NCBI RefSeq assembly: GCF_009184905.1
Contig: NZ_WESC01000004.1
Span: 124,001 to 188,000 of the forward strand
Length of the DNA: 64,000 nt
DNA from: Parvibaculum sedimenti
Lineage (GTDB): Bacteria > Pseudomonadota > Alphaproteobacteria > Parvibaculales > Parvibaculaceae
Direction: 5' to 3'
Of the stretch, positions 1 through 64,000 are shown piece by piece. Every line of letters begins with the position of its first letter. Within the stretch, counting starts at the first letter, position 1. The position numbers were made by a program, and so were the translations under genes. The notes under the pieces are model-generated. The model was not told where the DNA came from. It saw only the letters and a list, made by a program, of their open reading frames with translations, and searched no databases.

Positions 1-508
1 CGACATGAAGTTCTCCCGGAAGGGGGTTGGTTCCTATCGCCCGCGCAGCCTTATGATTTTTATGAGCAGCCGCCCCGGCGAGTTGAGGCGCACCATAAAC
101 GGCGGCTTACGGGTTCGGAAAGAAGAATTTCCCAGAGGCCGCTGCGTCTAGCGGCAAGCAGGCTGCAGCGGCCGAATAGGCATTATGGAAAATAAAAAGG
201 CTATTCGCCGATGAAATGGCTGGCGATTTGGCGGAGCTGGTGCCGAGGCACGAGCCGGCCGAGCGCGTCGGACAGGTCCGTCAGCACATCGGAACCGGCA
301 TTTTCCTGAACAAGAATGAAAGCCAATGTGTGACGGATGAACAGGGTAGAAAGCCACGCCCGCTCGTCCGGAAGGAAAGAATGGTGGCCGCCTCACGCAT
401 GGGATTCGATCCTGATGGACGGCGGACCACTCTTGCCCCTTTTCGCATCGGCACTCGCCCTTTAAGTAGGGGGCTCCTTCCCATTACTCCAGTTCAGGCA
501 GCTTTCCC
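1..508. other. Unassigned leading region, no confident gene
   Basis: No convincing complete gene is visible. A stem-loop (9-bp arms at 137-145 and 165-173, GGCCGCTGC/GCAGCGGCC) could end transcription, although no clear T-run follows. On the minus strand, 201-392 is open for 63 codons and ends in TAG. Its translation looks protein-like (for example WLSTLFIRHTLAFILVQE, then LSDALGRLVPRHQLRQIAS), but there is no ATG or well-placed GTG near its upstream end, where a TGA lies at 393-395. It may be a small gene with a rare start or a gene remnant. The stretch from about 430 to 508 is the leader of the first thioesterase gene. Confidence 0.4.
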
Positions 509-928
509 ATGAGTGACGTTCCGCCCGGCTTCGCGCCCGTCCAGTCGAAAGGTTTCGGCGGCTTCACGGGGCCCGTCTATCGCGGGCATGACGCGAAGGG
601 CGAGGTCTTCATTTTCGATGTCGCCGCACAGCACCTGAACGGCGGCGACAGGCTCCATGGCGGCATGATGATGACGCTCGCCTCCATCGTGCTCGGCGAG
701 GCCGCGAAATCCGCCGCCGAAAAAAGCGAGCCCGGCGCGGACGCCCGCGCCCTGTCGCTCAATTGCGACTTCGTCAGCGCGGGCGAAAGGGACGAGCGCG
801 TCGAATGCCGGGCGACCATCACGCGGGCGACGCGTAGCGTGCTTTTCATTGCGGGCGAACTCTGCGTCGGCTCGCGCATCCTGATGAGCGCCACCGGCGT
901 CTATGCAATCAAGCGGGCGGAAGCGTGA
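509..928 (+). CDS. PaaI-family hotdog thioesterase-like protein
   Basis: A 139-residue single hotdog-fold protein of the PaaI/4HBT group, which hydrolyse acyl- or aryl-CoA thioesters in the cytoplasm. The family motif HGGMMMTLAS starts near residue 50. The acidic residue that normally follows the central helix motif (HGGxxxxLxD) is Ser here, so catalysis alone is uncertain. The last four bases are shared with the next gene (GTGA overlap), and the downstream partner keeps the Asp, so the two may form a heteromer or divide function. The substrate cannot be read from sequence. The family is confident, the activity is not. Confidence 0.8.
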   Translation: MSDVPPGFAPVQSKGFGGFTGPVYRGHDAKGEVFIFDVAAQHLNGGDRLHGGMMMTLASIVLGEAAKSAAEKSEPGADARALSLNCDFVSAGERDERVECRATITRATRSVLFIAGELCVGSRILMSATGVYAIKRAEA

Positions 929-1392
929 CCGAGACGAGCCCAAAGACCCTGCGGGGACCGGGACCTCTCAAACCCCTCATCGACGCGCCCGCGCCAGAAG
1001 GCTTCACGCCCGTCGATCTCTTCGATCCATTCGAAGCCTTTGTCGGCCCCTTCTTCGAGCGCATCGAGGAAGACGGCACACGAGTCTCCGCTTTCCGCAT
1101 CGACGAACGTCATGTCCGCGAGGACGGTACCGTGCATGAAGGCATGATGCTGACCTTCGCCGACGCCTTTATGGGCGGGACGGCATGGCGAGCGAAGAAC
1201 GACCGGCCTTGCGTCACGTTGAGCCTGCAGGCGAGCATCCTTGCCGACGCGAAACTCGACGACGTCGTGACCTGCCGCGCCAGGGCCGATCACCAGACCC
1301 GGGCCATCGTGTTCGTGTCGGCCTCTTTCTGGGTCGGCGAAGACAAAGTCATGACGGCGACGAGCCTGTTCAAGGTGCTCGGCGAACGCTAG
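925..1392 (+). CDS. PaaI-family hotdog thioesterase
   Basis: A 155-residue hotdog-fold protein related to the gene it overlaps. It starts with GTG inside the upstream stop (GTGA), which implies translational coupling. The motif near residue 71 is HEGMMLTFAD: the second position of the usual HGG is Glu, while the Asp assigned to catalysis in this family is present. About 35 residues precede the conserved fold. A cytoplasmic thioesterase acting on an acyl-CoA is the natural reading. The pairing of one member lacking the Asp with one that keeps it suggests a shared complex, which is inference. Confidence 0.82.
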   Translation: MTETSPKTLRGPGPLKPLIDAPAPEGFTPVDLFDPFEAFVGPFFERIEEDGTRVSAFRIDERHVREDGTVHEGMMLTFADAFMGGTAWRAKNDRPCVTLSLQASILADAKLDDVVTCRARADHQTRAIVFVSASFWVGEDKVMTATSLFKVLGER

Positions 1393-1437
1393 ATTCCTCC
1401 CCACCGTCCGGAGAGACGGCACCAGAGAGAGGAACCA

Positions 1438-1851
1438 ATGCCAGCACCCCATACGGGCGGATGTCTCTGCGGCGCCATTCGCTACGAAGTGACGAGCGAG
1501 CCCGTGGCCGCCGCACTCTGCCATTGCCGCGATTGCCAATACGTCTCGGGCGGCGAACCGGCCGCGGTCGTCATCGTGGCCCGCGACGCACTGAAGATCA
1601 CAAAGGGTAAGCCGAAGAGCTATTCGGTCGTCGGCGACAGCGGCAAGCATGTGACCCGCCAGTTCTGCGAGAATTGCGGCACACCGTTGTTCAGCGACGT
1701 CGAAGCCAATCCGGCGATCTGGGTCGTGAAGGCCGGCTCGTTCGACGATCCGAGCTGGATAAAGCCGGGCGCGATTTTCTATACATCCTCGGCGCAGCCT
1801 TGGGCCCATATGGACGCGAACCTGCCGCAGTTCCCGAAGATGCCGGGCTGA
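1438..1851 (+). CDS. GFA-family zinc protein (Gfa/CENP-V fold)
   Basis: This 137-residue protein belongs to the glutathione-dependent formaldehyde-activating (GFA, PF04828) family, small beta-tent proteins that bind zinc. The cysteine sets are all present: GGCLCGAIRYEV at the N terminus, CHCRDCQ near residue 30 and CENCGTPLF near residue 80. Most members have no proven function, and formaldehyde activation is documented only for Gfa itself, so the substrate should be left open. A purine-rich ribosome site (AGAGAGGA) precedes the ATG. It follows the thioesterase pair by 45 bases and may be cotranscribed with it. Confidence 0.85.
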   Translation: MPAPHTGGCLCGAIRYEVTSEPVAAALCHCRDCQYVSGGEPAAVVIVARDALKITKGKPKSYSVVGDSGKHVTRQFCENCGTPLFSDVEANPAIWVVKAGSFDDPSWIKPGAIFYTSSAQPWAHMDANLPQFPKMPG

Positions 1852-1909
1852 GGCAGCCGCCTGCTTTCCCTTTCATCATGCCCGTTTCATGCGGGGCATG
1901 ACGTGAAGG

Positions 1910-2776
1910 TCAGATCGCATCCTTTACCGGCAGCAGGTCGTCGAAATTCGGCTCGCGCTTCTCGGCCTTGGCGGTGAAGCTCTCCATCATGTCGTGCGGC
2001 TGGAACATGCCGGTCTGCCAGACGGCGATCTGACGCAATCCATCCTCGATCGTATGGTCGCGGGCATAGTTCAGCATTTCCTTCGAGCCATGCACCGCAA
2101 GCGGCGAACGCGCTGCAATCTCCCTGGCGATGGCGAGGACGCCTTCGAGCATCTGCTCCTGCGTGTCGAAAACCTGATTGACGAGACCGCATGACTTCGC
2201 TTCATCCGCAAAGAGGCGTCGGCCTGTATAGGCGAGTTCGCGCACAAGCCCCTGCGGCATCAGATGCGGCAGGCGCGGGAAGGTACCGACATCGGCCGTC
2301 ATGCCGATATTGATTTCCTGAATGCAGAAGAAGGCGTCCTTCGTGCAGTAGCGCATATCGCAGGCAGACGCGAAATCGACACCGCCGCCGATGCAGCCGC
2401 CCTGCACCGCCATAAGCACGGGGATGCGCGCCTCGTCGAGGCACCCGAACGTCTTCTGGAGCTTCAGCACCGTCTTCATCAGGTTCGCGCGGACGCGGCC
2501 CGTCTCGGCGCCCTTTACGTCGGGACCCGACGTAAAGACCGAAAGATCCATGCCGGCGGTGAAATGCTTACCCGTGGAGGAAATCACGATCACGCGGGCG
2601 AGCGCGCCGTCGTCGATCGCCTGCACGATTTCCGGCAGCTCATGCCAGAAGGCGCGGTTCATCGCGTTCATCTTCTCGGGCCGGCTGAGCTGAATATGAG
2701 CGATCTTGTCCCTGATCTCGACTTTGAAGCACTCGAAGGAGCGCTCGGCGAGAGGCTTCGTTGACGTTGCGGACAT
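1910..2776 (-). CDS. Enoyl-CoA hydratase/isomerase family protein
   Basis: A crotonase-fold protein of 288 residues. Typical elements are LSRPEKMNAMNRAFWHEL near the N terminus, the first oxyanion-hole segment FTAGMDLS and the second, GGCIGGGVDFASACDMR. The pattern (Asp instead of Glu in the second catalytic position, DMRY context) fits the delta(3,5)-delta(2,4)-dienoyl-CoA isomerase branch at least as well as a plain hydratase. I chose the ATG at 2776, preceded by GGAG eight bases upstream, over an upstream in-frame start that lacks a ribosome site. It is divergent from the MaoC hydratase gene and probably shares a control region with it. Confidence 0.85.
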   Translation of the reverse strand: MSATSTKPLAERSFECFKVEIRDKIAHIQLSRPEKMNAMNRAFWHELPEIVQAIDDGALARVIVISSTGKHFTAGMDLSVFTSGPDVKGAETGRVRANLMKTVLKLQKTFGCLDEARIPVLMAVQGGCIGGGVDFASACDMRYCTKDAFFCIQEINIGMTADVGTFPRLPHLMPQGLVRELAYTGRRLFADEAKSCGLVNQVFDTQEQMLEGVLAIAREIAARSPLAVHGSKEMLNYARDHTIEDGLRQIAVWQTGMFQPHDMMESFTAKAEKREPNFDDLLPVKDAI

Positions 2777-2920
2777 GGCGTTTTCTCCGGATGCGGTGCG
2801 TATTTTGACCTTTGATAGCATGGAGCGGAACACCCCGCGAGGCCGCCCGCGATCTTGCGCAAGCCCCGCTTTCCGGCTTTGCTATGTCCCAACAAGCACA
2901 AAACTTAAGGGAGGGCTCTC

Positions 2921-3778
2921 ATGGCTATCAACTACGACAAACTCATGGGATTGAAGGCCGTCGGCCAGGAGTTCCAGTATGGCGACCGCGAGACGATGCT
3001 CTACGCGCTCGGCGTCGGCTTCGGACGCGATCCGCTCAACGCGAACGAGCTGCCTTTCGTCTATGAAAGCGGCCTCAAGACCGTGCCGACACAGGCAACC
3101 GTCATCGCCTGGGGCGCGGGCGCGATGCGCGACAGCGGCATCAACTATATGATGGTGGTGCATGGCGAGCAGAAGCTGACGCTGCACAAGCCGCTGCCTT
3201 CCGCCGCAAAGATCAGCGTCGACAGCTCCGTTCTCGGAGCATGGGACAAGGGCAAGGACAAGGGCGCGATCATCGTCACCGAAAGCGTCATCAAGGACAA
3301 GGCGAGCGGCGACAAGCTCTGCACGCTGCAATCGACGATCTTCGCCCGCGGCGACGGCGGCTTCGGCGGTCCGCGCGAGGGCGCGCCCGAGCCGCACAAG
3401 CTGCCCGAGCGCGCACCCGACCTCACCGTGGAGGCCGATACACGGCCCGATCAGGCGCTGCTCTATCGTCTTTCCGGCGACCGCAATCCGCTGCACGCCG
3501 ATCCGCAGTTTGCCAAGGCCGCCGGTTTCCCGAAACCGATCCTGCACGGGCTCTGCACCTATGGCACCTGCTGCCGCGCAATCATCTCGTCGGAAATCTG
3601 CAACTACGATCCGACGATCATCACCGGTTTCGATGTGCGCTTCTCCTCGCCGGTCTTCCCCGGCGAAACGGTGCTGGTCGACATCTGGAAGGAAGGCAAC
3701 ATCGCGTCTTTCCGGGCTCGCCTCAAGGAGCGCGACGTGACCGTCATCAACAACGGCAAGTGCACGCTGAAGGCTTGA
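2921..3778 (+). CDS. MaoC-family enoyl-CoA hydratase (double hotdog)
   Basis: A 285-residue protein with an N-terminal degenerate hotdog and a C-terminal MaoC hotdog, as in hydratase 2 and the hydratase part of peroxisomal multifunctional enzyme type 2. The hydratase-2 signature is intact near residues 180-205: YRLSGDRNPLHADPQFA, with the Asp/His dyad, followed by GFPKPILHGLCTYG. It adds water to trans-2-enoyl-CoA to give (R)-3-hydroxyacyl-CoA, probably for long or branched chains, in the cytoplasm. A strong GGGAGGG site precedes the ATG. The divergent crotonase gene suggests both serve the same degradation route. Confidence 0.9.
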   Translation: MAINYDKLMGLKAVGQEFQYGDRETMLYALGVGFGRDPLNANELPFVYESGLKTVPTQATVIAWGAGAMRDSGINYMMVVHGEQKLTLHKPLPSAAKISVDSSVLGAWDKGKDKGAIIVTESVIKDKASGDKLCTLQSTIFARGDGGFGGPREGAPEPHKLPERAPDLTVEADTRPDQALLYRLSGDRNPLHADPQFAKAAGFPKPILHGLCTYGTCCRAIISSEICNYDPTIITGFDVRFSSPVFPGETVLVDIWKEGNIASFRARLKERDVTVINNGKCTLKA

Positions 3779-3851
3779 TGCATCGGGATGCACGGTGCCT
3801 CATGGGTCCCGTGCGTCGCCTGCCGATTTATTACGGGCAAGGGGGAAGAGG

Positions 3852-4304
3852 ATGGAGAAGAAACTTCAAGGGCTGTTGATCGCCAATGGTGCGCTCGTGC
3901 TGCTCGCGGGCTTTGTGGCAGGCTTCCCCTATGGGAGCACGGTGGTCGCTTCGCTTGCAGCCGGCGTCGCGGCGAGCGACTTCACCGAGCCGCTCCGCGC
4001 ATGGCACATGGCGCATCTTGAGGGTGTACTGAACGGCATCCTGATGTTCGCCGCCGCCGCGGCCGCCAGCGCGCTCACCCTTTCGGCCACGTCGCAGCGC
4101 GTCATCCTCTGGGGCCTCATTGTGTCGGGCTGGACCAACATCGTTGCCTCGACCATTTCGGCGCTGACTGGCGGGCGCGGAACTGCCATCACCGGGCTCG
4201 ACTGGAACACGCTCGACTTCCTGCTCTTCATGGCCGGCATCCTCGGCGCGGTGGCCGCGGTCATCGCGCTCGCGCTTGGTGGGCTCAAGGCGTGGCGCGG
4301 CTAA
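3852..4304 (+). CDS. Styrene-oxide-isomerase (StyC)-like membrane protein
   Basis: A 150-residue integral membrane protein with four predicted helices and no signal peptide. Two segments match the layout of styrene oxide isomerase, which rearranges epoxides to aldehydes: AHLEGVLNG corresponds to the AHSGPALNG region (His and Asn six residues apart kept), and SGWTNIVASTISALTGGRG corresponds to the DGWSN...NRG region. As I recall the enzyme, that His ligates haem b and the Asn is in the active site. An Asp and a Tyr reported for the active site appear to be Ser here, so chemistry may differ. Resemblance is by eye only. The gene lies 73 bases after the MaoC gene, and GGAAGAGG precedes the chosen ATG. 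Confidence 0.6.
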   Translation: MEKKLQGLLIANGALVLLAGFVAGFPYGSTVVASLAAGVAASDFTEPLRAWHMAHLEGVLNGILMFAAAAAASALTLSATSQRVILWGLIVSGWTNIVASTISALTGGRGTAITGLDWNTLDFLLFMAGILGAVAAVIALALGGLKAWRG

Positions 4305-4391
4305 GGCAGCGCTGACGGCATCTGCTTGTCTGGCAGAAAACGCTTGTTATTTGTCATTTCCGCCAGGCCCGCCCAAGCCTAGTCTTTGGGC

Positions 4392-5438
4392 ATGACCAGA
4401 CCCCGGACAGCGAAGACGCCAAGGCGCGTATTAATGCTCGGATTCGAGGATGCCCAGATCCTCGATGTGACCGGGCCATTCCAGATTCTGGAAGCCGCGC
4501 GGACAAAAGCGGGAGAGCCCGCCTATGAGCTAGAACTCGTCGCGCCCGAAAAGGGGGCATTCCGCACGAGCTGCGGACTGACGCTCACGGCCTCGCGGGG
4601 GATCGACGAGATGACCGACGAGGAGTTGGGCCATGTCCATTCCTTCATGGTGGTCGGCGGACAAGGGACCCGCAGGCTTGTCCAAGATGCGCGCGTGATC
4701 TCCTTCATTCAGCGCGCCTCGGCAAAGGCCCGGCGCACGGTTTCCATCTGCACCGGCGCGCTCCTTTTAGCAGGTGCCGGTCTTCTCGACGGCAAGCGAG
4801 TGGCGACACATTGGGCCTTTGCCGGGACGCTCCGCCGCGATTTCCCACGGATCGAGGTCGATGACGACGCGATCTATCTGCGACAGGGCAAGGTCTGGAC
4901 CTCGGCGGGCGTGACGGCGGGCATGGACCTCGCGCTCGCGCTTGTCGAGGAGGATCTCGACCGTGAGACAGCGCTCGCTATCGCGCGGCATCTCGTGATG
5001 TTTCTGATGCGGCCGGGCGGGCAATCGCAATTCTCGGCGCAGCTTGCCGCGCAAGCGGTGGAGGACGAGCGTATTGCCCGGATCTGCGCCCATATCGTCG
5101 AGACGCCCCGCGGCGATCTTTCCGTCCCCTCGCTTGCCGCCCGGGCAAATATGAGCGAGCGCACATTCGCGCGGCGCTTCACGGAGGCGACGGGCCTCAC
5201 GCCTGCACATTTCGTCGAACGGGCGCGTCTCGACGAGGCGAGGCGGCAACTTACCGAAGGCGCATTACCCATCGAGATGGTCGCGCACCAGGCCGGATTC
5301 GGACAGGCGGAGCGCATGCGCCGCGCCTTTCTGCGACACCTCGGCGTTACGCCGAACCGCTACCGCGAGCGCTTCCGCACCGCGAAGCGACCCATCGCAA
5401 ACTCAATCGCACCGGAGGACAGACGGCATGTCTCGTGA
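4392..5438 (+). CDS. GlxA-type regulator: DJ-1/PfpI domain plus AraC helix-turn-helix
   Basis: A 348-residue transcription regulator of the GlxA group. Residues 1-190 form a DJ-1/PfpI class I glutamine-amidotransferase-like domain, with the nucleophile-elbow cysteine in SICTGALLLAGAG. The C-terminal 110 residues hold two AraC-type helix-turn-helix motifs (LAARANMSERTFARRFTEATG and the QAGFGQAERMRRAF stretch). The amidotransferase-like domain usually senses a small molecule rather than acting as an enzyme. It overlaps the next gene by 11 bases, which encodes a stand-alone relative of its own sensor domain and probably shares its ligand. Start: ATG at 4392, two codons after a TTG. Confidence 0.9.
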   Translation: MTRPRTAKTPRRVLMLGFEDAQILDVTGPFQILEAARTKAGEPAYELELVAPEKGAFRTSCGLTLTASRGIDEMTDEELGHVHSFMVVGGQGTRRLVQDARVISFIQRASAKARRTVSICTGALLLAGAGLLDGKRVATHWAFAGTLRRDFPRIEVDDDAIYLRQGKVWTSAGVTAGMDLALALVEEDLDRETALAIARHLVMFLMRPGGQSQFSAQLAAQAVEDERIARICAHIVETPRGDLSVPSLAARANMSERTFARRFTEATGLTPAHFVERARLDEARRQLTEGALPIEMVAHQAGFGQAERMRRAFLRHLGVTPNRYRERFRTAKRPIANSIAPEDRRHVS

Positions 5439-6048
5439 ACGCACCATCGGCATTCTCATTTTCGACGATGCCGAGGAACTCGATTTCGTCGGCCCCTATG
5501 AGGTCTTCACCATGTCGAACGAAATGTTCGCACGCTCCGAGAACAGGCGCCCCGACAAGGTGCTGTTGATTTCGGAAACGGGAAGGACGGTGACCTGCGC
5601 CAAGGGCATGAGGGTCGAACCCCACGCCGCAATCGGCGATATCGACAGGCTCGACCTGCTGCTCGTGCCGGGCGGACAGGGCACACGGGTCGAGGTCAAC
5701 AACAAGGCGATCACCGACTGGGTCGCGCGGATCGCCGGGACCTGCGAATGGGTGACGAGCGTCTGCACCGGCTCGCTCGTGCTGACTGCCGCCGGCCCCG
5801 CGAAAGGCAAGCGCATGACGACACACTGGGCGTTCATCCCGACGCTGCGGGAGCGCGGCGAAGCAGCCGAAGTGCTCGAGCGCGTGCGCTATGTGCGCGA
5901 CGGCAATGTCGTGACCTCAGCAGGGGTGTCGGCCGGGATCGACATGGCGCTCTGGCTCGTCGGCCAGATGCACGGAGAGGATCATGCGAGGGCAACGCAA
6001 CTCGGCATGCAATACGACCCGGCGCCGCCTTACGCAGCGGCGGTTTGA
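5428..6048 (+). CDS. DJ-1/PfpI protein, isonitrile-hydratase-like
   Basis: A 206-residue single-domain DJ-1/PfpI protein. It keeps the landmarks of isocyanide hydratase (InhA of Pseudomonas): the Asp in EELDFVGPYEVF, the nucleophile Cys in VTSVCTGSLVL, KRMTTHWAF, the VTSAGVSAGIDMAL stretch, and a C-terminal segment ending in YDPAPPY. Isocyanide hydratase converts isonitriles to N-formamides, but many relatives are uncharacterised, so the substrate is inference. The start lies inside the regulator gene (11-base overlap) with GGAGGAC upstream, so it is cotranslated with the GlxA-type regulator that presumably controls it. Confidence 0.8.
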   Translation: MSRERTIGILIFDDAEELDFVGPYEVFTMSNEMFARSENRRPDKVLLISETGRTVTCAKGMRVEPHAAIGDIDRLDLLLVPGGQGTRVEVNNKAITDWVARIAGTCEWVTSVCTGSLVLTAAGPAKGKRMTTHWAFIPTLRERGEAAEVLERVRYVRDGNVVTSAGVSAGIDMALWLVGQMHGEDHARATQLGMQYDPAPPYAAAV

Positions 6049-6120
6049 CCCCGCACTTTCCGATTAGACGAAAGCGGCGGAATCCGGTCTACTCCCGACA
6101 AATAAAATCGGGAGAGATGC

Positions 6121-7086
6121 ATGTCTGACAAGAAGCCCTTCGATCCGGCCCTTTTCCGCCCGGAGGCGATTTCCGCCGAAACCCGCGCCATTAACGAGGC
6201 CATCGTCAAGGCGATCTCCGATATGGAGGAATGGTGGGATGTCGGCGCGCAGAAGATGCGTGACACGCGTGCCCGGGGCGAGGGCCCGTTCCCGCTCGCG
6301 CCGAAGTCCGATGCCGCCCGCACTATCGAAATCCCCGGCAAGAGTGGACACAAGATCCCGCTCCGCATCATCGCACCGGAGAACCCCAAGGGCGTCTACC
6401 TCCACATTCACGGCGGCGGCTGGGTGCTCGGCGCGGCGGACCAGCAGGACCCGATGCTGGAGCGCATCGCGAAGAATGCAGGCCTTGCGGTCGTCAGCGT
6501 CGAATATCGCCTCGCGCCGGAAAATCCCTATCCCGCCGGGCCCGACGATTGCGAGACGGCGGCCGTCTGGCTCGTCGAGAACGCGCAGAAGGAGTTCGGT
6601 ACCGACAAGCTTACCATCGGCGGCGAAAGCGCGGGCGGGCATCTCTCCGCGGTGACGCTGCTGCGCATGCGCGACCGCCACGGCTATACCGGCTTCAAGG
6701 GCGCGAACCTCGTCTTCGGGGCCTTCGACATGACCATGACGCCGAGCCAGAAGCATTTCGGCAACGAGAGGTTGATCCTCCGCACTGTCGACATCGAACA
6801 GTTCGGCGATGCCTTCCTGCCCGAGGGACTCGATCGGCGCCACCCCGACATTTCGCCGCTCTATGCGAACCTGAATGACATGCCGCCCGCGCTCTTCACC
6901 ATCGGCACGCGCGATGCGCTGCTCGACGACTCGCTCTTCATGCATGGGCGCTGGATCGCGGCGGGGAACCAGGGCGAACTCGCTGTCTATCCGGGCGGCG
7001 CACATGGCTTCATCGCCTTCCCGGGCGAGATCGCCAGATCGGCCAACGAGCGGATCGACGCCTTCCTCGCGCGGGTCACGGCCTGA
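6121..7086 (+). CDS. Alpha/beta hydrolase, HSL-type esterase/lipase
   Basis: A 321-residue member of the hormone-sensitive-lipase (alpha/beta hydrolase fold-3) family. The oxyanion motif HGGGWVLG is near residue 95. The nucleophile elbow is GGESAGG, with Glu in place of the usual Asp before Ser. The acid is in TRDALLDD and the histidine in GGAHGFIAF. These enzymes hydrolyse short and medium chain carboxylic esters in the cytoplasm. It is followed at 42 bases by two double-hotdog thioesterase genes on the same strand, so the likely operon theme is cleavage of ester or thioester bonds. Confidence 0.88.
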
Positions 7087-7128
7087 GACGACGATGAAGC
7101 ACATCAATACCCTTGAAGGATTCCGCAG

Positions 7129-8031
7129 ATGAGCGGAATGATCGATACCTATCGCGGCTATGTCTCGATGCAGGAATGCGACGAGATGGGCCATATGAAC
7201 ATCCAGCATTACATCAGCAAGACCTCCGACGCCTCGTTCAACTTCCGCGTTGCGATCGGCATGGGCTTCTCGCATCAGCGCGAAAGCGGCCTTGGCTATG
7301 TCGCGCTCGAGCATCACATCCGCTTTCATCGAGAACTCAGAACCAGCGACCTTGTGCTGGTGAAGTCCGGCGTCATCGAGATCCGCGACAAGACCATGCG
7401 CATGTATCAGGAGATGCGCGAAGTCCTCGACGACAGGCTCGCCGCCACGTTCATCGTCGATGTCGGCTGCCTCGACCTGAAGACGCGACGGCTCGTGCCA
7501 TGGCCCGAGGAGACGCGGAAGAACGCCGAAGCGCTCGTCGTCGCTGAGCCCGAATATGCGCAGCCACGTGGGCTTGCGCGCGAAATCATGGACCGCGACG
7601 TGTCGGCCGTCCGGGCGCACGCGCTCGACATGTTCGAGAGCAACCGCTCGGTCGTGAACACCTGGGAATGCGATACCAACGGCCATATGAATGCGCGTTT
7701 CTTCATGGCGCGCTTCTCGGACGCGCAGGGTCATATGTGGGCCCATGCGGGGCTCGGTCGGCATCAGCAGACGGCAGCGGGCCTTGCTACGGCAACCGTT
7801 GAAATGCGCCTTATTTATTTCCGGGAGATGATGGCGGGCGAAACGCTGTGCGTCAAAACCGGACTTGTCGAAGCGGGCGAGAAGACGCTGCGCTACCGGC
7901 ACTGGCTCTTCAACGCCGAGACGGGCGAACCCGCCTGCGCCGCCGAGGGGCTCGGCCTCCTCTTCGACAAGACGACGCGCAAGGCCGTGCGCATACCGGA
8001 CAATATCGCCGCGCGCTTCGCGCGCGGCTGA
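7129..8031 (+). CDS. Double-hotdog acyl-CoA thioesterase-like protein
   Basis: A 300-residue protein with two 4HBT-type hotdog domains in tandem, laid out like acyl-ACP thioesterases. Each half keeps the active-site signature D-x-x-G-H-M-N: ECDEMGHMNIQHY near residue 20 and ECDTNGHMNARFF near residue 185. Both active sites therefore look complete. It should release free acid from an acyl or hydroxyacyl thioester in the cytoplasm. GAAGGA precedes the ATG. It sits between the HSL-type esterase and a paralog that begins 33 bases after its stop. Confidence 0.82.
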   Translation: MSGMIDTYRGYVSMQECDEMGHMNIQHYISKTSDASFNFRVAIGMGFSHQRESGLGYVALEHHIRFHRELRTSDLVLVKSGVIEIRDKTMRMYQEMREVLDDRLAATFIVDVGCLDLKTRRLVPWPEETRKNAEALVVAEPEYAQPRGLAREIMDRDVSAVRAHALDMFESNRSVVNTWECDTNGHMNARFFMARFSDAQGHMWAHAGLGRHQQTAAGLATATVEMRLIYFREMMAGETLCVKTGLVEAGEKTLRYRHWLFNAETGEPACAAEGLGLLFDKTTRKAVRIPDNIAARFARG

Positions 8032-8064
8032 CAGAATGCAGATATCGGGAATGAGGAATCGAGT

Positions 8065-8979
8065 ATGACCAAGATGATCGACGTTGCGCGGTCGAGCGTG
8101 CAGACCTGGCAATCCGACCAGATGGGCCACATGAATGTGCAGTTCTATATGGAACATGCGACGCAGGGCCTCGCCGCGCTCGGCATTTACCTCGGGCTCG
8201 GACCGCGCTACATCGCCGCCGACCAGGCCCGCCTCATCGCCCGCGATCATCATGTGCGCTTTCTGCGCGAGCAGAGGCCCGGCGCACCCTTCACCATTCG
8301 TGCCGGCATTCTCGACGTCACGGATTTCGGGCTGCGCGTCTATAAGGAAATGTGGAACACGGTGTCGGGCGAGATCGCCGCGACCTTCACCGCCGATGTC
8401 GAACTGCTCGACGAGGATTCACATGAGATGAAGCCGCTGCCCGCCAAGACGATAGCGGCAGCGAAGAGCCTGATAATCGAGCTTCCTGCGCACGGCGCTC
8501 CGCGCGGCCTGACGCTCACGCCCCCGCGCACGGCGCCGAAGCTTGCCGATACGAAGGAACTCGTCTTTACGTGGCAGGGCCAGATTCAGGCCGATCAGTG
8601 CGATGCGCAGGGCTATCTCAGCGCGCGGCATTTCATGGGCGTCGTTTCGGATTCCATTCCGAACCTGCTCGGCCAACTGATGGGCGATGACCGCTCGCAG
8701 AACAGGAAGGTCGGCGGTGCGGCGCTGGAATATCGCTTCCACTATCACCGCTTCCCGCGCGTCGGCGACGTGCTGACACTGAGGAGCGGCCTCAAGGAAG
8801 TCGGCCCCAAGACCTATACCTGGTGCCACTGGCTCTTCGACCTAGAAAGAGGTGACGCGATTGCCACGGCGGAAGCTGTCGCGATTTCGCTCGATCTCGA
8901 AGCGCGCAAGACCATCCCCATTCCAGACGATCTGCGCGCGAAGCTCGAAGGGCTGGTCGTGCCGGGCCTAGGCGTCTGA
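8065..8979 (+). CDS. Double-hotdog thioesterase-like protein, second half degenerate
   Basis: A 304-residue paralog of the upstream gene. The first hotdog keeps the active-site signature (QSDQMGHMNVQFYME near residue 16). In the second the corresponding stretch reads QCDAQGYLSARHF, so the His and Asn of GHMN are replaced by Tyr and Ser, and the second site is probably inactive or altered. The tandem duplication followed by decay of one site is a common way to build an asymmetric enzyme. Its 3' end overlaps the convergent small gene downstream by 12 bases. Confidence 0.78.
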   Translation: MTKMIDVARSSVQTWQSDQMGHMNVQFYMEHATQGLAALGIYLGLGPRYIAADQARLIARDHHVRFLREQRPGAPFTIRAGILDVTDFGLRVYKEMWNTVSGEIAATFTADVELLDEDSHEMKPLPAKTIAAAKSLIIELPAHGAPRGLTLTPPRTAPKLADTKELVFTWQGQIQADQCDAQGYLSARHFMGVVSDSIPNLLGQLMGDDRSQNRKVGGAALEYRFHYHRFPRVGDVLTLRSGLKEVGPKTYTWCHWLFDLERGDAIATAEAVAISLDLEARKTIPIPDDLRAKLEGLVVPGLGV

Positions 8980-9216
8980 TGTCTTCACCAACCGCCGCGT
9001 CTTAATGACAAGCCCGCGCTCGCCTGCGATACGCTGGATCGTCTTCAGCCCGCGGGCGAGCGGATAGAGCGTCTCCATGTCATGCGCTTCGCGGGCTGCG
9101 GAGGCGGCGCGTCTCGTCTCATGATAGAACGCGAGAAGATCCGCCTCGCTCAGCGCGCGCAGAGATTCTTCCTTTTCCGGACGGTTCGGGTCCTGCTCGA
9201 AAAAGGTCAACGCCAT
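8968..9216 (-). CDS. Small conserved-looking protein of unknown function
   Basis: An 82-residue, charged, probably alpha-helical protein (MALTFFEQDPNRPEKEESLR at the start) with no recognisable domain or signal. It follows the alpha/beta hydrolase gene with a one-base stop/start overlap (TGATG), which fixes the start and implies translational coupling. It runs convergently into the thioesterase gene, overlapping it by 12 bases. Function not recognised. The coupling suggests a role linked to the hydrolase and crotonase upstream. Confidence 0.6.
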   Translation of the reverse strand: MALTFFEQDPNRPEKEESLRALSEADLLAFYHETRRAASAAREAHDMETLYPLARGLKTIQRIAGERGLVIKTRRLVKTSDA

Positions 9217-10148
9217 CAGTCGCCGAGCCGCGCGTCGAGGTCGAGCATTTCGCGGCGCACGGCGTCGGGAAACTCCATCGGAATGAAATGCGTGGCGCGG
9301 CCGATACGAAGCAGCGTCGCACGCGGGTCGCGCTGCCCCAGAAGATCGGGTGCGGGCGCGCGGCATGTGGAACCAATGCCCGCATAGATGAGCGTCAGCG
9401 GCGTCTGCAGCCTTGCGAGGTCGGCCCAGATGTCATGATCCTGAGCGCGGAAATTCGCCGCTTCCCACGCCGGCGCACAGGCAAGTTCCGCCTGCCCGTC
9501 ATCGCGGGTTTTCGTGCCACCCTCGACATAATCCGCAATCACTTCTTCAGGCCAAGTGCGGAAAGCGCCGCGCCCCTTGTAGGCCTTCGTCATGGTGGCG
9601 CGGTCGGGGAATACGGCGCGGCGGCGTTCGGCACCATCGGCAAGCGAAAGCGGCCCGCCTTTTCGGCCGAGCATTCGAAAGAGCTTCATCATCAGACGCG
9701 CCGATCGCGGCACCATGACCGGATCGACAAGAACGAGACCGCGCACGAGATCAGGACGCTCCGCAGCGACCATAAGGCTTGTTGCGCCGCCCATGGAATG
9801 GCCGCCAAGCAGGACCGGCCCGCCGCTTTCCTCGACGAAAGGTTCGATGAAGCGGATGAGGTCGTCGCGGAAAATCGTCCAGCGGCGATGGTCCGTCGGG
9901 TCGGCGGAAAGCCGCGTCATGCCATGACCTCGCGCATCCCATGCGCGAATGTGAAAGCGCGAGGCAAGCGGCGACAACAGGCTCCGATAGGTCATGCCAT
10001 TGAAACCGTTGGCATGGGCGAAATGAAGCGCCGGGAGATCCTTCTCCTGTTTCCACTCAAGGAACGATATCTCACCATCCTTGAGCACAAGTTCGCGCCG
10101 CGCGGGCACACTATCTCCGATATGCAGGTTCACGCTCGATACAGTCAT
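9216..10148 (-). CDS. Alpha/beta hydrolase
   Basis: A 310-residue alpha/beta hydrolase (fold-1 type). Landmarks are HANGFNGMTY (oxyanion side, HGxP-like position), WDARGHGMTRL, the nucleophile elbow GGHSMGG with Ser, and a C-terminal His in RIGRATHFIPME. Esterase, thioesterase or carbon-carbon hydrolase activity are all possible. Its ATG overlaps the stop of the upstream crotonase gene (ATGA), so the two are translationally coupled, and the small gene after it is coupled in turn. This three-gene unit probably handles one acyl substrate. Confidence 0.82.
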   Translation of the reverse strand: MTVSSVNLHIGDSVPARRELVLKDGEISFLEWKQEKDLPALHFAHANGFNGMTYRSLLSPLASRFHIRAWDARGHGMTRLSADPTDHRRWTIFRDDLIRFIEPFVEESGGPVLLGGHSMGGATSLMVAAERPDLVRGLVLVDPVMVPRSARLMMKLFRMLGRKGGPLSLADGAERRRAVFPDRATMTKAYKGRGAFRTWPEEVIADYVEGGTKTRDDGQAELACAPAWEAANFRAQDHDIWADLARLQTPLTLIYAGIGSTCRAPAPDLLGQRDPRATLLRIGRATHFIPMEFPDAVRREMLDLDARLGD

Positions 10149-10957
10149 GACGCCACTTTCCGAAAATCGGGTTTGCGCTTTGAAAGGAAGGCGTCGACCG
10201 CCTCGTGATGCTCGGGCGTCGTCCAGCATTCCTGAAGCGCGTCTGTTTCGAGCTTTTGCGCGCGGGCGAGATCGGTCGTGCACGCATTCTCGGTGAGAAG
10301 CTCTTTGGTCATGCGAAGCTGGCGCGCCGGATTTTCCGCGATGAGATTGCCGAGCTCGAAAGCCTTCGCGAGCAATTCCGACTGCGGCACCACATATTCA
10401 CAAAGCCCCTTCGCCTTGGCTTCGGCAGCCGGATAAAGCCGCGCGGTCAGCATCATCTCGCTCGCATTACCCCACCCCATACGCGAGATGAGGAAGTGCG
10501 ACGAGGCAAGCTCCGGCACGATGCCCATCTTGACGAAGACAAGGCCGAACTTCGCCTCCTCGGCCGCGACGATGATGTCGAAAGGCAGGATCATGGTGAC
10601 GCCGATTCCGACAGCGACACCGTTCACCGCCGCGATCAGCGGCTTCGAGGAACGAACGAGATTGATCCAGTCGACGCCTGCGGGCATGCCGCCGGAGCCG
10701 CCGGCGGTGTCGTTGCCCGGATCCTTGCCGTCGACGCGCGTCTTGAAGACCGCATCCACGTCCGCGCCAGCGCAGAAGCCGCGCCCCTCGCCCGTCATTA
10801 CGATGGCGCCGATGTCGCGATCATCATTTGCCGTCTCTATGGCGTGGCCCAGTTCCTCGGCCATGCGCGGCGTCCAGGCATTGAGCTTGTCGGGCCTGTT
10901 AAGCGTGATGAGCGTTACAGCACCCCGGTTTTCGACCTTGACCTGCCGATAGTCCAT
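10145..10957 (-). CDS. Enoyl-CoA hydratase/isomerase family protein
   Basis: A crotonase-fold protein of 270 residues: LITLNRPDKLNAWTPRMAEE, GEGRGFCAGADVD (first oxyanion segment) and a second segment around VAVGIGVTMILPFDIIVA. The position of the second catalytic Glu is occupied differently from a classical hydratase, so isomerase or related activity is possible. A good ribosome site (GGAGGGAC) precedes the ATG at 10957. The longer open frame upstream is non-coding leader. It is first in a tightly overlapping operon with the alpha/beta hydrolase and is divergent from the SDR gene. Confidence 0.85.
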   Translation of the reverse strand: MDYRQVKVENRGAVTLITLNRPDKLNAWTPRMAEELGHAIETANDDRDIGAIVMTGEGRGFCAGADVDAVFKTRVDGKDPGNDTAGGSGGMPAGVDWINLVRSSKPLIAAVNGVAVGIGVTMILPFDIIVAAEEAKFGLVFVKMGIVPELASSHFLISRMGWGNASEMMLTARLYPAAEAKAKGLCEYVVPQSELLAKAFELGNLIAENPARQLRMTKELLTENACTTDLARAQKLETDALQECWTTPEHHEAVDAFLSKRKPDFRKVAS

Positions 10958-11083
10958 GACGTCCCTCCATTTTCTGGTTGAGTAAAGTCTAGGCAGGCAG
11001 CGAGACGGCGACAAGCAAGGCTTGACGGCGAACCGGCTTCGCCCTGCACTGGCACCAACGAAAATTGAACGGGGAGAAGACGC

Positions 11084-11872
11084 ATGGATCTCGAACTCAG
11101 GGGAAAGACGGTCTTCGTCGCAGGCGCGAGCCGGGGTATCGGCTTCGGCATGGCACAGGCTTTCGCAAGGGAAGGTGCGAAGGTGGCGCTGACAGGCCGA
11201 GGCGAGGCGGCGCTCAACGAAGCGCGCGAGGCTCTGATCGCCGAGGGCGTCCCGGCATCGAATCTCATATCCATTGCAGGCGACATGACGCGCGCAGTCG
11301 AGCTTGCCGCTGCCCTTGACGCAACGGAAGCAAAGCTCGGGCCCCTCCACACGGTGATCGCCAATGTCGGCATGTCCAAGGCGCCGCTCGGCTTCGACAT
11401 CTCGGACGAGCTTTGGGACGCGGACATCCTTCAGAACCTCTCCGGCTCCTATTTCCTAGCCCGCGAGGCTCTGAGGCGCATCCTGAAGCACCCGGCCGAG
11501 ATGCGGGCAGGCGCGAACATCATCTTCATTTCGTCGATTGCAGGCGTCGACGCGCTCGGCACATCCGTGACCTATGCGGCTTCGAAGGCCGCGGTGAACC
11601 ACACCACGCGCGCGCTTTCCAAAGCGGTTGGCAAGGAAGGCGTTCGCGTGAACGCCATTGCGCCGGGCAACATTCTTTTCGAGGGCGGCGTCTGGGACAA
11701 GAACACAAAGGAACGTCCAGACGATTGGGGCCGGTGGGTCAGGCGCGAAGTGGCGCTACGCCGCTTCGGCAAGGTGGAAGAAATCGCCGATGCTGCGCTC
11801 TTCCTCGCCTCGCCCCGCGCGAGCTTCATCACCGGCGCGGTGCTCGTCGTCGATGGCGGGCAGGTGAAGTGA
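11084..11872 (+). CDS. SDR-family oxidoreductase
   Basis: A classical short-chain dehydrogenase/reductase of 262 residues. The nucleotide-binding motif is VAGASRGIGFGMAQA, the structural motif ANVG sits near residue 95, the catalytic Ser is in IFISSIAGVD and the catalytic YxxxK is in VTYAASKAAVNH. The end is the usual GAVLVVDGGQVK. Such enzymes oxidise hydroxyacyl-CoA or secondary alcohols with NAD(P). GGGGAGAAG lies before the ATG. Its stop codon abuts the stop codon of the convergent TonB gene with no spacer, leaving no room for an intergenic terminator. Confidence 0.9.
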   Translation: MDLELRGKTVFVAGASRGIGFGMAQAFAREGAKVALTGRGEAALNEAREALIAEGVPASNLISIAGDMTRAVELAAALDATEAKLGPLHTVIANVGMSKAPLGFDISDELWDADILQNLSGSYFLAREALRRILKHPAEMRAGANIIFISSIAGVDALGTSVTYAASKAAVNHTTRALSKAVGKEGVRVNAIAPGNILFEGGVWDKNTKERPDDWGRWVRREVALRRFGKVEEIADAALFLASPRASFITGAVLVVDGGQVK

Positions 11873-12505
11873 TCATCGGAAGTTGAGCGGAATCTCGAAG
11901 ACAAGATCGGCCTCCGTGAGATCGGCGGGCGGCGTGTCGAAAGGCGCCGCTGCTTCGATCGTGCGTAGCGCAAGTGCATCGAGCCTCTCGCTGCCACTCG
12001 ATTTTGCAATGCGGATGGCGGCAATGCGACCTTCGCGGGTCAGAGAGAATGTCGCATAGGCAGTGCCGGGCAGATGAATGCCCTTGGGCTTTTTTTCGGC
12101 GATGCGCTTCCAGACGAGGCTTCCATAGGCGCGAATGCCCGCAGCGCGCGTTTCCACATCTCTGGAAATTGCAGTGTTCGTCTCGACCGGCTTCATCTGC
12201 TGTCGCGGCGCAGCGACCACGGGAGCCGGCTTTTGTGGCACCTGCTTCGGAGCAGGCTTCGGGTGGCGGATAGGGACCGGCCTTTTTTCCAGCACGGGTA
12301 ACGGCTTTTCAACGGGCACCGGCTTCCGCAACTCGGTTTCGGAGAGGATGTGAACGAGCATTTCCTTAGCACCCGTCCCCACATGTTGCGTGGAGGCAGG
12401 CAGAAGCAGGCCCGCAGCCAGCCCCGCATTGACTGCGAAGCTGGCTGCGACCGTGACGGCGCGGCGGAGCCAAGGGCTGCCGGAGGAACCCGCGCCGGCG
12501 AACAT
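11873..12505 (-). CDS. tonB: TonB-family energy transducer
   Basis: A 210-residue TonB protein. An N-terminal membrane anchor (AVTVAASFAVNAGLAAGLL) is followed by a Pro/Lys-rich periplasmic spacer of about 45 residues (KPVPVEKPLPVLEKRPVP and similar), then a TonB C-terminal domain (YATFSLTREGRIAAIRIAKS...). It passes proton-motive-force energy from ExbB/ExbD, which are not in the window, to an outer membrane receptor. The ATG overlaps the receptor's stop by one base (TGATG), so this TonB appears dedicated to the receptor encoded just before it. Confidence 0.85.
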   Translation of the reverse strand: MFAGAGSSGSPWLRRAVTVAASFAVNAGLAAGLLLPASTQHVGTGAKEMLVHILSETELRKPVPVEKPLPVLEKRPVPIRHPKPAPKQVPQKPAPVVAAPRQQMKPVETNTAISRDVETRAAGIRAYGSLVWKRIAEKKPKGIHLPGTAYATFSLTREGRIAAIRIAKSSGSERLDALALRTIEAAAPFDTPPADLTEADLVFEIPLNFR

Positions 12506-14682
12506 CAAAGGCTCAGGGTCAGACCGACATTGAGCGAACGCCCCATGCCCGGCAGCGGACGCAGGACGCCCGTCGCCATGTAGTCGCCGAGCGAGAGCCC
12601 GCCCAGCGGATCGTCATAGGCCGTATCGAAGAGGTTATCGACGCCGAGGTCGATGCGGACATGCTGCCATGTATAGGACCCGCCGAGATTGACGAGGAGA
12701 TAGGACGGCGTTTCGGGCTCGTTGCGCAGATCGTCCACGGAGGATTTGCGCGCCGCACCCTTGAGCTCAACATGACCGGCCCAGTCACCGTAGACCTCCT
12801 CGAGCGTCAGCGACGCATTGAGCGGCATGATGTGATAGAGGCTGCCATCGGTCGTGAGATCCTTACCGTGGACATAGCCGAGCGTACCCTTCAGCGTGCC
12901 CTCGCCCGCCGCGTCCGACTTCCAGAGACCGAGCTTGCCGGAGAGGTTGACGCCGTAGAGTTCGGCATTGTGGTTGACGAACTGGAACTGCGAGAAGCCA
13001 CCGGAGAGGGAGGCGATCTTCTTCACGCCGATATAGTCTTCGACATAGGTGTAGTAGGGCGTGAGCTTCGCCTCCCAGCTCCGGTCGGCGCTGTGGAAGT
13101 CCGCCGTTGCGCTCAGCGTATTGGCAATTTCAGAATCGAGATCGAGATTGCCAACATAGCCATTGCCATCGCCGAACCAGCCGATCATGCGGCTCGCCAT
13201 CGAGCCCCGGCCCCAGGCATAGAGTTCATAAAGATTCGGCGCGCGGGACTTCCTCGCATAGCCGAATTCGAAGGTCGAGGTTTCGTTTGCCTCATATTTC
13301 GCGATGGCAGTCGCATCGAAATTGACGAATGTGTGCTTGTGATCGGCAGCATTGAAGGTCATGGCCGCCATGTTGTCGGACATGCACATCATGCCGCAGC
13401 CATAGGACTGAACGTCGCCCGTGTCGGTCCAGACCGTGTCATTGCGGATGCCGAGCAAGGTCGACCAGCTTTTGGTCCATTTCGCATCCCATTCGGCGAA
13501 GGTGCCGAGGCGATCGCGCTTGCCACCATTGATGTTGATGTAGGTATTGGGGCCCATCATCATGCTCATGGCGACCGGCGGCCACCAGTCGTCGAGACGT
13601 TGGAGATTGAACTCGTTGCCGACGCGAATGGAGCCGCCATCCTTCAGCGCGAAAGTCGCCTTGACCTCATAGCCCGCATTGTCGGCACTGGTGTTCATCG
13701 GCATGCCGCCGTCGGCCATGCCGCCCTTGTCGTCGAGGAAATTCATCTCGTGATCGACGCCCTGCCAGAAGGCGCGGGCCTCGAGCTTGCCCCAGTCGAA
13801 GCTTCCCTCGTAGCGACCGTTGACGAAGGTCGATCGGTTATCCGTCATGTCCATGTACTGGTTCGGATAACCTTCATAGGGCAGGTATTGCTGGCCGGCT
13901 TCGAGAACGACGAGGTTGTCGCCGTTCCTCGCCGCAAGCGTCAGCGCGTGGTTGTAGGACTTGTATTCGGTCGAGCGGACCTCGCCGTCATCGCCGCCGC
14001 CCTCATAGTTCCCGGCGCGAGCGACTGAGCCCTTGTAGCCGATGCTCACCTTGTCGTTGCCGGCGGTCGCGGCCACGGAGCCCGTCAGGCTGTCGCCGTT
14101 GCTGCGATAGAAGGTCGAGGCGCTCGCTGCGAGAACCGCGACGTCTGGCGTGGTGCCGAAGAGCGGCGCGGGGCTGTCGATGACAATGGTGCCGGCGATG
14201 CTGTCGCCTCCCATGCTGACCGGCGTCAGGCCCGCGAGTACCTTCGCCGAGCCGACGCCTGTCGGATCGACATAGGAGAGCGGCGAATTCATGTGGTTCG
14301 GACAGGCTGACGACATCACCATGCCGTCGACGACGATGCGCACACGATCATCGGCAAGGCCGTTGATGACCGGCAGGTTCGAAACCCCGCCTGCCTTGTA
14401 GGTGCTGACGCCGGCAACATCTTCGAACAGAGAGGCCGTGTCGTTGGTATGCGCAAGCTTCCTGAGGCGCTCCAGTGGCGAGACGTTCGTCTCCGTGAGC
14501 GGCGCATAGCCAAGATCGGTTGCCGTCTGTTCCTTCGGCGATTCCACATCGACCGGCGGCAGAAGCGTCGCGTCCTGGGCGGCGGCCATCGCGGGCCAGA
14601 AGAGAACCGGCAGCGCAAGAGCCATGAACGAGCGGGAGAGCGCGCTGCTGCCCAGCAGACGCCCATTGAAACGAATATGCAT
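12505..14682 (-). CDS. TonB-dependent receptor, probably copper (OprC/NosA-like)
   Basis: A 725-residue outer membrane receptor with a signal peptide (MALALPVLFWPAMAAAQ), a plug domain with DVAGVSTYKAGGVSNLPVING, and a C-terminal beta-barrel ending in LNVGLTLSL. Methionine and cysteine rich loops (CGMMCMSDNMAAM; MSMMMGPN; GGMADGGMPMNTS) resemble those of copper receptors such as OprC and NosA. The DUF2946-like gene upstream also favours copper. Metal specificity is inference. AGGAAGGGG precedes the ATG. It is translationally coupled to its own TonB. Expression could respond to copper or denitrification, but no operator was recognised. Confidence 0.85.
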   Translation of the reverse strand: MHIRFNGRLLGSSALSRSFMALALPVLFWPAMAAAQDATLLPPVDVESPKEQTATDLGYAPLTETNVSPLERLRKLAHTNDTASLFEDVAGVSTYKAGGVSNLPVINGLADDRVRIVVDGMVMSSACPNHMNSPLSYVDPTGVGSAKVLAGLTPVSMGGDSIAGTIVIDSPAPLFGTTPDVAVLAASASTFYRSNGDSLTGSVAATAGNDKVSIGYKGSVARAGNYEGGGDDGEVRSTEYKSYNHALTLAARNGDNLVVLEAGQQYLPYEGYPNQYMDMTDNRSTFVNGRYEGSFDWGKLEARAFWQGVDHEMNFLDDKGGMADGGMPMNTSADNAGYEVKATFALKDGGSIRVGNEFNLQRLDDWWPPVAMSMMMGPNTYININGGKRDRLGTFAEWDAKWTKSWSTLLGIRNDTVWTDTGDVQSYGCGMMCMSDNMAAMTFNAADHKHTFVNFDATAIAKYEANETSTFEFGYARKSRAPNLYELYAWGRGSMASRMIGWFGDGNGYVGNLDLDSEIANTLSATADFHSADRSWEAKLTPYYTYVEDYIGVKKIASLSGGFSQFQFVNHNAELYGVNLSGKLGLWKSDAAGEGTLKGTLGYVHGKDLTTDGSLYHIMPLNASLTLEEVYGDWAGHVELKGAARKSSVDDLRNEPETPSYLLVNLGGSYTWQHVRIDLGVDNLFDTAYDDPLGGLSLGDYMATGVLRPLPGMGRSLNVGLTLSL

Positions 14683-14764
14683 TTTGATTGCCCCTTCCTG
14701 AGGACTGACAAAGACAAGTGCTCGCGCGAGGTCATGCCCCCACGCCTTGCAAGCGTTTTTCGTG

Positions 14765-15157
14765 TCAGATCGTCAGGAAGGGTGGCGCACGGGATCGCTC
14801 TCGCGCGAAGAGTTCCCGCTGGAGGGGAAGGTCGCTCGCCGCGTCAAGCGGCGCGGGAAGGAAGGCGGCGTCGTAGATCGCGACCGCAACGCCCATTTCG
14901 GGCGAGGCCAGATGCGCGGCCGCAGCATAGGCACATGGAGCGTAGCGCTGCTCATGGTCGTCATCATGCTGCGACGAGCCGTGTGCATCGCCCCTCTCGG
15001 CAAGGCCGTTCGCCGTACAGATGACGAAGGGGGCCCAGGCCGCCCCGGTATTGTGGGACGGCGGCGCCGGCATCCAGCCGTCCGGCAGGAAGGCACGGAA
15101 AAGCATCGCCGCGAGCGCGACGTAGAATCCGGCCAGACGTGCGGTTTTCATTGCCAT
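14765..15157 (-). CDS. DUF2946-like small membrane/periplasmic protein
   Basis: A 130-residue protein with an N-terminal hydrophobic segment (ARLAGFYVALAAMLFRAFLP) followed by a His/Asp-rich stretch (HGSSQHDDDHEQ) and a short C-terminal hydrophobic part. The layout, including a CTANG motif and the acidic-His patch, is that of DUF2946 proteins, which commonly sit beside copper transport genes. It is the first gene of the minus-strand unit leading to the receptor and TonB, 82 bases ahead of the receptor. A metal-binding periplasmic role is plausible but unproven. Confidence 0.65.
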   Translation of the reverse strand: MAMKTARLAGFYVALAAMLFRAFLPDGWMPAPPSHNTGAAWAPFVICTANGLAERGDAHGSSQHDDDHEQRYAPCAYAAAAHLASPEMGVAVAIYDAAFLPAPLDAASDLPLQRELFARERSRAPPFLTI

Positions 15158-15243
15158 TCTGCTACGGAGCTACCGGACCCGCCGGCTCTTTTCAAGCGGG
15201 GATTATGGACGAAATGGCCGCAGCGCTCCACGCCCTGCCCGTT

Positions 15244-16350
15244 TCAGGCCAGAGCGACCTTGAAATTCGTCCGGGCGAGGCGAGGAAAGGCCGGGAAATC
15301 GAGTAAGGTTTCGCCGCCCGCCGCCCTCAGAAGATCAGCGGCGCGAAGCTTCTCATCGGCTTCGAGGCTCGAAATAAAGTCGAGCGGGCGCTGCAACATC
15401 CAGAGGTCGTAGGGGAAAACGGCGCGGCTTTCCTGGACGCCTTCAAGCGTGAATTCATGCGTGCCGATCGCGCGCGGGACCTCTCCGGTCCCCGCCGCCG
15501 TCTCCGGATGCTCCTCCACCCATTTCCTGAAGAGGTGCGCCGTCGAGACCAGGACTGGAACCATTTCGCGCATCATGCGGGCAAGAACCGGAATGAGGGT
15601 CTCAGGTACCTCGTCGCGGGGCAGGAACTCGCCGCCCTTGGGATGCGGCGGCTTCATCATGCGTTCGACCCAACGCACGACATTGGGGGCGATGCGCTTC
15701 ATCAGTTCGCCAGACGCGGGATCGCGGAACTGGTGGGCATAGAGCGGCCCGATCAGGCCGAAATCGCCGATGGAAGGCCGCGTCCCGAACAGGAATTCGT
15801 AAGAGGCAAAATGCCGGTCAAGCTCGCCCAGCAGTCCCTCATAGGACTTCTCGATCGCTTCGGCCGTCTTGGGCGTCGCGCCCAGAAAGGGGAGCGCTCC
15901 GGCAAAGGGCTTCGCAATTCTGTCGGCCACTTCGCGCTGCCCCTCGGGCGGAAGTTCGGGGGCCGAAAGCCTGCCGAATTCCGAAAGCGCGAAGTCGCGA
16001 TTCTTGGTCCAGCGGTAATGCATGGCCGGAATCTTCAGCCATTCGTCACCATAGAGTTCGAGCAGGAGCGCCGCGAGGCGCTGCTTCGTCGTGGCCGGAT
16101 AGACGGGCGCCTCGGGAAAACGTTCTTCGAGCGCGTCGATGATGTCGGTCGAATCCTGCAGCGTCTCGCCCTCGGGCGTCACCACCACGGGGATAACGGG
16201 CCAACCCACACGCGGCAGGATCACATTGCGATAGACGTCTGCGGTCGCGCCATATTCGATAAAGGGGATGCGCTTGAAGCGCAGATAGGCGCGCACCTTG
16301 CCGCTGTAATAGCTCACCTCGGCGCCGTAGAACTCATATCCCTCGGTCAT
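15244..16350 (-). CDS. Glutathione S-transferase family protein
   Basis: A 368-residue protein with an N-terminal thioredoxin-like GST domain (residues 1-85: EGYEFYGAEVSYYSGKVRAY; cis-Pro region VGWPVIPVVV; the glutathione-binding LQDSTDIIDALEERFP) and a long helical C-terminal region, about 150 residues longer than a typical GST. Likely a cytosolic GST-like protein with an appended alpha-helical domain. The substrate is unknown. I used the ATG at 16350; the open frame extends 18 codons upstream without a ribosome site. Confidence 0.82.
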   Translation of the reverse strand: MTEGYEFYGAEVSYYSGKVRAYLRFKRIPFIEYGATADVYRNVILPRVGWPVIPVVVTPEGETLQDSTDIIDALEERFPEAPVYPATTKQRLAALLLELYGDEWLKIPAMHYRWTKNRDFALSEFGRLSAPELPPEGQREVADRIAKPFAGALPFLGATPKTAEAIEKSYEGLLGELDRHFASYEFLFGTRPSIGDFGLIGPLYAHQFRDPASGELMKRIAPNVVRWVERMMKPPHPKGGEFLPRDEVPETLIPVLARMMREMVPVLVSTAHLFRKWVEEHPETAAGTGEVPRAIGTHEFTLEGVQESRAVFPYDLWMLQRPLDFISSLEADEKLRAADLLRAAGGETLLDFPAFPRLARTNFKVALA

Positions 16351-16623
16351 TCCGTCCGTCTCTTCCCGTCTCGCGTTTAGCATCGCCAGATTAATGCATA
16401 TCATTAATCGCGTTTATATCCGGTCGCCGACGATATGCAAGACGGAGCGAAAGTGCACCCGCATATGCGGCAGGCCCGCCGTCCTGTGCCGATTCCTTCA
16501 TGACATCAAAGACATACATGGCCGCGACCTTGCCGGTACATGGCCTCGAATTAATAACCGGCCGCATATACAGCTGCTTAAAACAACAACACTAGCAACT
16601 GTCTTCCGCGGAGGGGTGTGATG

Positions 16624-17982
16624 ATGAAGAGAAAATGGCCAGTTCGTGCTGGCCATGCCGCTACGGCTTTACTGTGCCTGATCGCGATGGGAACAGTCTT
16701 TGCTCCACAATCCGCCCAGGCGATCCCCTCTTTCGCGGAGCAGACCGACCAGCCCTGCTCCTCCTGCCACGTCGGCTCCTTCGGTCCCGCACTCACGCCC
16801 ATGGGCCGTCTCTTCAAGCTCAACGGCTATGTCTGGGACAGCGGCGAAACCAGCGTCCCCAAAGTCAGCGCCATGCTGCAGACCTATCTCACCCATACCG
16901 AGAAAGGCCAGGACGGCGGCGCGGCACCGCATTTCGCGCCCAACGACAATCCGTCCGTCGATCAGGTAAGCCTCTTTTACGGCGGCAAGATTCTCGACCA
17001 TCTCGGCGCCTTCGTACAGACGACCTATGACGGCATCGCACGGCGCTTCGCATGGGACAATGTCGATGTCCGCTACGCCGACACCGCGAATTTCGGCAAT
17101 GTGAGCGCGGTTCTCGGCATCTCGGTCAACAACAACCCGACCGTTCAGGATCTCTGGAACTCGACGCCCGCCTGGGGCACACCCTTCTCGGCGGCCGACC
17201 TGGCGCCAGCACCCGCCGCGGCACCCGTGATCGCTGGCGGCTTCGCCCAACAGGTCCTCGGCAGCAGCGTCTACGCGATGTGGGACGACTGGCTCTATAC
17301 GGAAGTCGGCGCCTATGGGAACCTGTCGGACCGCACCCAAACCATTCTCGGCGTCTCGCCCATGGGAGAGAACCGCATCAACGGCCTCGCACCCTATTGG
17401 CGCGTCGCTGCACAGCATCAGTTCGGCTCCCATTACGTCTCGCTCGGAACCTTCGGTCTTTCGGCCAATCTCTTCCCCGGACAAGACCGCAGCGCCGGAA
17501 CGGATCGCGCCACCGATCTGGGCCTCGACGCGACTTACGACTATCTAGGCGACGAAGACAATAATTTCAGCGTCTATGCCGCCTTCATCAATGAGCATCA
17601 AAGCCTCGGCGCGAGCTCGGTGCTGAGCGGCACGAATGGCAGCAACACGCTGCGTTCGGGAAACCTGACGGCTGCCTACACCTACCTTCAGACCTATACG
17701 TTCTCGCTTGGATATTTCGATATCTGGGGAACGACGGACATGGGTCTTTATGGCGGCGACAGCTTCAACGGCTCGCCGAACTCGAACGGCATCAATGCGG
17801 AGATCGACTACACGCCGTTCGGCAAGGACGACTCGCCGTTCGGACACCACGTCAATCTGCGCCTCGGCCTTCAGTACACCGACTACCTGAAATTCAACGG
17901 CGCAAGATCGAACTACGACGGGGCCGGACGAAACGCCTCCGACAACAACACCGTGGCGGCCTTCGCCTGGTTCCTGTTCTAG
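16624..17982 (+). CDS. Cyc2-like fused cytochrome c-porin
   Basis: A 452-residue exported protein with a signal peptide (residues 1-33, cleavage after QSAQA), then one haem c motif (CSSCH) within IPSFAEQTDQPCSSCH and VGSFGPALTPMGRLFKLNGY, then a C-terminal beta-barrel of about 380 residues with alternating aromatic and polar strands, ending in FAWFLF. This order and the LTPxGRxFKLxGY segment are the hallmarks of Cyc2, the outer membrane iron oxidase of iron-oxidising bacteria, and of its wider family of unknown function. It should carry electrons across the outer membrane. Iron oxidation itself is not shown by sequence. Start: ATG seven bases after GGAGGGG. No partner cytochromes are nearby. 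Confidence 0.75.
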   Translation: MKRKWPVRAGHAATALLCLIAMGTVFAPQSAQAIPSFAEQTDQPCSSCHVGSFGPALTPMGRLFKLNGYVWDSGETSVPKVSAMLQTYLTHTEKGQDGGAAPHFAPNDNPSVDQVSLFYGGKILDHLGAFVQTTYDGIARRFAWDNVDVRYADTANFGNVSAVLGISVNNNPTVQDLWNSTPAWGTPFSAADLAPAPAAAPVIAGGFAQQVLGSSVYAMWDDWLYTEVGAYGNLSDRTQTILGVSPMGENRINGLAPYWRVAAQHQFGSHYVSLGTFGLSANLFPGQDRSAGTDRATDLGLDATYDYLGDEDNNFSVYAAFINEHQSLGASSVLSGTNGSNTLRSGNLTAAYTYLQTYTFSLGYFDIWGTTDMGLYGGDSFNGSPNSNGINAEIDYTPFGKDDSPFGHHVNLRLGLQYTDYLKFNGARSNYDGAGRNASDNNTVAAFAWFLF

Positions 17983-17992
17983 CCCCTTCCGA

Positions 17993-18034
17993 CGGCGGGA
18001 ACCGGGCCTCTGGTTCCCGCCGGACATGCTTTTC
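17993..18034 (+). terminator. Stem-loop terminator after the Cyc2-like gene
   Basis: An 11-bp perfect stem (CGGCGGGAACC at 17993-18003, GGTTCCCGCCG at 18012-18022) with an 8-base loop begins 11 bases after the stop codon. The first T-run (TTTT) comes only 8 bases beyond the stem, so termination efficiency is uncertain. Confidence 0.55.
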
Positions 18035-18199
18035 CCTCCATCCCCCGGCAGGCGGCGCCCCACCGGCGAAAATCGCCGCAATCCTCGCTGTTTGACAAGG
18101 CCGCGCGAGGCTCAGAGACTTCTGGCATGTTCCGCCCGCGGTTCGGCGATGCGGCTCTGCGCGGTCGGCACTTTGAGGTTCAACTCGAGGGGAGCAGCC

Positions 18200-18820
18200 A
18201 TGGCCAGTTTCGAGACACCTGACGCGGCGTCGATCATCGACAGGGCGAAGAACATCCTCATGTCGCCCGATGCGGAATGGGACAAGATCGACGGCGAGAA
18301 ACCGACCATCCAGAGCCTCTATACGGGCTATATCGGGATTCTTGCGGCCATTCCGCCGCTCGCCGCGGCCATTGGCGGGGTCGTCTTCGGCTATGGCGCC
18401 ATGGGCTATTCCTTCCGTCTGCCGCTTGGCAGCGCCATCGCCGGAGCCATCGTTCAGTATATCCTCGGGCTCATCATGGTCGGTGTGCTGGCGCTGGTCA
18501 TCGAACAGCTGGCGCCGACGTTCGGCGGCACGAAGGACCGGATACAGGCCTTCAAGGTTGCGGCCTATTCCATGACAGCCAGCTGGCTCGCTGGCATTTT
18601 CGCCATCGTGCCGGCGCTCGGCCTTCTCAGTATTCTCGGCCTCTATTCGCTCTATCTGCTCTATCGCGGGCTGCCGAAGCTGATGAAGGTGCCGCAGGAG
18701 AAGGCGCTCGTCTATACGGCTGCGGTCGTCGTCGCAGGCATTGTGCTGATGATCGTCATCGGCCTCCTTGCCGCTCCCTTCATGCATCGCGGCATGATGG
18801 GCCACGGAATGGGTCTGTGA
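18200..18820 (+). CDS. Yip1-family membrane protein
   Basis: A 206-residue integral membrane protein with about five hydrophobic helices (for example GILAAIPPLAAAIGGVVFGY, LIMVGVLALVIEQL, AVVVAGIVLMIVIGLLAA). The N terminus (IIDRAKNILMSPDAEWDKID) is typical of bacterial Yip1-domain proteins. Their function in bacteria is not known. The chosen ATG has GAGGGGAGC upstream, and the 58 in-frame codons before it look non-coding. It converges on a secreted protein gene. Confidence 0.85.
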   Translation: MASFETPDAASIIDRAKNILMSPDAEWDKIDGEKPTIQSLYTGYIGILAAIPPLAAAIGGVVFGYGAMGYSFRLPLGSAIAGAIVQYILGLIMVGVLALVIEQLAPTFGGTKDRIQAFKVAAYSMTASWLAGIFAIVPALGLLSILGLYSLYLLYRGLPKLMKVPQEKALVYTAAVVVAGIVLMIVIGLLAAPFMHRGMMGHGMGL

Positions 18821-18835
18821 CTGGCTAAATGAAGA

Positions 18836-19456
18836 TCAGCGAGGGCGTGCGCCGCGCGCCTTCGCCTCCTCGACCGTCAGAATATCCATCGCCAGCGCCT
18901 CGCGGCACTGATCAACGCAAACCAGCGCAAGGCGCGGGTGGCCCGCCTCCAGATAGAAATAAATATTGTAGCGCATGGCGTAGATGCTGCTGACCGCATC
19001 GAGCTGAAAAATGCGATCGAGCTTCTGCGGAGGTTCCGCACCCAATGCCGCCTTGAGATTGGCGAGCGCCCGAATCCGCTTTGCCCCCTTCGCCTCCGCC
19101 GCATAAAGCGCCGTGAAGCGCACGCCATAGCGCGGATCGAAATCTCTTGTCTTCGGTAGGGGTGTCGCCGCAGGTGGCAAAGCCAGGACGGAGACCGGCT
19201 CCACCGTGCCATGCGCCAGCCAGACCATGCCTTCAATGGGAACCAACGCATGGCCCGAGGCAGAGCAGACAATCACGGCCCAGAGGCTGAAAGGATTGGG
19301 CACCGCAGGCACGGTACCTGCGGGGGCGTGCTCGCAGAGCAGATCCTCCCGCGGCGCTACCTGCGCAGCCGAGGCGTCTTCGCCAGCGCCCGACAAAGCC
19401 GACATCGCAAGCGCCAGCAGCGTGGCCACGAAAGAGCGTCGAATCACAGTCCACAT
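18836..19456 (-). CDS. Secreted protein of unknown function
   Basis: A 206-residue protein with a clear signal peptide (SFVATLLALAMSALSGAGEDASA). Two cysteine pairs are spread over the mature part (LLCEHAP and IVCSASG; LVCVDQCREAL), consistent with a periplasmic, disulfide-bonded protein. The C-terminal half (IYAMRYNIYFYLEAGHPRLAL) looks folded rather than low complexity. I do not recognise the family. It is a single-gene unit transcribed from its own start toward the Yip1 gene. Confidence 0.65.
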   Translation of the reverse strand: MWTVIRRSFVATLLALAMSALSGAGEDASAAQVAPREDLLCEHAPAGTVPAVPNPFSLWAVIVCSASGHALVPIEGMVWLAHGTVEPVSVLALPPAATPLPKTRDFDPRYGVRFTALYAAEAKGAKRIRALANLKAALGAEPPQKLDRIFQLDAVSSIYAMRYNIYFYLEAGHPRLALVCVDQCREALAMDILTVEEAKARGARPR

Positions 19457-19522
19457 GGACCGATCTTAGCGGCAGTTTCGACGCCCCAAGAGGGGCAGGT
19501 GGACGATGGAAGGAACAGCACG

Positions 19523-19586
19523 AAAAAGCGCCACCCTGTTCATCCTCTTCCGCGATAAACGGAAGGTCGGATAAACAGGGTGGCGC
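19523..19586 (-). terminator. Rho-independent terminator of the autotransporter
   Basis: Read on the minus strand, a 13-bp perfect stem (arms 19574-19586 and 19528-19540, GCGCCACCCTGTT/AACAGGGTGGCGC) ends in TTTTT (19523-19527). A second, 6-bp hairpin (CTTCCG/CGGAAG) is nested inside its long loop. It lies about 30 bases after the autotransporter stop codon. Confidence 0.8.
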
Positions 19587-19615
19587 CGAAGCAAAATGGC
19601 CTGAAGGGCTTTTCC

Positions 19616-21679
19616 CTACCAGGCGTAGAGCAGCTTGAGCGAAAGCCCGTAGCCCTTGGCGTCGCTGCGAATATCCGTCGTGCCCGCCAGACCGATGGTC
19701 AGGCCACCCGGCGAGGACGCGGTAACGCCGAGATTGGCGAGCAGCGCATCACGGTCGACCGCCTTCTGCGCGTAGACGAAGCTCGAAGCCGGCGTCGAAG
19801 CGAAGGAAGCCGTGGCCGTGCCGTCGGGCTGCGAGACATCGTGCCCCCAACGCAGGTCAAGCGAAGGCGAAACCGTCGCATTGGCGGTGGGCGCCTCGAA
19901 GCTCGTTCCGACGGCCGCGCCAACCGAGGTGCGCACCAGCGTATCCGACTGCGAGTTCTGCGCGAGGTTGAGACCGCCAGCACCCGTCTCCGTGTAGGAG
20001 TCGGAGTGGAAGTTCACGACGTCGATGCCTGCGACCGGCTTCAGCCATGCCTTGCCACCGAGGTCGACGCGGTAGCCCGCCTCGCCCTGAGCGGTCAGCA
20101 TATAGCCGCCGAAATCGCCCGTGGCCGTGCGGTCGATGCCGCCGAAGACGATGCGACGCGAGGTGCCGTAATCATTATAGGCGGCGGCGATGCGGCCCGA
20201 GAGGTCGACGGCGCCGAAGCTGGAACCGGCATAGGCGCCAAGTTCATAGGTCGAGACTTCGCTGCTGCTGCCGATACGGGAATGATCGGCATTGGCGTGG
20301 GCGTAGGTCGCCGAAAGGCCGATGATCGTCGTGTCTCCCAGGAAACGGTCGATACCGCCGACGATGCCACCACCGCGATAGTCGTAGCCATTGGCCAGGC
20401 CCGCATCGGACGAGGCATTGCCGAAAAGGCCGAAGCCTCGCGCCCAGACGGCCCATTCCGGCCGTAGGCCCGTATTGCCGATAAGGGACGCCGTGAGGTC
20501 GCCATCGGCGCCGGACGCGGCAAGGCGCGTGCCGCCATTCCGCATGGCCGTCTGCTGCGCGCCGATGCGGTCGGAGACCAGTGAACCGATCGTGCCCGCC
20601 GTGCCGATAAGCGCCTGATTCACGGGCGCGGTCGGATTGTCGGGTGCCATCTGGTTGAAGGCGTTGGCTGCCTCGCCTTCCGTGCCGGTATCGATATAGG
20701 CAAGGATTTCGGCGAGATCGCCGCTGGCATTGTTATGGGCATGGTCGAGGGCGCCTGCGACCGCAAAGCCGTTCGGCGTATCGGCGACGCTCTGGTAGCT
20801 AACGCCATTGCGCTCGAAGCCGAGCAGAACGGCATTCGACGTATAGGTGAGCGTCGGCGTGACAAAAGCCGCGTTGATGTTGTCGACGAGCGACGAGAAG
20901 GTGCCCGTGCGGCTGTCGCCCTGAACGATCGTGTAGTCGAGATCGGAGCGGAACCGCGTTGACAGCGAGGAGACTTCGACCGCGCCGTCGAGTGTCACAT
21001 TGCCGGTGACGTCGAGGAGATCGGAGCCGCCGGTGCCATTGATCTTCACGTAGTAGAGGCCGGTCGAGCCCTGCGTAAAGGCACCATCGACCGAGAAAGT
21101 GCCGATGGAGGAGCCGGTGCCCGTCGCAACCGCACCATTGTTGGTAAAGAGCGTCGTCGTGACGGTGCTGCCATTGATGAAGCCGGCACCCGCAGCGACC
21201 GTGAAGACGTCGGTGCTCGTATAGTCGCCGGACAGCGTGACGACGCCGGATTTCACGTTGGTCGTCTCGAAGTTGATCCAGTCCGCGCCGGTGAGCGTGA
21301 AGGTCGAGAGCGCGCCGCGATCGATATTGAGCGTGTCGGAGCCGCCTTCCGCATCGACGATGCCCGTCACCGAACCGCCGAAATTGTTGAAGGTATCGTC
21401 GCCATTGCCCATCATCACGCTCGTCGCCGAGGAGCCCGAGATGGTGCCGTAGTTGGTGATGGTGTTGCTCCAGCGGCCCGCATCATCGGCGAGCCTGATC
21501 GCATAGCCATCAAGGCCCCGGATCGTGCCGTAGTTGGTGATGGAGGTCGCGCCGAAGGCATCGCCATTCGCGCTGTCATCGACCGTGATACCGTAATTGG
21601 CGCCGGAGATCAGCGCCGACGTGTGCGACGCATCGCCGTTGATGACGGTGCCGCCGCCGAGTGCCAGGCCTTCACTCAT
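19616..21679 (-). pseudogene. Autotransporter, C-terminal part with beta-barrel (after in-frame TAG)
   Basis: This is the distal part of one autotransporter whose reading frame runs without shift from the upstream part at 21824-22924. Between them, 48 sense codons (21680-21823) continue the passenger sequence (for example GDGDGVDIDHIAYVENYGTI), so only a single TAG at 21824-21826 separates the halves. The 687 residues seen from the first Met include more NYGTI-type repeats and a C-terminal autotransporter barrel of about 260 residues (from RPEWAVWARGFG to the terminal KLLYAW). The Met at 21679 has no ribosome site and no signal peptide, so this part would not be exported alone. Either a pseudogene, or read through TAG. 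Confidence 0.8.
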
Positions 21680-21823
21680 GCTGGGATCAGTCTCACCCGG
21701 CTTGATACCGTGTGCGCCCGTGCCCTGAATGGTGCCGTAGTTCTCGACATAGGCGATATGATCGATGTCGACACCGTCACCATCGCCGAAGGAATAGGCT
21801 TCGTTGCCACCTTCATAAGCCGC

Positions 21824-22924
21824 CTAATTCCAGGTGCCGGTAATCGTTGCGCCCTCATAATTATAGACGGAGACAACAGACGCATTGTCCGTCGCGTCGG
21901 AGCCGACACCGGAGCCGTTCTCGCCGGTGATCGTGCCCCAGTTGTAGACCGTGGTTCCTGAGGCATCCTTGTCTATCGTGATGCCGTGCTTACCGCCGGT
22001 AATGGACGCGCCGGCATAATTGTAGATGACGTCGTTCTTGCCATCGTCGCGAACGCCGTACATGTCGCCAATGCTGTCGTTATTCTGCAGACCTTCGTTG
22101 ACGATCACGCCGGTCGTCTCGATCACACCGTAGTTCTGCAAGACGGTCCCCGTATAGCCCGGATCTCCGAGACGCACGGCGCCGACTTCGCCTTCATTGG
22201 AATTTCCATCAGGATCGGCATCGACGCTTGCGGCATCGCCGGTGGCCCTGATCGTCCCGTAGTTGACGACCGTGGATGTGCCCTTCTTGCCCGCATAAAG
22301 CGCATAGACATTGGAGTCGGCGTTTGCGTAGTCGAGCAAATCCGAATCCGTGATGGTCTCCGTTACCGTCGCCCCGGCAGTGCTCTGGATCAGCCCGCCA
22401 AGCTCATTAGTGATGGTGCCGCTACCGATATAGATGGCATAGCCGTTCTGGGCCGGCGCTGGATTTCCACTCGCCTGAATGGTTCCGGAATTGTCGATCG
22501 TAACGCCGGTTCCAAGCCTGATTGCCCCGCCCGTGTCGCTCGTCGGGTTCGAAGCGTCGGACTGGATCGTTCCGGAATTGATGATCGAGACGTAATTGTT
22601 GCTCTTTGTACCGATGGCGGAAAGCGCCGAGCCGGAAACCGAGTGAATCGTGCCTGCATTCGTGAAATCGGTGGGGTTGCCGGAAGTGCCGGTCGTCATG
22701 GTGATCGGCGTCTTGTTGGTCGCCGTCGAGTTGTCGATGGTGGTGCCTGCCTCAACGCAGCTCCCATCCGTCGCGGTGAGATTGCCCGCGGTCGTGCTCG
22801 ACAGGCAGCCAGCGGCAACAGCCGGAGACGACATAGACAAGAGGGCTATCGCCGCGGCCGAACCGAGCAGCACAGAAATCGATGCGCGGTACGCAATGCG
22901 ACCGCTCCGAAAATCGCGAAGCAT
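21824..22924 (-). pseudogene. Autotransporter, N-terminal part: signal peptide and passenger
   Basis: 366 codons before TAG. Residues 1-38 form a long autotransporter-type signal peptide (RASISVLLGSAAAIALLSMSSPAVAA). The rest is a beta-helical passenger of repeated N-Y/S-G-T-I units (FTNAGTIHSV, IINSGTIQSD, VVNYGTIRAT, VYNWGTITGE). The frame ends in GTW-Asn-TAG and continues open past the stop into the second part. The ATG at 22924 follows GGGGG, and the 25 codons upstream are leader. The complete frame would span 19616-22924, about 1100 codons. Without readthrough the passenger has no translocator. Confidence 0.8.
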
Positions 22925-23054
22925 GAAACCCCCATAAAAAGCTGCCCGCGCGCAGGCGCGGCCAGTTGCCTGTATGGGTGTGTTAAACCCAGCTTTCACG
23001 AAAGCTGGGCGTCAGAAAAATGACGGATCGATTACAAACGTCCTTTTTCGAAAC

Positions 23055-23084
23055 AAAAAAGCCCGGGCTCTCGCCCGGGCTTTT
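23055..23084. terminator. Bidirectional hairpin between fadJ-like gene and autotransporter
   Basis: Two copies of GCCCGGGC (23061-23068 and 23073-23080) separated by TCTC form an 8-bp stem flanked by AAAAAA on the left and TTTT on the right. On the minus strand it lies just after the stop of the 3-hydroxyacyl-CoA dehydrogenase gene at 23105 and ends the beta-oxidation operon. The A/T tracts allow termination in both directions. Confidence 0.85.
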
Positions 23085-23104
23085 CATGATCGGTCGACCT
23101 GATA

Positions 23105-25348
23105 TCAGGCTGCGGCCTTCTCGGGCGCGAAGCGGGCGTAGAACGTGTCGCCCTTCTCGGCCATATCACGCAGCAGCTTGTTCGGCTTGAAACGCTCGCC
23201 ATATTTCTGCGCGAGCTTGTCGCAGGTATCGACGAACTCCTTCGCGCCCACCATGTCGATCAGCGAGAGCGGGCCGCCGGCCCAGGGCGCAAAGCCCCAG
23301 CCGAGGATCGCGCCGACATCGGCATCGCGCACGTCGGTGACGACGCCTTCCTCGAAGCAGCGCGCCGCTTCCAGCGCCTGAATGTAGAGGAAGCGCTTCT
23401 TCAGCTCCTCGACATCGACGTCGGCAATATCCTTCGACGTCTTGGCGATTTCGGCGAGGCCCGGCCAGAGCTTCTTCTTGCCGTCGGCGGAGTAGTCGTA
23501 GAAGCCCTTGCCGGACTTCTTGCCGACGCGACCGAGTTCAAGCACCATCTGCTCGACGATCTTGTCGGCAGGCGCGGCGACATACTTGTCGCCAAGGTCC
23601 TTCTTCGTCTGCTCGCGCACCTTGTAGGCGAGGTCGAGTGAGACTTCGTCGTTGAGCGCCAGCGGCGGCATGGGCATCCCGGTCGACTTGCCGACATTCT
23701 CGATGATCGCCGGCTTGATGCCTTCGGCAAGCATGGCGAGGCCTTCGCCGACATAGGTGCCGAAGCAGCGCGAGGTGTAGAAACCGCGGCTGTCGTTGAC
23801 GACGATGGGCGTCTTGCGGATCTGCTTCACATAGTCCATCGCCTTGGCGAGCGTTTCCTGGCTGGTGCGCTGGCCCATGATGATCTCGACGAGCTGCATC
23901 TTGTCGACCGGCGAGAAGAAGTGGATGCCGATGAAGCCTTCCTGAGACTTCGCAGCCTCCGCCAGACCCGTGATCGGCAGGGTCGAGGTGTTCGAGCCGT
24001 AGATGCCGCCTTCGGCCAGCATCGGTTCGGCCTTCCTCGTCACTTCCGCCTTGATCTCGCGGTTCTCGAACACCGCCTCGATGATGAGGTCGGCACCCTT
24101 GAGGTCGTCATAGCTGGTCGTCGGCTTGATGCGGGCGAGAAGGGCGTCGACCTTCTCCTGCGTCGTCTTGCCCTTTTCCAGCTGCTTGGCGAGCAGCTTT
24201 TCCGAGTAGGCCTTGCCTTTTTCGGCACTGGCCTGATCGGTGTCGAGAAGTACGACTTCCATACCGGCCTGAGCCGAGACGTAAGCAATGCCCGCGCCCA
24301 TCATGCCGGCGCCAAGGATGCCGAGCTTCTTCACCTTGAATTCGGGCACATTGGCGGGACGGCGCGCGCCCTTGCCGAGTTCCTGCATCGAGAGGAAGAG
24401 CGAACGGATCATCGCCTTGGAGCGCGGATCCATCAGCAGCTTCGTGAAGTAGCGCGTCTCGATGCGGAGACCCGCCTCGATCGGCACCTGCAGGCCTTCA
24501 TAGACGCAGGACATGATGTATTTCTGCGCCGGGAAGTTGCCATGCGTCTGCTTGTGCAGCGCGGCGATGCCCATGGTGAAGACCTGGCCCGAGCCATTAT
24601 GCGGCCCGCCGCCGGGAATCTTGTAGCCTTCGCGGTCCCAGGGCTGAACGGCGATGGCGAAGACTTCCGGACCCTTCTTGCCGAGTTTGATCTTCGGCTG
24701 GGCGAGGCCGTCCTTGAGCCAGGCCTTGGCGGCGTCGATCAGCTCGGCGGCAGGCACGACCTTGTGGACAATGCCGGCCTTGAGCGCCTTCTGCGGATCG
24801 AGCGCCGTGCCCTGCAGGATGAGCGGCAGAGCGGCTGCAGCGCCGATAAGGCGCGGCAGACGCTGCGTGCCGCCGCCACCGGGCAGCAGACCCACTTTCG
24901 CTTCCGGCAGGCCGAGCTGTATCTTCGGATTGTCCGCGACGACGCGATAGTGGCAGGCGAGCGTCACTTCAAGACCGCCACCAAGCGCCACGCCGTTGAT
25001 CGCGGCAGCAATCGGCTTGCCGCAGGTCTCGAGCTTGCGCAGCAGCATGTTGAAGGCGAGATTGCCTTCATACGTCGCCTTCACGCGGTCTTCCTTGGAG
25101 CCCGAACCCGAGCCGCCAGCCTGGCCGCCCATCATCGAGAGGTCTGCACCGGCGCAGAACGCATCCTTGCCGGAGGTCAGCACGGCGCCCTTGATGGCGT
25201 CGTTCGAAACGATCTCGCCGATAATCGAGCCCATGTCGGCCATGGAGCTCTGCGAGAGCACGTTCATCGAACGCCCCGGCATGTCCCAGGTGATAAGGGC
25301 GATGCCGTCGCTGTCGATTTCGAGTTTGAAGTTTTCGTAAGTGGTCAT
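23105..25348 (-). CDS. fadJ: Bifunctional enoyl-CoA hydratase / 3-hydroxyacyl-CoA dehydrogenase
   Basis: A 747-residue FadJ/FadB-type alpha subunit of the fatty acid oxidation complex. An N-terminal crotonase domain (about 1-200; GGLEVTLACHYRV and the catalytic Glu region of GLPEAKVGLLPGGGGTQRL) is followed by the NAD-binding Rossmann domain (LGILGAGMMGAGIAYVSAQAG, about residue 330) and two 3HCDH C-terminal domains. It hydrates enoyl-CoA and oxidises the (S)-3-hydroxyacyl-CoA. It is last in the operon, 9 bases after the thiolase gene, so the two probably form the complex. The gene symbol is by analogy. Confidence 0.9.
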   Translation of the reverse strand: MTTYENFKLEIDSDGIALITWDMPGRSMNVLSQSSMADMGSIIGEIVSNDAIKGAVLTSGKDAFCAGADLSMMGGQAGGSGSGSKEDRVKATYEGNLAFNMLLRKLETCGKPIAAAINGVALGGGLEVTLACHYRVVADNPKIQLGLPEAKVGLLPGGGGTQRLPRLIGAAAALPLILQGTALDPQKALKAGIVHKVVPAAELIDAAKAWLKDGLAQPKIKLGKKGPEVFAIAVQPWDREGYKIPGGGPHNGSGQVFTMGIAALHKQTHGNFPAQKYIMSCVYEGLQVPIEAGLRIETRYFTKLLMDPRSKAMIRSLFLSMQELGKGARRPANVPEFKVKKLGILGAGMMGAGIAYVSAQAGMEVVLLDTDQASAEKGKAYSEKLLAKQLEKGKTTQEKVDALLARIKPTTSYDDLKGADLIIEAVFENREIKAEVTRKAEPMLAEGGIYGSNTSTLPITGLAEAAKSQEGFIGIHFFSPVDKMQLVEIIMGQRTSQETLAKAMDYVKQIRKTPIVVNDSRGFYTSRCFGTYVGEGLAMLAEGIKPAIIENVGKSTGMPMPPLALNDEVSLDLAYKVREQTKKDLGDKYVAAPADKIVEQMVLELGRVGKKSGKGFYDYSADGKKKLWPGLAEIAKTSKDIADVDVEELKKRFLYIQALEAARCFEEGVVTDVRDADVGAILGWGFAPWAGGPLSLIDMVGAKEFVDTCDKLAQKYGERFKPNKLLRDMAEKGDTFYARFAPEKAAA

Positions 25349-25356
25349 TGTTCGCC

Positions 25357-26562
25357 TCACACGCGCTCGATGATGGTGGCCGTGCCCATGCCCGCGCCGA
25401 CGCAGAGCGTGATGAGCGCAGTGTTCAGATCGCGGCGCTCGAGTTCGTCGAGAACCGTGCCGAGGATCATGCCGCCAGTGGCACCGAGCGGATGGCCCAT
25501 GGCGATCGCGCCGCCATTGACGTTCATCTTGTCGTGCGAAATGTCGAGCGCCTGCATCATGCGCAACACGACGGAGGCGAAGGCTTCGTTGAGTTCATAA
25601 AGATCAATGTCCTCGGGGCGCATGCCGGCCTTCTTCAGCGCCTTGCGCGAGACGTCGGCGGGACCCGTGAGCATGATGCAGGGTTCCGAACCGATGGACG
25701 CCATGGCGCGGATGCGCGCGCGAGGCTTCAGGCCCATCGCCTTGCCGGTGTCGAGATTGCCAAGCAGGACGCCCGAGGCGCCGTCCACGATGCCCGACGA
25801 ATTGCCGGCATGGTGGATGTGAACGATTTCCTCGACTTCGGGGTAACGTTCAAGGGCGACGCCGTCGAAGGCGAATTCGCCGAGCGAAGCAAAGGACGGC
25901 GTGAGCGCGGCGAGCGACTGCATGGTCGCGTCGGGACGCATATGCTCGTCATGATCGAGAATGGTCAGGCCGTTGATGTCCCTCACCGGGATGACGGACT
26001 TCTTGAAGTAGCCCTGCTCCCAGGAATTCGCTGCGCGCTTCTGGCTCTCGATGGCATAGCCATCGACATCCGCGCGGCTGAAGCCGTATTTCGTCGCGAC
26101 GAGATCGGCGCCAATGCCCTGCGGCGTGAAGTAGGACTTGAAGGCAATGGCCGGATCGGTCGCCCAGGCGCCGCCCGAAGCCCCCATGCCGACGCGCGAC
26201 ATCGACTCGACACCGCCGCCGATGGCCATGTCGGCCTCGCCGCACATGACTTTCGCCGCCGCCATGTTGCAGGCCTCAAGACCGCTGGCGCAGAAGCGGT
26301 TGACCTGCACACCCGCCGTCGTGTCGGCGTAGTCGGCATTCAGCACCGCAATGCGCGCAATGTCGCTGCCCTGCTCGCCGATCGGATCGACGCAGCCGAA
26401 GACGACGTCGTCGACGCGCGATGTGTCGAGGCCGTTGCGGTCGCGCAACGCCTTGAGCACCTGTGTGCCAAGCTCCAGCGCCGTCACTTCGTGCAGCGCG
26501 CCGTCTTTCTTGCCCTTGCCGCGCGGCGTGCGCACGGTGTCATAGACATAGCAGTCGGTCAT
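25357..26562 (-). CDS. fadI: Acetyl-CoA C-acyltransferase (thiolase)
   Basis: A 401-residue type II thiolase. The acyl-accepting Cys is in [15 protein letters not shown] near residue 90, the conserved His in [18 protein letters not shown] near residue 350, and the second Cys in [20 protein letters not shown] at the C terminus. It cleaves 3-ketoacyl-CoA with CoA to give acetyl-CoA, or makes the reverse condensation. Its position directly before the FadJ-type gene indicates the beta-oxidation role. The start ([19 protein letters not shown]) was chosen over a longer frame by family alignment. Confidence 0.9.
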
Positions 26563-26657
26563 TTCCGTCTCCCGTCTGGTCCCATGGCCCCAACCTTCGA
26601 AGATGCGGCTACCCGCCATCATCAGGATGAGGAATATTCCTGAATAAGCTCCCCGCC

Positions 26658-26688
26658 TTGAGACGCGGCGTGGAACGCCGCGTCTCAA
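26658..26688 (-). repeat. 13-bp perfect inverted repeat between acyl-CoA dehydrogenase and thiolase genes
   Basis: Arms TTGAGACGCGGCG (26658-26670) and CGCCGCGTCTCAA (26676-26688) with a 5-base loop (TGGAA). No T-run follows on the minus strand, so it may act as an RNA-stabilising hairpin or partial terminator that sets different levels for the genes before and after it. Confidence 0.7.
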
Positions 26689-26707
26689 AGAGCGAGGCAG
26701 AGCGTAA

Positions 26708-27865
<1,158 letters not shown>

Positions 27866-27928
27866 CTGTTTCTCTCTCCTGTCTGTGCCCGATTTTCGGG
27901 CTTTTTGTTATGAGTCGATTTCCGCCGA

Positions 27929-29716
27929 TCAGAACTCGTCGGCGGAAAAATCCATCAAGGGTGCGGCGCCCACGCGAATACGCGTGAGATGAGTCGCCGT
28001 TTCCGGCACGACGCGCTCGAAGTAATAGCGCGCGGTCTTGAGCTTCGCCTCGTAGAAGCCCTTGTCGCCATTGCCCGAAGCGAGCTTCTCGGCCGCCGTC
28101 TTCGCCATCATCGCCCACATGAAGGCAATAGAGGTGACGCCGAAAAGCTGGAGATAGTCGAAGGAACCGGCGCCTGCATTGTCCGGGTTCTGCAGCGCGT
28201 TCTCCATGAACCACAGCGTCGCCGCTTCGAGGTCCTTGCGGGCCGCGACCAGCGCATTCATGAAGCTCTCTGTTTTCGCATTGGTGTTCGCGGCGACAAA
28301 ATCGTCGATCAGCTTGAAGAAGCCGAAGACGCCACGCCCGCCATTCTGCGCCAGCTTGCGGCCGACAAGATCGAGAGCCTGAACGCCATTCGCGCCTTCG
28401 TAGATCATGGCGATGCGCGCATCGCGGACGAACTGGCTGAGGCCGTTTTCCTCGATATAGCCGTGGCCACCATAAACCTGCTGTGCCTCGACCGCATTCG
28501 CGAAGCCGCGATCGGTGAGATAGCCTTTCACGACAGGCGTAAGCAGCGCCATCATGTCGTCGCCGAACTCGCGCGCCTTCGCATCGTCAGATGCGTGGCT
28601 GAGATCGCCATGAAGCGCTGTCCAGACGAGAAGCGCGCGGGCGCCCTCGTTGAAGGCCTTCGCATTGAGCAGCATGCGCCGCACATCGGGATGGACGAGC
28701 AGAGGATCGGCGGGCTTGTCCGCTTCCTTCGGGCCCGTCAGCGAGCGCCCCTGAAGGCGGTCCTTCGCATAGGCGAGAGCGTTCTGATAAGCCGCTTCCG
28801 ACTGCGACAGGCCCTGCAAACCGACGCCGAGACGCGCTTCGTTCATCATCGTGAACATGGCGCGCATGCCCTTGTTCTCCTCGCCGACGAGCCAGCCCTT
28901 GGCGCCGTCATAGTTGAGAACGCAGGTCGCGTTACCGTGAATGCCCATCTTGAGCTCGAGCGCGCCGCAGGAGACGCCGTTGCGCTCGCCGAGGCTGCCG
29001 TCTTCCTTCACGAGGAACTTCGGCACGATGAAGAGCGAGATGCCCTTGATGCCCGCGGGCGCGCCTTCAGTGCGCGCCAGCACGAGATGGAGAATGTTGT
29101 CGGCGAGATCGTGCTCGCCGGCGGAAATGAATATCTTGGTGCCGGTGATGGCAAAGGAGCCGTCGCCATTCGGCACGGCCCTGGTGCGCAGCAGGCCCAG
29201 ATCGGTGCCGCAATGCGGCTCCGTCAGGTTCATCGTGCCGGTCCACTCGCCGGTGACGAGCTTGGGCAGGTACATCGCCCGCTGCTCATCCGTACCGTGA
29301 TGAAGAAGCGCCGAATAGGCGCCATGGCTGAGGCCCGGATACATGCCGAAGGCCATGTTGGACGACGACACCATCTCATTGAAGAGAACGCCCAGCGCAT
29401 TGGGCAAACCCTGTCCGCCGAAGGCGGGATCGGCGACGAGCGCCGGCCAGCCGCCTTCGACGAGGGTCTTGTAGGCTTCCTTGAACCCGGATGGCGTCGT
29501 CACCACGCCATTGGCGAGCTTGCAGCCCTCGCGGTCGCCGACCTGATTGAGAGGCTGCAGCACCTCCTCGGCGAGCTTCGCAGCCTCGTCGAGGATCGCG
29601 TCCACTACGTCAAGCGGCGCATCCCGGAATCCGGGAAGCTCCGAATATTGCGACATGTTGAAGGCTTCATGCAGGAGGAAACGATACTCCCGCAGGGGTG
29701 CTTTGTAGCTCGGCAT
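27929..29716 (-). CDS. Acyl-CoA dehydrogenase, large form with C-terminal extension
   Basis: A 595-residue acyl-CoA dehydrogenase. The N terminus ([19 protein letters not shown]) is the short N-terminal acyl-CoA dehydrogenase module, the middle holds the flavin motifs ([51 protein letters not shown]), and about 130 C-terminal residues form the helical domain typical of this subfamily (FadE-like, DmdC-like). Several members act on unusual or long acyl groups. The distance of 30 bases to the MerR gene upstream shows they are cotranscribed. Confidence 0.9.
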
Positions 29717-29746
29717 GTTCGGCCTCGGGTTAGGAGCGGCTCGACC

Positions 29747-30277
29747 TCAGACGGTCGCCGCGGATGTTTTCGCCTGTGCGGCGGAAGGCTGGGTCTTGAC
29801 GACGCGCGGACGCTTCTTCGCATCGACCAGCGCCTGGGCCATCTGGCCCTGCAGCGTATCTTCGAGCTTCTGGCAGCTTTCCTTCAGCGTCGCGATCTGG
29901 AGCTCGATCTCCTTGCGCTGCTTTTCGAGGCTGGCGATGCGGCGCTTGAACTTGTCGATGGCGACTCGGTTCTGCGTTTCGCAGCCGTCCTCGAGATCAT
30001 AGAGGCTCAGGATTTCCTTGATCTCCGACAGCGCGAGGCCGACGAGACGGCCGCGCACAATGAGGATGAGCCTTGCACGGTCGCGCGGATGATAGATGCG
30101 TGTCTGGCCCTGACGCTCCGGCTTCAGGAGGCCCTTGTCCTCATAGAAGCGGATGGCGCGGGTCGTGAGGCCGAATTCCTCGGCAAGCTGGGTGATCGAG
30201 AAGGTGATGGAATTGCCGTCGCAATGTCCGGCGGGGGCAGCAGCGGCCTGAGCCGCATTGTCCAACTGGTGGTCCAC
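29747..30277 (-). CDS. MerR-family regulator of the beta-oxidation operon
   Basis: A 176-residue MerR-type regulator: winged helix-turn-helix at residues about 25-95 (FSITQLAEEFGLTTRAIRFY, then EDKGLLKPERQGQTRIYHP), a coiled-coil dimerisation helix, and a low-complexity tail. The effector domain has a single Cys pair and no classical metal site, so an acyl-CoA-type or similar ligand is more likely than metal. The frame's GTG at 30277, with AGGA upstream, is the best start. It is first in the operon and is likely autoregulated through the dyad at 30416-30437, as in LiuR-type regulators. Confidence 0.82.
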   Translation of the reverse strand: MDHQLDNAAQAAAAPAGHCDGNSITFSITQLAEEFGLTTRAIRFYEDKGLLKPERQGQTRIYHPRDRARLILIVRGRLVGLALSEIKEILSLYDLEDGCETQNRVAIDKFKRRIASLEKQRKEIELQIATLKESCQKLEDTLQGQMAQALVDAKKRPRVVKTQPSAAQAKTSAATV

Positions 30278-30415
30278 GACGTTTTCCTGTTTCCCTTGTC
30301 GCCGAACCCGCACAAATCCCGGGGCAGCGGACCGAAGTCCACCCCCAGCACGCAGGAGCGGCATGTAATTGAGCTGGCGGTTTTCCGCCGTTTTTCTATG
30401 TGAGCGCCACGCTAG

Positions 30416-30437
30416 TTGACGTTGACGTAAGCGTCAA
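30416..30437. promoter_or_regulatory. MerR/LiuR-like operator in front of the beta-oxidation operon
   Basis: A 22-base dyad: TTGACG (30416-30421), a 10-base core TTGACGTAAG, then CGTCAA (30432-30437). It resembles the LiuR binding pattern as I recall it. On the minus strand the outer TTGACG can serve as the -35 box, with TAGCGT 17 bases downstream as a weak -10 leading to the MerR gene. The divergent CAP lipoprotein gene begins 80 bases away and could share the site. Confidence 0.6.
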
Positions 30438-30516
30438 GAGGTCAAGAATGCCCGCTTCGCCATGAACCATCGGTTGCTCTATCCTCCCTCGTCCCGTCGA
30501 AAGGGAGGGGGAGACG

Positions 30517-31074
30517 ATGCCGCAAGTTTTCAAACCTTTGATGTACGTCCTCATGGCGCTGACGCTTTCGGCTTGCGCCACGCAGAATGCGGGAGAACCG
30601 CCCAAGCCCGAGAGGGTCAGCCTCACCTCCCTCCCGGCCTCGGCGAGTGCGGCGGCGCAGGGCGAAAGCACCCTCACCCGCGCCATACTCGGCGCCGTTA
30701 ACACCTATCGCGGGGAAAAGGGCGTCGCGCCGCTTGCGCCCGATGCGACGCTGCAGCGCGCCGCCGCGATCCACAGCGCCGACATGTCGCTGAGGAACTT
30801 CATCGGCAGCTTCAATCCCGACGGACAGGGCACAAGGGAACGGGTTCTGGCCGTCGACCCCAACCATGTCGGCGAGGTTTTCGAGACGATCAGCCTCCTG
30901 CGCGATATGGCGGACCAGGCGCCCGAGACGGTGGCCGCCGCCGTCGTCAAAGGCTGGACCACCGACCCCGTCCGGCGAAAGGTGCTGAAGGATACCGCCC
31001 TCACCCGTTCGGGCGTCGGCGTCGCCAACAAGGGCCGCGACATATACGTCACGGAAGTCTTTGCGACCGAGTAA
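30517..31074 (+). CDS. CAP-domain (SCP/PR1-like) lipoprotein
   Basis: A 185-residue envelope lipoprotein. Signal peptide and lipobox LTLSAC end at Cys20, after which a CAP/SCP domain follows (residues about 55-185: AVNTYRGEKGVAPLAPDATL; AAIHSADMSLRN). The domain is short, and the His/Glu pair common in CAP proteins is not clearly complete. Bacterial CAP proteins are secreted or membrane anchored, but their role is unknown. The gene is divergent from the MerR operon and could share its regulatory site. Confidence 0.82.
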   Translation: MPQVFKPLMYVLMALTLSACATQNAGEPPKPERVSLTSLPASASAAAQGESTLTRAILGAVNTYRGEKGVAPLAPDATLQRAAAIHSADMSLRNFIGSFNPDGQGTRERVLAVDPNHVGEVFETISLLRDMADQAPETVAAAVVKGWTTDPVRRKVLKDTALTRSGVGVANKGRDIYVTEVFATE

Positions 31075-31117
31075 CGCTGTGCCCGGCTTGCACGAAGCTA
31101 AAAGTTTTCAACAGCCG

Positions 31118-31134
31118 TTAATGATGTATTTACC
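31118..31134 (+). promoter_or_regulatory. CtrA-like box upstream of the PodJ-like gene
   Basis: TTAA (31118-31121), seven bases, then TTTACC (31129-31134) approaches the CtrA full site TTAA-N7-TTAAC. A GATTC (GANTC) site for CcrM methylation lies at 31273-31277, three bases before the ATG of the downstream gene. In Caulobacter, polarity genes are cell-cycle controlled through such sites. Both short matches may be chance. Confidence 0.4.
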
Positions 31135-31280
31135 GCGTCTGCCGTTTTATGAACGGGCAACGGCGTGTCGGGCGGGTGTCTGCACTGGAGAGCACCGCAA
31201 TCCTTGCTTGAAAGGGTGCTTTTTACCGCCAGATTTCGCGGCCATACTGCAAAAAGGCGTCAAAGGGTTAGTGATTCGGA

Positions 31281-34103
31281 ATGAGACCTGCTGTCCCCTG
31301 GAGCGTGAAGGGCATTGAGCCCGAGGCGCGCGAAGCCGCCAAGCAAGCGGCTCAGCGCGCGGGCGTCACGCTGGGCGCGTGGCTCAATCAGATGATTCTG
31401 GACGCAGGCACTGACGAAATCGGCAGAACAAGTGCCGAATCCCTGCCGCGTCCGGCCCCTCAGCCGTCCAACGCCCAATCCTATTTCTCCCAACCGGCCC
31501 CCTACGACCTCGCGCCGGTAGCCGAGACCATGCGCGAAGTGATCAATCGCGTGGAAAGCAGCGAGCGGCGCGGCGCCGAACTCGCGCGGCGCCTGGAACA
31601 GACCGTCGGTCATCTGGCCGAGCGGCTCGAAGAGTCGGAGCGCGCGATGGACGACACACCGGATCGCCGTACGCTCGACCCCCTGGAACGCAAGATTCAG
31701 CAACTCTCGGAGCGGCTGGAAGAGCAGGAGCGCGGACGGACCACCCGGCGCAACCCCGACGACAAGGCGATCCAGACACTCGAAAAGGCGTTGAACGCCG
31801 TCGTCGACCACCTCGACACAACCGAGCGGCGAACTGAAGAATCCCTCGGCGAAATTCGTCAGACCCTTGCCAAGGTCGCCCAGCGCGTCGACGCGCGCGA
31901 GGAAGAAAAAGAACGCGAGCAGGCCGAAGCCCGCGCCCGCGCGATCGACACGAATTTGCAGACCATGGCGAGCCGCCTCGAAAAGATGGAGCAATCCGTC
32001 GGTTCGGTGAGCGCGCAGGCCGTCGAAACCGCCCTCAAGGCCATTACCGACAAGACCGACGCCGAGCAGCACAAGGCAACGATCAACACCCTTCAGCGCA
32101 GCCTTGCCGAGATCATGCAGCGGCTCGAACGCGCCGAGCAGCGGACGGACGAAACGCTCAAGACCTTTGAGATGACGGTGACCAGCATTGCGCACCGTCT
32201 TGACGACCTCGACGCGCCACGCCCGCCCGCACCCGATACAACGCATATCGTCGACAGCCGCCTCGAGCAGATGGCGAACCGCCTGCAAGACAACGAACAG
32301 ATGACGCTGCAGGCCGTGCAGACGATCGAACGCGCGATCGCCGGCATGTCGGACAGCCTGAATATCGCCGAGAACCGTTCGCGCGAAACGACCGAGTCGC
32401 TCCATGTCATGCTGGAGCGGATGACGGATCGGCTTGGCCGTCTCGAAAAGGAAGCAAAGGCCGCGCTCGCCCAGCCTGCCACGCCCGCGCAACCTGCTCA
32501 GCCTTCGCAGATGCTTTCGCCCCAGATCGCGGTGGGAAGCAGCACCACCCACGGTGCCGGCAGCGGCTTCGTGCCCGGCGCGCAGGGCTTTCCGATCCCG
32601 AATTTCGATGCGCCGCCCATGGGTGGCTTCGGCGCACCTGCGAGAGCCGATTTCCGCAGCCCCTTCGCCGATCCGGTCTTCCCGGAAGTGCCGGCGTTGC
32701 CCTCGCCCGCGCCGGTTCCTTCACCATCCAAGGTCGTGCCGGAAAGCGTTGCGAGCGGCGCGATCAGTGACGTGCCGCCACCTTTCGCGACCGCTGGCGA
32801 CGAAGCCACGTCCGAACTGCGTGCGCCGACCGATGCGGACATCACCAACCCAACGCAGGAATCGGCGCATGCCGCGCATGATTTCCTGTCCGCCGCGCGC
32901 CGCGCAGCGCAAGCTGCGGCAGAGGCCGGTCGCAACCCGCAGCAGCCCGGCCAGTCGCCCTATGCGGAATCCGCGGCGCGTTTCACCGCCATCGACGATC
33001 GCCGCGACAATCGCGGCAAGCGCGTCCTCATGGGGCTGCTCGCCGCCCTCATTCTCGCAGGCGCAGGCGTTGCCACGCTTCGGTATCTGAAGCACGAACC
33101 TCTGGCGCCCTTCATCGACGTACCCGCGAAACCCACCGTGACGGTCAATCCCGCACCGGTAGCGGACAAGACTGCGGACAAAGCCACGGATATGGGCGCG
33201 AGCACCGAAACCGCGGCACCTGCCACACAGGAACATCCGGAGGCCAAGCCGGACGACGCCGGGGCCAAAGCGGCGGCTCCCACGGGAGAAGCGGCTCCGG
33301 CGTCCACCACATCGGCTGCGCCCGCCGAAACGGCCTCCGAGTCGCCCCCCGAGTCACCCATTGTCCCAATGCCGAAGAAGCCGGCGAAACAGGCCGAGGC
33401 GGCCATTCCGCGCACGGAAGCCAAGGGCCCGACACTTACGCCGTCGCCAGCAAAACCGGTCGCCACCGCCCCTCTCGGGGACCAGGCTTCCGCGCCCACC
33501 GGCGACCGCGCCCTTCGCGCCGCCGCCACGCGCGGCGAACCCGCCGCGCAATACGAAGTTGCCCAGCGCTATGCGAATGGCGAGGGCGTCGCCGCCGATC
33601 TCTCGCAGGCCGCTTACTGGTACAGGCAGGCCGCCGATCAGGGCCTCGCCATCGCTCAATACAGGCTTGCCGCGCTTTACGAAAAGGGCCGTGGGCTAGC
33701 GCAGGACGATGCGCAGGCGCGCAAGTGGTATGAAAAGGCCGCCGTGCAGGGCAATGTGAAGGCGATGCACAACCTCGCCGTCATCTATGCCGAGGGCCGC
33801 GGCACGAGGCAGGATTTCACCACGGCGGCTCGCTGGTTCGGGCAGGCTGCCGAACTCGGCCTAGGCGACAGCCAGTACAATCTCGCCATTCTTCAGGAGC
33901 GCGGGCTCGGCGTGCCACAGGATTACGCCTCTGCCTACAAATGGCTCTCCATCGCGGCCAAGGGCGGCGACAAGGGCGCAGCGCAGAAGCGCGACGAACT
34001 CGCCGCCAAGCTCGACGCGACGACGCTCGCCCAGGCGAAAGTCGCCGCCGAGACATGGGCGCCGAAGCGTCCCGACCCGACCGCCAATGGCGACCTCTCC
34101 TGA
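31281..34103 (+). CDS. PodJ-like polar localisation factor with Sel1 repeats
   Basis: A 940-residue protein laid out like PodJ. The N terminus (PWSVKGIEPEAREAAKQAAQ) is conserved in the family. Residues about 80-400 are a long Glu/Arg-rich coiled coil, about 400-575 are Pro/Ala rich, a single membrane helix (VLMGLLAALILAGAGVATL) is near 580, then comes a Pro/Ala-rich periplasmic linker. Four or more Sel1/TPR-like repeats (about 745-890; AAYWYRQAADQGLAIAQYRL and similar) end the protein. It would sit at a cell pole and scaffold polar organelles or signalling proteins. The gene name should be treated as family resemblance. Confidence 0.8.
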   Translation: MRPAVPWSVKGIEPEAREAAKQAAQRAGVTLGAWLNQMILDAGTDEIGRTSAESLPRPAPQPSNAQSYFSQPAPYDLAPVAETMREVINRVESSERRGAELARRLEQTVGHLAERLEESERAMDDTPDRRTLDPLERKIQQLSERLEEQERGRTTRRNPDDKAIQTLEKALNAVVDHLDTTERRTEESLGEIRQTLAKVAQRVDAREEEKEREQAEARARAIDTNLQTMASRLEKMEQSVGSVSAQAVETALKAITDKTDAEQHKATINTLQRSLAEIMQRLERAEQRTDETLKTFEMTVTSIAHRLDDLDAPRPPAPDTTHIVDSRLEQMANRLQDNEQMTLQAVQTIERAIAGMSDSLNIAENRSRETTESLHVMLERMTDRLGRLEKEAKAALAQPATPAQPAQPSQMLSPQIAVGSSTTHGAGSGFVPGAQGFPIPNFDAPPMGGFGAPARADFRSPFADPVFPEVPALPSPAPVPSPSKVVPESVASGAISDVPPPFATAGDEATSELRAPTDADITNPTQESAHAAHDFLSAARRAAQAAAEAGRNPQQPGQSPYAESAARFTAIDDRRDNRGKRVLMGLLAALILAGAGVATLRYLKHEPLAPFIDVPAKPTVTVNPAPVADKTADKATDMGASTETAAPATQEHPEAKPDDAGAKAAAPTGEAAPASTTSAAPAETASESPPESPIVPMPKKPAKQAEAAIPRTEAKGPTLTPSPAKPVATAPLGDQASAPTGDRALRAAATRGEPAAQYEVAQRYANGEGVAADLSQAAYWYRQAADQGLAIAQYRLAALYEKGRGLAQDDAQARKWYEKAAVQGNVKAMHNLAVIYAEGRGTRQDFTTAARWFGQAAELGLGDSQYNLAILQERGLGVPQDYASAYKWLSIAAKGGDKGAAQKRDELAAKLDATTLAQAKVAAETWAPKRPDPTANGDLS

Positions 34104-34210
34104 GCGGTAAAAGCCCCAAGCTCTAGGAATCGCTGCGCCGACGTGCTACCCCGAATAGGCCCTCCTGCGGACGAAATGCGCGCCTGAAACGCCGGCGGAG
34201 ACCAAGCCGC

Positions 34211-35137
34211 ATGCAGATCTATCTGCCGATCGCCGAACTGCCGGTCAATGTGCTGGTGATCCTCGCCATGGGGGCGGCCGTCGGCTTCCTGTCAGGCATG
34301 TTCGGCGTCGGTGGCGGCTTCCTGATGACGCCGCTTCTCATCTTTCTCGGCATCCCCCCGGCAGTCGCAGTCGGCACGCAGTCGACGCAAGTCGTCGCCT
34401 CCTCCGTCACCGGCGCTCTGGCTCATTGGCAGCGGGGTAGCATTGATTTCAAGATGGGCGGGGTGCTGCTTGCAGGCGGTGTGCTCGGCTCCCTGAGTGG
34501 CATCTTCATCTTCCGTCTGCTGACGCGCCTCGGCCAGATTGACCTTGCCATCTCGCTCATCTATGTCGTTTTCCTGACCATCATCGGCACCTTGATGATG
34601 ACGGAAAGCCTGCGCGCCATGCGGGCGGCGGCACGGGGAACGCCGCTCCCGGCAAGCCGGGGCGGCCAGCACAGCTGGATGCACGGCCTGCCCTTCAAGA
34701 TGCGTTTCCGCCGCTCGAAGCTCTATATCAGCGTGATCCCGCCGATCCTCGTCGGATATTTCGTTGGCATGCTGTCGGCGATCATGGGCGTCGGCGGCGG
34801 CTTCATCATGGTGCCCGCCATGATCTATCTCCTGCGCATGCCAACCTCGGTGGTCATCGGCACATCCCTTTTCCAGATCGTCTTCGTGACCGCGCTCACC
34901 GGCGTCATGCATTCTGTGGAGAACCAGGCCGTCGACATGGTGCTCGGCCTCCTGCTGGTCATCGGTGGCGTGGTCGGCGCGCAATATGGCGTACGCGCCG
35001 CCATGCGGCTCAAGGGCGAGCATCTGCGCGCGCTTCTCGCGCTGATCGTGCTGCTCATGGGATTGAGGCTCGGCTGGGATCTCGTGACGACGCCGCCCGA
35101 TCTCTTTTCCATCTCCGATCTGGCGCCACATTCATGA
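34211..35137 (+). CDS. TauE/SafE-family sulfite/organosulfonate permease
   Basis: A 308-residue inner membrane protein with eight or so helices in two repeats. Each repeat carries the glycine-rich TauE motif: GFLSGMFGVGGGFLMTPLLI and GMLSAIMGVGGGFIMVPAMI. The family exports sulfite, sulfonates or related anions. Its last four bases overlap the next gene (ATGA), encoding a TIGR02186 protein, an arrangement often seen in alphaproteobacteria and taken to mean joint function. Confidence 0.9.
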   Translation: MQIYLPIAELPVNVLVILAMGAAVGFLSGMFGVGGGFLMTPLLIFLGIPPAVAVGTQSTQVVASSVTGALAHWQRGSIDFKMGGVLLAGGVLGSLSGIFIFRLLTRLGQIDLAISLIYVVFLTIIGTLMMTESLRAMRAAARGTPLPASRGGQHSWMHGLPFKMRFRRSKLYISVIPPILVGYFVGMLSAIMGVGGGFIMVPAMIYLLRMPTSVVIGTSLFQIVFVTALTGVMHSVENQAVDMVLGLLLVIGGVVGAQYGVRAAMRLKGEHLRALLALIVLLMGLRLGWDLVTTPPDLFSISDLAPHS

Positions 35138-35931
35138 GGATGGGCGCGTTACATAAGTGGGCCATTGCCGCCTTCCTGGCTCTGGGCACCGCCCCTGCGC
35201 TCGCCGACCAGCTCGTCACGGATCTTTCCGAACACAAGATCGCCATCCGTTCGAATTTCACCGGCACGCAGATCCTGCTCTTCGGCGCGGTGGAGGCGAA
35301 CACTCCCGGCGAGCGAGCGCTCGACCGCGACGTCATCGTCGTCGTGACAGGCCCCAGCCGCGCCATGACGGTGCGACGCAAGGCCCGCATCGCCGGCATC
35401 TGGGTCAATCACGACTCGCTCGTCTTCCCACGCGTGCCGAGCTACTACGCGGTGGCGAGCACGAGGCCTCTCGAGGTGACTGCGGGCATCGATATTCTGA
35501 AGCGCGAGCAGATCGGCATCGACAATGTCGATCTCGGCACACCGAAGGCACAGGCGATGGATGGCCGCGAGGAAATCCTGCCGCCCGACGATGAGGCGAG
35601 TTTCATCAAGGCGCTGATCCGCAACAAGAAGCGCGAGAAGCTCTTTATCAGCGATCCAGGCGGCGTGACCTTTCTCGGTCAGACGCTTTTCCGCGCCACC
35701 GTCGACATTCCGGCAAATGTTCCCGTCGGCCTCTATACGGCGACCGTTTTCCTGCTGCGCGATGGCCAGGTGGTCGACGCCATCGCCTCGCCCCTCTATA
35801 TCGACAAGAGCGGGCTCGAGCGCTTCATCTATCGCCTCGCCCATGCCCAGCCGCTCTTCTACGGCCTGGTCGCCGTGCTCGGCGCGGCGCTGGCGGGTTG
35901 GCTTGCTTCGGCGCTCCTCCGTGAGCGGTGA
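35134..35931 (+). CDS. TIGR02186 / Alph_Pro_TM periplasmic-membrane protein
   Basis: A 265-residue protein with a signal peptide (WAIAAFLALGTAPALA), a periplasmic beta-rich region including VVVTGPSRAMTVRRKARIAGIWVN and a C-terminal membrane helix (PLFYGLVAVLGAALAGWLASALL). This is the Alph_Pro_TM family (TIGR02186), restricted to alphaproteobacteria and regularly next to TauE permeases. Role unknown; it may assist the permease or handle sulfur oxyanions in the periplasm. It starts in the ATGA overlap with the permease gene. Confidence 0.85.
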   Translation: MRMGALHKWAIAAFLALGTAPALADQLVTDLSEHKIAIRSNFTGTQILLFGAVEANTPGERALDRDVIVVVTGPSRAMTVRRKARIAGIWVNHDSLVFPRVPSYYAVASTRPLEVTAGIDILKREQIGIDNVDLGTPKAQAMDGREEILPPDDEASFIKALIRNKKREKLFISDPGGVTFLGQTLFRATVDIPANVPVGLYTATVFLLRDGQVVDAIASPLYIDKSGLERFIYRLAHAQPLFYGLVAVLGAALAGWLASALLRER

Positions 35932-35997
35932 AACATTGCCCCATGGCATCGTTGCGGCCGCGCCGCTAGAGTGCCGCGCGACTGAACGGGACGGAAA

Positions 35998-36765
35998 ATG
36001 ACTGATCTCAATATTTCCTATGCGGCAGCGGCGGCGGGCGGCCTTCTGAGCTTTCTCTCGCCTTGCGTGCTGCCCCTCGTGCCGGCCTATCTCTGCTTCA
36101 TCGCCGGAACCTCATTCGAGGAGCTGACGAAGGATGAGGCGCAGGGGCATGAAAAGCTCACGCAGCGCGTCGCGATCGGCGCGATCGGCTTCGTCCTTGG
36201 CTTCACCACCATTTTCGTGGCGCTCGGGGCCAGCGCCTCCGCGATCAACCCCTACATCCTCGCGCATAAGGAAACACTCGGCCGCGTTGCGGGCCTCATC
36301 ATCATCGTCTTCGGCCTGCACTACATGGGTATCTTCCGCATCGCGCTGCTGAATCGCGAGGCGCGTTTCCAGCCCGAGCGCATCGGCGACGTGACGCAAA
36401 GCCTCTGGATGCAGTTCCTGAGCCCCTATGTCCTGGGCCTCGCCTTCGCCTTCGGCTGGACGCCCTGCATCGGGCCGATCCTCGCGACGATCCTCGCCAT
36501 CGCGGCCTCGCAGGAAAGCCTGCGGGCGGGCGTGGCGCTGCTCGCCACCTATTCGCTCGGGCTCGGCATTCCCTTCCTCGCGGCGGCCTTCGCGATCCGT
36601 GGCTTCCTCGCCTTCGCAAAGCGCATCCGCAGCCACATGCAGGCGATCGAAATTGCAGCGGGCGTATTGCTCGCCGGCACGGGCCTTCTGATGGTGCTCG
36701 GCTCCTTCGAGACGATCGCCATCACGCTGATCAACCTCTTCCCGTTCCTGGCAAAGCTCGGCTAA
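35998..36765 (+). CDS. ccdA: CcdA-type thiol-disulfide transport protein (cytochrome c biogenesis)
   Basis: A 255-residue protein with six to seven membrane helices. The two redox Cys of this family are present: SFLSPCVLPLVPAYLCF (Cys23) and FAFGWTPCIGPILATI (about Cys158). CcdA moves reducing power from cytoplasmic thioredoxin to periplasmic thioredoxin-like proteins, used in cytochrome c maturation and disulfide repair. It follows the TauE/TIGR02186 pair by 66 bases on the same strand and overlaps the convergent PdeM gene by four bases. Confidence 0.9.
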   Translation: MTDLNISYAAAAAGGLLSFLSPCVLPLVPAYLCFIAGTSFEELTKDEAQGHEKLTQRVAIGAIGFVLGFTTIFVALGASASAINPYILAHKETLGRVAGLIIIVFGLHYMGIFRIALLNREARFQPERIGDVTQSLWMQFLSPYVLGLAFAFGWTPCIGPILATILAIAASQESLRAGVALLATYSLGLGIPFLAAAFAIRGFLAFAKRIRSHMQAIEIAAGVLLAGTGLLMVLGSFETIAITLINLFPFLAKLG

Positions 36766-37481
36766 TCGCCTTCGAGCCGACGCGCGGCGACCGGTACGAC
36801 ACTCCTCGCCCCCATCATCCAGGCATGGAAATCGAGACCGGGCAGAAGATTGTCATAGGCGACATCAAGCACATTGAGCCCGCCTGCATAGGCACCGAAG
36901 GCTGGCAGGATCGCCCGCGTGCCGTCCGATACCACGCAGCGCCGACGAAGGCGCCGTCCGCGCACACGCACCGCCGCACAGGGATGGAGATGCCCGGCAA
37001 TCTCGCCCGTTGCGGGCGCGGGGCGCGGCTCATGGCGAAAGGTGAGCGGCCCGATGCGAAGCTCATCGAGAACCGCACCGCCGAACGCGCGCGAGGGACG
37101 CGGATCATGATTGCCCGCGATCCAGACCCATTCCGTCCGCCGCGTGAGTTCCGAAAGCATCGCTGCGTCCTCGCCACTCATCCGCGCTTCGGCGCCCTGA
37201 TCGTGAAAGCTGTCGCCCAGCGCAACGAGGCGCAACGGCCGATGCTTCGCAATCAATGCATCGAGGCGGCGGAGCGTCGCTCGCGTATCATAGGGCGGCA
37301 GCGCGATACCGCGGGCGGCAAAGGCGGACCCCTTCTCAAGATGGAGATCGGCAACGACGAGCATGCGCTCCATTTCCCACCACACCGCGCCTTCGGGCAG
37401 CACGGCCAGCGCGGCGCCGCAGACGCGCAGAGCCGGCGCCGCGTGAAGCCTCTCCTCCGATATGTCGACTGTCTCAGACAA
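36762..37481 (-). CDS. pdeM: Ligase-associated DNA damage response endonuclease PdeM
   Basis: A 239-residue calcineurin-like metallophosphoesterase of the PdeM family. Metal-binding motifs are VVADLHLEKG (D-x-H), GDSFHD, GNHDPRP and GEIAGHLHP. In other genomes it sits with an Lhr-type helicase, an ATP-dependent ligase and an exonuclease (MBL-fold), in a DNA repair unit. It starts with TTG at 37481 inside the end of the helicase gene (8-base overlap, GAGGCG upstream). The next Met is 39 residues inside, past the family's N terminus. The ligase and exonuclease genes are not in the window. Confidence 0.85.
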   Translation of the reverse strand: MSETVDISEERLHAAPALRVCGAALAVLPEGAVWWEMERMLVVADLHLEKGSAFAARGIALPPYDTRATLRRLDALIAKHRPLRLVALGDSFHDQGAEARMSGEDAAMLSELTRRTEWVWIAGNHDPRPSRAFGGAVLDELRIGPLTFRHEPRPAPATGEIAGHLHPCAAVRVRGRRLRRRCVVSDGTRAILPAFGAYAGGLNVLDVAYDNLLPGLDFHAWMMGARSVVPVAARRLEGD

Positions 37482-40032
37482 GCCGCGTCGCCTCTTCGAT
37501 CAATTCATCGGCCGCTTCGTGGAGCAGCGCCTCATTCGCCTCGCCATGCACCTGTTCCTTGCCGATGTCGAGCAGCACTGGCACAGCGAGTGGCGAAACG
37601 CGGTCGAGCCTTTTCAGGACGATGTGTCCCCTGATGCGCCTCAACATATCACCGACGCGGGCCACATCGAGAAGACCCGTCGCCGCATCGGCATAGGTGG
37701 CGCGCAGCAATATGTGATCGGGCTCATGCTCCCTGAGCACGTTGTAGATGAGATCTGAGGAAAAGGTTACCTGCCGTCCGGTCTTTTCCTGTCCCGGATA
37801 GCGCCGCTCGATGAGCCCCGCAATGACCGCGCAATCGCGAAACGTGCGCTTCAACAGGTTCGACTCGGCAAGCCACGCTTCCAGATCGTCGCCCAGCATG
37901 TCCTCGCCGAAAAGCTCGGAAAGCGGCAACGAGCCGCGCTCGGCCATCAGCCCCATGTCGCGCAGGCCCCAGATCGCCAGCGAATATTCGGACGCGACGA
38001 AGCCCAGTGGACGCGCGCCCATGCGATCGAGGCGGCGCGTCAACAACATGCCCAGCGTCTGATGCGCGAGCCGCCCCTCGAAGGGATAGCAGACGAGATA
38101 ATAGCGATCACCGCGCGGGAAACATTCGACCAGAAGCTCGCCCTCACGCGGCAGGACGGACCGCCACTCCTGAAGCCGCAGCCATTCCTTCACCTGCGCG
38201 GGCAGAAAGGTCCATTCCTCATGATGGGCGAGCATGCGGCGCACGCGCTCCGCAAGATAGGTCGAAAGAGGAAACTTGCCGCCGTAATAGGACGGGATCA
38301 TCGGTTCGCCGCCCTCCGCATGAGTGACAAGCGCCTCCGTTTCGGCGAGTCCCTCGAAGCGTAATATGTGGCCCGCAAAAATGAATGTGTCGCCGGGCGC
38401 GAGCTGGTCGATGAAATATTCCTCGATCTCACCCAGCATCCGCCCGCCCATGCCTCCACGCGGGCGCCTGCCCTTACCGATCAGCCGGATGCGGATCATC
38501 GGCGCCTCGACGATGGTGCCGACATTCATGCGATACTGCTGCACCACCTTGGGAGATGAAGGCCGCAGCCGCATGTCGCCTGTCATGGGCGAATTGGCGC
38601 GCAGCCGCGCATAACGGTCATAGCTCTTCAGCGCATAGCCGCCGGTCGCGACGAAATCGACGACGCGATCGAAGGTCACCCGGTCGAGATGGCGATAGGG
38701 CGCGGCGGCACGAACCTCATCGAAAAGCGCGTCAGGCGCGAAGGGCTCGGAACAGGCGCGGCCGAGCACATGCTGCGCAAGCACGTCGAGGGCGCCGTCA
38801 CGGCCGATCCGCGCGTCCTGCGCGCCCTCGATGGCGGCCGCGCGGGCAGCCTCGCATTCGAGAACCTCGAAACGGTTCGCGGGCACAAGCAAGGCGCGCG
38901 AGGGCTCGTCGAGACGGTGATTGGCGCGGCCGATGCGCTGCGCGAGGCGGCTGGCGCCCTTTGGCGCGCCTATGCAAATGACGAGATCGACTTCGCCCCA
39001 GTCGATGCCGAGGTCGAGCGTCGACGTGCAGACGACAGCGCGGAGCGTTCCCGCCGCCATGGCCGCCTCCACCTTGCGGCGCTGTTCCGCCGCGAGCGAT
39101 CCGTGGTGAAGCGCGATGGCGAGGCTGTCCTCATTCAGATGCCAGAGCGACTGGAACACGAATTCCGCCTGGCTGCGCGTATTGACGAAAACGAGCGTCA
39201 TCCTGTTGCGCCTGATAGCGTCATAGACGAACGGCAAGGCATGACGCGCCGAATGGCCGGACCAGGGAATGCGCGCCTCGCCATCATCCTTCGTTTCCGG
39301 TCCTTCGGGAACGAGCACGCCGATTTCGGGCCGCGCGCCCGGCGGCGCGACCACGACCTCACTCAATGCCTCGCCATCCACCGGTTGCGGCATCAGATAG
39401 CGGCGCAACTCATCGGGCTCGGCCACAGTCGCGGAAAGACCGACGCGGCGGAGTTTCGGCGCGAGGATGCCGAGACGTGCAAGACCGAGAGCGAGAAGAT
39501 CGCCGCGCTTCGAATTCGCCAGCGCATGAAGCTCATCAAGGACCACGCAGGACAGGTTGCCGAAGAAGGCGCCCGCATCGGGATAGGAGAGAAGCAGCGC
39601 CAATTGTTCCGGCGTCGTCATCAGAATGTCGGGTGGTTCGCGGCGTTGGCGCTGGCGACGATTGGTCGGCGTGTCGCCTGTGCGCGTCTCAACGGAAATA
39701 TCGAGCCCGATCTCCGCTATCGGCGTTTCGAGATTACGCTTCACGTCGACGGCCAGCGCCTTCAGCGGCGAGATATAGAGCGTGTGGAGGCCGGGCTTGC
39801 GCTCTGCGCGCTCGCTCAATTCGACGAGACTCGGCAGAAATCCGGCAAGCGTCTTGCCCGCGCCGGTCGGCGCGATGAGGAGCGCCGACCTGCCCGCTCG
39901 TGCTAGATCGAGAAGCGCAAGCTGGTGCGCGCGTGGGCTCCATCCGCGCGCAGAAAACCAGTCGCCGAAACGAGCGGGCAGCCCGTTCGTCTCCGTGGAT
40001 GGCACTGCTTTTCGGCTCGTCGGTTTCGGCAT
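37474..40032 (-). CDS. Ligase-associated DNA damage response DEXH-box helicase (Lhr-like)
   Basis: An 852-residue superfamily 2 helicase. Residues 40-60 hold Walker A (LIAPTGAGKTLAGFLPS), then the DEVH-type box as VVLDELHALANSKRGDLL near residue 170, motif III SATVAE, and motif VI (QRIGRANHRLDE) near 370. The remaining C-terminal part is the Lhr-core winged-helix and wyl-like region seen in bacterial Lhr. It unwinds DNA/RNA hybrids and acts in DNA repair in the ligase-associated unit. The PdeM gene overlaps its end. Confidence 0.88.
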   Translation of the reverse strand: MPKPTSRKAVPSTETNGLPARFGDWFSARGWSPRAHQLALLDLARAGRSALLIAPTGAGKTLAGFLPSLVELSERAERKPGLHTLYISPLKALAVDVKRNLETPIAEIGLDISVETRTGDTPTNRRQRQRREPPDILMTTPEQLALLLSYPDAGAFFGNLSCVVLDELHALANSKRGDLLALGLARLGILAPKLRRVGLSATVAEPDELRRYLMPQPVDGEALSEVVVAPPGARPEIGVLVPEGPETKDDGEARIPWSGHSARHALPFVYDAIRRNRMTLVFVNTRSQAEFVFQSLWHLNEDSLAIALHHGSLAAEQRRKVEAAMAAGTLRAVVCTSTLDLGIDWGEVDLVICIGAPKGASRLAQRIGRANHRLDEPSRALLVPANRFEVLECEAARAAAIEGAQDARIGRDGALDVLAQHVLGRACSEPFAPDALFDEVRAAAPYRHLDRVTFDRVVDFVATGGYALKSYDRYARLRANSPMTGDMRLRPSSPKVVQQYRMNVGTIVEAPMIRIRLIGKGRRPRGGMGGRMLGEIEEYFIDQLAPGDTFIFAGHILRFEGLAETEALVTHAEGGEPMIPSYYGGKFPLSTYLAERVRRMLAHHEEWTFLPAQVKEWLRLQEWRSVLPREGELLVECFPRGDRYYLVCYPFEGRLAHQTLGMLLTRRLDRMGARPLGFVASEYSLAIWGLRDMGLMAERGSLPLSELFGEDMLGDDLEAWLAESNLLKRTFRDCAVIAGLIERRYPGQEKTGRQVTFSSDLIYNVLREHEPDHILLRATYADAATGLLDVARVGDMLRRIRGHIVLKRLDRVSPLAVPVLLDIGKEQVHGEANEALLHEAADELIEEATRLV

Positions 40033-40137
40033 GCCTACTCGTTATCATGCCTGTGTCGTCACAGGCATCATTCCCTCATCCCACCAAACAAGGCTACATT
40101 CCGGCCGGGAGAGAGAAACGGGAAAGACGGAAACCGA

Positions 40138-41010
40138 ATGATGGAATGGCTGCCTGCAAGCATTCAACATAATCTTGATACGATTCTGCCGCTCTTTATC
40201 GACCGCGGCCTCAGCTTCGTCGGCGCGGTGGTCATCCTCATCCTTGGCTATTGGCTCTCCGGCAAGGCACGGCACTGGGTGAGCTTCCTGCTCGGCCGCG
40301 CCCCAAATGGCGACGCGATGCTTCAGGGCTTCTTCGGCAGCATCGCCTCCTACGTGGTGATGATCTTCACCATTCTCGCTGTGCTGGCACAATTCGGCGT
40401 GCAGACGACGAGCTTTATTGCGCTACTCGGCGCCGCCGGCCTCGCCGTCGGCCTTGCGTTGCAGGGCACGCTGTCGAATGTTGCAGCCGGCGTGATGCTG
40501 CTCTTCTTCCGTCCGTTTCGTGCAGGAAATTATGTCGAGGTTGGCGGCATCGCCGGCACGGTGAAGCAACTCACTCTGTTCACCACGGAACTCACGACCG
40601 TCGACAATGTCCAGATCATCATTCCAAACAGCAATGTCTGGGGCCAGGCGGTCAAGAATTACAGCTTTCACCCGACGCGGCGCGTCGATCTCGTTTTCGG
40701 CATTTCCTATGACGACAATATTGCCAAGACGATGGAGGTCATGCGCCAGGTCATCGGAGCGGACAAGCGCGTTCTCGCCACGCCCGAGCCGCTCATTGCG
40801 GTCAACGCGCTCAACGAGAGTTCCGTCGACATGTTGCTGCGTGTCTGGACCAGCAATGACGATTACTGGCCCGTCAAATTCGACCTCACACGCGCCATGA
40901 AGGAACGCTTTGACGCGGAAGGCATCACCATCCCCTTCCCGACGCAGACGGTCCACAATTTCGGCGATCCACAATTTGCGGGCATTGTCACCGAGCCGCA
41001 GAAGAACTGA
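40138..41010 (+). CDS. mscS: MscS-family mechanosensitive ion channel
   Basis: A 290-residue small-conductance mechanosensitive channel. Three N-terminal membrane helices precede the pore helix segment LGAAGLAVGLALQGTLSNVA and AGVMLLFFRPFRAGNYVEVG, followed by the cytoplasmic beta and alpha/beta domains. It releases solutes on osmotic downshock. Two ATGs in a row (40138 and 40141) compete for the start. The longer upstream frame overlaps the divergent helicase gene and is not real coding. Confidence 0.9.
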   Translation: MMEWLPASIQHNLDTILPLFIDRGLSFVGAVVILILGYWLSGKARHWVSFLLGRAPNGDAMLQGFFGSIASYVVMIFTILAVLAQFGVQTTSFIALLGAAGLAVGLALQGTLSNVAAGVMLLFFRPFRAGNYVEVGGIAGTVKQLTLFTTELTTVDNVQIIIPNSNVWGQAVKNYSFHPTRRVDLVFGISYDDNIAKTMEVMRQVIGADKRVLATPEPLIAVNALNESSVDMLLRVWTSNDDYWPVKFDLTRAMKERFDAEGITIPFPTQTVHNFGDPQFAGIVTEPQKN

Positions 41011-41021
41011 CGCCCTCTCGA

Positions 41022-41056
41022 CGAAGCGGGAGCCACCCGCTGCTCCCGCTTCGTTT
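41022..41056 (+). terminator. Rho-independent terminator after mscS
   Basis: A 12-bp perfect stem (CGAAGCGGGAGC at 41022-41033, GCTCCCGCTTCG at 41042-41053), an 8-base loop and TTT directly after, with a second T-rich stretch further on. It starts 11 bases after the mscS stop. Confidence 0.8.
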
Positions 41057-41126
41057 CACCCTGTTTCTTCCCCAGTCTTATGGGGTAAGTTAGAAATGTG
41101 CCCCTGCGGGCGAGAGGAGTGTATTC

Positions 41127-41390
41127 ATGGAACGGCTCTTTGGCGGCCCCATCCTGCCAACCCTGATCAAGCTTGCGGCGGCGTCCGTCGTCGTCGGCGT
41201 CCTCCTCGCCTTTTTCGGCATAAAGCCCATCGACCTCTGGTACGACTTTCTCGATACGGTGGTCCGCATCTGGCACATGGGATTCGACGCCATCGACTGG
41301 TCGGTAAAATATTTTGCGCTCGGCGCCGTGGTCGTCGTGCCGATCTGGCTTGTCGTGCGGCTCTGGACCTATCTCATCGAAAAGAAGTGA
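41127..41390 (+). CDS. Small two-helix membrane protein (DUF6460-like)
   Basis: An 87-residue protein with two hydrophobic helices (AAASVVVGVLLAFFGIKPID and FALGAVVVVPIWLVVRLWTY) separated by an amphipathic stretch. The pattern fits the small DUF6460 inner membrane proteins, whose function is unknown. A good GAGAGGAG site precedes the ATG. It stands alone between the mscS terminator and the SDR gene. Confidence 0.7.
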   Translation: MERLFGGPILPTLIKLAAASVVVGVLLAFFGIKPIDLWYDFLDTVVRIWHMGFDAIDWSVKYFALGAVVVVPIWLVVRLWTYLIEKK

Positions 41391-41500
41391 CGTAGCGGCA
41401 GCCGTTACTCCGCCGCCTGAAGCTCCAGACCTCGTGCAAAAGTGATGGGCGCGACAGACGCGCCTGCTATCCTCCCGGCAAACAAACAGGGGAGGACCTC

Positions 41501-42391
41501 ATGGTTTCGATGTTTCGCGACGGATTGCTGAAGGGCAAGCGCATCCTGGTGACGGGCGGCGGCACCGGTCTCGGCAAGGAAATGGCCGAGGATTACCTGC
41601 GGCTCGGCGCCGAAGTTTATATCTGCGGCCGCCGCAAGCATGTGCTCGCCGAGACGGCCAAGGCACTGATGGACAAGCATGGCGGTTCGGTGAAGACGCA
41701 TGGCGTCGACATTCGCGTCGCGGGCGCGGTCGATGAGATGATCGGCGAGATCTGGGCCGATGGCGGCCCGCTCACCGGTCTTGTCAACAATGCCGCCGGC
41801 AACTTCATCAGTCCGACAAAGGATCTTTCGCCCAAGGGGTTCGACGCTATCGCCGGCATCGTGTTCCACGGCTCCTTCTACGTGACTCACGCCTGCGGCA
41901 AGCGCTGGATCGAAGGCGGCGACAAGGGCAGCGTCATCTCGATCCTCACGACATGGGTTTGGAACGGCGGCCCCTTCACCGTGCCTTCCGCCATGTCCAA
42001 GGCAGGCATCAACATCATGACGCAATCGCTTGCCGCCGAATGGGGCCAGTACGGCATTCGCCTCAACTCGATCGCGCCCGGACCTTTCCCGACAAAGGGC
42101 GCGTGGGAACGCCTGAGCCCAGGTCAGTCGCTCGAAGGCGACACATCGCGCGAGGGTATTCCCATGGGCCGCGTCGGCAAGATGGACGAGCTGAAGAACC
42201 TCGCCACATTCCTCATGGCCGATGGATGTGAATATCTCACCGGCCAGTGCATCGCCATCGACGGCGGTTCTTATCAGGCGGGCGGTGGAAATTTCTCGCG
42301 CCTGTCGAGGCTCTCCGAGGAAGAGTGGGACAATATGCGCGACATGATCCGCAGCGCGAACGAAAAGGACAAGGCGCAGCGCAGCGTCTGA
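41501..42391 (+). CDS. SDR-family oxidoreductase, 2,4-dienoyl-CoA reductase-like
   Basis: A 296-residue SDR. Cofactor motif VTGGGTGLGKEMAED, structural motif NNAAGNF, Ser and SILTTWVWNGGPF in the catalytic region, and the C-terminal AIDGGSYQAGGG. In place of the usual YxxxK the sequence reads VPSAMSKAGI, so the catalytic Tyr is Ser/absent. This is a feature shared with the DECR/peroxisomal trans-2-enoyl reductase and 2,4-dienoyl-CoA reductase branch, which lacks it. It probably reduces dienoyl-CoA in unsaturated acyl-CoA oxidation. GGGGAGGAC lies before the ATG. Confidence 0.85.
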   Translation: MVSMFRDGLLKGKRILVTGGGTGLGKEMAEDYLRLGAEVYICGRRKHVLAETAKALMDKHGGSVKTHGVDIRVAGAVDEMIGEIWADGGPLTGLVNNAAGNFISPTKDLSPKGFDAIAGIVFHGSFYVTHACGKRWIEGGDKGSVISILTTWVWNGGPFTVPSAMSKAGINIMTQSLAAEWGQYGIRLNSIAPGPFPTKGAWERLSPGQSLEGDTSREGIPMGRVGKMDELKNLATFLMADGCEYLTGQCIAIDGGSYQAGGGNFSRLSRLSEEEWDNMRDMIRSANEKDKAQRSV

Positions 42392-42398
42392 CCCTCGC

Positions 42399-42974
42399 TC
42401 AGGTCGCGCTCCACATGATGGCGATCAACCGCCAATTCGCAATCTCGGTCGGCGGAGGCAGGACACCGTCCTCTGCCGGTTTTTTTCCGCCGAAGATATA
42501 GATGACGTGATCGAGCTTCGGCGCTGTACAAAAAATGCGGCCCGTATAGCGCCCCGCGCCGGGAATACAGTCGGGCTTTTCGCCGTAATGATAGAGCGAA
42601 CTCAGCCGTGCCTTGACGCGTGCTCCGCGCGCATCGGCGATGCGCTGTGTGAAAACGGTAATGCCTGTGACGCGCGGCTTCTTGCGGTCGCCATTGGATT
42701 CGAGTTCAAGCAGAAGATTCTTGCCTCTCGAGACGCGCAGAACCGTGTACGGCGCGGCACCTTCGAGTTCGACCGTCTGCGGCTGGAAAGTCACGCCCTC
42801 AGGTAGAATCTTTTCCAGCGCGGCCTGATCGAAAGGCACCTTGTTGTCGAGCGGACCGACGCCAGCATCGCGCACGATATAGGTGTCGAGCGACTGGACC
42901 GCAAACGCAGTCGTCGCGGAGAACGCCGTCGCGGCAATCACGGCAAGACATGACAAGATACGCTTCGATGACAT
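42399..42974 (-). CDS. Secreted DUF1131-like protein
   Basis: A 191-residue exported protein with a signal peptide (ILSCLAVIAATAFSATTAFA) and a fold resembling DUF1131, the family of the RpoE-regulated lipoprotein YfeY (YIVRDAGVGPLDNKVPFD near the N terminus, CIPGAGRYTGRIFC with the two Cys near residue 140). It lacks a lipobox Cys. It is a paralog of the gene just upstream (43007-43567), which does have one. No function is known for the family beyond an envelope-stress link. Confidence 0.65.
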   Translation of the reverse strand: MSSKRILSCLAVIAATAFSATTAFAVQSLDTYIVRDAGVGPLDNKVPFDQAALEKILPEGVTFQPQTVELEGAAPYTVLRVSRGKNLLLELESNGDRKKPRVTGITVFTQRIADARGARVKARLSSLYHYGEKPDCIPGAGRYTGRIFCTAPKLDHVIYIFGGKKPAEDGVLPPPTEIANWRLIAIMWSAT

Positions 42975-43006
42975 GATGTCCCCTTGGGCACGGATGAATT
43001 GCGGGA

Positions 43007-43567
43007 TCAGTTGACGGACGCGTCGTCGCCATCCCATAGCATGGCGGTCACATGCCAGTCCGCCAGAACTTCCGGCGGGGGCACCTGACCGTCAGGCGCG
43101 GGCGGCACACCCTGCATCTCGTAGATGATGCGATTTGAATTGGGTTGTGGACAATAGATGCGCCCCCGCTTCTCCATCGCGCCCGCCATGCAGCCCGTTG
43201 GCTTCGACGGCGGAAATATATCGCGATAGCGCGAGCCGATATGGACGCCGTTTTCGTCCTGCACAATATCGTCCAGTATCAACACGCTTGCGACGCGGGC
43301 GCCATCTCCGGTCGGATAAAGTTCGAGCACGGTTTTGCCATTGTCGATGACACGGATGACATGCGCCCCCGGCTCCAGCGCCGACGACATGCCGGCACTC
43401 ACCTTGAATTGAGGGAAGAGCCTGGCAATGGCTGCGACATTGAACGCGGTCTCGACGCTGATCGGACCCACCTTGTCGCCATTGACGACCAGCCCCGCCG
43501 GCTTCGAGCAGGCGAAGAGGAGCAGGCCAGCAACAAGAATGGCAGCCGCCATTGGAACGCGCGTCAT
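43007..43567 (-). CDS. DUF1131-like lipoprotein
   Basis: A 186-residue lipoprotein: signal peptide AAAILVAGLLLFAC gives lipid-modified Cys20, and the mature part is DUF1131-like with GLVVNGDKVGPISVETAF and the paired Cys TGCMAGAMEKRGRIYCPQPN that align with the next gene. The two genes are tandem paralogs 32 bases apart and probably cotranscribed, giving one soluble and one anchored version. Both end in a P-P-P-x-E-hydrophobic-A-x-W motif (PPPEVLADW here; PPPTEIANW in the other). Confidence 0.7.
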   Translation of the reverse strand: MTRVPMAAAILVAGLLLFACSKPAGLVVNGDKVGPISVETAFNVAAIARLFPQFKVSAGMSSALEPGAHVIRVIDNGKTVLELYPTGDGARVASVLILDDIVQDENGVHIGSRYRDIFPPSKPTGCMAGAMEKRGRIYCPQPNSNRIIYEMQGVPPAPDGQVPPPEVLADWHVTAMLWDGDDASVN

Positions 43568-43610
43568 CTTTCCTCCTGCCGCCCCCTCCGAGTTGCCGAT
43601 CCATGGATCT

Positions 43611-44588
43611 CTAGTCCATGGTTATAACGACTTTTCCCACAGCTTTCCGTTCCTGCAGCAAGCGCATCGCATCGACTGCACGATCGAGCGGGAAGGTCGC
43701 GCAGACATAGGGAACGATCTTGCCTTCCGCCGCAAGCCTGTCCACCGCCTCGATATTGCGGCGCCCTGCTTCCGGATCGCGGCGGCCATATTCGCCCGCG
43801 CGAACGCCGATTACGGAAAAGCCCTTGATAAGCGGCATGTTGACGGAAATGTTCGGAATGCGGCCGCTGGTGAAACCGATGACCAGCAGGCGCCCGTTCC
43901 AGGCAATGCAGCGCACGCTCTCGTCGAAAACATCGCCACCCACAGGATCGTAAACGACATCGGCGCCCCTTCCCCCGGTTAACGCCTTCACCTCTTCGCG
44001 GAAGCCCGTTGTCACATTCAGGACATGATCGGCCCCCCGCGCCTTCACCACCTTGAGCTTCTCATCCGACGCCGACGTTGCGATGACGGTGGCACCCCAA
44101 AGCTTGCCGATATCGACAGCCGCCATGCCGACGCCACCCGTACTCCCATGCACCAGAAGCGTCTCGCCCGCTCGGAGGTTCCCGCGAATGACGAGAGCGA
44201 CATAGGCGGTGAGATAGGCTGCCGGATAGGCGGCGGCATGAACGAAATCCATGCCCCTTGGAATCGGTCGGCAGGCTTCCGCCGAGGCGATCGCCTCTTC
44301 CGCGAAGCCGCCGATGCGCAGCCCCGCAACCACCTCATCTCCGACCTTGAGCGATGTCACGCCCGGCCCCACTTCGGCGACGATGCCCGCCCCCTCCATG
44401 CCCGGAGCGAAGGGCAATTCGGGCTTGAACTGATACTTGCCCTGCACCATCAGAATGTCGGGGAAATTGACCGAGCAGGCCTTGAGGCGAAGCCGCACTT
44501 CGCCGGGGCCCGGCGGCGGCAAGGTCACCTCATCCATGCGGAGGACGGAAATATCCTCCGACAGCTCATGCACACGCATGCTGCGCAT
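43611..44588 (-). CDS. NADPH:quinone oxidoreductase-like zinc-independent MDR protein
   Basis: A 325-residue medium-chain reductase of the quinone oxidoreductase group. The catalytic-domain start (LPPPGPGEVRLRLKACSVNF) lacks the catalytic zinc Cys pattern, and the Rossmann motif is LVHGSTGGVGMAAVDIGKLW. It could reduce quinones or enoyl groups with NADPH. The ATG at 44588 is seven bases from GGGGAG and is better than two ATGs just upstream. Confidence 0.85.
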   Translation of the reverse strand: MRSMRVHELSEDISVLRMDEVTLPPPGPGEVRLRLKACSVNFPDILMVQGKYQFKPELPFAPGMEGAGIVAEVGPGVTSLKVGDEVVAGLRIGGFAEEAIASAEACRPIPRGMDFVHAAAYPAAYLTAYVALVIRGNLRAGETLLVHGSTGGVGMAAVDIGKLWGATVIATSASDEKLKVVKARGADHVLNVTTGFREEVKALTGGRGADVVYDPVGGDVFDESVRCIAWNGRLLVIGFTSGRIPNISVNMPLIKGFSVIGVRAGEYGRRDPEAGRRNIEAVDRLAAEGKIVPYVCATFPLDRAVDAMRLLQERKAVGKVVITMD

Positions 44589-44648
44589 CTTCATCTCCCC
44601 GAATTCAAGTTTCTTTGCGGCGAGCATAGGTGCAGAGCTTGGCTCAAA

Positions 44649-45218
44649 TCAAACGATGCCCATCGCCTCTAGGATGGTGACGAGGCCCAGAGCGAAGAAG
44701 ATCGCCGCAGCGATTCCACGTACCAGCGCCAGCGGCAGCGCCTTTGCCGCAGCGTTGCCAAGGAAGACCACGGGAACATTCGCCAGCATCATGCCGATGG
44801 TCGTGCCGGCGGCGACCGAGATGAGATCGTGGAACCGCGCCGCAAGGCCGATAGTCGCAAGCTGCGTCTTGTCGCCCATTTCGGCGAGGAAGAAAGCGAT
44901 TACCGTGGTGACAAAGGGGCCGAAGCGCGATGCGCCGCCCGGCACCTCGCCCGCCTCGTCGGGAACAAGCATCCAGACACCGCCCGCGACGAAAGAAACG
45001 CCGAGTACCCACTGAAGAACCTGCGGCGTCAGCCAGTTCGCGACAAGAATGCCAACCTCGGCGGCGAGCGCATGGTTGAAGATTGTCGCAACGAAGATGC
45101 CCGCGATGATCGGGAGTGGTCTTTTGAAGCGTGTCGCGAGGACCATCGAGAGAAGTTGCGTCTTGTCGCCGACTTCGGCGATAGCGACGGCGGAAAGCGA
45201 GAGAAAGAAGGCTTCCAT
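44649..45218 (-). CDS. UPF0016/GDT1-family manganese exporter
   Basis: A 189-residue six-helix membrane protein with the two family motifs E-x-G-D-K-T: AIAEVGDKTQLLSMVL (about residue 12) and LAEMGDKTQLATIGLA (about 115). GDT1/TMEM165/MneA proteins move Mn2+ (or Ca2+) out of the cytoplasm. A yybP-ykoY manganese riboswitch lies in its leader, which supports Mn export. The longer frame upstream reads through the riboswitch and is not coding. Confidence 0.9.
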   Translation of the reverse strand: MEAFFLSLSAVAIAEVGDKTQLLSMVLATRFKRPLPIIAGIFVATIFNHALAAEVGILVANWLTPQVLQWVLGVSFVAGGVWMLVPDEAGEVPGGASRFGPFVTTVIAFFLAEMGDKTQLATIGLAARFHDLISVAAGTTIGMMLANVPVVFLGNAAAKALPLALVRGIAAAIFFALGLVTILEAMGIV

Positions 45219-45284
45219 ATCGGGGGCTTCCAGCCGGGCGTGTTGGACCAATGACCTGAGACGCGCGTCGCCCGGCAGGGAGAC

Positions 45285-45409
45285 ACACCTCAAGCCAAAG
45301 GTCTCGCCAAGCGGTGCGGCTTCCGCACCTGCCGCGCGCACCATGATCCGAAGATCAAGTTTGTTGATGCGCGCCCCTCTCGTGATGGAGGGCGACTACT
45401 CCCCTAAGG
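45285..45409 (-). ncRNA. yybP-ykoY manganese riboswitch
   Basis: Read on the minus strand, the leader of the exporter gene contains the conserved pieces of yybP-ykoY in order: CCTTAGGGGAGTAGTCGCC (45391-45409), CATCAACAAACTTG in the middle, and GGCGAGACCTTTGGC near the 3' end (45294-45308). These correspond to the two docked Mn-binding loops of the class (GGGGAGUAG and GAGACC). Mn2+ binding would turn on expression of the exporter. The ends are approximate. Confidence 0.85.
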
Positions 45410-45511
45410 ATGCTCGGGAATTAGCATGGCCCTCGCCGCCAATGCAAGCCCGAACGAGGAGATTGCGACTCTCGCAACAGGATGGAACATTGCGCTCCGG
45501 GAGGAGCATTC

Positions 45512-46369
45512 ATGGACGATATTCGGTTTGGACGCGCGCGCGTCAACGACGTCGATATTCATTACGCGGAAGCAGGGCCCCGGGATGCGCCGCCCGTTAT
45601 GCTGCTGCACGGATTTCCCGAATTCTGGGCCGGGTGGCGCGCCCAGATTCTTGCGCTGGTCGCAGCGGGCTTTCGCGTCATCGCCCCGGATCAGCGCGGC
45701 TACAATCTAAGCGGCAAGCCGAAGGGCGTTGCCGCCTACGACCTGGACAAGCTGGCGGCCGATGTCGTCGCGCTCGCCGATCATTTCGGCATTTCCCGGC
45801 TGAAACTCATCGGGCACGACTGGGGTGCCTCCGTCGCATGGTGGCTTGCGACGACAAGACCGGATCGGCTCGAACGGATCGTGGTCATCAATGCTCCGCA
45901 CCCCGCCCTCTGGCTGAAGGCCATGCGCGAGGACAAGCAGCAGAGGCGCAAGAGCTGGTATGTGCAGATGTTCCGCCTGCCCTGGCTTCCCGAGGCCATC
46001 ATGAAGGCGCGTAACTTTCGGGGCCTTGCAGACGGTCTCGTGCGGTCAAGCCGCCCCGGCACGTTTCACGAGAGCGACGTTGCAGAATACCGCAAGGCAT
46101 GGTCGCAACCCGGCGCGCTCACCGCGACCGTCAACTGGTATCGCGCGCTGCTGAAAAAGCGGATGCCGGAGGCGCTGCCCTGGATCAAGACGCCGCTGCT
46201 CCTGATCTGGGGCGTCGAGGATCGTTTCGGCGAGAGGAGCGGGGGCGAGGCGAGTCTCGCGCTTTGCGAGAATGGCCGCTCGCTCTTCGTCGAGAGCGCG
46301 ACGCATTGGGTGCACCATGAGAAGCCCGCGCTCGTAAATGCGAGCTTGATCGAGTTCCTGCGCGACTGA
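45512..46369 (+). CDS. Alpha/beta hydrolase, epoxide-hydrolase-like
   Basis: A 285-residue alpha/beta hydrolase of the epoxide hydrolase / haloalkane dehalogenase type. Motifs are LHGFPEFWAGW (oxyanion side), the nucleophile Asp in IGHDWGASVAWW, and a C-terminal His in ESATHWVHHEKP. The Asp nucleophile and WxxW-like context favour epoxide hydrolase; dehalogenase is less likely. GGGAGGAG lies eight bases before the ATG. It opens in the opposite direction to the exporter's riboswitch leader. Confidence 0.85.
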   Translation: MDDIRFGRARVNDVDIHYAEAGPRDAPPVMLLHGFPEFWAGWRAQILALVAAGFRVIAPDQRGYNLSGKPKGVAAYDLDKLAADVVALADHFGISRLKLIGHDWGASVAWWLATTRPDRLERIVVINAPHPALWLKAMREDKQQRRKSWYVQMFRLPWLPEAIMKARNFRGLADGLVRSSRPGTFHESDVAEYRKAWSQPGALTATVNWYRALLKKRMPEALPWIKTPLLLIWGVEDRFGERSGGEASLALCENGRSLFVESATHWVHHEKPALVNASLIEFLRD

Positions 46370-46376
46370 TGCCCGA

Positions 46377-47402
46377 TCAGGCGTGGAGAATGCGCCGCAC
46401 GTCGCGCGCGATCTCCTCGCAGGCGCGCTTCGCCGCAGGCACCACGCCCGTCATTGCCGTGAAGGCGTGACAGAGATTGTCGTAACTGCGATAGGTCGTG
46501 TTGACCTCAGCCTCGCGCAGCGCCTGCGCATAGGCGATACCCTGATCGCGCAGCACATCGAAGCCAGCCGTTATTACGATGGCCGGGCACAAATCTTCGA
46601 GGTCGCCCGATTTGAGCGGCGAGGCCAGAATGTTTTTTGCCTCGCCGGGATCGTTCAGGTAGTGGCCGATGAACCACTCCATGATCTCGCGCGTCAGCGG
46701 ATAGACGTTCTCGCAACTTTCCCACGAGCCGCCCTGCCACTCCATGTCCGTGACCGGATAGATGAGAAGCTGCAACGCCGGCTCTTCTTCTCCCGTGCGC
46801 TTCATCTCCTGTGCGACGACGGCGGAAAGATAACCGCCCGCGCTGTCGCCACCGACCGCGATGCGCCGCGTCATGCCAAGCGTCTCGGCATTGTCCCGGG
46901 CATAGCGATAAGCCGCGAGCGCATCATCGACCGCTGCGGGGAACTTGTGTTCGGGGGCAAGCCGGTAATCGACCGACAGAACCACGCATTCGCCAATATC
47001 GGCGAGCATCGAGCAGAAGGTGTCGCAGGTATCAAGATCGCCGATGACGCAGCCGCCGAAGTGATAGAAGACGAGGCCCGGAAGCGGTCCACCCGCGTTG
47101 CGCGGCGTATAGAGACGTGCGCCGAGCGGCCCGGCAGACCCCGGCACGGTGACGGCTTCGACGAGGACCTGCGGGCTCCTCGTTCCGTCGAGAAGCTTCA
47201 GGCCCTGCGCCGTCGCGGCGCGGGCGGTGACGGGATCGAGCGTCGTGATCGAAGGCGCCTTGGCGCCCTGCACCGCGAGAAACTGCGCGCGCGCATCGAG
47301 CGTGCGGCCATCGATCGCTAGCGGCTTACCGCCGGCCATGGCGACAAGCGCGCCATCGGGCAGCTTCAGCAAGGTCCGCACGATCAGCTTCTGGATGCTC
47401 AC
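46377..47402 (-). CDS. Alpha/beta hydrolase, HSL-type, with variant oxyanion motif
   Basis: A 341-residue HSL-type hydrolase starting at GTG with GGGGAGGGG upstream. Nucleophile elbow GGDSAGGYLS and GFDVLRDQG for the acid are normal. The oxyanion motif that is usually HGGG reads YHFGGCVIGD, so one Gly is Phe. The enzyme may still be active but with altered acyl pocket. It converges with the epoxide-hydrolase-like gene (8-base gap), and the TetR regulator lies just upstream of its start. Confidence 0.85.
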   Translation of the reverse strand: MSIQKLIVRTLLKLPDGALVAMAGGKPLAIDGRTLDARAQFLAVQGAKAPSITTLDPVTARAATAQGLKLLDGTRSPQVLVEAVTVPGSAGPLGARLYTPRNAGGPLPGLVFYHFGGCVIGDLDTCDTFCSMLADIGECVVLSVDYRLAPEHKFPAAVDDALAAYRYARDNAETLGMTRRIAVGGDSAGGYLSAVVAQEMKRTGEEEPALQLLIYPVTDMEWQGGSWESCENVYPLTREIMEWFIGHYLNDPGEAKNILASPLKSGDLEDLCPAIVITAGFDVLRDQGIAYAQALREAEVNTTYRSYDNLCHAFTAMTGVVPAAKRACEEIARDVRRILHA

Positions 47403-47426
47403 CAGCCCCTCCCCTTGTGCATTCGA

Positions 47427-48104
47427 CTACTTCTGTTGCGCGTCAGTCTTGATCGGCAGGGCATGAAATCCATGCAGGACAAGCGTCGTCGCAAAATCGG
47501 CGGCTTCCGTCGCATTGAGTTCGGGCCGCTTGATCATCCGGTCGCCGATCTCCATGGCGATGCCGACCACGGCAGCCATCAGATATTCAGAATCCACCGG
47601 TGGCACATTGCCGTCACGAATATCCTCTTCGATATATTCGCGAATCTCCTCAAAGCCCGCGATCATCTCCGGCGTATCCATGCGGACGCGCAACGAGGCG
47701 GGATTGCGCCTGATGATCTGGAAGGTCATGCGGTCGGAGGCGAGATAGTCGAAATAAGTTCGGAAGGCGTTGCGGATGAATTCCTCGAAATTGCGCGAGC
47801 GAATGCGATCCGCCTTCAGGCGCGGGCGAATGCGGCGCATGCCGTCATCCATCAGCGCCTCGAAGACCTCTTCCTTGCTCTTGTAGTAGTTGTAGAACGT
47901 GCCGGAGGCGAGGCCGGTCTTGCGGATGATGTCCCGCACCGTGGTCGCGCCATAACCGAGCTCCGCAAAAACCTCGCGCGCCGCGTTCAGTATGGACTCG
48001 CGGTTGTTGAGCTTGGTCTGCTCACGCTTGCCGATGGGTTTCACGGAATGCATGAACGCGCCGTCCTGCCCGCCCTGCGGCGCCTTCTCCTTCAGGTCGG
48101 TCAT
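47427..48104 (-). CDS. TetR-family transcription regulator
   Basis: A 225-residue TetR repressor. The helix-turn-helix lies near residues 35-70 (AAREVFAELGYGATTVRDII and KTGLASGTFYNYYKSKEEVF), with a C-terminal ligand-binding domain of FadR/AcrR type. The start is uncertain: an in-frame GTG at 48185 and an ATG at 48053 are alternatives, and none has a strong ribosome site. It is placed just before the HSL-type gene on the same strand and divergent from the PaaI pair, so either may be its target. The dyad at 48394-48413 is a candidate site. Confidence 0.8.
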   Translation of the reverse strand: MTDLKEKAPQGGQDGAFMHSVKPIGKREQTKLNNRESILNAAREVFAELGYGATTVRDIIRKTGLASGTFYNYYKSKEEVFEALMDDGMRRIRPRLKADRIRSRNFEEFIRNAFRTYFDYLASDRMTFQIIRRNPASLRVRMDTPEMIAGFEEIREYIEEDIRDGNVPPVDSEYLMAAVVGIAMEIGDRMIKRPELNATEAADFATTLVLHGFHALPIKTDAQQK

Positions 48105-48393
48105 GAGCGAACCAGTACCCTCATACAGGCGGACGCGATCATCATGTCTCCTATGGGCGCAAAAGCGCGCCGATTCCAATTTCACCCTAATCTAGACGAA
48201 AGCGCCGCAAGGTCAATTTGAACGAGTGTCGCGCCGAAGAAAACTCCTGCCAATTCAATGACTTGACGGAATACGCGAGGGAAAGACGCACACCAAATAG
48301 GCGAAAAGCCCCTTTTGCGGCTCGTATCGGCGCTTCGATCGCAAGCGGCGCAGGGCAAGCGAACAGAAACGTAGCCTCGCCGAGTGCGATTGA

Positions 48394-48413
48394 GCATCGT
48401 AAATGTGCGATGC
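48394..48413. promoter_or_regulatory. Candidate TetR operator in the 359-base divergent gap
   Basis: The gap from 48105 to 48463 has no gene. It contains GCATCG-N8-CGATGC (48394-48399 and 48408-48413), 51 bases before the thioesterase start. The spacing and symmetry suit a TetR dimer. Nothing else in the gap was recognised apart from a TTGACG (48263-48268) that could be a -35 box. Confidence 0.35.
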
Positions 48414-48463
48414 GAACGGTAGACTCGCCCCACCCCCAATTCATGAGTTGTTCCGGGACGTAC

Positions 48464-48970
48464 ATGACTACCGAATTCAGGATGACGCCAGAGACGATGA
48501 TGGCGCTGAAGGAAATGCTTATTCAGCATGTTCCGCAAATGCGCGCGCTCGGCGTCGAAATCATCAACGCCGCCCACGCACAGGCCTGGCTCCGCGTACC
48601 TTACGACGAGAGGTTCATCGGCAATGCCGAGACGGGCGTGATCCATGGCGGCGTGATCACCACCGTGCTCGACAATACATGCGGCATGGCCGTGCAGCTC
48701 GCAATGGACGAGCCGAAGGCCATCGCGACACTCGACCTGCGTATCGATTACATGAAGCCGGCAACGCCCGGGCTCGCGCTGACGACCCATGCGCATTGCT
48801 ACAAGACGACGCGCAATATCGCTTTCGTGCGCGGCACTGCGTACCACACCGACATAAACGACCCCATCGCCTCCTGCGTCGGCACCTTCATGATCGGCGC
48901 AAATCGCACCGTGCCGACCGGCGTCGCCGCCGCGAAAGCCTTCATGGCGAAGCAGAAGAAGGAAGGCTGA
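48464..48970 (+). CDS. PaaI-family thioesterase
   Basis: A 168-residue hotdog thioesterase. The active-site stretch is VIHGGVITTVLDNTCGMAV (His-Gly-Gly and the Asp present), followed by IDYMKPA. Active in principle on an acyl- or aryl-CoA. The ATG at 48464 is used; an in-frame ATG at 48443 would add seven residues. The next gene, a related thioesterase, begins four bases after its stop and is probably cotranslated. Confidence 0.82.
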   Translation: MTTEFRMTPETMMALKEMLIQHVPQMRALGVEIINAAHAQAWLRVPYDERFIGNAETGVIHGGVITTVLDNTCGMAVQLAMDEPKAIATLDLRIDYMKPATPGLALTTHAHCYKTTRNIAFVRGTAYHTDINDPIASCVGTFMIGANRTVPTGVAAAKAFMAKQKKEG

Positions 48971-48973
48971 GCC

Positions 48974-49408
48974 ATGACGGACACAAAGACGCCGCGCGAT
49001 CTCAACGCCTTCATCGAGGGTATTCCCTATGCTCGCTTCCTCGGCATCAGCGTCGACCAGAAGGGCAATGAAATCACCACCGTGATGAAGTTCGACGAGA
49101 AGCTCATCGGCAATCCCCTGCTGCCCGCGCTACATGGCGGCGTGATCGGTGCTTTTCTTGAAATGACGGCGATCATTCAGCTCGCCTACGAAACGGGAAG
49201 CGCGGCGATCCCGAAGCCCATCGGCCTCACCATCGACTATCTGCGCTCCGGCAAGCCCGTCGACACCTATGCCCGTGCGCAGATCACCAAGCAGGGCCGC
49301 CGCGTCGCCACAGTGCATGCGGAGGCCTGGCAGGAAGATCGCTCGAAGCCCATCGCTGCGACGCATGGGCACTTCCTCCTGAAAACCGGCGAGGAAGCCG
49401 AGTCCTGA
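48974..49408 (+). CDS. PaaI-family thioesterase
   Basis: A 144-residue hotdog protein, a relative of the gene just upstream. The motif is LHGGVIGAFLEMTAIIQLA: His-Gly-Gly is kept and the acid is Glu in place of Asp. TIDYLRSG follows as usual. It is separated from the previous gene by three bases and from the MATE gene downstream by one, so these three form a tight operon. Confidence 0.82.
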   Translation: MTDTKTPRDLNAFIEGIPYARFLGISVDQKGNEITTVMKFDEKLIGNPLLPALHGGVIGAFLEMTAIIQLAYETGSAAIPKPIGLTIDYLRSGKPVDTYARAQITKQGRRVATVHAEAWQEDRSKPIAATHGHFLLKTGEEAES

Positions 49409-49409
49409 C

Positions 49410-50753
49410 ATGACGACGGATGACTCCCCGCCGCCGCAGCGCGTGACCCACGGACGCGTTCTGCGGCTGGCGGGGCCGATCGTTCTCTCCAATATCTCGA
49501 CGCCCCTTCTCGGCATTGCCGACATGGCGGTCATAGGCCGCATTCCAAATCCCGCCGCGCTCGGTGCCATCGCGCTTGGCGGCACCATCTTCAATTTCGT
49601 CTATTGGGGTTTCGGCTTTCTACGCATGGGGACGACCGGCCTCACCGCCCAGGCGCTCGGCGCAAAAAATGCGCATGAGGTCAGCGCCAATCTCGGTCGC
49701 GCACTCCTGATCGCCGCCGCAATAGGACTTTCACTGATCCTGCTACAATGGCCGATCGGACTTGCGGCCTTCGCGCTTCTGAAGGGGAGCTCTGAAGTTC
49801 AGGCCATGGCGCACGACTTCTTCGCCATCCGCATCTGGAGCGCGCCCTTCACGCTTGCGAACTTCGCGATCCTCGGCTGGTTCATCGGGCGGCAGAAGGC
49901 AAGCACAGCGCTGCTGCTGCAAGTCTTCATGAATGGTATCAACATCGCCCTCAATGTCACCTTCGTCGCGGTGTTCGGCTGGGCCGTGAAGGGCGTCGCG
50001 ACGGGCACGGTGATCGCCGAAATTGCCGCCTGCGCGCTCGGTCTCTCGCTTTCCGCCCGCGATCTAAAATCAGTCGGATGGCATTGGGAATGGCCGCGGC
50101 TCCTCGACCGTGAAAAGCTCGGCCGCATGATTGCGGTCAACCGCGACATCATGATTCGCACCTTCTGCCTCATTTTCGCTTTCGCGTTTTTCACGGCGCA
50201 AGGCGCGCGCTCTGGCGATGTTCTGCTGGCGGCGAACGCGGTGCTCGGGCAATTCATCGCAGTCTCGGCCTTCCTGCTCGACGCCTTCGGCTTTGCGGCC
50301 GAAGCGCTGGTCGGCCAGTCGGTCGGCGCGCGCGACCGCGCTGCATTCGACCGGACAGTGAAACTCACGTCCCTCTGGGCAGGCGGCGCAGCGCTCGCGC
50401 TTTCGCTGGGATTGCTCGCGGCAGGCCCGCTCCTCATTGATGCACTGACCACATCTGAGCCTGTGCGCGAGGCGGCGCGAACCTACCTGCCTTGGGCAGC
50501 GGCGGCGCCCTTCGCAGCGGTCTGGTGCTTCCTGCTCGATGGCATTTTCATCGGCGCGACGCGATCGGTCGAAATGCGCAATGCCATGGCGCTTTCGCTT
50601 GGCATCTTCCTCGCCGCCTGGTGGCTGCTCGCAGCACCTTACGGAAATCACGGCCTCTGGGCGGCACTCATCATCTTCTATCTCGCGCGAGCGGCGACGC
50701 TGCTCGGCCTATACACCTCGGTCGCGAAGTCAACGGCCCTCAAAGGCCAGTGA
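49410..50753 (+). CDS. MATE-family efflux transporter (DinF-like)
   Basis: A 447-residue MATE protein with 12 predicted helices in two bundles. The N-terminal part (VLRLAGPIVLSNISTPLLGI) and FVYWGFGFLRMGTTGLTAQA resemble DinF more than NorM. It exports cationic drugs or metabolites against Na+ or H+. It follows the PaaI pair in the same operon (one-base gap) and overlaps the convergent ArsC gene by 14 bases. Confidence 0.88.
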   Translation: MTTDDSPPPQRVTHGRVLRLAGPIVLSNISTPLLGIADMAVIGRIPNPAALGAIALGGTIFNFVYWGFGFLRMGTTGLTAQALGAKNAHEVSANLGRALLIAAAIGLSLILLQWPIGLAAFALLKGSSEVQAMAHDFFAIRIWSAPFTLANFAILGWFIGRQKASTALLLQVFMNGINIALNVTFVAVFGWAVKGVATGTVIAEIAACALGLSLSARDLKSVGWHWEWPRLLDREKLGRMIAVNRDIMIRTFCLIFAFAFFTAQGARSGDVLLAANAVLGQFIAVSAFLLDAFGFAAEALVGQSVGARDRAAFDRTVKLTSLWAGGAALALSLGLLAAGPLLIDALTTSEPVREAARTYLPWAAAAPFAAVWCFLLDGIFIGATRSVEMRNAMALSLGIFLAAWWLLAAPYGNHGLWAALIIFYLARAATLLGLYTSVAKSTALKGQ

Positions 50754-51099
50754 AGAGATCAAGCACATCTTCCGGCGGACGGCCTAGCTTCGCGCGCGCG
50801 CCGAAGATTACGACGGGGCGTTCGATCAGGATCGGGTTTTCGGCCATCGCCGCCACGAGCTGATCGTCGGAAAGCTTCTCATTGTCGAGGCCGAGATCCG
50901 TGTAGACCTGCTCGCCCTTGCGCATCAGATCGCGCGGCTTCATGCGCAGCTTCTTCAGCACGGATTTGATCTCGTCGGCTGAAGGCGGCGTCTTCAGATA
51001 GTCAACAATCTCGGGGTCGAGCCCGTGCTGCTCGATCAGCGAGAGCGTCGCGCGCGATTTGCTGCAACGCGGATTGTGCCAGATGATGACTTTCGACAT
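50740..51099 (-). CDS. arsC: Arsenate reductase (glutaredoxin-dependent, ArsC family)
   Basis: A 119-residue ArsC/Spx-fold protein. Its N terminus IIWHNPRCSKSRATLSLIEQ contains the catalytic Cys of the HxxxxCxxSR type, and a C-terminal RPVVIFGARAKLGRPPE supplies conserved Arg positions. The family reduces arsenate to arsenite with glutathione/glutaredoxin; the YffB-like branch is less well understood and has the same motif. No ars regulator or efflux gene is nearby, so an arsenic role is inferred from family only. Confidence 0.8.
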   Translation of the reverse strand: MSKVIIWHNPRCSKSRATLSLIEQHGLDPEIVDYLKTPPSADEIKSVLKKLRMKPRDLMRKGEQVYTDLGLDNEKLSDDQLVAAMAENPILIERPVVIFGARAKLGRPPEDVLDLFTGL

Positions 51100-51108
51100 G
51101 GGCGTTTC

Positions 51109-52152
51109 CTATTGAGCGTCGAGGCCGACCGCATCGCGCAAATGTTCGATGCCATCCGCAGCGAGCAACAGCGCAAGCTCGCGCTTGATACGGCTGACGA
51201 GTGTGGGCCCATCAAAGGTGAGCGCAGTGTAAAGCTGAACGAGGGATGCACCCGCGCGAATCTTCGCATAAGCATCGGCGCCGCTCGCCACGCCACCAAC
51301 GCCAACGATCGGAATCTTTCCGCCAGTCAGGCGATACATGGTTCGCAGCACTTCCGTCGACAGCGCGAAGAGCGGCTGGCCAGAGAGACCGCCCGTCTCG
51401 TTCGCCAGCGGCCCGGAGACGAGACCCTCGCGGCGGATTGTGGTGTTCGAAACGATGAGACCGTCGAGACTCTGATCACGCGCCACCTCGGCGATGTCGG
51501 CGAGTTCTTCATCGGTGAGGTCCGGCGCGATCTTGAGCAGAATTGGCGTGCGGCCCTGCCGCGCCTTCATCACGCGTGCGACGAGCGTTTCAAGTTCCGC
51601 CTTGTTCTGTAGCGCGCGGAGCCCCGGCGTGTTGGGCGAGGAGATATTGACGGTGAAATAACTTGCCAACCCCTCGAAGGCCGCGATGCCGGCCTCGTAA
51701 TCGGCAATACGGTCGGCGGCATCCTTGTTCGCGCCGATATTGACGCCAACAATGCCGGACCGCGCACGCCGCGCGATGAGACGACGCTTCAGCGCCGCAT
51801 GGCCTTCATTGTTGAACCCAAGACGATTGATGACGGCGCGTTCTTCCGTCAGGCGGAAGATGCGCGGGCGTGGATTGCCCGGCTGAGGGCGCGGCGTCAC
51901 GGTGCCGACTTCCGCAAAGCCGAGGCCGAGCTTCAGCATGGCATCCGGCACTTCGCCGTTCTTGTCGAAGCCAGCCGCAATACCCAGCGGATTGGGAAAG
52001 TGAAGGCCCCAAAGATCGATGCCGAGCGAAGACGGATTGGGCGCAACGTCCCGCGGCGCGAGCCCGAGCTTCAAGCCGAGAATGGTGAGCCGATGGGCAC
52101 GCTCAGGCTCGATGAAGCGGAGTGCCGGGCGCACAAGCGGAAAGAGGTCCAT
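51109..52152 (-). CDS. pyrD: Dihydroorotate dehydrogenase (quinone), class 2
   Basis: A 347-residue class 2 PyrD. The N-terminal membrane-associating helix (PLVRPALRFIEPERAHRL) distinguishes it from class 1. FMN/orotate motifs include NPLGIAAGFDKNGEVPDA, GTVTPRPQPGNPRPRIFRL, and the catalytic Ser region NISSPNTPGLRALQ. The final part SGADAYAKIRAGASLVQLYT is typical. It oxidises dihydroorotate to orotate with quinone as acceptor in pyrimidine synthesis. The ATG at 52152 is used; the frame extends far upstream in non-coding DNA. Confidence 0.93.
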   Translation of the reverse strand: MDLFPLVRPALRFIEPERAHRLTILGLKLGLAPRDVAPNPSSLGIDLWGLHFPNPLGIAAGFDKNGEVPDAMLKLGLGFAEVGTVTPRPQPGNPRPRIFRLTEERAVINRLGFNNEGHAALKRRLIARRARSGIVGVNIGANKDAADRIADYEAGIAAFEGLASYFTVNISSPNTPGLRALQNKAELETLVARVMKARQGRTPILLKIAPDLTDEELADIAEVARDQSLDGLIVSNTTIRREGLVSGPLANETGGLSGQPLFALSTEVLRTMYRLTGGKIPIVGVGGVASGADAYAKIRAGASLVQLYTALTFDGPTLVSRIKRELALLLAADGIEHLRDAVGLDAQ

Positions 52153-52157
52153 GAGGT

Positions 52158-52499
52158 TTAGTCCATCGGCGGAAAGCGATGCTCGCCACTCGCGCAAAGC
52201 GGCAGCGGGTCGACGCTCCGCACGGCACTGAGCGGGAGGTCGCCATAAAGGTGGGGGAAGAGGGCCCCGCCACGCGAGACCTCCCATTTGAGGTCGAGCG
52301 CGGCGGCATCGACGGCGACGAGCAGCAAATCGCTCGCGCCAGCGAAATGCTTTGCTGCCGTTTCCGGCGCCTGTGCGGCAGTCGAGAAATGAATGAAACC
52401 GTCTTTCAGATCGACGGGCGAGCCCGCAAAGCGGCCCGACGCCTCGGCAGCGCGCCACTCCGCCTGATGCACTATTTTGTAAATCGCGCGCGCGCTCAT
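52158..52499 (-). CDS. DUF952 domain protein
   Basis: A 113-residue cytoplasmic DUF952 protein: starts IYKIVHQAEWRAAEASG, then DLKDGFIHFSTAAQAPETAA with the conserved His in FIHFS, and LYGDLPLSAV near the end. The family is small and its reaction is unknown; an ADP-ribosyl-transferase-related fold has been suggested. It precedes pyrD by five bases, a common pairing, and is likely cotranscribed with it from a promoter near 52622. Confidence 0.85.
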   Translation of the reverse strand: MSARAIYKIVHQAEWRAAEASGRFAGSPVDLKDGFIHFSTAAQAPETAAKHFAGASDLLLVAVDAAALDLKWEVSRGGALFPHLYGDLPLSAVRSVDPLPLCASGEHRFPPMD

Positions 52500-52621
52500 G
52501 TCCCCGTCCGCCAGCCTTTGTCTTCGCGCGCGCAATGTAACGAGGGGTGCCGTAGGGAACAAGAAAAGCCGACATTTTGTATGGCAGGACAGCGCGGGCT
52601 TCCATTTCATAATTCAGGTTA

Positions 52622-52627
52622 ATTATA
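52622..52627 (-). promoter_or_regulatory. TATAAT box in the 335-base gap before DUF952/pyrD
   Basis: The gap 52500-52834 holds no gene. On the minus strand a perfect TATAAT (52627-52622) lies 123 bases upstream of the DUF952 start. No good -35 is seen at 17 bases, so the promoter is only probable. The rest of the gap showed nothing recognisable. Confidence 0.4.
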
Positions 52628-52834
52628 CCCATTACCGCTCGGTTCGGGATTTGATAGCGCCCCGCCCCAGCCGCCTCCTCGCACAGTCGGTTCCGGGCCG
52701 GAATCGACGAACTGGCGCGGCGTACAGCAAAGACCGTCGGGTTGCAGTCGCCAGACCCGCCGCACGAGCCATATGCGCTCGCAGTGGAAAAGATCGTCTG
52801 GCTCGCCCGCATCATCCGGGCGAGTCCGTAACGC

Positions 52835-53653
52835 TCAGCGCGACGACTTTCCCGATGTCGCGAGTACGTCCGGGACCGCCAACTGGTCCTTCATGATGGC
52901 CCGAAGCGCGCCGTCATCATGCGCCTCCAGCGCAAGCATCATCCGCTCGGCCCTGCGCCACGCGAAGCGCTGGAAGGCATCCACCGGCTCAGCCTGCAAG
53001 GAGCTCTTCAGCACCTGATATGCCTCTGCGCGCGGCCACGCGCCACCCATGGCCACAAGCTGCAAGGCATATTGATATGCGATCGCCGCGTTACCAGGGG
53101 CAAGCGCGAGTGCGTAATTGTAGGCGGCGATGCCCTTTTCACGGGAGGCACCGTAGATTGTCTCCGCAAGGACGCCGCCATCATTGACGATTTCGAGGTT
53201 CCAGCCGCCCAGCAGCGCGTTTGCCCATGGGTCTGTCGGCGCGAGTTCAAGCGCCCTGTCGATATGCTGGCGCGCCTCTTCCGCGTAACCCGCAAAATGG
53301 GCCGCGACGCTTCCCTCGATACGGCCGAGAAAACCCAGCGCCAGCGCAAGGTAGAGATGGCCTTCCACATTGTCGGGATCGAGCTGGAGGGCAGCGCGCG
53401 CGCTCTTCGCCGCCCGCCGGAAATCCTCGTGGCTCGCCTCGCCATGCTCGACAAAATCGCCCTCGGCGAGTTCCGAGCGCGCAGCCAGCGTCTCCCCCTC
53501 AGCCGTGCCCGCCTCATGGGCGAGCGTCGCCGCCCGGCGGAAATCGCCTTGCGCGAAGGCCTCGCGGGCCGCGTCGAGCGGCACCGCCGCAAACGCCGGC
53601 GACGCAGCGAGCAACAGGAGCATCAGCGGAAGGCAAAGACGCGGGCAATACAT
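52835..53653 (-). CDS. Exported TPR-repeat protein
   Basis: A 272-residue protein with a signal peptide (CLPLMLLLLAASPAFA) and about five TPR-like helix pairs (for example ARAALQLDPDNVEGHLYLAL, ALELAPTDPWANALLGGWNL, NYALALAPGNAAIAYQYALQ). It should be periplasmic and mediate protein contacts. The partner is unknown. It lies downstream of the lysyl-tRNA synthetase gene by 99 bases on the same strand. Confidence 0.75.
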   Translation of the reverse strand: MYCPRLCLPLMLLLLAASPAFAAVPLDAAREAFAQGDFRRAATLAHEAGTAEGETLAARSELAEGDFVEHGEASHEDFRRAAKSARAALQLDPDNVEGHLYLALALGFLGRIEGSVAAHFAGYAEEARQHIDRALELAPTDPWANALLGGWNLEIVNDGGVLAETIYGASREKGIAAYNYALALAPGNAAIAYQYALQLVAMGGAWPRAEAYQVLKSSLQAEPVDAFQRFAWRRAERMMLALEAHDDGALRAIMKDQLAVPDVLATSGKSSR

Positions 53654-53752
53654 CGCGCGATGATCCTTCGAGACGAAGGGCGTGGCAAGCAGGACCGCAT
53701 GCAGGCCCCGCGTGCCGACACCTACGCGCGTACGCCGCGAGGACCGGTCCGT

Positions 53753-55375
53753 TCAGCCCCTGGACAGATCTTCGCCCGCAAGCGCCCGGCGGATGAGACT
53801 CACCGTTTCCTTCACGCCGTAAAGAGCGATGAAGGAGCCGAAGCGTGGGCCTTGCGCCTCGCCAAGCAGAATTTCGTAGAGCGCCCTGAACCAGTCGCGC
53901 AGGTTTTCGAAGCCATGCGTCTTGCCGATCTCATAGACGATGTTCTGCAACTCTTCGGCGCTCGTCTGCGGCTCGGCTCTTTCCAGCGCTTCGGCAAGAT
54001 CGGCAAGCGCGATTTTCTCGATTTCCGACGGCGCACGATAGACCTTGGACGGCTTCACGAAGTCATGGAAATAGTTGATCGCGTAGCCGACCATGTGGTC
54101 GAGACGGGGGAAGCGCTCCGGCGTCGCGTCCGGCGCATAGCTGCGGATGAAGCCCCAGAGCACATCCTTGTCTTCGGAATGGCTGGCGCTCGCAAGATTG
54201 AGAAGCAACGAGAAGCTGATTGGCAATTCTTCCGTTGGCGGATTCCCCGCATGGATATGCCATGCCGGATTGCCGAGGCGTTCCTTCACGGCCTGCTTCG
54301 GGTAAGCCGTCAGGAAGGAGAGATACTCATCGACATTCTTCGGGATGACGTCGAAATAGAGCCGCTTGCCGGTACGCGGCGCCTGATACATGAAAAGCTG
54401 CAGGCTTTCCGGGCTCGCATAGCGCAGCCAATCCTCGATCGAAAGGCCGTTGCCCTTCGACTTCGAAATCTTCTTGCCCTCCTGATCGAGGAAAAGCTCG
54501 TAGTTGAAGCCCTCCGGCGGATTGACGCCGAGTGTGCGGCAGATGCGCGAGGCGAGCTTGACGCTGTCGATGAGGTCCTTGCCCGCCATCTCGTAATCGA
54601 CCTTGAGCGCAGCCCAGCGCATGGCCCAGTCGGCCTTCCATTGCAGCTTGCAATGACCGCCCGTCACAGGAACCTCGACGATCTCGCCCGTATCGGGCTC
54701 CTCATAGGAGACAGTGCCCTTCTCGACATTGCGCGAGACGAGCGGCACCAGCAGCACATGGCCGGTCCGCGGGCTGACAGGAAGGATCGGACTGTAGGTC
54801 GAAGCGCGCTCCTCGCGCAGCGACGGCAGCATGATGTCCATGATGGCGTCGAACTTCTCCAGCACCTTCAGCAGCGTCGCGTCGAACCGGCCCGACTTGT
54901 AATAATCGGTCGACGAGGCGAACTCATACTGGAAACCGTAGGAATCGAGGAAGGCGCGCAGCCGGGCGTTGTTGTGCTCGCCGAAGCTCGGATGCGTCCC
55001 GAAGGGATCCGGCACCTTGGTCAGCGGCATGTTGATGTAATTCGCCAGCATCTCCTGGTTCGGCACATTGGTCGGCACCTTGCGCAACCCGTCCATGTCG
55101 TCCGAGAAGCAAAGGAGGCGTGTTTTCACGCCCGGCGCCAGCGTTTCGAAAGCGTGGCGCACCATGGTCGTGCGCGCGACCTCGCCGAAAGTGCCGATAT
55201 GCGGCAGTCCGCTTGGGCCGTATCCGGTCTCGAAGAGCACCACGCGATCAGCCGCCGCACCCTCTTTTTCCAGCCTTTCCACGATTTTTCGCGCTTCCTC
55301 GAAAGGCCAGGCCTTGCTGACGCGGGCGGCTTCGAGGAGTTCGGCATCGTTAATGACTGGTGTATTCGACGGCAT
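53753..55375 (-). CDS. lysK: Class I lysyl-tRNA synthetase
   Basis: A 540-residue class I LysRS, the archaeal-type enzyme found also in alphaproteobacteria and a few other bacteria. Signature [12 protein letters not shown] (HIGH-like) and the KMSKS-like [12 protein letters not shown] near residue 300 define the class. The class II lysS, if any, is not in the window. It charges tRNA-Lys with lysine. If this is the only LysRS gene the cell should be insensitive to some class II inhibitors. The ATG at 55375 follows a weak ribosome site. Confidence 0.93.
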
Positions 55376-55508
55376 TTTCTGACCTGAAACGAGACTGCTT
55401 AATGAATTTTAAAGCGCCGGGACCCTAAGCTTTGGGGGCCCTGCCCGTCAACGCGGCGCAAGAAGCAGCACCCCGTGAGTGGTCGACAGAGTAACCGAAG
55501 CCAGTGTG

Positions 55509-57371
55509 ATGTCCGAGTTCCAATCCGCCGATAGCGAATCCCAGAGCGGTGGCGCGGAGAGCCTCGCACAGAAGGGGCCGGCACGGCGGCGGGCAGACCT
55601 CCCTACACGCATTTTTGCCGAGCAGGTGCGGCTTCTCCTCGATATGGGCGAGACGAGCCGCTACACGATCTTCGGCGCCGTTCTGGTGGTGGGGCTCGCC
55701 TTCTATGCCACGGCGCCGATCTGGGCGACCGCGGTCCCGCTGCTGATCCAGTTCGTCGCACAGGTTTCCTTCGACCGTGTGCGCGCTGCCTTCCGCGCCG
55801 ATCCTGAAGCGATCCTGAATGCCCGACTCTGGGCGCGGCGCTATGCGATCGTCACCCTTGTCAGCGGCTCGACATGGGGTGTCGGCAGTCTCCTCTGGTT
55901 GCCCGGCTCGTCCTTCCCGCACCATATCTTCTACGCGCTCCTCCTCGCGCTTCTCTGCATGGCGACAGCAATCTCGCGGGCCACCTATCCCCCGGCGGTC
56001 GCGGCCTATGTCGGCGCAACCGTGACGCCGACACTTATGCTCCTTCTCCTCTCGGGAAATCCGCTCGGTCTCGCGACAGTAACGCTGGCCTGCATGTTCC
56101 TGCTGGTGCTCGTCGGCTGGACACGGCAGGTCAACCGCTCCTTCAGCGAGGCAATCCGACTGCGCTTCGAGAATGCCGATCTGGTCGAACGGATGGCGCG
56201 GGCCCACGCCGCGACCGAGCAGAAGCGCGCCGACGCGGAGGAGGCCGAGCGCCGCGCCATCGCCGCCAATCGCGCCAAGGGCGAATTCCTCGCCATCCTC
56301 GGCCATGAGGTGCGCGCGCCCCTCGACGGTATCTCGCGCATGTCGAACCAGCTCGGCGACGAACCCCTAAGCGAGGCGCAGGCCAACCTCGCACAGGCCA
56401 TGGCGGAATCGAGCCGGATGCTCAGCCGTCTCTTCGACGACATGATCGACTTCTCGCAGATGGAGGCCCGCACACTGGAACTGAAGCCCCTGAGCTTCGA
56501 TCCGACGACGCTCGCCCGCAGCGTCGTGCGCCTGATGCGGCCGTATGCGAAGGAGCGCGGGCTCTCGCTCGAACTCGATCTCGCGCCCGATACGCCCGCC
56601 TGTATGACGGCCGACCCGGACCGGCTGAGGCAGGTTCTCGTCAATCTGCTCTCCAATGCCATCAAATTCACCGAAACGGGCGGCGTGGTCCTCAGGCTTC
56701 AGCCCGTGGGGCATCGCGGAGACGTCGCGGGCTTACGCTTTTCCGTGCTGGATACAGGCCTTGGACTTACGTCTGAGGTAAAGGCGCGCATCTTCGACAG
56801 CTTTTCCCAAGGTTCCTCCGTCGGGCATGACCGGCCGCTTGGCATCGGACTTGGCCTCGCCATAGCCGACCGCCTTGTCAGGCTCATGGGGGGGCAAATC
56901 GGCGTCGACAGCGCTGCGGGCCAGGGCAGCACCTTCTGGTTCCTCCTGCCCATCCGGTCAGGTTCGAGCCTTCCGACCGTGGCCGGTCCGCAGGCCAGCG
57001 CTTTTCCGGCATATCCGCGCGAACGGCTCATCGACCACGATTATCTTTATGAGCTCGAGCGGGAGCTTGGTCTCGAGGGAGCCACCGATCGCATGGTGAG
57101 CGCGCTGGACCGCATTCTCGACCTCCAGCGCGAGGTGGAAGCGGCGCGGAGCAGCAGGGACGCCGACGCGCTCGCCGCACATGTCCTTGCGATCAGGAGG
57201 GAAGCGGGCGAAAGCGGGCTCCCGGCCATCGCCGGTCTTGCGCAGGAAATGGCGCGCGCCCTCGACGCAGGCCGGCCGGAAGGCACGATGCCCGACGGCC
57301 AGCGCCTGCAACGGAAGATTGCTGCGACCCGGCAGGCCCTCGCACAGGCCTTTCCCCGGCTCGGAAGCTGA
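55509..57371 (+). CDS. Membrane histidine kinase with C-terminal HPt-like region
   Basis: A 620-residue sensor kinase. About six helices (residues 45-215) form the input domain, followed by a short coiled coil. The H-box FLAILGHEVRAPLDGI has His266, the N box reads LVNLLSNAIKFTETGG, and the G1/G2 boxes are DTGLGL and GIGLGLAIADRLV. The last 110 residues look like an HPt domain, with His558 in ALAAHVLAIRREAGESGLPA and LAQEMARAL after it, but with no receiver domain between kinase and HPt. The ATG at 55509 is used; a GTG at 55479 is an alternative. No response regulator gene is adjacent. Confidence 0.82.
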   Translation: MSEFQSADSESQSGGAESLAQKGPARRRADLPTRIFAEQVRLLLDMGETSRYTIFGAVLVVGLAFYATAPIWATAVPLLIQFVAQVSFDRVRAAFRADPEAILNARLWARRYAIVTLVSGSTWGVGSLLWLPGSSFPHHIFYALLLALLCMATAISRATYPPAVAAYVGATVTPTLMLLLLSGNPLGLATVTLACMFLLVLVGWTRQVNRSFSEAIRLRFENADLVERMARAHAATEQKRADAEEAERRAIAANRAKGEFLAILGHEVRAPLDGISRMSNQLGDEPLSEAQANLAQAMAESSRMLSRLFDDMIDFSQMEARTLELKPLSFDPTTLARSVVRLMRPYAKERGLSLELDLAPDTPACMTADPDRLRQVLVNLLSNAIKFTETGGVVLRLQPVGHRGDVAGLRFSVLDTGLGLTSEVKARIFDSFSQGSSVGHDRPLGIGLGLAIADRLVRLMGGQIGVDSAAGQGSTFWFLLPIRSGSSLPTVAGPQASAFPAYPRERLIDHDYLYELERELGLEGATDRMVSALDRILDLQREVEAARSSRDADALAAHVLAIRREAGESGLPAIAGLAQEMARALDAGRPEGTMPDGQRLQRKIAATRQALAQAFPRLGS

Positions 57372-57410
57372 GGCCTGTCTTTTACGCGGGGCTGGCTATA
57401 CTGCCCCGCC

Positions 57411-60326
57411 ATGGCCCTTACTCCTTCGGACGATTCGGCGGATTTCCGCTCACAGGCGGCTCCCGTCCTGCCCGATGCCGCCGCGCTCGTTCCGGCGCGG
57501 ATCGGCGCGGGCGCCGGATCGCGCTGGGGTGCGCTTGCCGTCACCGCCGATGGCGAGGTTGAGGAACTCTCCGCTGAAAAGGCGCTGGAGCGGCTCGCCC
57601 GCGACACGGTGCTCGTCGTCCACCCCGGTTTCACCGCGCGGCGCATAGCGGTCGGTCTTGCGAACAAGCGCGGCTTCAGCGAGCCGGGTCCGAAGGTGCT
57701 CGATCTCCTCGAACTCTTCGCCTTCGTACACCCGGCTGCCCCCTGCCTGCCCACACCCGGCGGGCTCGCCCGTGCGCTCCGCCTTAATACGACCGAGACG
57801 CCGGAGGCCCAGGCACTGATGCTTCACGAGGCAGCGGCGCGGCTGCTCTCTACCCTGCAATCGCGCAATTACCCCGACCGCTCGGGCACCGCGCGGGTCG
57901 CGTGGCGCATGGCTGAGGCCGGCTGGGCCTGGGCGCCCGGCGTCATGTCGGCGCTTGGCGATGTCGTCACGCGGGAAGGGAAGCCCCGTGTCGGCCGCGG
58001 TTTCGATGTCTGGAACGACCTGCCCGAATGGGAAGACCGCGCGCCCCGTGGCGCGCCTGGCCAAATGCCGGTGACGGAAGACGAAGCGCGGGAGCGGCTT
58101 GCCGAACTCGTCGGCACGAATGCCGAAAAGCGCTCCGGCCAATCCGATTTCGCAGCCGCGACCGCCCGCGCCTTTGGGCCGCGCGAGGCGGCGGGCGCCC
58201 CCAATATCGTCATCGCGGAGGCTGGCACCGGCATCGGCAAGACGCTCGGCTATATCGCACCCGCTAGCCTCTGGGCCCAGCGCAACAAGGGCACGGTCTG
58301 GCTTTCCACCTACACCAAGAATTTGCAGCGCCAACTCGATCAGGAATTATCGCGGCTTTATCCCGACCCGGCCGAGAAGAATGAAAAGACAGTCATCCGC
58401 AAGGGCCGCGAAAACTATCTCTGTCTTCTGAACTTCGCCGAAACCGCCGACCGCGCGGCCCTGTCCGGCAACGCGGTCGCCATCGGCCTCGTTTCGCGAT
58501 GGGCGAAGGCAAGCCGCGATGGCGACATGGTGGGTGGCGATTTTCCCGCGTGGCTCGCGCAGAAGCTCGGCGGTGGCGGAGGGCGCTCCGTGCTCACCGA
58601 CAGGCGCGGCGAATGCGTCTATACAGCTTGCCCACATTTCAAGAAGTGCTTCATCGAAAAGGCAATCCGCAAGGCGCGGCGCGCCGACATCGTGGTGGCG
58701 AACCACGCGCTCGTCATGCGGCAGGCAGCGCTCGAACAGGCCGGCGCATTGCTGATGCCGCAAGCGCCGCGCAACGTCGCCACGAATGTAGAGGCCGCAG
58801 GCAATGCCGAGGATGAGGAGCCAACGGGCCGCGAGGCCCGCTCGCGTTTCGTCTTCGACGAGGGACATCACATCTTCGACGCGGCCGACAGCGCCTTTTC
58901 CGCGCATCTCTCCGCTTCGGAAACAGCAGAACTGCGACGCTGGATTCGGGGCGCGGAAGGACAGCGCGGACGCCGCGGACGCGGTCTCGAAGACCGCATC
59001 GGCGATCTGACCACGGGCGACGAGACCGCCGAGGAAGCGCTATCCGCCGCGATCAATGCGGCATCCGCGCTTCCGGCGCCCGGATGGGCGAGCCGCCTCA
59101 ATGACGGTGCGCCACGCGGCGCGGCGGAAGAATTCCTCGCGCTGTTGCGCAATCATGTCCATGCGCGGGCGGAAGACAGCGACGGCCCCTTCTCGCTCGA
59201 AGCGGAAATCGAACCGCTGTCAAAGCCCATCGAAGAGACCGCCCGCGCGCTCGACGTCGCACTGGAACGTCTTGCCGCGCCGCTCTTCCGTATCGCGGAA
59301 CGGCTGCGCATACGGCTCGACGCGGAGGCGGAAGATCTCGACACATCGATGCGCATTCGCATGGATGCAGCCGCGCGCGGCCTCGAACGGCGCGCGAAGC
59401 TTCTCATCCCCTCATGGCGCTCGATGCTCGGCGGCCTCGGCCGTCCGACGCCGGAGGATTTCGTCGACTGGTTCTCGATTGATCGCATCGGCGGGCGCGA
59501 GGCCGATGTCGGTATGCACCGCCATTGGCGCGATCCGACGATCCCCTTTGCCGAAGCCGTGCTCGAACCGGCGCATGGCATCGTCATCGCGTCGGCCACG
59601 CTGCGCGACCGGTTGATCGACGACGCGGATGCGGACGAAGGCTGGGCGTCGGCGGAAGTCCGCACCGGTGTCACGCATCTGGCCGTGCCCGCGCGGCGCG
59701 CCTTCATGGCCTCGCCGTTCAACTATGCGGCGCAAGCGCGCATCTTCGTCGTGCGCGATGTGAGCCGGACCGACTTGAACCAGATTGCATCCGCCTATCG
59801 CGAACTCTTCCTCGCGGCGGGCGGCGGCGCATTGGGGCTCTTCACTGCCATTCATCGGCTTCGGGCCGTGCATGAGCGGCTCATGGCGCCACTCGAGGAA
59901 GCGGGACTCTCACTTTATTCGCAGCATGTGGACGCGCTCGACACCAGCACACTGGTCGACATCTTCCGTGCCGAGCGCCACGCCTGCTTGCTCGGCACCG
60001 ACGCTGTGCGCGACGGCGTGGACGTGCCGGGCGATTCGCTGCGCATGATCGTCTTCGACCGCGTACCCTGGCCGCGTCCGGACATTCTGCACAAGGCCCG
60101 CCGTGAACGTTTCGGCGGCCCGCGCTATGACGACATGCTGACACGGCTTAGGCTGAAACAGGCATTCGGGCGTCTGATCCGCTCCGCACGGGACAAGGGC
60201 GTTTTCATCATGCTGGATTCCCGTCTACCCACGCGGCTTACCTCTGCCTTTCCGCCGGATGTGACCGTGGAGCGCGTCGGCCTTGCCGAGGCGGTCGCGG
60301 GAACGCGGGAATTTCTGAAGGGATAA
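57411..60326 (+). CDS. DinG/XPD-type ATP-dependent DNA helicase
   Basis: A 971-residue iron-sulfur helicase. Walker A lies in IVIAEAGTGIGKTLGY (about residue 275). Four Cys for the Fe-S cluster follow (one in YLCLLN, then GECVYTACPHFKKC), and the DEGHH box is near residue 482. The C-terminal helicase domain has LGTDAVRDGVDVPGDSLRMI and QAFGRLIRSARDKGVF. The first 200 residues have a shape reminiscent of the DnaQ-like exonuclease fused to some DinG proteins but with no clear DEDD residues. It likely unwinds damaged or structured DNA. Confidence 0.88.
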   Translation: MALTPSDDSADFRSQAAPVLPDAAALVPARIGAGAGSRWGALAVTADGEVEELSAEKALERLARDTVLVVHPGFTARRIAVGLANKRGFSEPGPKVLDLLELFAFVHPAAPCLPTPGGLARALRLNTTETPEAQALMLHEAAARLLSTLQSRNYPDRSGTARVAWRMAEAGWAWAPGVMSALGDVVTREGKPRVGRGFDVWNDLPEWEDRAPRGAPGQMPVTEDEARERLAELVGTNAEKRSGQSDFAAATARAFGPREAAGAPNIVIAEAGTGIGKTLGYIAPASLWAQRNKGTVWLSTYTKNLQRQLDQELSRLYPDPAEKNEKTVIRKGRENYLCLLNFAETADRAALSGNAVAIGLVSRWAKASRDGDMVGGDFPAWLAQKLGGGGGRSVLTDRRGECVYTACPHFKKCFIEKAIRKARRADIVVANHALVMRQAALEQAGALLMPQAPRNVATNVEAAGNAEDEEPTGREARSRFVFDEGHHIFDAADSAFSAHLSASETAELRRWIRGAEGQRGRRGRGLEDRIGDLTTGDETAEEALSAAINAASALPAPGWASRLNDGAPRGAAEEFLALLRNHVHARAEDSDGPFSLEAEIEPLSKPIEETARALDVALERLAAPLFRIAERLRIRLDAEAEDLDTSMRIRMDAAARGLERRAKLLIPSWRSMLGGLGRPTPEDFVDWFSIDRIGGREADVGMHRHWRDPTIPFAEAVLEPAHGIVIASATLRDRLIDDADADEGWASAEVRTGVTHLAVPARRAFMASPFNYAAQARIFVVRDVSRTDLNQIASAYRELFLAAGGGALGLFTAIHRLRAVHERLMAPLEEAGLSLYSQHVDALDTSTLVDIFRAERHACLLGTDAVRDGVDVPGDSLRMIVFDRVPWPRPDILHKARRERFGGPRYDDMLTRLRLKQAFGRLIRSARDKGVFIMLDSRLPTRLTSAFPPDVTVERVGLAEAVAGTREFLKG

Positions 60327-60386
60327 GCTTGCCGCAGAGCGCCCCAGTCCCTAATCTCCTCGCGCTTTCAAACAAGGACGGCAAGA

Positions 60387-60797
60387 ATGTCGACGATCGC
60401 CCCGGAAACAGCCCTTATCTATGTCATGGTCACCATGAGCGCCGTGGACAGCGCCATGAGCGACAATGAATTGCGCACGATCGGCGGCATCGTGAAACAT
60501 CTCCCCATCTTCCGGCATTTCGATACGGAACGCCTTATCCCCGTTGCGCGGGAATGTGCCTCGATCCTCCAGGAGGATGGAGGGCTCGATGCGGTGTTCG
60601 GCCTCGTCAAGGACGCGCTGCCGCCGCACCTGCGCGAAACGGCCTATGCGGTTGCCGTGGAAATTGCTTCTGCAGATCTCTCGGTGGGTCAGGAAGAATT
60701 GCGCCTGCTTCAGCTTCTGCGCGACACGCTCGGCATCGAGAAGCTGATCGCGGCGGCCATCGAACGCGGCGCCCGCGCCCGTCACGCGACCGCGTGA
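60387..60797 (+). CDS. TerB-family protein
   Basis: A 136-residue all-helical TerB domain protein. Acidic metal-site residues lie in MVTMSAVDSAMSDNELRTIG and EIASADLSVGQEELRLLQLL. TerB proteins associate with membranes and divalent metals. Many, like this one, are not linked to tellurite resistance genes. It stands alone after the DinG-type gene. Confidence 0.82.
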   Translation: MSTIAPETALIYVMVTMSAVDSAMSDNELRTIGGIVKHLPIFRHFDTERLIPVARECASILQEDGGLDAVFGLVKDALPPHLRETAYAVAVEIASADLSVGQEELRLLQLLRDTLGIEKLIAAAIERGARARHATA

Positions 60798-60800
60798 AAT

Positions 60801-60823
60801 CGAAGGCGTCGTCGGCGCCTTCG
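60801..60823. terminator. Imperfect hairpin between convergent genes
   Basis: CGAAGGCG (60801-60808) and CGCCTTCG (60816-60823) form an 8-bp stem in the 46-base gap between the TerB gene and the EF-hand gene. No T-run follows in either direction, so a terminator role is tentative. Confidence 0.35.
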
Positions 60824-60843
60824 GACTTCACACTGTATCGCAC

Positions 60844-61116
60844 TCAGCCGGAAATCTTGCCGGCCTTGTATTCATTCAAGTCGAGATAGCCGTCGTGGTT
60901 CTGGTCGAGCTGCGTTGCAAGGTCCCGCTCGTCGGCAGGGAACCAGCTCACGGCAATCTTGCCGCCATGATAGGTGCCGAACTGCCTTTCCGCATTGTCC
61001 TGAAACGATGCCACGACGGACGGACTTGCAGCCACCGTCCCGGCGGCGAAAGCCGATGAAGCCCCCACTGCCGTAAGGGCCAAAGAACCGAGAAGTGCAA
61101 TTGCCCGAGTGTTCAT
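60844..61116 (-). CDS. Exported EF-hand protein
   Basis: A 90-residue protein with a signal peptide (ALLGSLALTAVGASSAFA) and one complete EF-hand loop near the C terminus: DQNHDGYLDLNE, in which Asp and Asn sit at the calcium-binding positions. GGAGG six bases ahead of the ATG at 61116 fixes the start. Probably a periplasmic calcium-binding protein; the target is unknown. Confidence 0.78.
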   Translation of the reverse strand: MNTRAIALLGSLALTAVGASSAFAAGTVAASPSVVASFQDNAERQFGTYHGGKIAVSWFPADERDLATQLDQNHDGYLDLNEYKAGKISG

Positions 61117-61268
61117 TTCCAACCTCCATTTGTTATATGCCGCGCATCAACGCGCGTCGCATGTGGAGGTATATCGAAACAGTCGCGCGATAGTTCCAGA
61201 CCTTGTCTGGAAACAATCTGTTGCCTACATTCGGGGAAAGTTTTCGGCGGAAAAAGGGTCAGCGACGC

Positions 61269-61973
61269 TTACTCTTTATCGCAAGATCCCGTGCCCGTTT
61301 TCTTCTGTTCTTCGTCGATCCGGTCGTAGAAGCTGCGCTGGCACGCGCCGCCGTCGGATAGCCGATCGACCTCGCGGTGAACGAGCAGCGGCATTGATCC
61401 GTCAAAGGAATAAATATCCGTAGTCCGCTCGTTCGCACCACGTTGCCAGCGGCTCACGATCTCCTGATCTTCGGCATTGAATTCCGGCGAAGCGATCGCG
61501 TCGAGTTCGGGGCTTGCGACGAAGTTGCCGCCCTCTTTCGACCAGACCCAGTTCCGATAGAGGCCCTTGCCTTCGGACGATGATCGCTGGACACGCAGAT
61601 CGAAGAAGCCATCGAAATTGAGGTCGATCATCCCGACGCCACCATTCTCCGCGTCCTTCGGGACATGCAATGCGATACCCTTCAGAACCTGGAAGGGTTC
61701 GGCCTCGCCGCTACGGCGAAGTTCGATACTGTCCAGTACGCGCTCGCCATTCGTCGCATTACCGCGGAAAACGAGAGACAGGCCGATCTCGGGCAGGCCT
61801 GGATTGATTTGCGCCTGGCAGGAAATGGGGGCGGCATCGGTGTTGCCCGCCGGCGCGGCACAGGTCAGCGAGCCTTCGAAGGTTTCGTCGCCCACCGGCT
61901 CCGCCAGCGCAGGCACAAGCCCGAGCATGGGCAGCGCCATGAGGCAGCCCAGATAATGCTTCGCCATCATCAT
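61269..61973 (-). CDS. Exported XAC2610-like protein of unknown function
   Basis: A 234-residue protein with a signal peptide (GCLMALPMLGLVPALA). The mature part has an FG-GAP/XAC2610-like stretch (GVGMIDLNFDGFFDLRVQRS) and three Cys (two near the N terminus, one or two near the C terminus). Three ATGs in a row at 61973-61965 make the start imprecise; the first has GGGG upstream. No function is recognised. The arrangement of a D-x-N-x-D-G-like loop might bind calcium. Confidence 0.62.
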   Translation of the reverse strand: MMMAKHYLGCLMALPMLGLVPALAEPVGDETFEGSLTCAAPAGNTDAAPISCQAQINPGLPEIGLSLVFRGNATNGERVLDSIELRRSGEAEPFQVLKGIALHVPKDAENGGVGMIDLNFDGFFDLRVQRSSSEGKGLYRNWVWSKEGGNFVASPELDAIASPEFNAEDQEIVSRWQRGANERTTDIYSFDGSMPLLVHREVDRLSDGGACQRSFYDRIDEEQKKTGTGSCDKE

Positions 61974-62170
61974 GTTTCCCCGCCGCTGCTTTCCCATTTG
62001 CATGGGCCTTTATGACAATTGTAGCCGAGACGAACCGCGAGGCGTAGGCCTTTGCGGAGCTCGCGCTCCCGGCTTTGCGAGGGCATTTTCCCGGATGGAA
62101 AGCCGCTCTATAGTCGCCGCTCACCTGCCTCCCACAAGCCAGTTCCAGGCCTGCGTCGGGTGCCGAGGCC

Positions 62171-63022
62171 ATGATGCAAAGCTTTCTCCTGACCCATGAG
62201 CTCGCCGTCCGGCTCGCCTTCTTTGGCGGGCTGCTGGCGCTCCTCGCCACATGGGAGCTTGCCACGCCCTGGCGCCCTTCCGTTCTGCCGCGCCTTGCGC
62301 GGTGGCGGACCAATCTGGGGCTGAGTGTCGCAGGCGCAGTTCTCGTCAGATTTGCCCTGCCTGCCGCCGCCATGGGCGTCGCCCTATGGTGTGAGGTGAA
62401 GGAGATCGGGCTCTTCAACCAATTCGATGCGCCGGTCGCCCTCTCCCTGCCCCTCTCGCTTCTCGCCCTTGATCTGCTGATCTATGCCCAGCATGCGGCC
62501 TTCCATTACGTGCCGCTCTTCTGGCGTATGCACAGGGTTCATCATGCGGATCCGGAAATCGACGTCACCACGGCGGTGCGCTTCCACCCGCTTGAGATAC
62601 TCGCAAGCATGGGCATCAAGATGGCCGCGGTCGCCGCACTCGGCGTTCCGCCCGTGGCAGTGCTCATCTTCGAAGTGGCGCTCAATGCCATGGCCATGTT
62701 CAATCATTCGAACGTCAAGCTTCCCCCCCGCATCGAACGCAGCTTACGCAGCGTCATCGTGACGCCGGACATGCATCGCATCCATCATTCGGTCCGCAGG
62801 GATGAGCATGACATGAATTTCGGCTTCAACCTGTCACTCTGGGATCGGGCCTTTGGCACCTATCGCGAGAGCCCGCAGGGCGGCGCGGAAAATTTGCGGA
62901 TCGGGCTCGACGCCTATAAAGGCGCGGAGCCCACGAGACTTTTCTGGAGTCTCGCCCTACCCTTCCTCGACGGAGCCCGCCCGGACACGGCGTCAGACGG
63001 ACAGCGCCAGGAGAATGCTTGA
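62171..63022 (+). CDS. Sterol desaturase / fatty acid hydroxylase family protein
   Basis: A 283-residue membrane protein with four helices and the di-iron His boxes of the family: QHAAFH (HX3H), MHRVHHADPE (HX2HH) and MHRIHHSVRRDE (HX2HH). It is expected to hydroxylate or desaturate a lipid at the membrane with O2. The substrate is unknown. Its stop overlaps the SixA start (TGATG), so the two are coupled. A second ATG at 62174 is an alternative start. Confidence 0.85.
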   Translation: MMQSFLLTHELAVRLAFFGGLLALLATWELATPWRPSVLPRLARWRTNLGLSVAGAVLVRFALPAAAMGVALWCEVKEIGLFNQFDAPVALSLPLSLLALDLLIYAQHAAFHYVPLFWRMHRVHHADPEIDVTTAVRFHPLEILASMGIKMAAVAALGVPPVAVLIFEVALNAMAMFNHSNVKLPPRIERSLRSVIVTPDMHRIHHSVRRDEHDMNFGFNLSLWDRAFGTYRESPQGGAENLRIGLDAYKGAEPTRLFWSLALPFLDGARPDTASDGQRQENA

Positions 63023-63555
63023 TGAAACGACTTTGCCTGATGCGGCACGCGAAATCGGACTGGAGCGATCCCGCGAAGGACGACTTCGAACGCGCGCTGA
63101 ATGCGCGGGGTATCAAATCCGCGACATTCATGGCGGATTACATTGCCGCCTCCGACTACAAGCCCGACGCAGTGCTCTGCTCGACGGCGAAGCGCGCGAG
63201 GGAAACCTTTGTGCCGCTGCGCAAGCGTCTTCCCGCCGATTTACCGGTGATTTTTCGCGACGAGCTCTACCACGCCATGCCCGACGTGATGCTCAACGAA
63301 ATTCATCACGCGCCGGCCGACGCGCAGACATTGCTTGTCGTCGCGCATAATCCGGGCCTCGTCCTCCTTGCCATGGCCCTTGCCGAAGACCCGGAGGAAG
63401 AGGTTGCGCTCAAGGTCGCGAATGGCGTGCCCACTGGCGGCTTCATCGTCTTCGAATTCGATGTCGATGACTGGAAGGAGGTGAAGGAAGGCAAGGGCCG
63501 CACTGTCTTCTTCGGCAGGCCGCGCGACCTGATGGCGCCTGCGGAAAAGAATTGA
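63022..63555 (+). CDS. sixA: SixA-type histidine phosphatase
   Basis: A 177-residue histidine phosphatase superfamily protein. The N terminus CLMRHAKSDWSDPAK holds the RHx phosphate-pocket motif with the catalytic His, and VVAHNPGLVLLAMAL carries the second His. SixA removes phosphate from His in HPt domains. It starts on the ATG that shares one base with the upstream stop; a TTG just before is not used. The HPt-like kinase of this window (55509-57371) is a possible but unproven target. Confidence 0.85.
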   Translation: MKRLCLMRHAKSDWSDPAKDDFERALNARGIKSATFMADYIAASDYKPDAVLCSTAKRARETFVPLRKRLPADLPVIFRDELYHAMPDVMLNEIHHAPADAQTLLVVAHNPGLVLLAMALAEDPEEEVALKVANGVPTGGFIVFEFDVDDWKEVKEGKGRTVFFGRPRDLMAPAEKN

Positions 63556-63558
63556 ACC

Positions 63559-64000
63559 CTATCGTATGTTCTGGCCGAAATAGCGGCGGCTGATGGCGGC
63601 GTAAGTACCGTCGTCAAGCAGGGCGCGTAACGCGATGTCGAACTCGTCGCGCAAGCCCTTGTCGGATGCTCGCAGCGCAATACCCACGCCCGCTCCGAAA
63701 AACTCCGGATTGGAATAATCGACACCCACCATCTGACAGCAGGATGCCTCATGGCCGTCCTTCAACCATCGCAGCAGAGCATTGCGATCGGCGAAGAGCA
63801 TATCCACACGCGCCTCTGTCAGCGCTTTTTCAGCCTCATCGAGCGATGCGGCGCCGATAATGACGACGCCCGGAAAATGCTGTTTGAGAAAAGCTTCATG
63901 GATCGATCCCGACTGGACGGCAATCCGTTTGCCAGCGAGGCTCGCCGCGCTTGCGGCCACGGACACGCCACTCTTTCGCGCCGCAAAATGCCCGGGCGTC
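63559..64000 (-). CDS. Periplasmic solute-binding protein, partial (5' end beyond window)
   Basis: About 147 C-terminal codons of a bacterial extracellular solute-binding family 3 protein (amino acid or mimosine-type ligand): LAGKRIAVQSGSIHEAFL, a segment ADRNALLRWL, SNPEFFGAGVGIALRASDKG, and the end LDDGTYAAISRRYFGQNIR. The frame stays open to the right edge, so the gene starts outside the window. It converges with sixA with three bases between the stops. The ligand cannot be told from this part. Confidence 0.85.
   Translation of the reverse strand, partial: TPGHFAARKSGVSVAASAASLAGKRIAVQSGSIHEAFLKQHFPGVVIIGAASLDEAEKALTEARVDMLFADRNALLRWLKDGHEASCCQMVGVDYSNPEFFGAGVGIALRASDKGLRDEFDIALRALLDDGTYAAISRRYFGQNIR

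Follow-up and report, generated by a model that had tools for sequence, protein, structure and literature searches.

An orphan Cyc2-like cytochrome-porin gene in Parvibaculum sedimenti and its relation to the Cyc2 family

In Cyc2, which carries one haem and takes electrons into iron-oxidising bacteria through the outer membrane, a cytochrome and a porin are fused in a single chain, and according to the excerpts of PMC8406198 drawn on in this study, one tested Cyc2 from each of three clusters oxidises Fe(II), while the function of Cyc2 is uncertain far from the tested members. The signature given in the same source is AXPXFAR[Q/K][T/Y] before the CXXCH motif and PXL after it, the latter stated as 4 amino acids downstream of CXXCH, in a protein of at least 365 residues (PMC8406198). 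A published alignment comprises 1,593 Cyc2 sequences.

The gene presented here lies in a window of 64,000 nucleotides, i.e., the whole stretch of DNA that was analysed, and its features are collected in Table 1. The reading frame starts with ATG, just behind a second ATG at 16621, and runs intact to a stop codon at 17980-17982. Open copies are present in three relatives of the genus (G004, G015, and G020; identities of 73, 81, and 93%), and the frame is a real, intact, full-length gene. Its parts follow in the order signal peptide (recognised by eye), AIPSFAEQT, CSSCH, PALTPMGRLFKLNGY, and a barrel ending in Phe. With 452 residues and a single CXXCH, the protein is longer than the published minimum. 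AIPSFAEQT agrees with the signature, which is a consensus, at six of its seven specified positions and differs in the replacement of Arg by Glu, and PAL follows CXXCH after a spacer of 5 residues. The preliminary description, which was made from the letters alone, had placed CSSCH and PALTPMGRLFKLNGY behind the signal peptide, and both are found there. It stated that this order and this segment define Cyc2; the excerpts of PMC8406198 give PXL in the signature and do not name LTPMGRLFKLNGY. No Pfam or NCBIfam model matched the protein, a sequence search against the solved structures of the PDB gave no match, and a guessed 15-base pattern for CSSCH had no match in the same genome, in which the codons differ.

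Table 1. Positions of the features of the Cyc2-like gene in the window
Feature	Position	Strand	Basis
Cyc2-like fused cytochrome-porin gene, 452 aa	16624-17982	+	Open reading frame, genus copies, homologues, model
GGAGG ribosome-binding site, 5' of ATG 16624	16610-16614	+	Sequence
Signal peptide, residues 1-33, SAQA at end	16624-16722	+	Predicted by eye
AIPSFAEQT, with Arg replaced by Glu at residue 39 of the published Cyc2 motif	16720-16746	+	Sequence compared with excerpts of PMC8406198
CSSCH, sole haem c attachment motif, residues 45-49	16756-16770	+	Sequence
PALTPMGRLFKLNGY, spanning residues 55-69, with PXL and the conserved GRxFK	16786-16830	+	Sequence, alignment
Lys65, candidate distal haem ligand	16816-16818	+	Alignment column counts
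Predicted 16-strand outer-membrane β-barrel, residues 81-451, followed by the C-terminal Phe	16864-17976	+	AlphaFold2, porin matches
Long loop between strands 5 and 6, residues 170-210	17131-17253	+	AlphaFold2 position, alignment conservation

Distribution and position within the Cyc2 family

Within Parvibaculum, the gene is present in 4 of 27 genomes, i.e., that of P. sedimenti and those of the three relatives above, and no copy was found in 10 further genomes of the same family outside the genus. Cyc2-like genes occur in 16 of 387 genomes of the class sample and in 64 of 397 genomes of the phylum sample, and 39 of these 64 belong to one family (f174), which we infer to be Zetaproteobacteria with cluster 1 Cyc2. 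Up to three matches per genome were obtained in f174, and the sequences that were read mostly carry FARQTG, letters for which no occurrence was found in the literature searched. In a pattern search of 84,980 species genomes (genome_contigs), 527 of the 557 matching stretches encode a relative, and among 72,556 plasmid records, 9 have a homologue that covers 80% or more of the query, with 33-43% identity; the resemblance in the pattern is therefore not due to chance. Among the best 80 of the 527, from which the names of relatives were taken, the subfamily is found in named isolates of Novosphingobium, Solimonas, and Roseateles, other relatives are titled Methylocapsa and Thauera, and one Gammaproteobacterium MAG (L120) has a name that includes Mn. 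When 80 members of the subfamily and its near kin were scanned, Pfam gave no match at the threshold used, and two NCBIfam models were hit, each by a single member: a siderophore porin model (E = 0.00014) and one for an unrelated domain (E = 0.006). Neither is a Cyc2 model. Pfam and NCBIfam therefore miss this group.

Two observations concern plasmids of Acidiphilium. In Acidiphilium multivorum pACMV3 (L012), the Cyc2-like gene at 7890-9258 is annotated as two separate hypothetical proteins. The Cyc2-like region of a plasmid recorded for Acidithiobacillus ferrooxidans YQ-N3 (L010, CP084173.1) looks identical to that of Acidiphilium cryptum pACRY03 (L013, NC_009469.1), as would be expected if the plasmid is shared or if an Acidiphilium grew alongside in the culture.

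Cyc2-like sequences linked to rusticyanin served in the trees as proxies for validated Cyc2. The rusticyanin model TIGR03095 passed its cut-off in 1 of 369 genomes (G981), where the gene is preceded by a UbiA-family gene and followed by a CtaG gene, in agreement with the gene order ctaB-rus-ctaG described for Acidiferrobacter in the excerpt of PMC10654088. A Cyc2-like match is present in 15 of the 18 genomes of the family of G981, and none is present in G981 itself. In three genomes of this family and in G1035, which belongs to another family, the Cyc2-like gene is followed on its own strand, after 6.5-7 kb, by a rusticyanin homologue (87-91% and 45% identity, respectively). The class of G493, with rusticyanin in 0 of 48 genomes, was the wrong group for proxies. 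The Parvibaculum protein was compared with two of the four rusticyanin-linked copies, and both alignments span its whole length, with 31% identity (E = 3e-51 and 4e-63); a profile comparison with ten f174 rows aligned columns 1-292 (E = 2.5e-18). The spacer between CXXCH and PXL has 3 residues in the rusticyanin-linked copies, 4 in the f174 rows, and 5 in the subfamily that contains Parvibaculum; one of the rusticyanin-linked copies (L254) has Leu in place of the Thr of the motif.

In a quick tree of 134 rows, the four Parvibaculum sequences form one clade (support 100) within a large group that includes the rusticyanin-linked rows (98) and is separate from f174. In a careful tree of 73 hand-picked rows, all 41 rows with a five-residue spacer, including that of P. 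sedimenti, form one group (100/99), and the rusticyanin-linked rows branch outside it; in the quick tree, this group had a support of 62. Among the 61 rows omitted from the careful tree are the long branches L256, L255, L202, L205, L013, and L199. The 134 rows themselves exclude L010, which looked the same as L013, the split gene of L012, short fragments, some further copies from the search of the family of G981, and most f174 copies, of which 11 rows were taken. The Parvibaculum protein thus belongs to the same large branch as rusticyanin-linked Cyc2, as part of a separate subfamily. A grouping with unrelated CXXCH proteins, which had been named beforehand as an outcome that would speak against the assignment, did not appear; in trees and pairwise comparisons, the protein groups with the Cyc2-like genes of rusticyanin neighbourhoods and their relatives.

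Predicted barrel and haem site

The AlphaFold2 model of the mature protein was calculated from an alignment with 79 homologues (A4; 80 sequences, i.e., the protein itself and L107 to L186 except L151). It consists of a short helical segment bearing CXXCH, followed by 16 strands, with a mean pLDDT of 93.1 and a pTM of 0.90. Folding of the single sequence as a control produced no fold (pLDDT of 30.7), and the model thus rests on the alignment. The structure prediction that the preliminary description had proposed accordingly returned the C-terminal β-barrel claimed there, not a fold lacking one. The loop between strands 5 and 6, which we take to be in the place of the constriction loop L3 of general porins, has a mean entropy of 1.69 bits, compared with 2.20-2.86 bits for loops 1, 2, and 4-7; the value for loop 8 is 1.57 bits. 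A computational model of the A. ferrooxidans Cyc2 reportedly exists, as does a mutagenesis study. Foldseek and VIA-align matched our model with general porins at Z-scores of about 22, e.g., OmpC (PDB accession number 2xe2; Z-score = 22.0, RMSD = 3.6, number of aligned residues = 304). OprO (4rjw) was found at Foldseek rank 10, and for Cyc2PV-1 the excerpts of PMC8406198 mention OprO together with OprP.

At the position of Arg in FAR, 88 of the 121 aligned homologues have Arg, and among the 33 others Glu is found in 21, including the Parvibaculum protein. Arg is kept in 37 of 69 rows with a five-residue spacer, compared with 64 of the 65 remaining rows. Lys65 of GRxFK is present in all 121 rows and in all 11 f174 rows, a count that leaves aside L255 and L256, the latter having Arg at this position. 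Apart from the His of CXXCH, no His or Met reaches 85% across the 121 rows, and Lys65 and the CXXCH His are the only His, Met, or Lys residues conserved in the counted rows. Because of this conservation in all counted rows, Lys65 is a candidate for the distal ligand of the haem.

Gene neighbourhood and candidate partners

Among the open reading frames of at least 70 codons in the 64-kb window, two others contain CXXCH, and both look spurious by eye; the earlier statement that no cytochrome gene is nearby is therefore right for the window. Likewise, no cytochrome was found beside the gene in the flanks of the three genus relatives, those of L107 being short (3.7 kb and 1.4 kb). The next gene downstream in P. 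sedimenti encodes a Yip1 domain. In the eight of nine plasmid regions that were examined, an annotated c-type cytochrome gene is the next one downstream in seven and lies two genes upstream in the eighth. For the aligned rows, a partner was defined as an open reading frame with CXXCH and a hydrophobic N-terminal stretch and not by annotation. Such a frame is the next one downstream in 30 of the 66 five-residue-spacer rows with enough flank, always with one haem motif, in 23 of 44 three-residue-spacer rows (19 two-haem and 4 one-haem), and in 3 of the 14 rows with other spacers. Three of the 30 (L136, L175, and L204) share over 100 bases with the Cyc2-like gene, and a separate filter missed them. 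The apparent dependence of partner type on the spacer (one-haem in 30 of 30, two-haem in 19 of 23) comes down to one change in the tree and one independent pair, and thus reflects two lineages, not a co-adaptation of spacer and partner.

Some of the homologous loci have further redox genes. A Caballeronia plasmid (L007, 6948-9965) has genes for a HiPIP, a Cyc2-like protein, and a two-haem cytochrome in one stretch that is flanked by transposase genes. In L161 and L165, an open reading frame with four CXXCH motifs is located within 40 bases of the Cyc2-like gene, besides a one-haem cytochrome, and in L157 a frame with ten motifs is located 160 bases from it.

The genome of P. sedimenti encodes a one-haem cytochrome c, soluble as judged by eye (G000:C6:86206-86505) and presumably c2-like. 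The comparison with the cytochromes of this genome covered 27 of the 30 one-haem neighbours. The best match was the soluble cytochrome c in 20 (32-44% identity) and L017, a longer one-haem cytochrome that appears by eye to be membrane anchored, in 5 (37-50% identity); the remaining 2 match neither. The search of the whole genome for periplasmic cytochromes, advised in the preliminary description, thus yielded a soluble protein homologous to the neighbours in the subfamily, which on these comparisons is likely to be the partner of the Cyc2-like protein. Its presence is not specific, since it is of a general kind. The contig of the Cyc2-like gene also encodes FixO and FixP of a cbb3 oxidase, about 111 kb from it. 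RuBisCO was found in none of the six genus genomes searched, four with the gene and two without.

The locus is arranged in G015 and G020 as in P. sedimenti, and G004 carries the gene on a different contig, with DUF1501 and DUF1800 genes as neighbours. In the one-contig relative G013, 64 bases separate the stretch matching the glutathione transferase gene from that matching the gene at 18836-19456, and both the Cyc2-like gene and the Yip1 gene are missing between them. The presence in 4 of the 27 genomes, together with these varying positions, suggests gain or loss. Base composition gave no support for a recent transfer, as GC (0.611) and GC3 (0.768) are within or near the range of the neighbouring genes. 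Between the transferase gene and the Cyc2-like gene, a palindrome, GATTAATG-N5-CATTAATC, is present at 16389-16409, and its arms are kept in two relatives. We rejected it as a control site of the Cyc2-like gene and assigned it to the transferase gene, because in G004, whose Cyc2-like gene is not at this locus, the transferase gene is preceded by a similar palindrome. Farther downstream, an autotransporter-like gene (by appearance) on the minus strand (19616-22999) is broken by an in-frame stop; the matching frame of L040 is open for at least 923 codons. On the other side, the minus strand at 11873-15157 encodes TonB, a Met-rich TonB-dependent receptor, and a protein with a weak DUF2946 match. 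The best model for the receptor is the copper receptor TIGR01778 (132 bits, under the cut-off of 472), and these genes, which were not found at the corresponding place in G013, perhaps serve copper uptake.

Proposed function and comparison with known systems

We consider it probable that the protein is a Cyc2-family device for electron intake at the outer membrane, with dissolved Fe(II) as the most likely donor and a soluble cytochrome c leading to the cbb3 oxidase. A single haem c would be held by the N-terminal, periplasm-side segment of the 16-strand porin barrel. Entering the pore from outside, a reduced donor in solution (Fe(II) in the most likely case) would hand one electron to this haem. 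From the haem the electron would go to the soluble cytochrome c of the periplasm, whose gene is at another place in the genome, and on to the cbb3 terminal oxidase. It follows from such a path that the donor would be oxidised outside the cell. Since RuBisCO, the one CO2-fixing route searched for, was not found, a supplement to heterotrophy would be likelier than autotrophy. Iron is the best-supported donor because of the tested representatives of the three clusters (PMC8406198), and confidence in it is limited by the change of Arg to Glu, by the missing partner gene, and by the use of proxies instead of validated Cyc2 in the trees. Against this function stands the lack of a visible partner gene beside all four Parvibaculum copies. 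The excerpt of PMC5371394 on a biocathode community also counts against it: the activity of a Parvibaculum sp., which may or may not carry this gene, was uncorrelated or negatively correlated with current. Parvibaculum made up 2.7% of a nitrate-reducing iron-oxidising culture (PMC11784278), and in the excerpts of these two papers, each of which mentions both Parvibaculum and Cyc2, we found no statement ascribing Cyc2 to Parvibaculum.

The preliminary description had warned that the substrate may not be iron, and this caution was right. The same device may work with another donor, such as Mn(II), reduced organics or humics, an electrode, or a partner cell, iron being incidental. This alternative differs from the favoured function in the donor alone, and the likelihoods given to the several readings do not sum to one; we regard it as unlikely. 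The replacement of Arg by Glu near the haem site could shift the potential or the selectivity, and relatives occur, among the best 80 of the 527, in the five genera named above, none of which is to our knowledge known for iron oxidation. The Mn in the name of the MAG L120 points in the same direction, as does a role in Mn(II) oxidation proposed for the Cyc2 of Ca. Manganitrophaceae (PMC9040806, excerpt), whereas the Cyc2 representatives that have been tested biochemically oxidise iron (PMC8406198).

An improbable alternative is a fading haem route, i.e., a patchy accessory of Parvibaculum that has lost its partner and the motif Arg and now serves mainly as a pore. The occurrence in 4 of the 27 genomes at differing positions, the lack of a partner gene, and the non-Arg residue in the motif would agree with it. 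So would the partner counts in 67 five-residue-spacer rows, where a partner frame accompanies 24 of the 37 copies that have Arg and 6 of the 30 that lack it (Fisher p = 0.0004, kinship ignored), but this link between the loss of Arg and that of the partner rests on just 3 independent pairs, is non-significant, and was rejected. CXXCH, PXL, and FKLNGY are, moreover, intact in all four copies, which have open frames and differ by up to 27% in sequence. Still less probable is work in the outward direction, with electrons passed to extracellular ferric iron or another acceptor; Cyc2 isoforms have been described in ferric iron reduction by acidithiobacilli (PMC10715153, excerpt), but the present data give no indication of direction. 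That the protein is an unrelated CXXCH protein with a chance likeness to Cyc2 would suit the absence of Pfam and NCBIfam matches, and has next to no probability: it is ruled out by the full-length alignments with rusticyanin-linked Cyc2-like genes, the 16-strand model, and the hundreds of homologues.

As an extension of the favoured electron intake to the whole branch, we offer a tentative and rather doubtful proposal. A widespread, poorly annotated branch of Cyc2 with a five-residue spacer, often without the motif Arg, might give heterotrophs an auxiliary extracellular electron intake that feeds their ordinary periplasmic cytochrome c pool and needs no operon of its own; the donor would not have to be iron, and His together with the conserved Lys of GRxFK would hold the haem. 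The protein of Parvibaculum itself belongs to an already known family and is not a new kind of system. What deserves notice is an orphan Cyc2-like gene in a genus in which no RuBisCO was found (six genomes), and the fact that no Pfam or NCBIfam model naming the group turned up in the 80 members scanned. Parvibaculum is a heterotrophic degrader, and if the protein works as proposed, it could draw electrons from outside the cell; the genus has been reported in a biocathode biofilm (PMC5371394, excerpt). Lists of iron-oxidising or electrode-using organisms may be too short, because Pfam and NCBIfam miss the subfamily. Since named isolates carry it, iron oxidation by non-canonical Cyc2 can be tested in cultured bacteria.

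Compared with the Cyc2 of the rus operon of A. ferrooxidans, which is assigned to cluster 2 (PMC7029218 and PMC8406198, excerpts), the Parvibaculum protein has the same order of signal peptide, motif, CXXCH, PXL, GRxFK, and barrel, as seen through the rusticyanin-linked copies. These copies have FAR and a three-residue spacer, whereas the Parvibaculum protein has FAE and a five-residue spacer; a cytochrome frame is directly downstream in three of the four copies and is absent beside the Parvibaculum gene. The rus operon series of cyc2, cyc1, oxidase genes, and rusticyanin is likewise absent from this locus. Cluster 1 Cyc2 (Cyc2PV-1 of Mariprofundus, with a reported potential of 208 mV) is described as a 16-strand fused cytochrome-porin with the same order of motifs (PMC8406198), and the Parvibaculum protein has a profile match to the cluster-1-like f174 rows, but its identity to them is only 19-21%; a further point of this comparison is that RuBisCO was not found in the six Parvibaculum genomes. 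The Cyc2 homologues of Acetobacteraceae, compared by description, are likewise alphaproteobacterial and often adjoin a mono- or di-haem cytochrome c gene (PMC10715153, excerpt), an arrangement that is also widespread among the homologues examined here, whereas the Parvibaculum copies are orphans. MtoAB, PioAB, and MtrAB perform the same task of moving electrons across the outer membrane with a separate 26-strand porin and a decahaem cytochrome (PMC8406198), whereas the Parvibaculum protein has one CXXCH motif and 16 predicted strands in a single chain.
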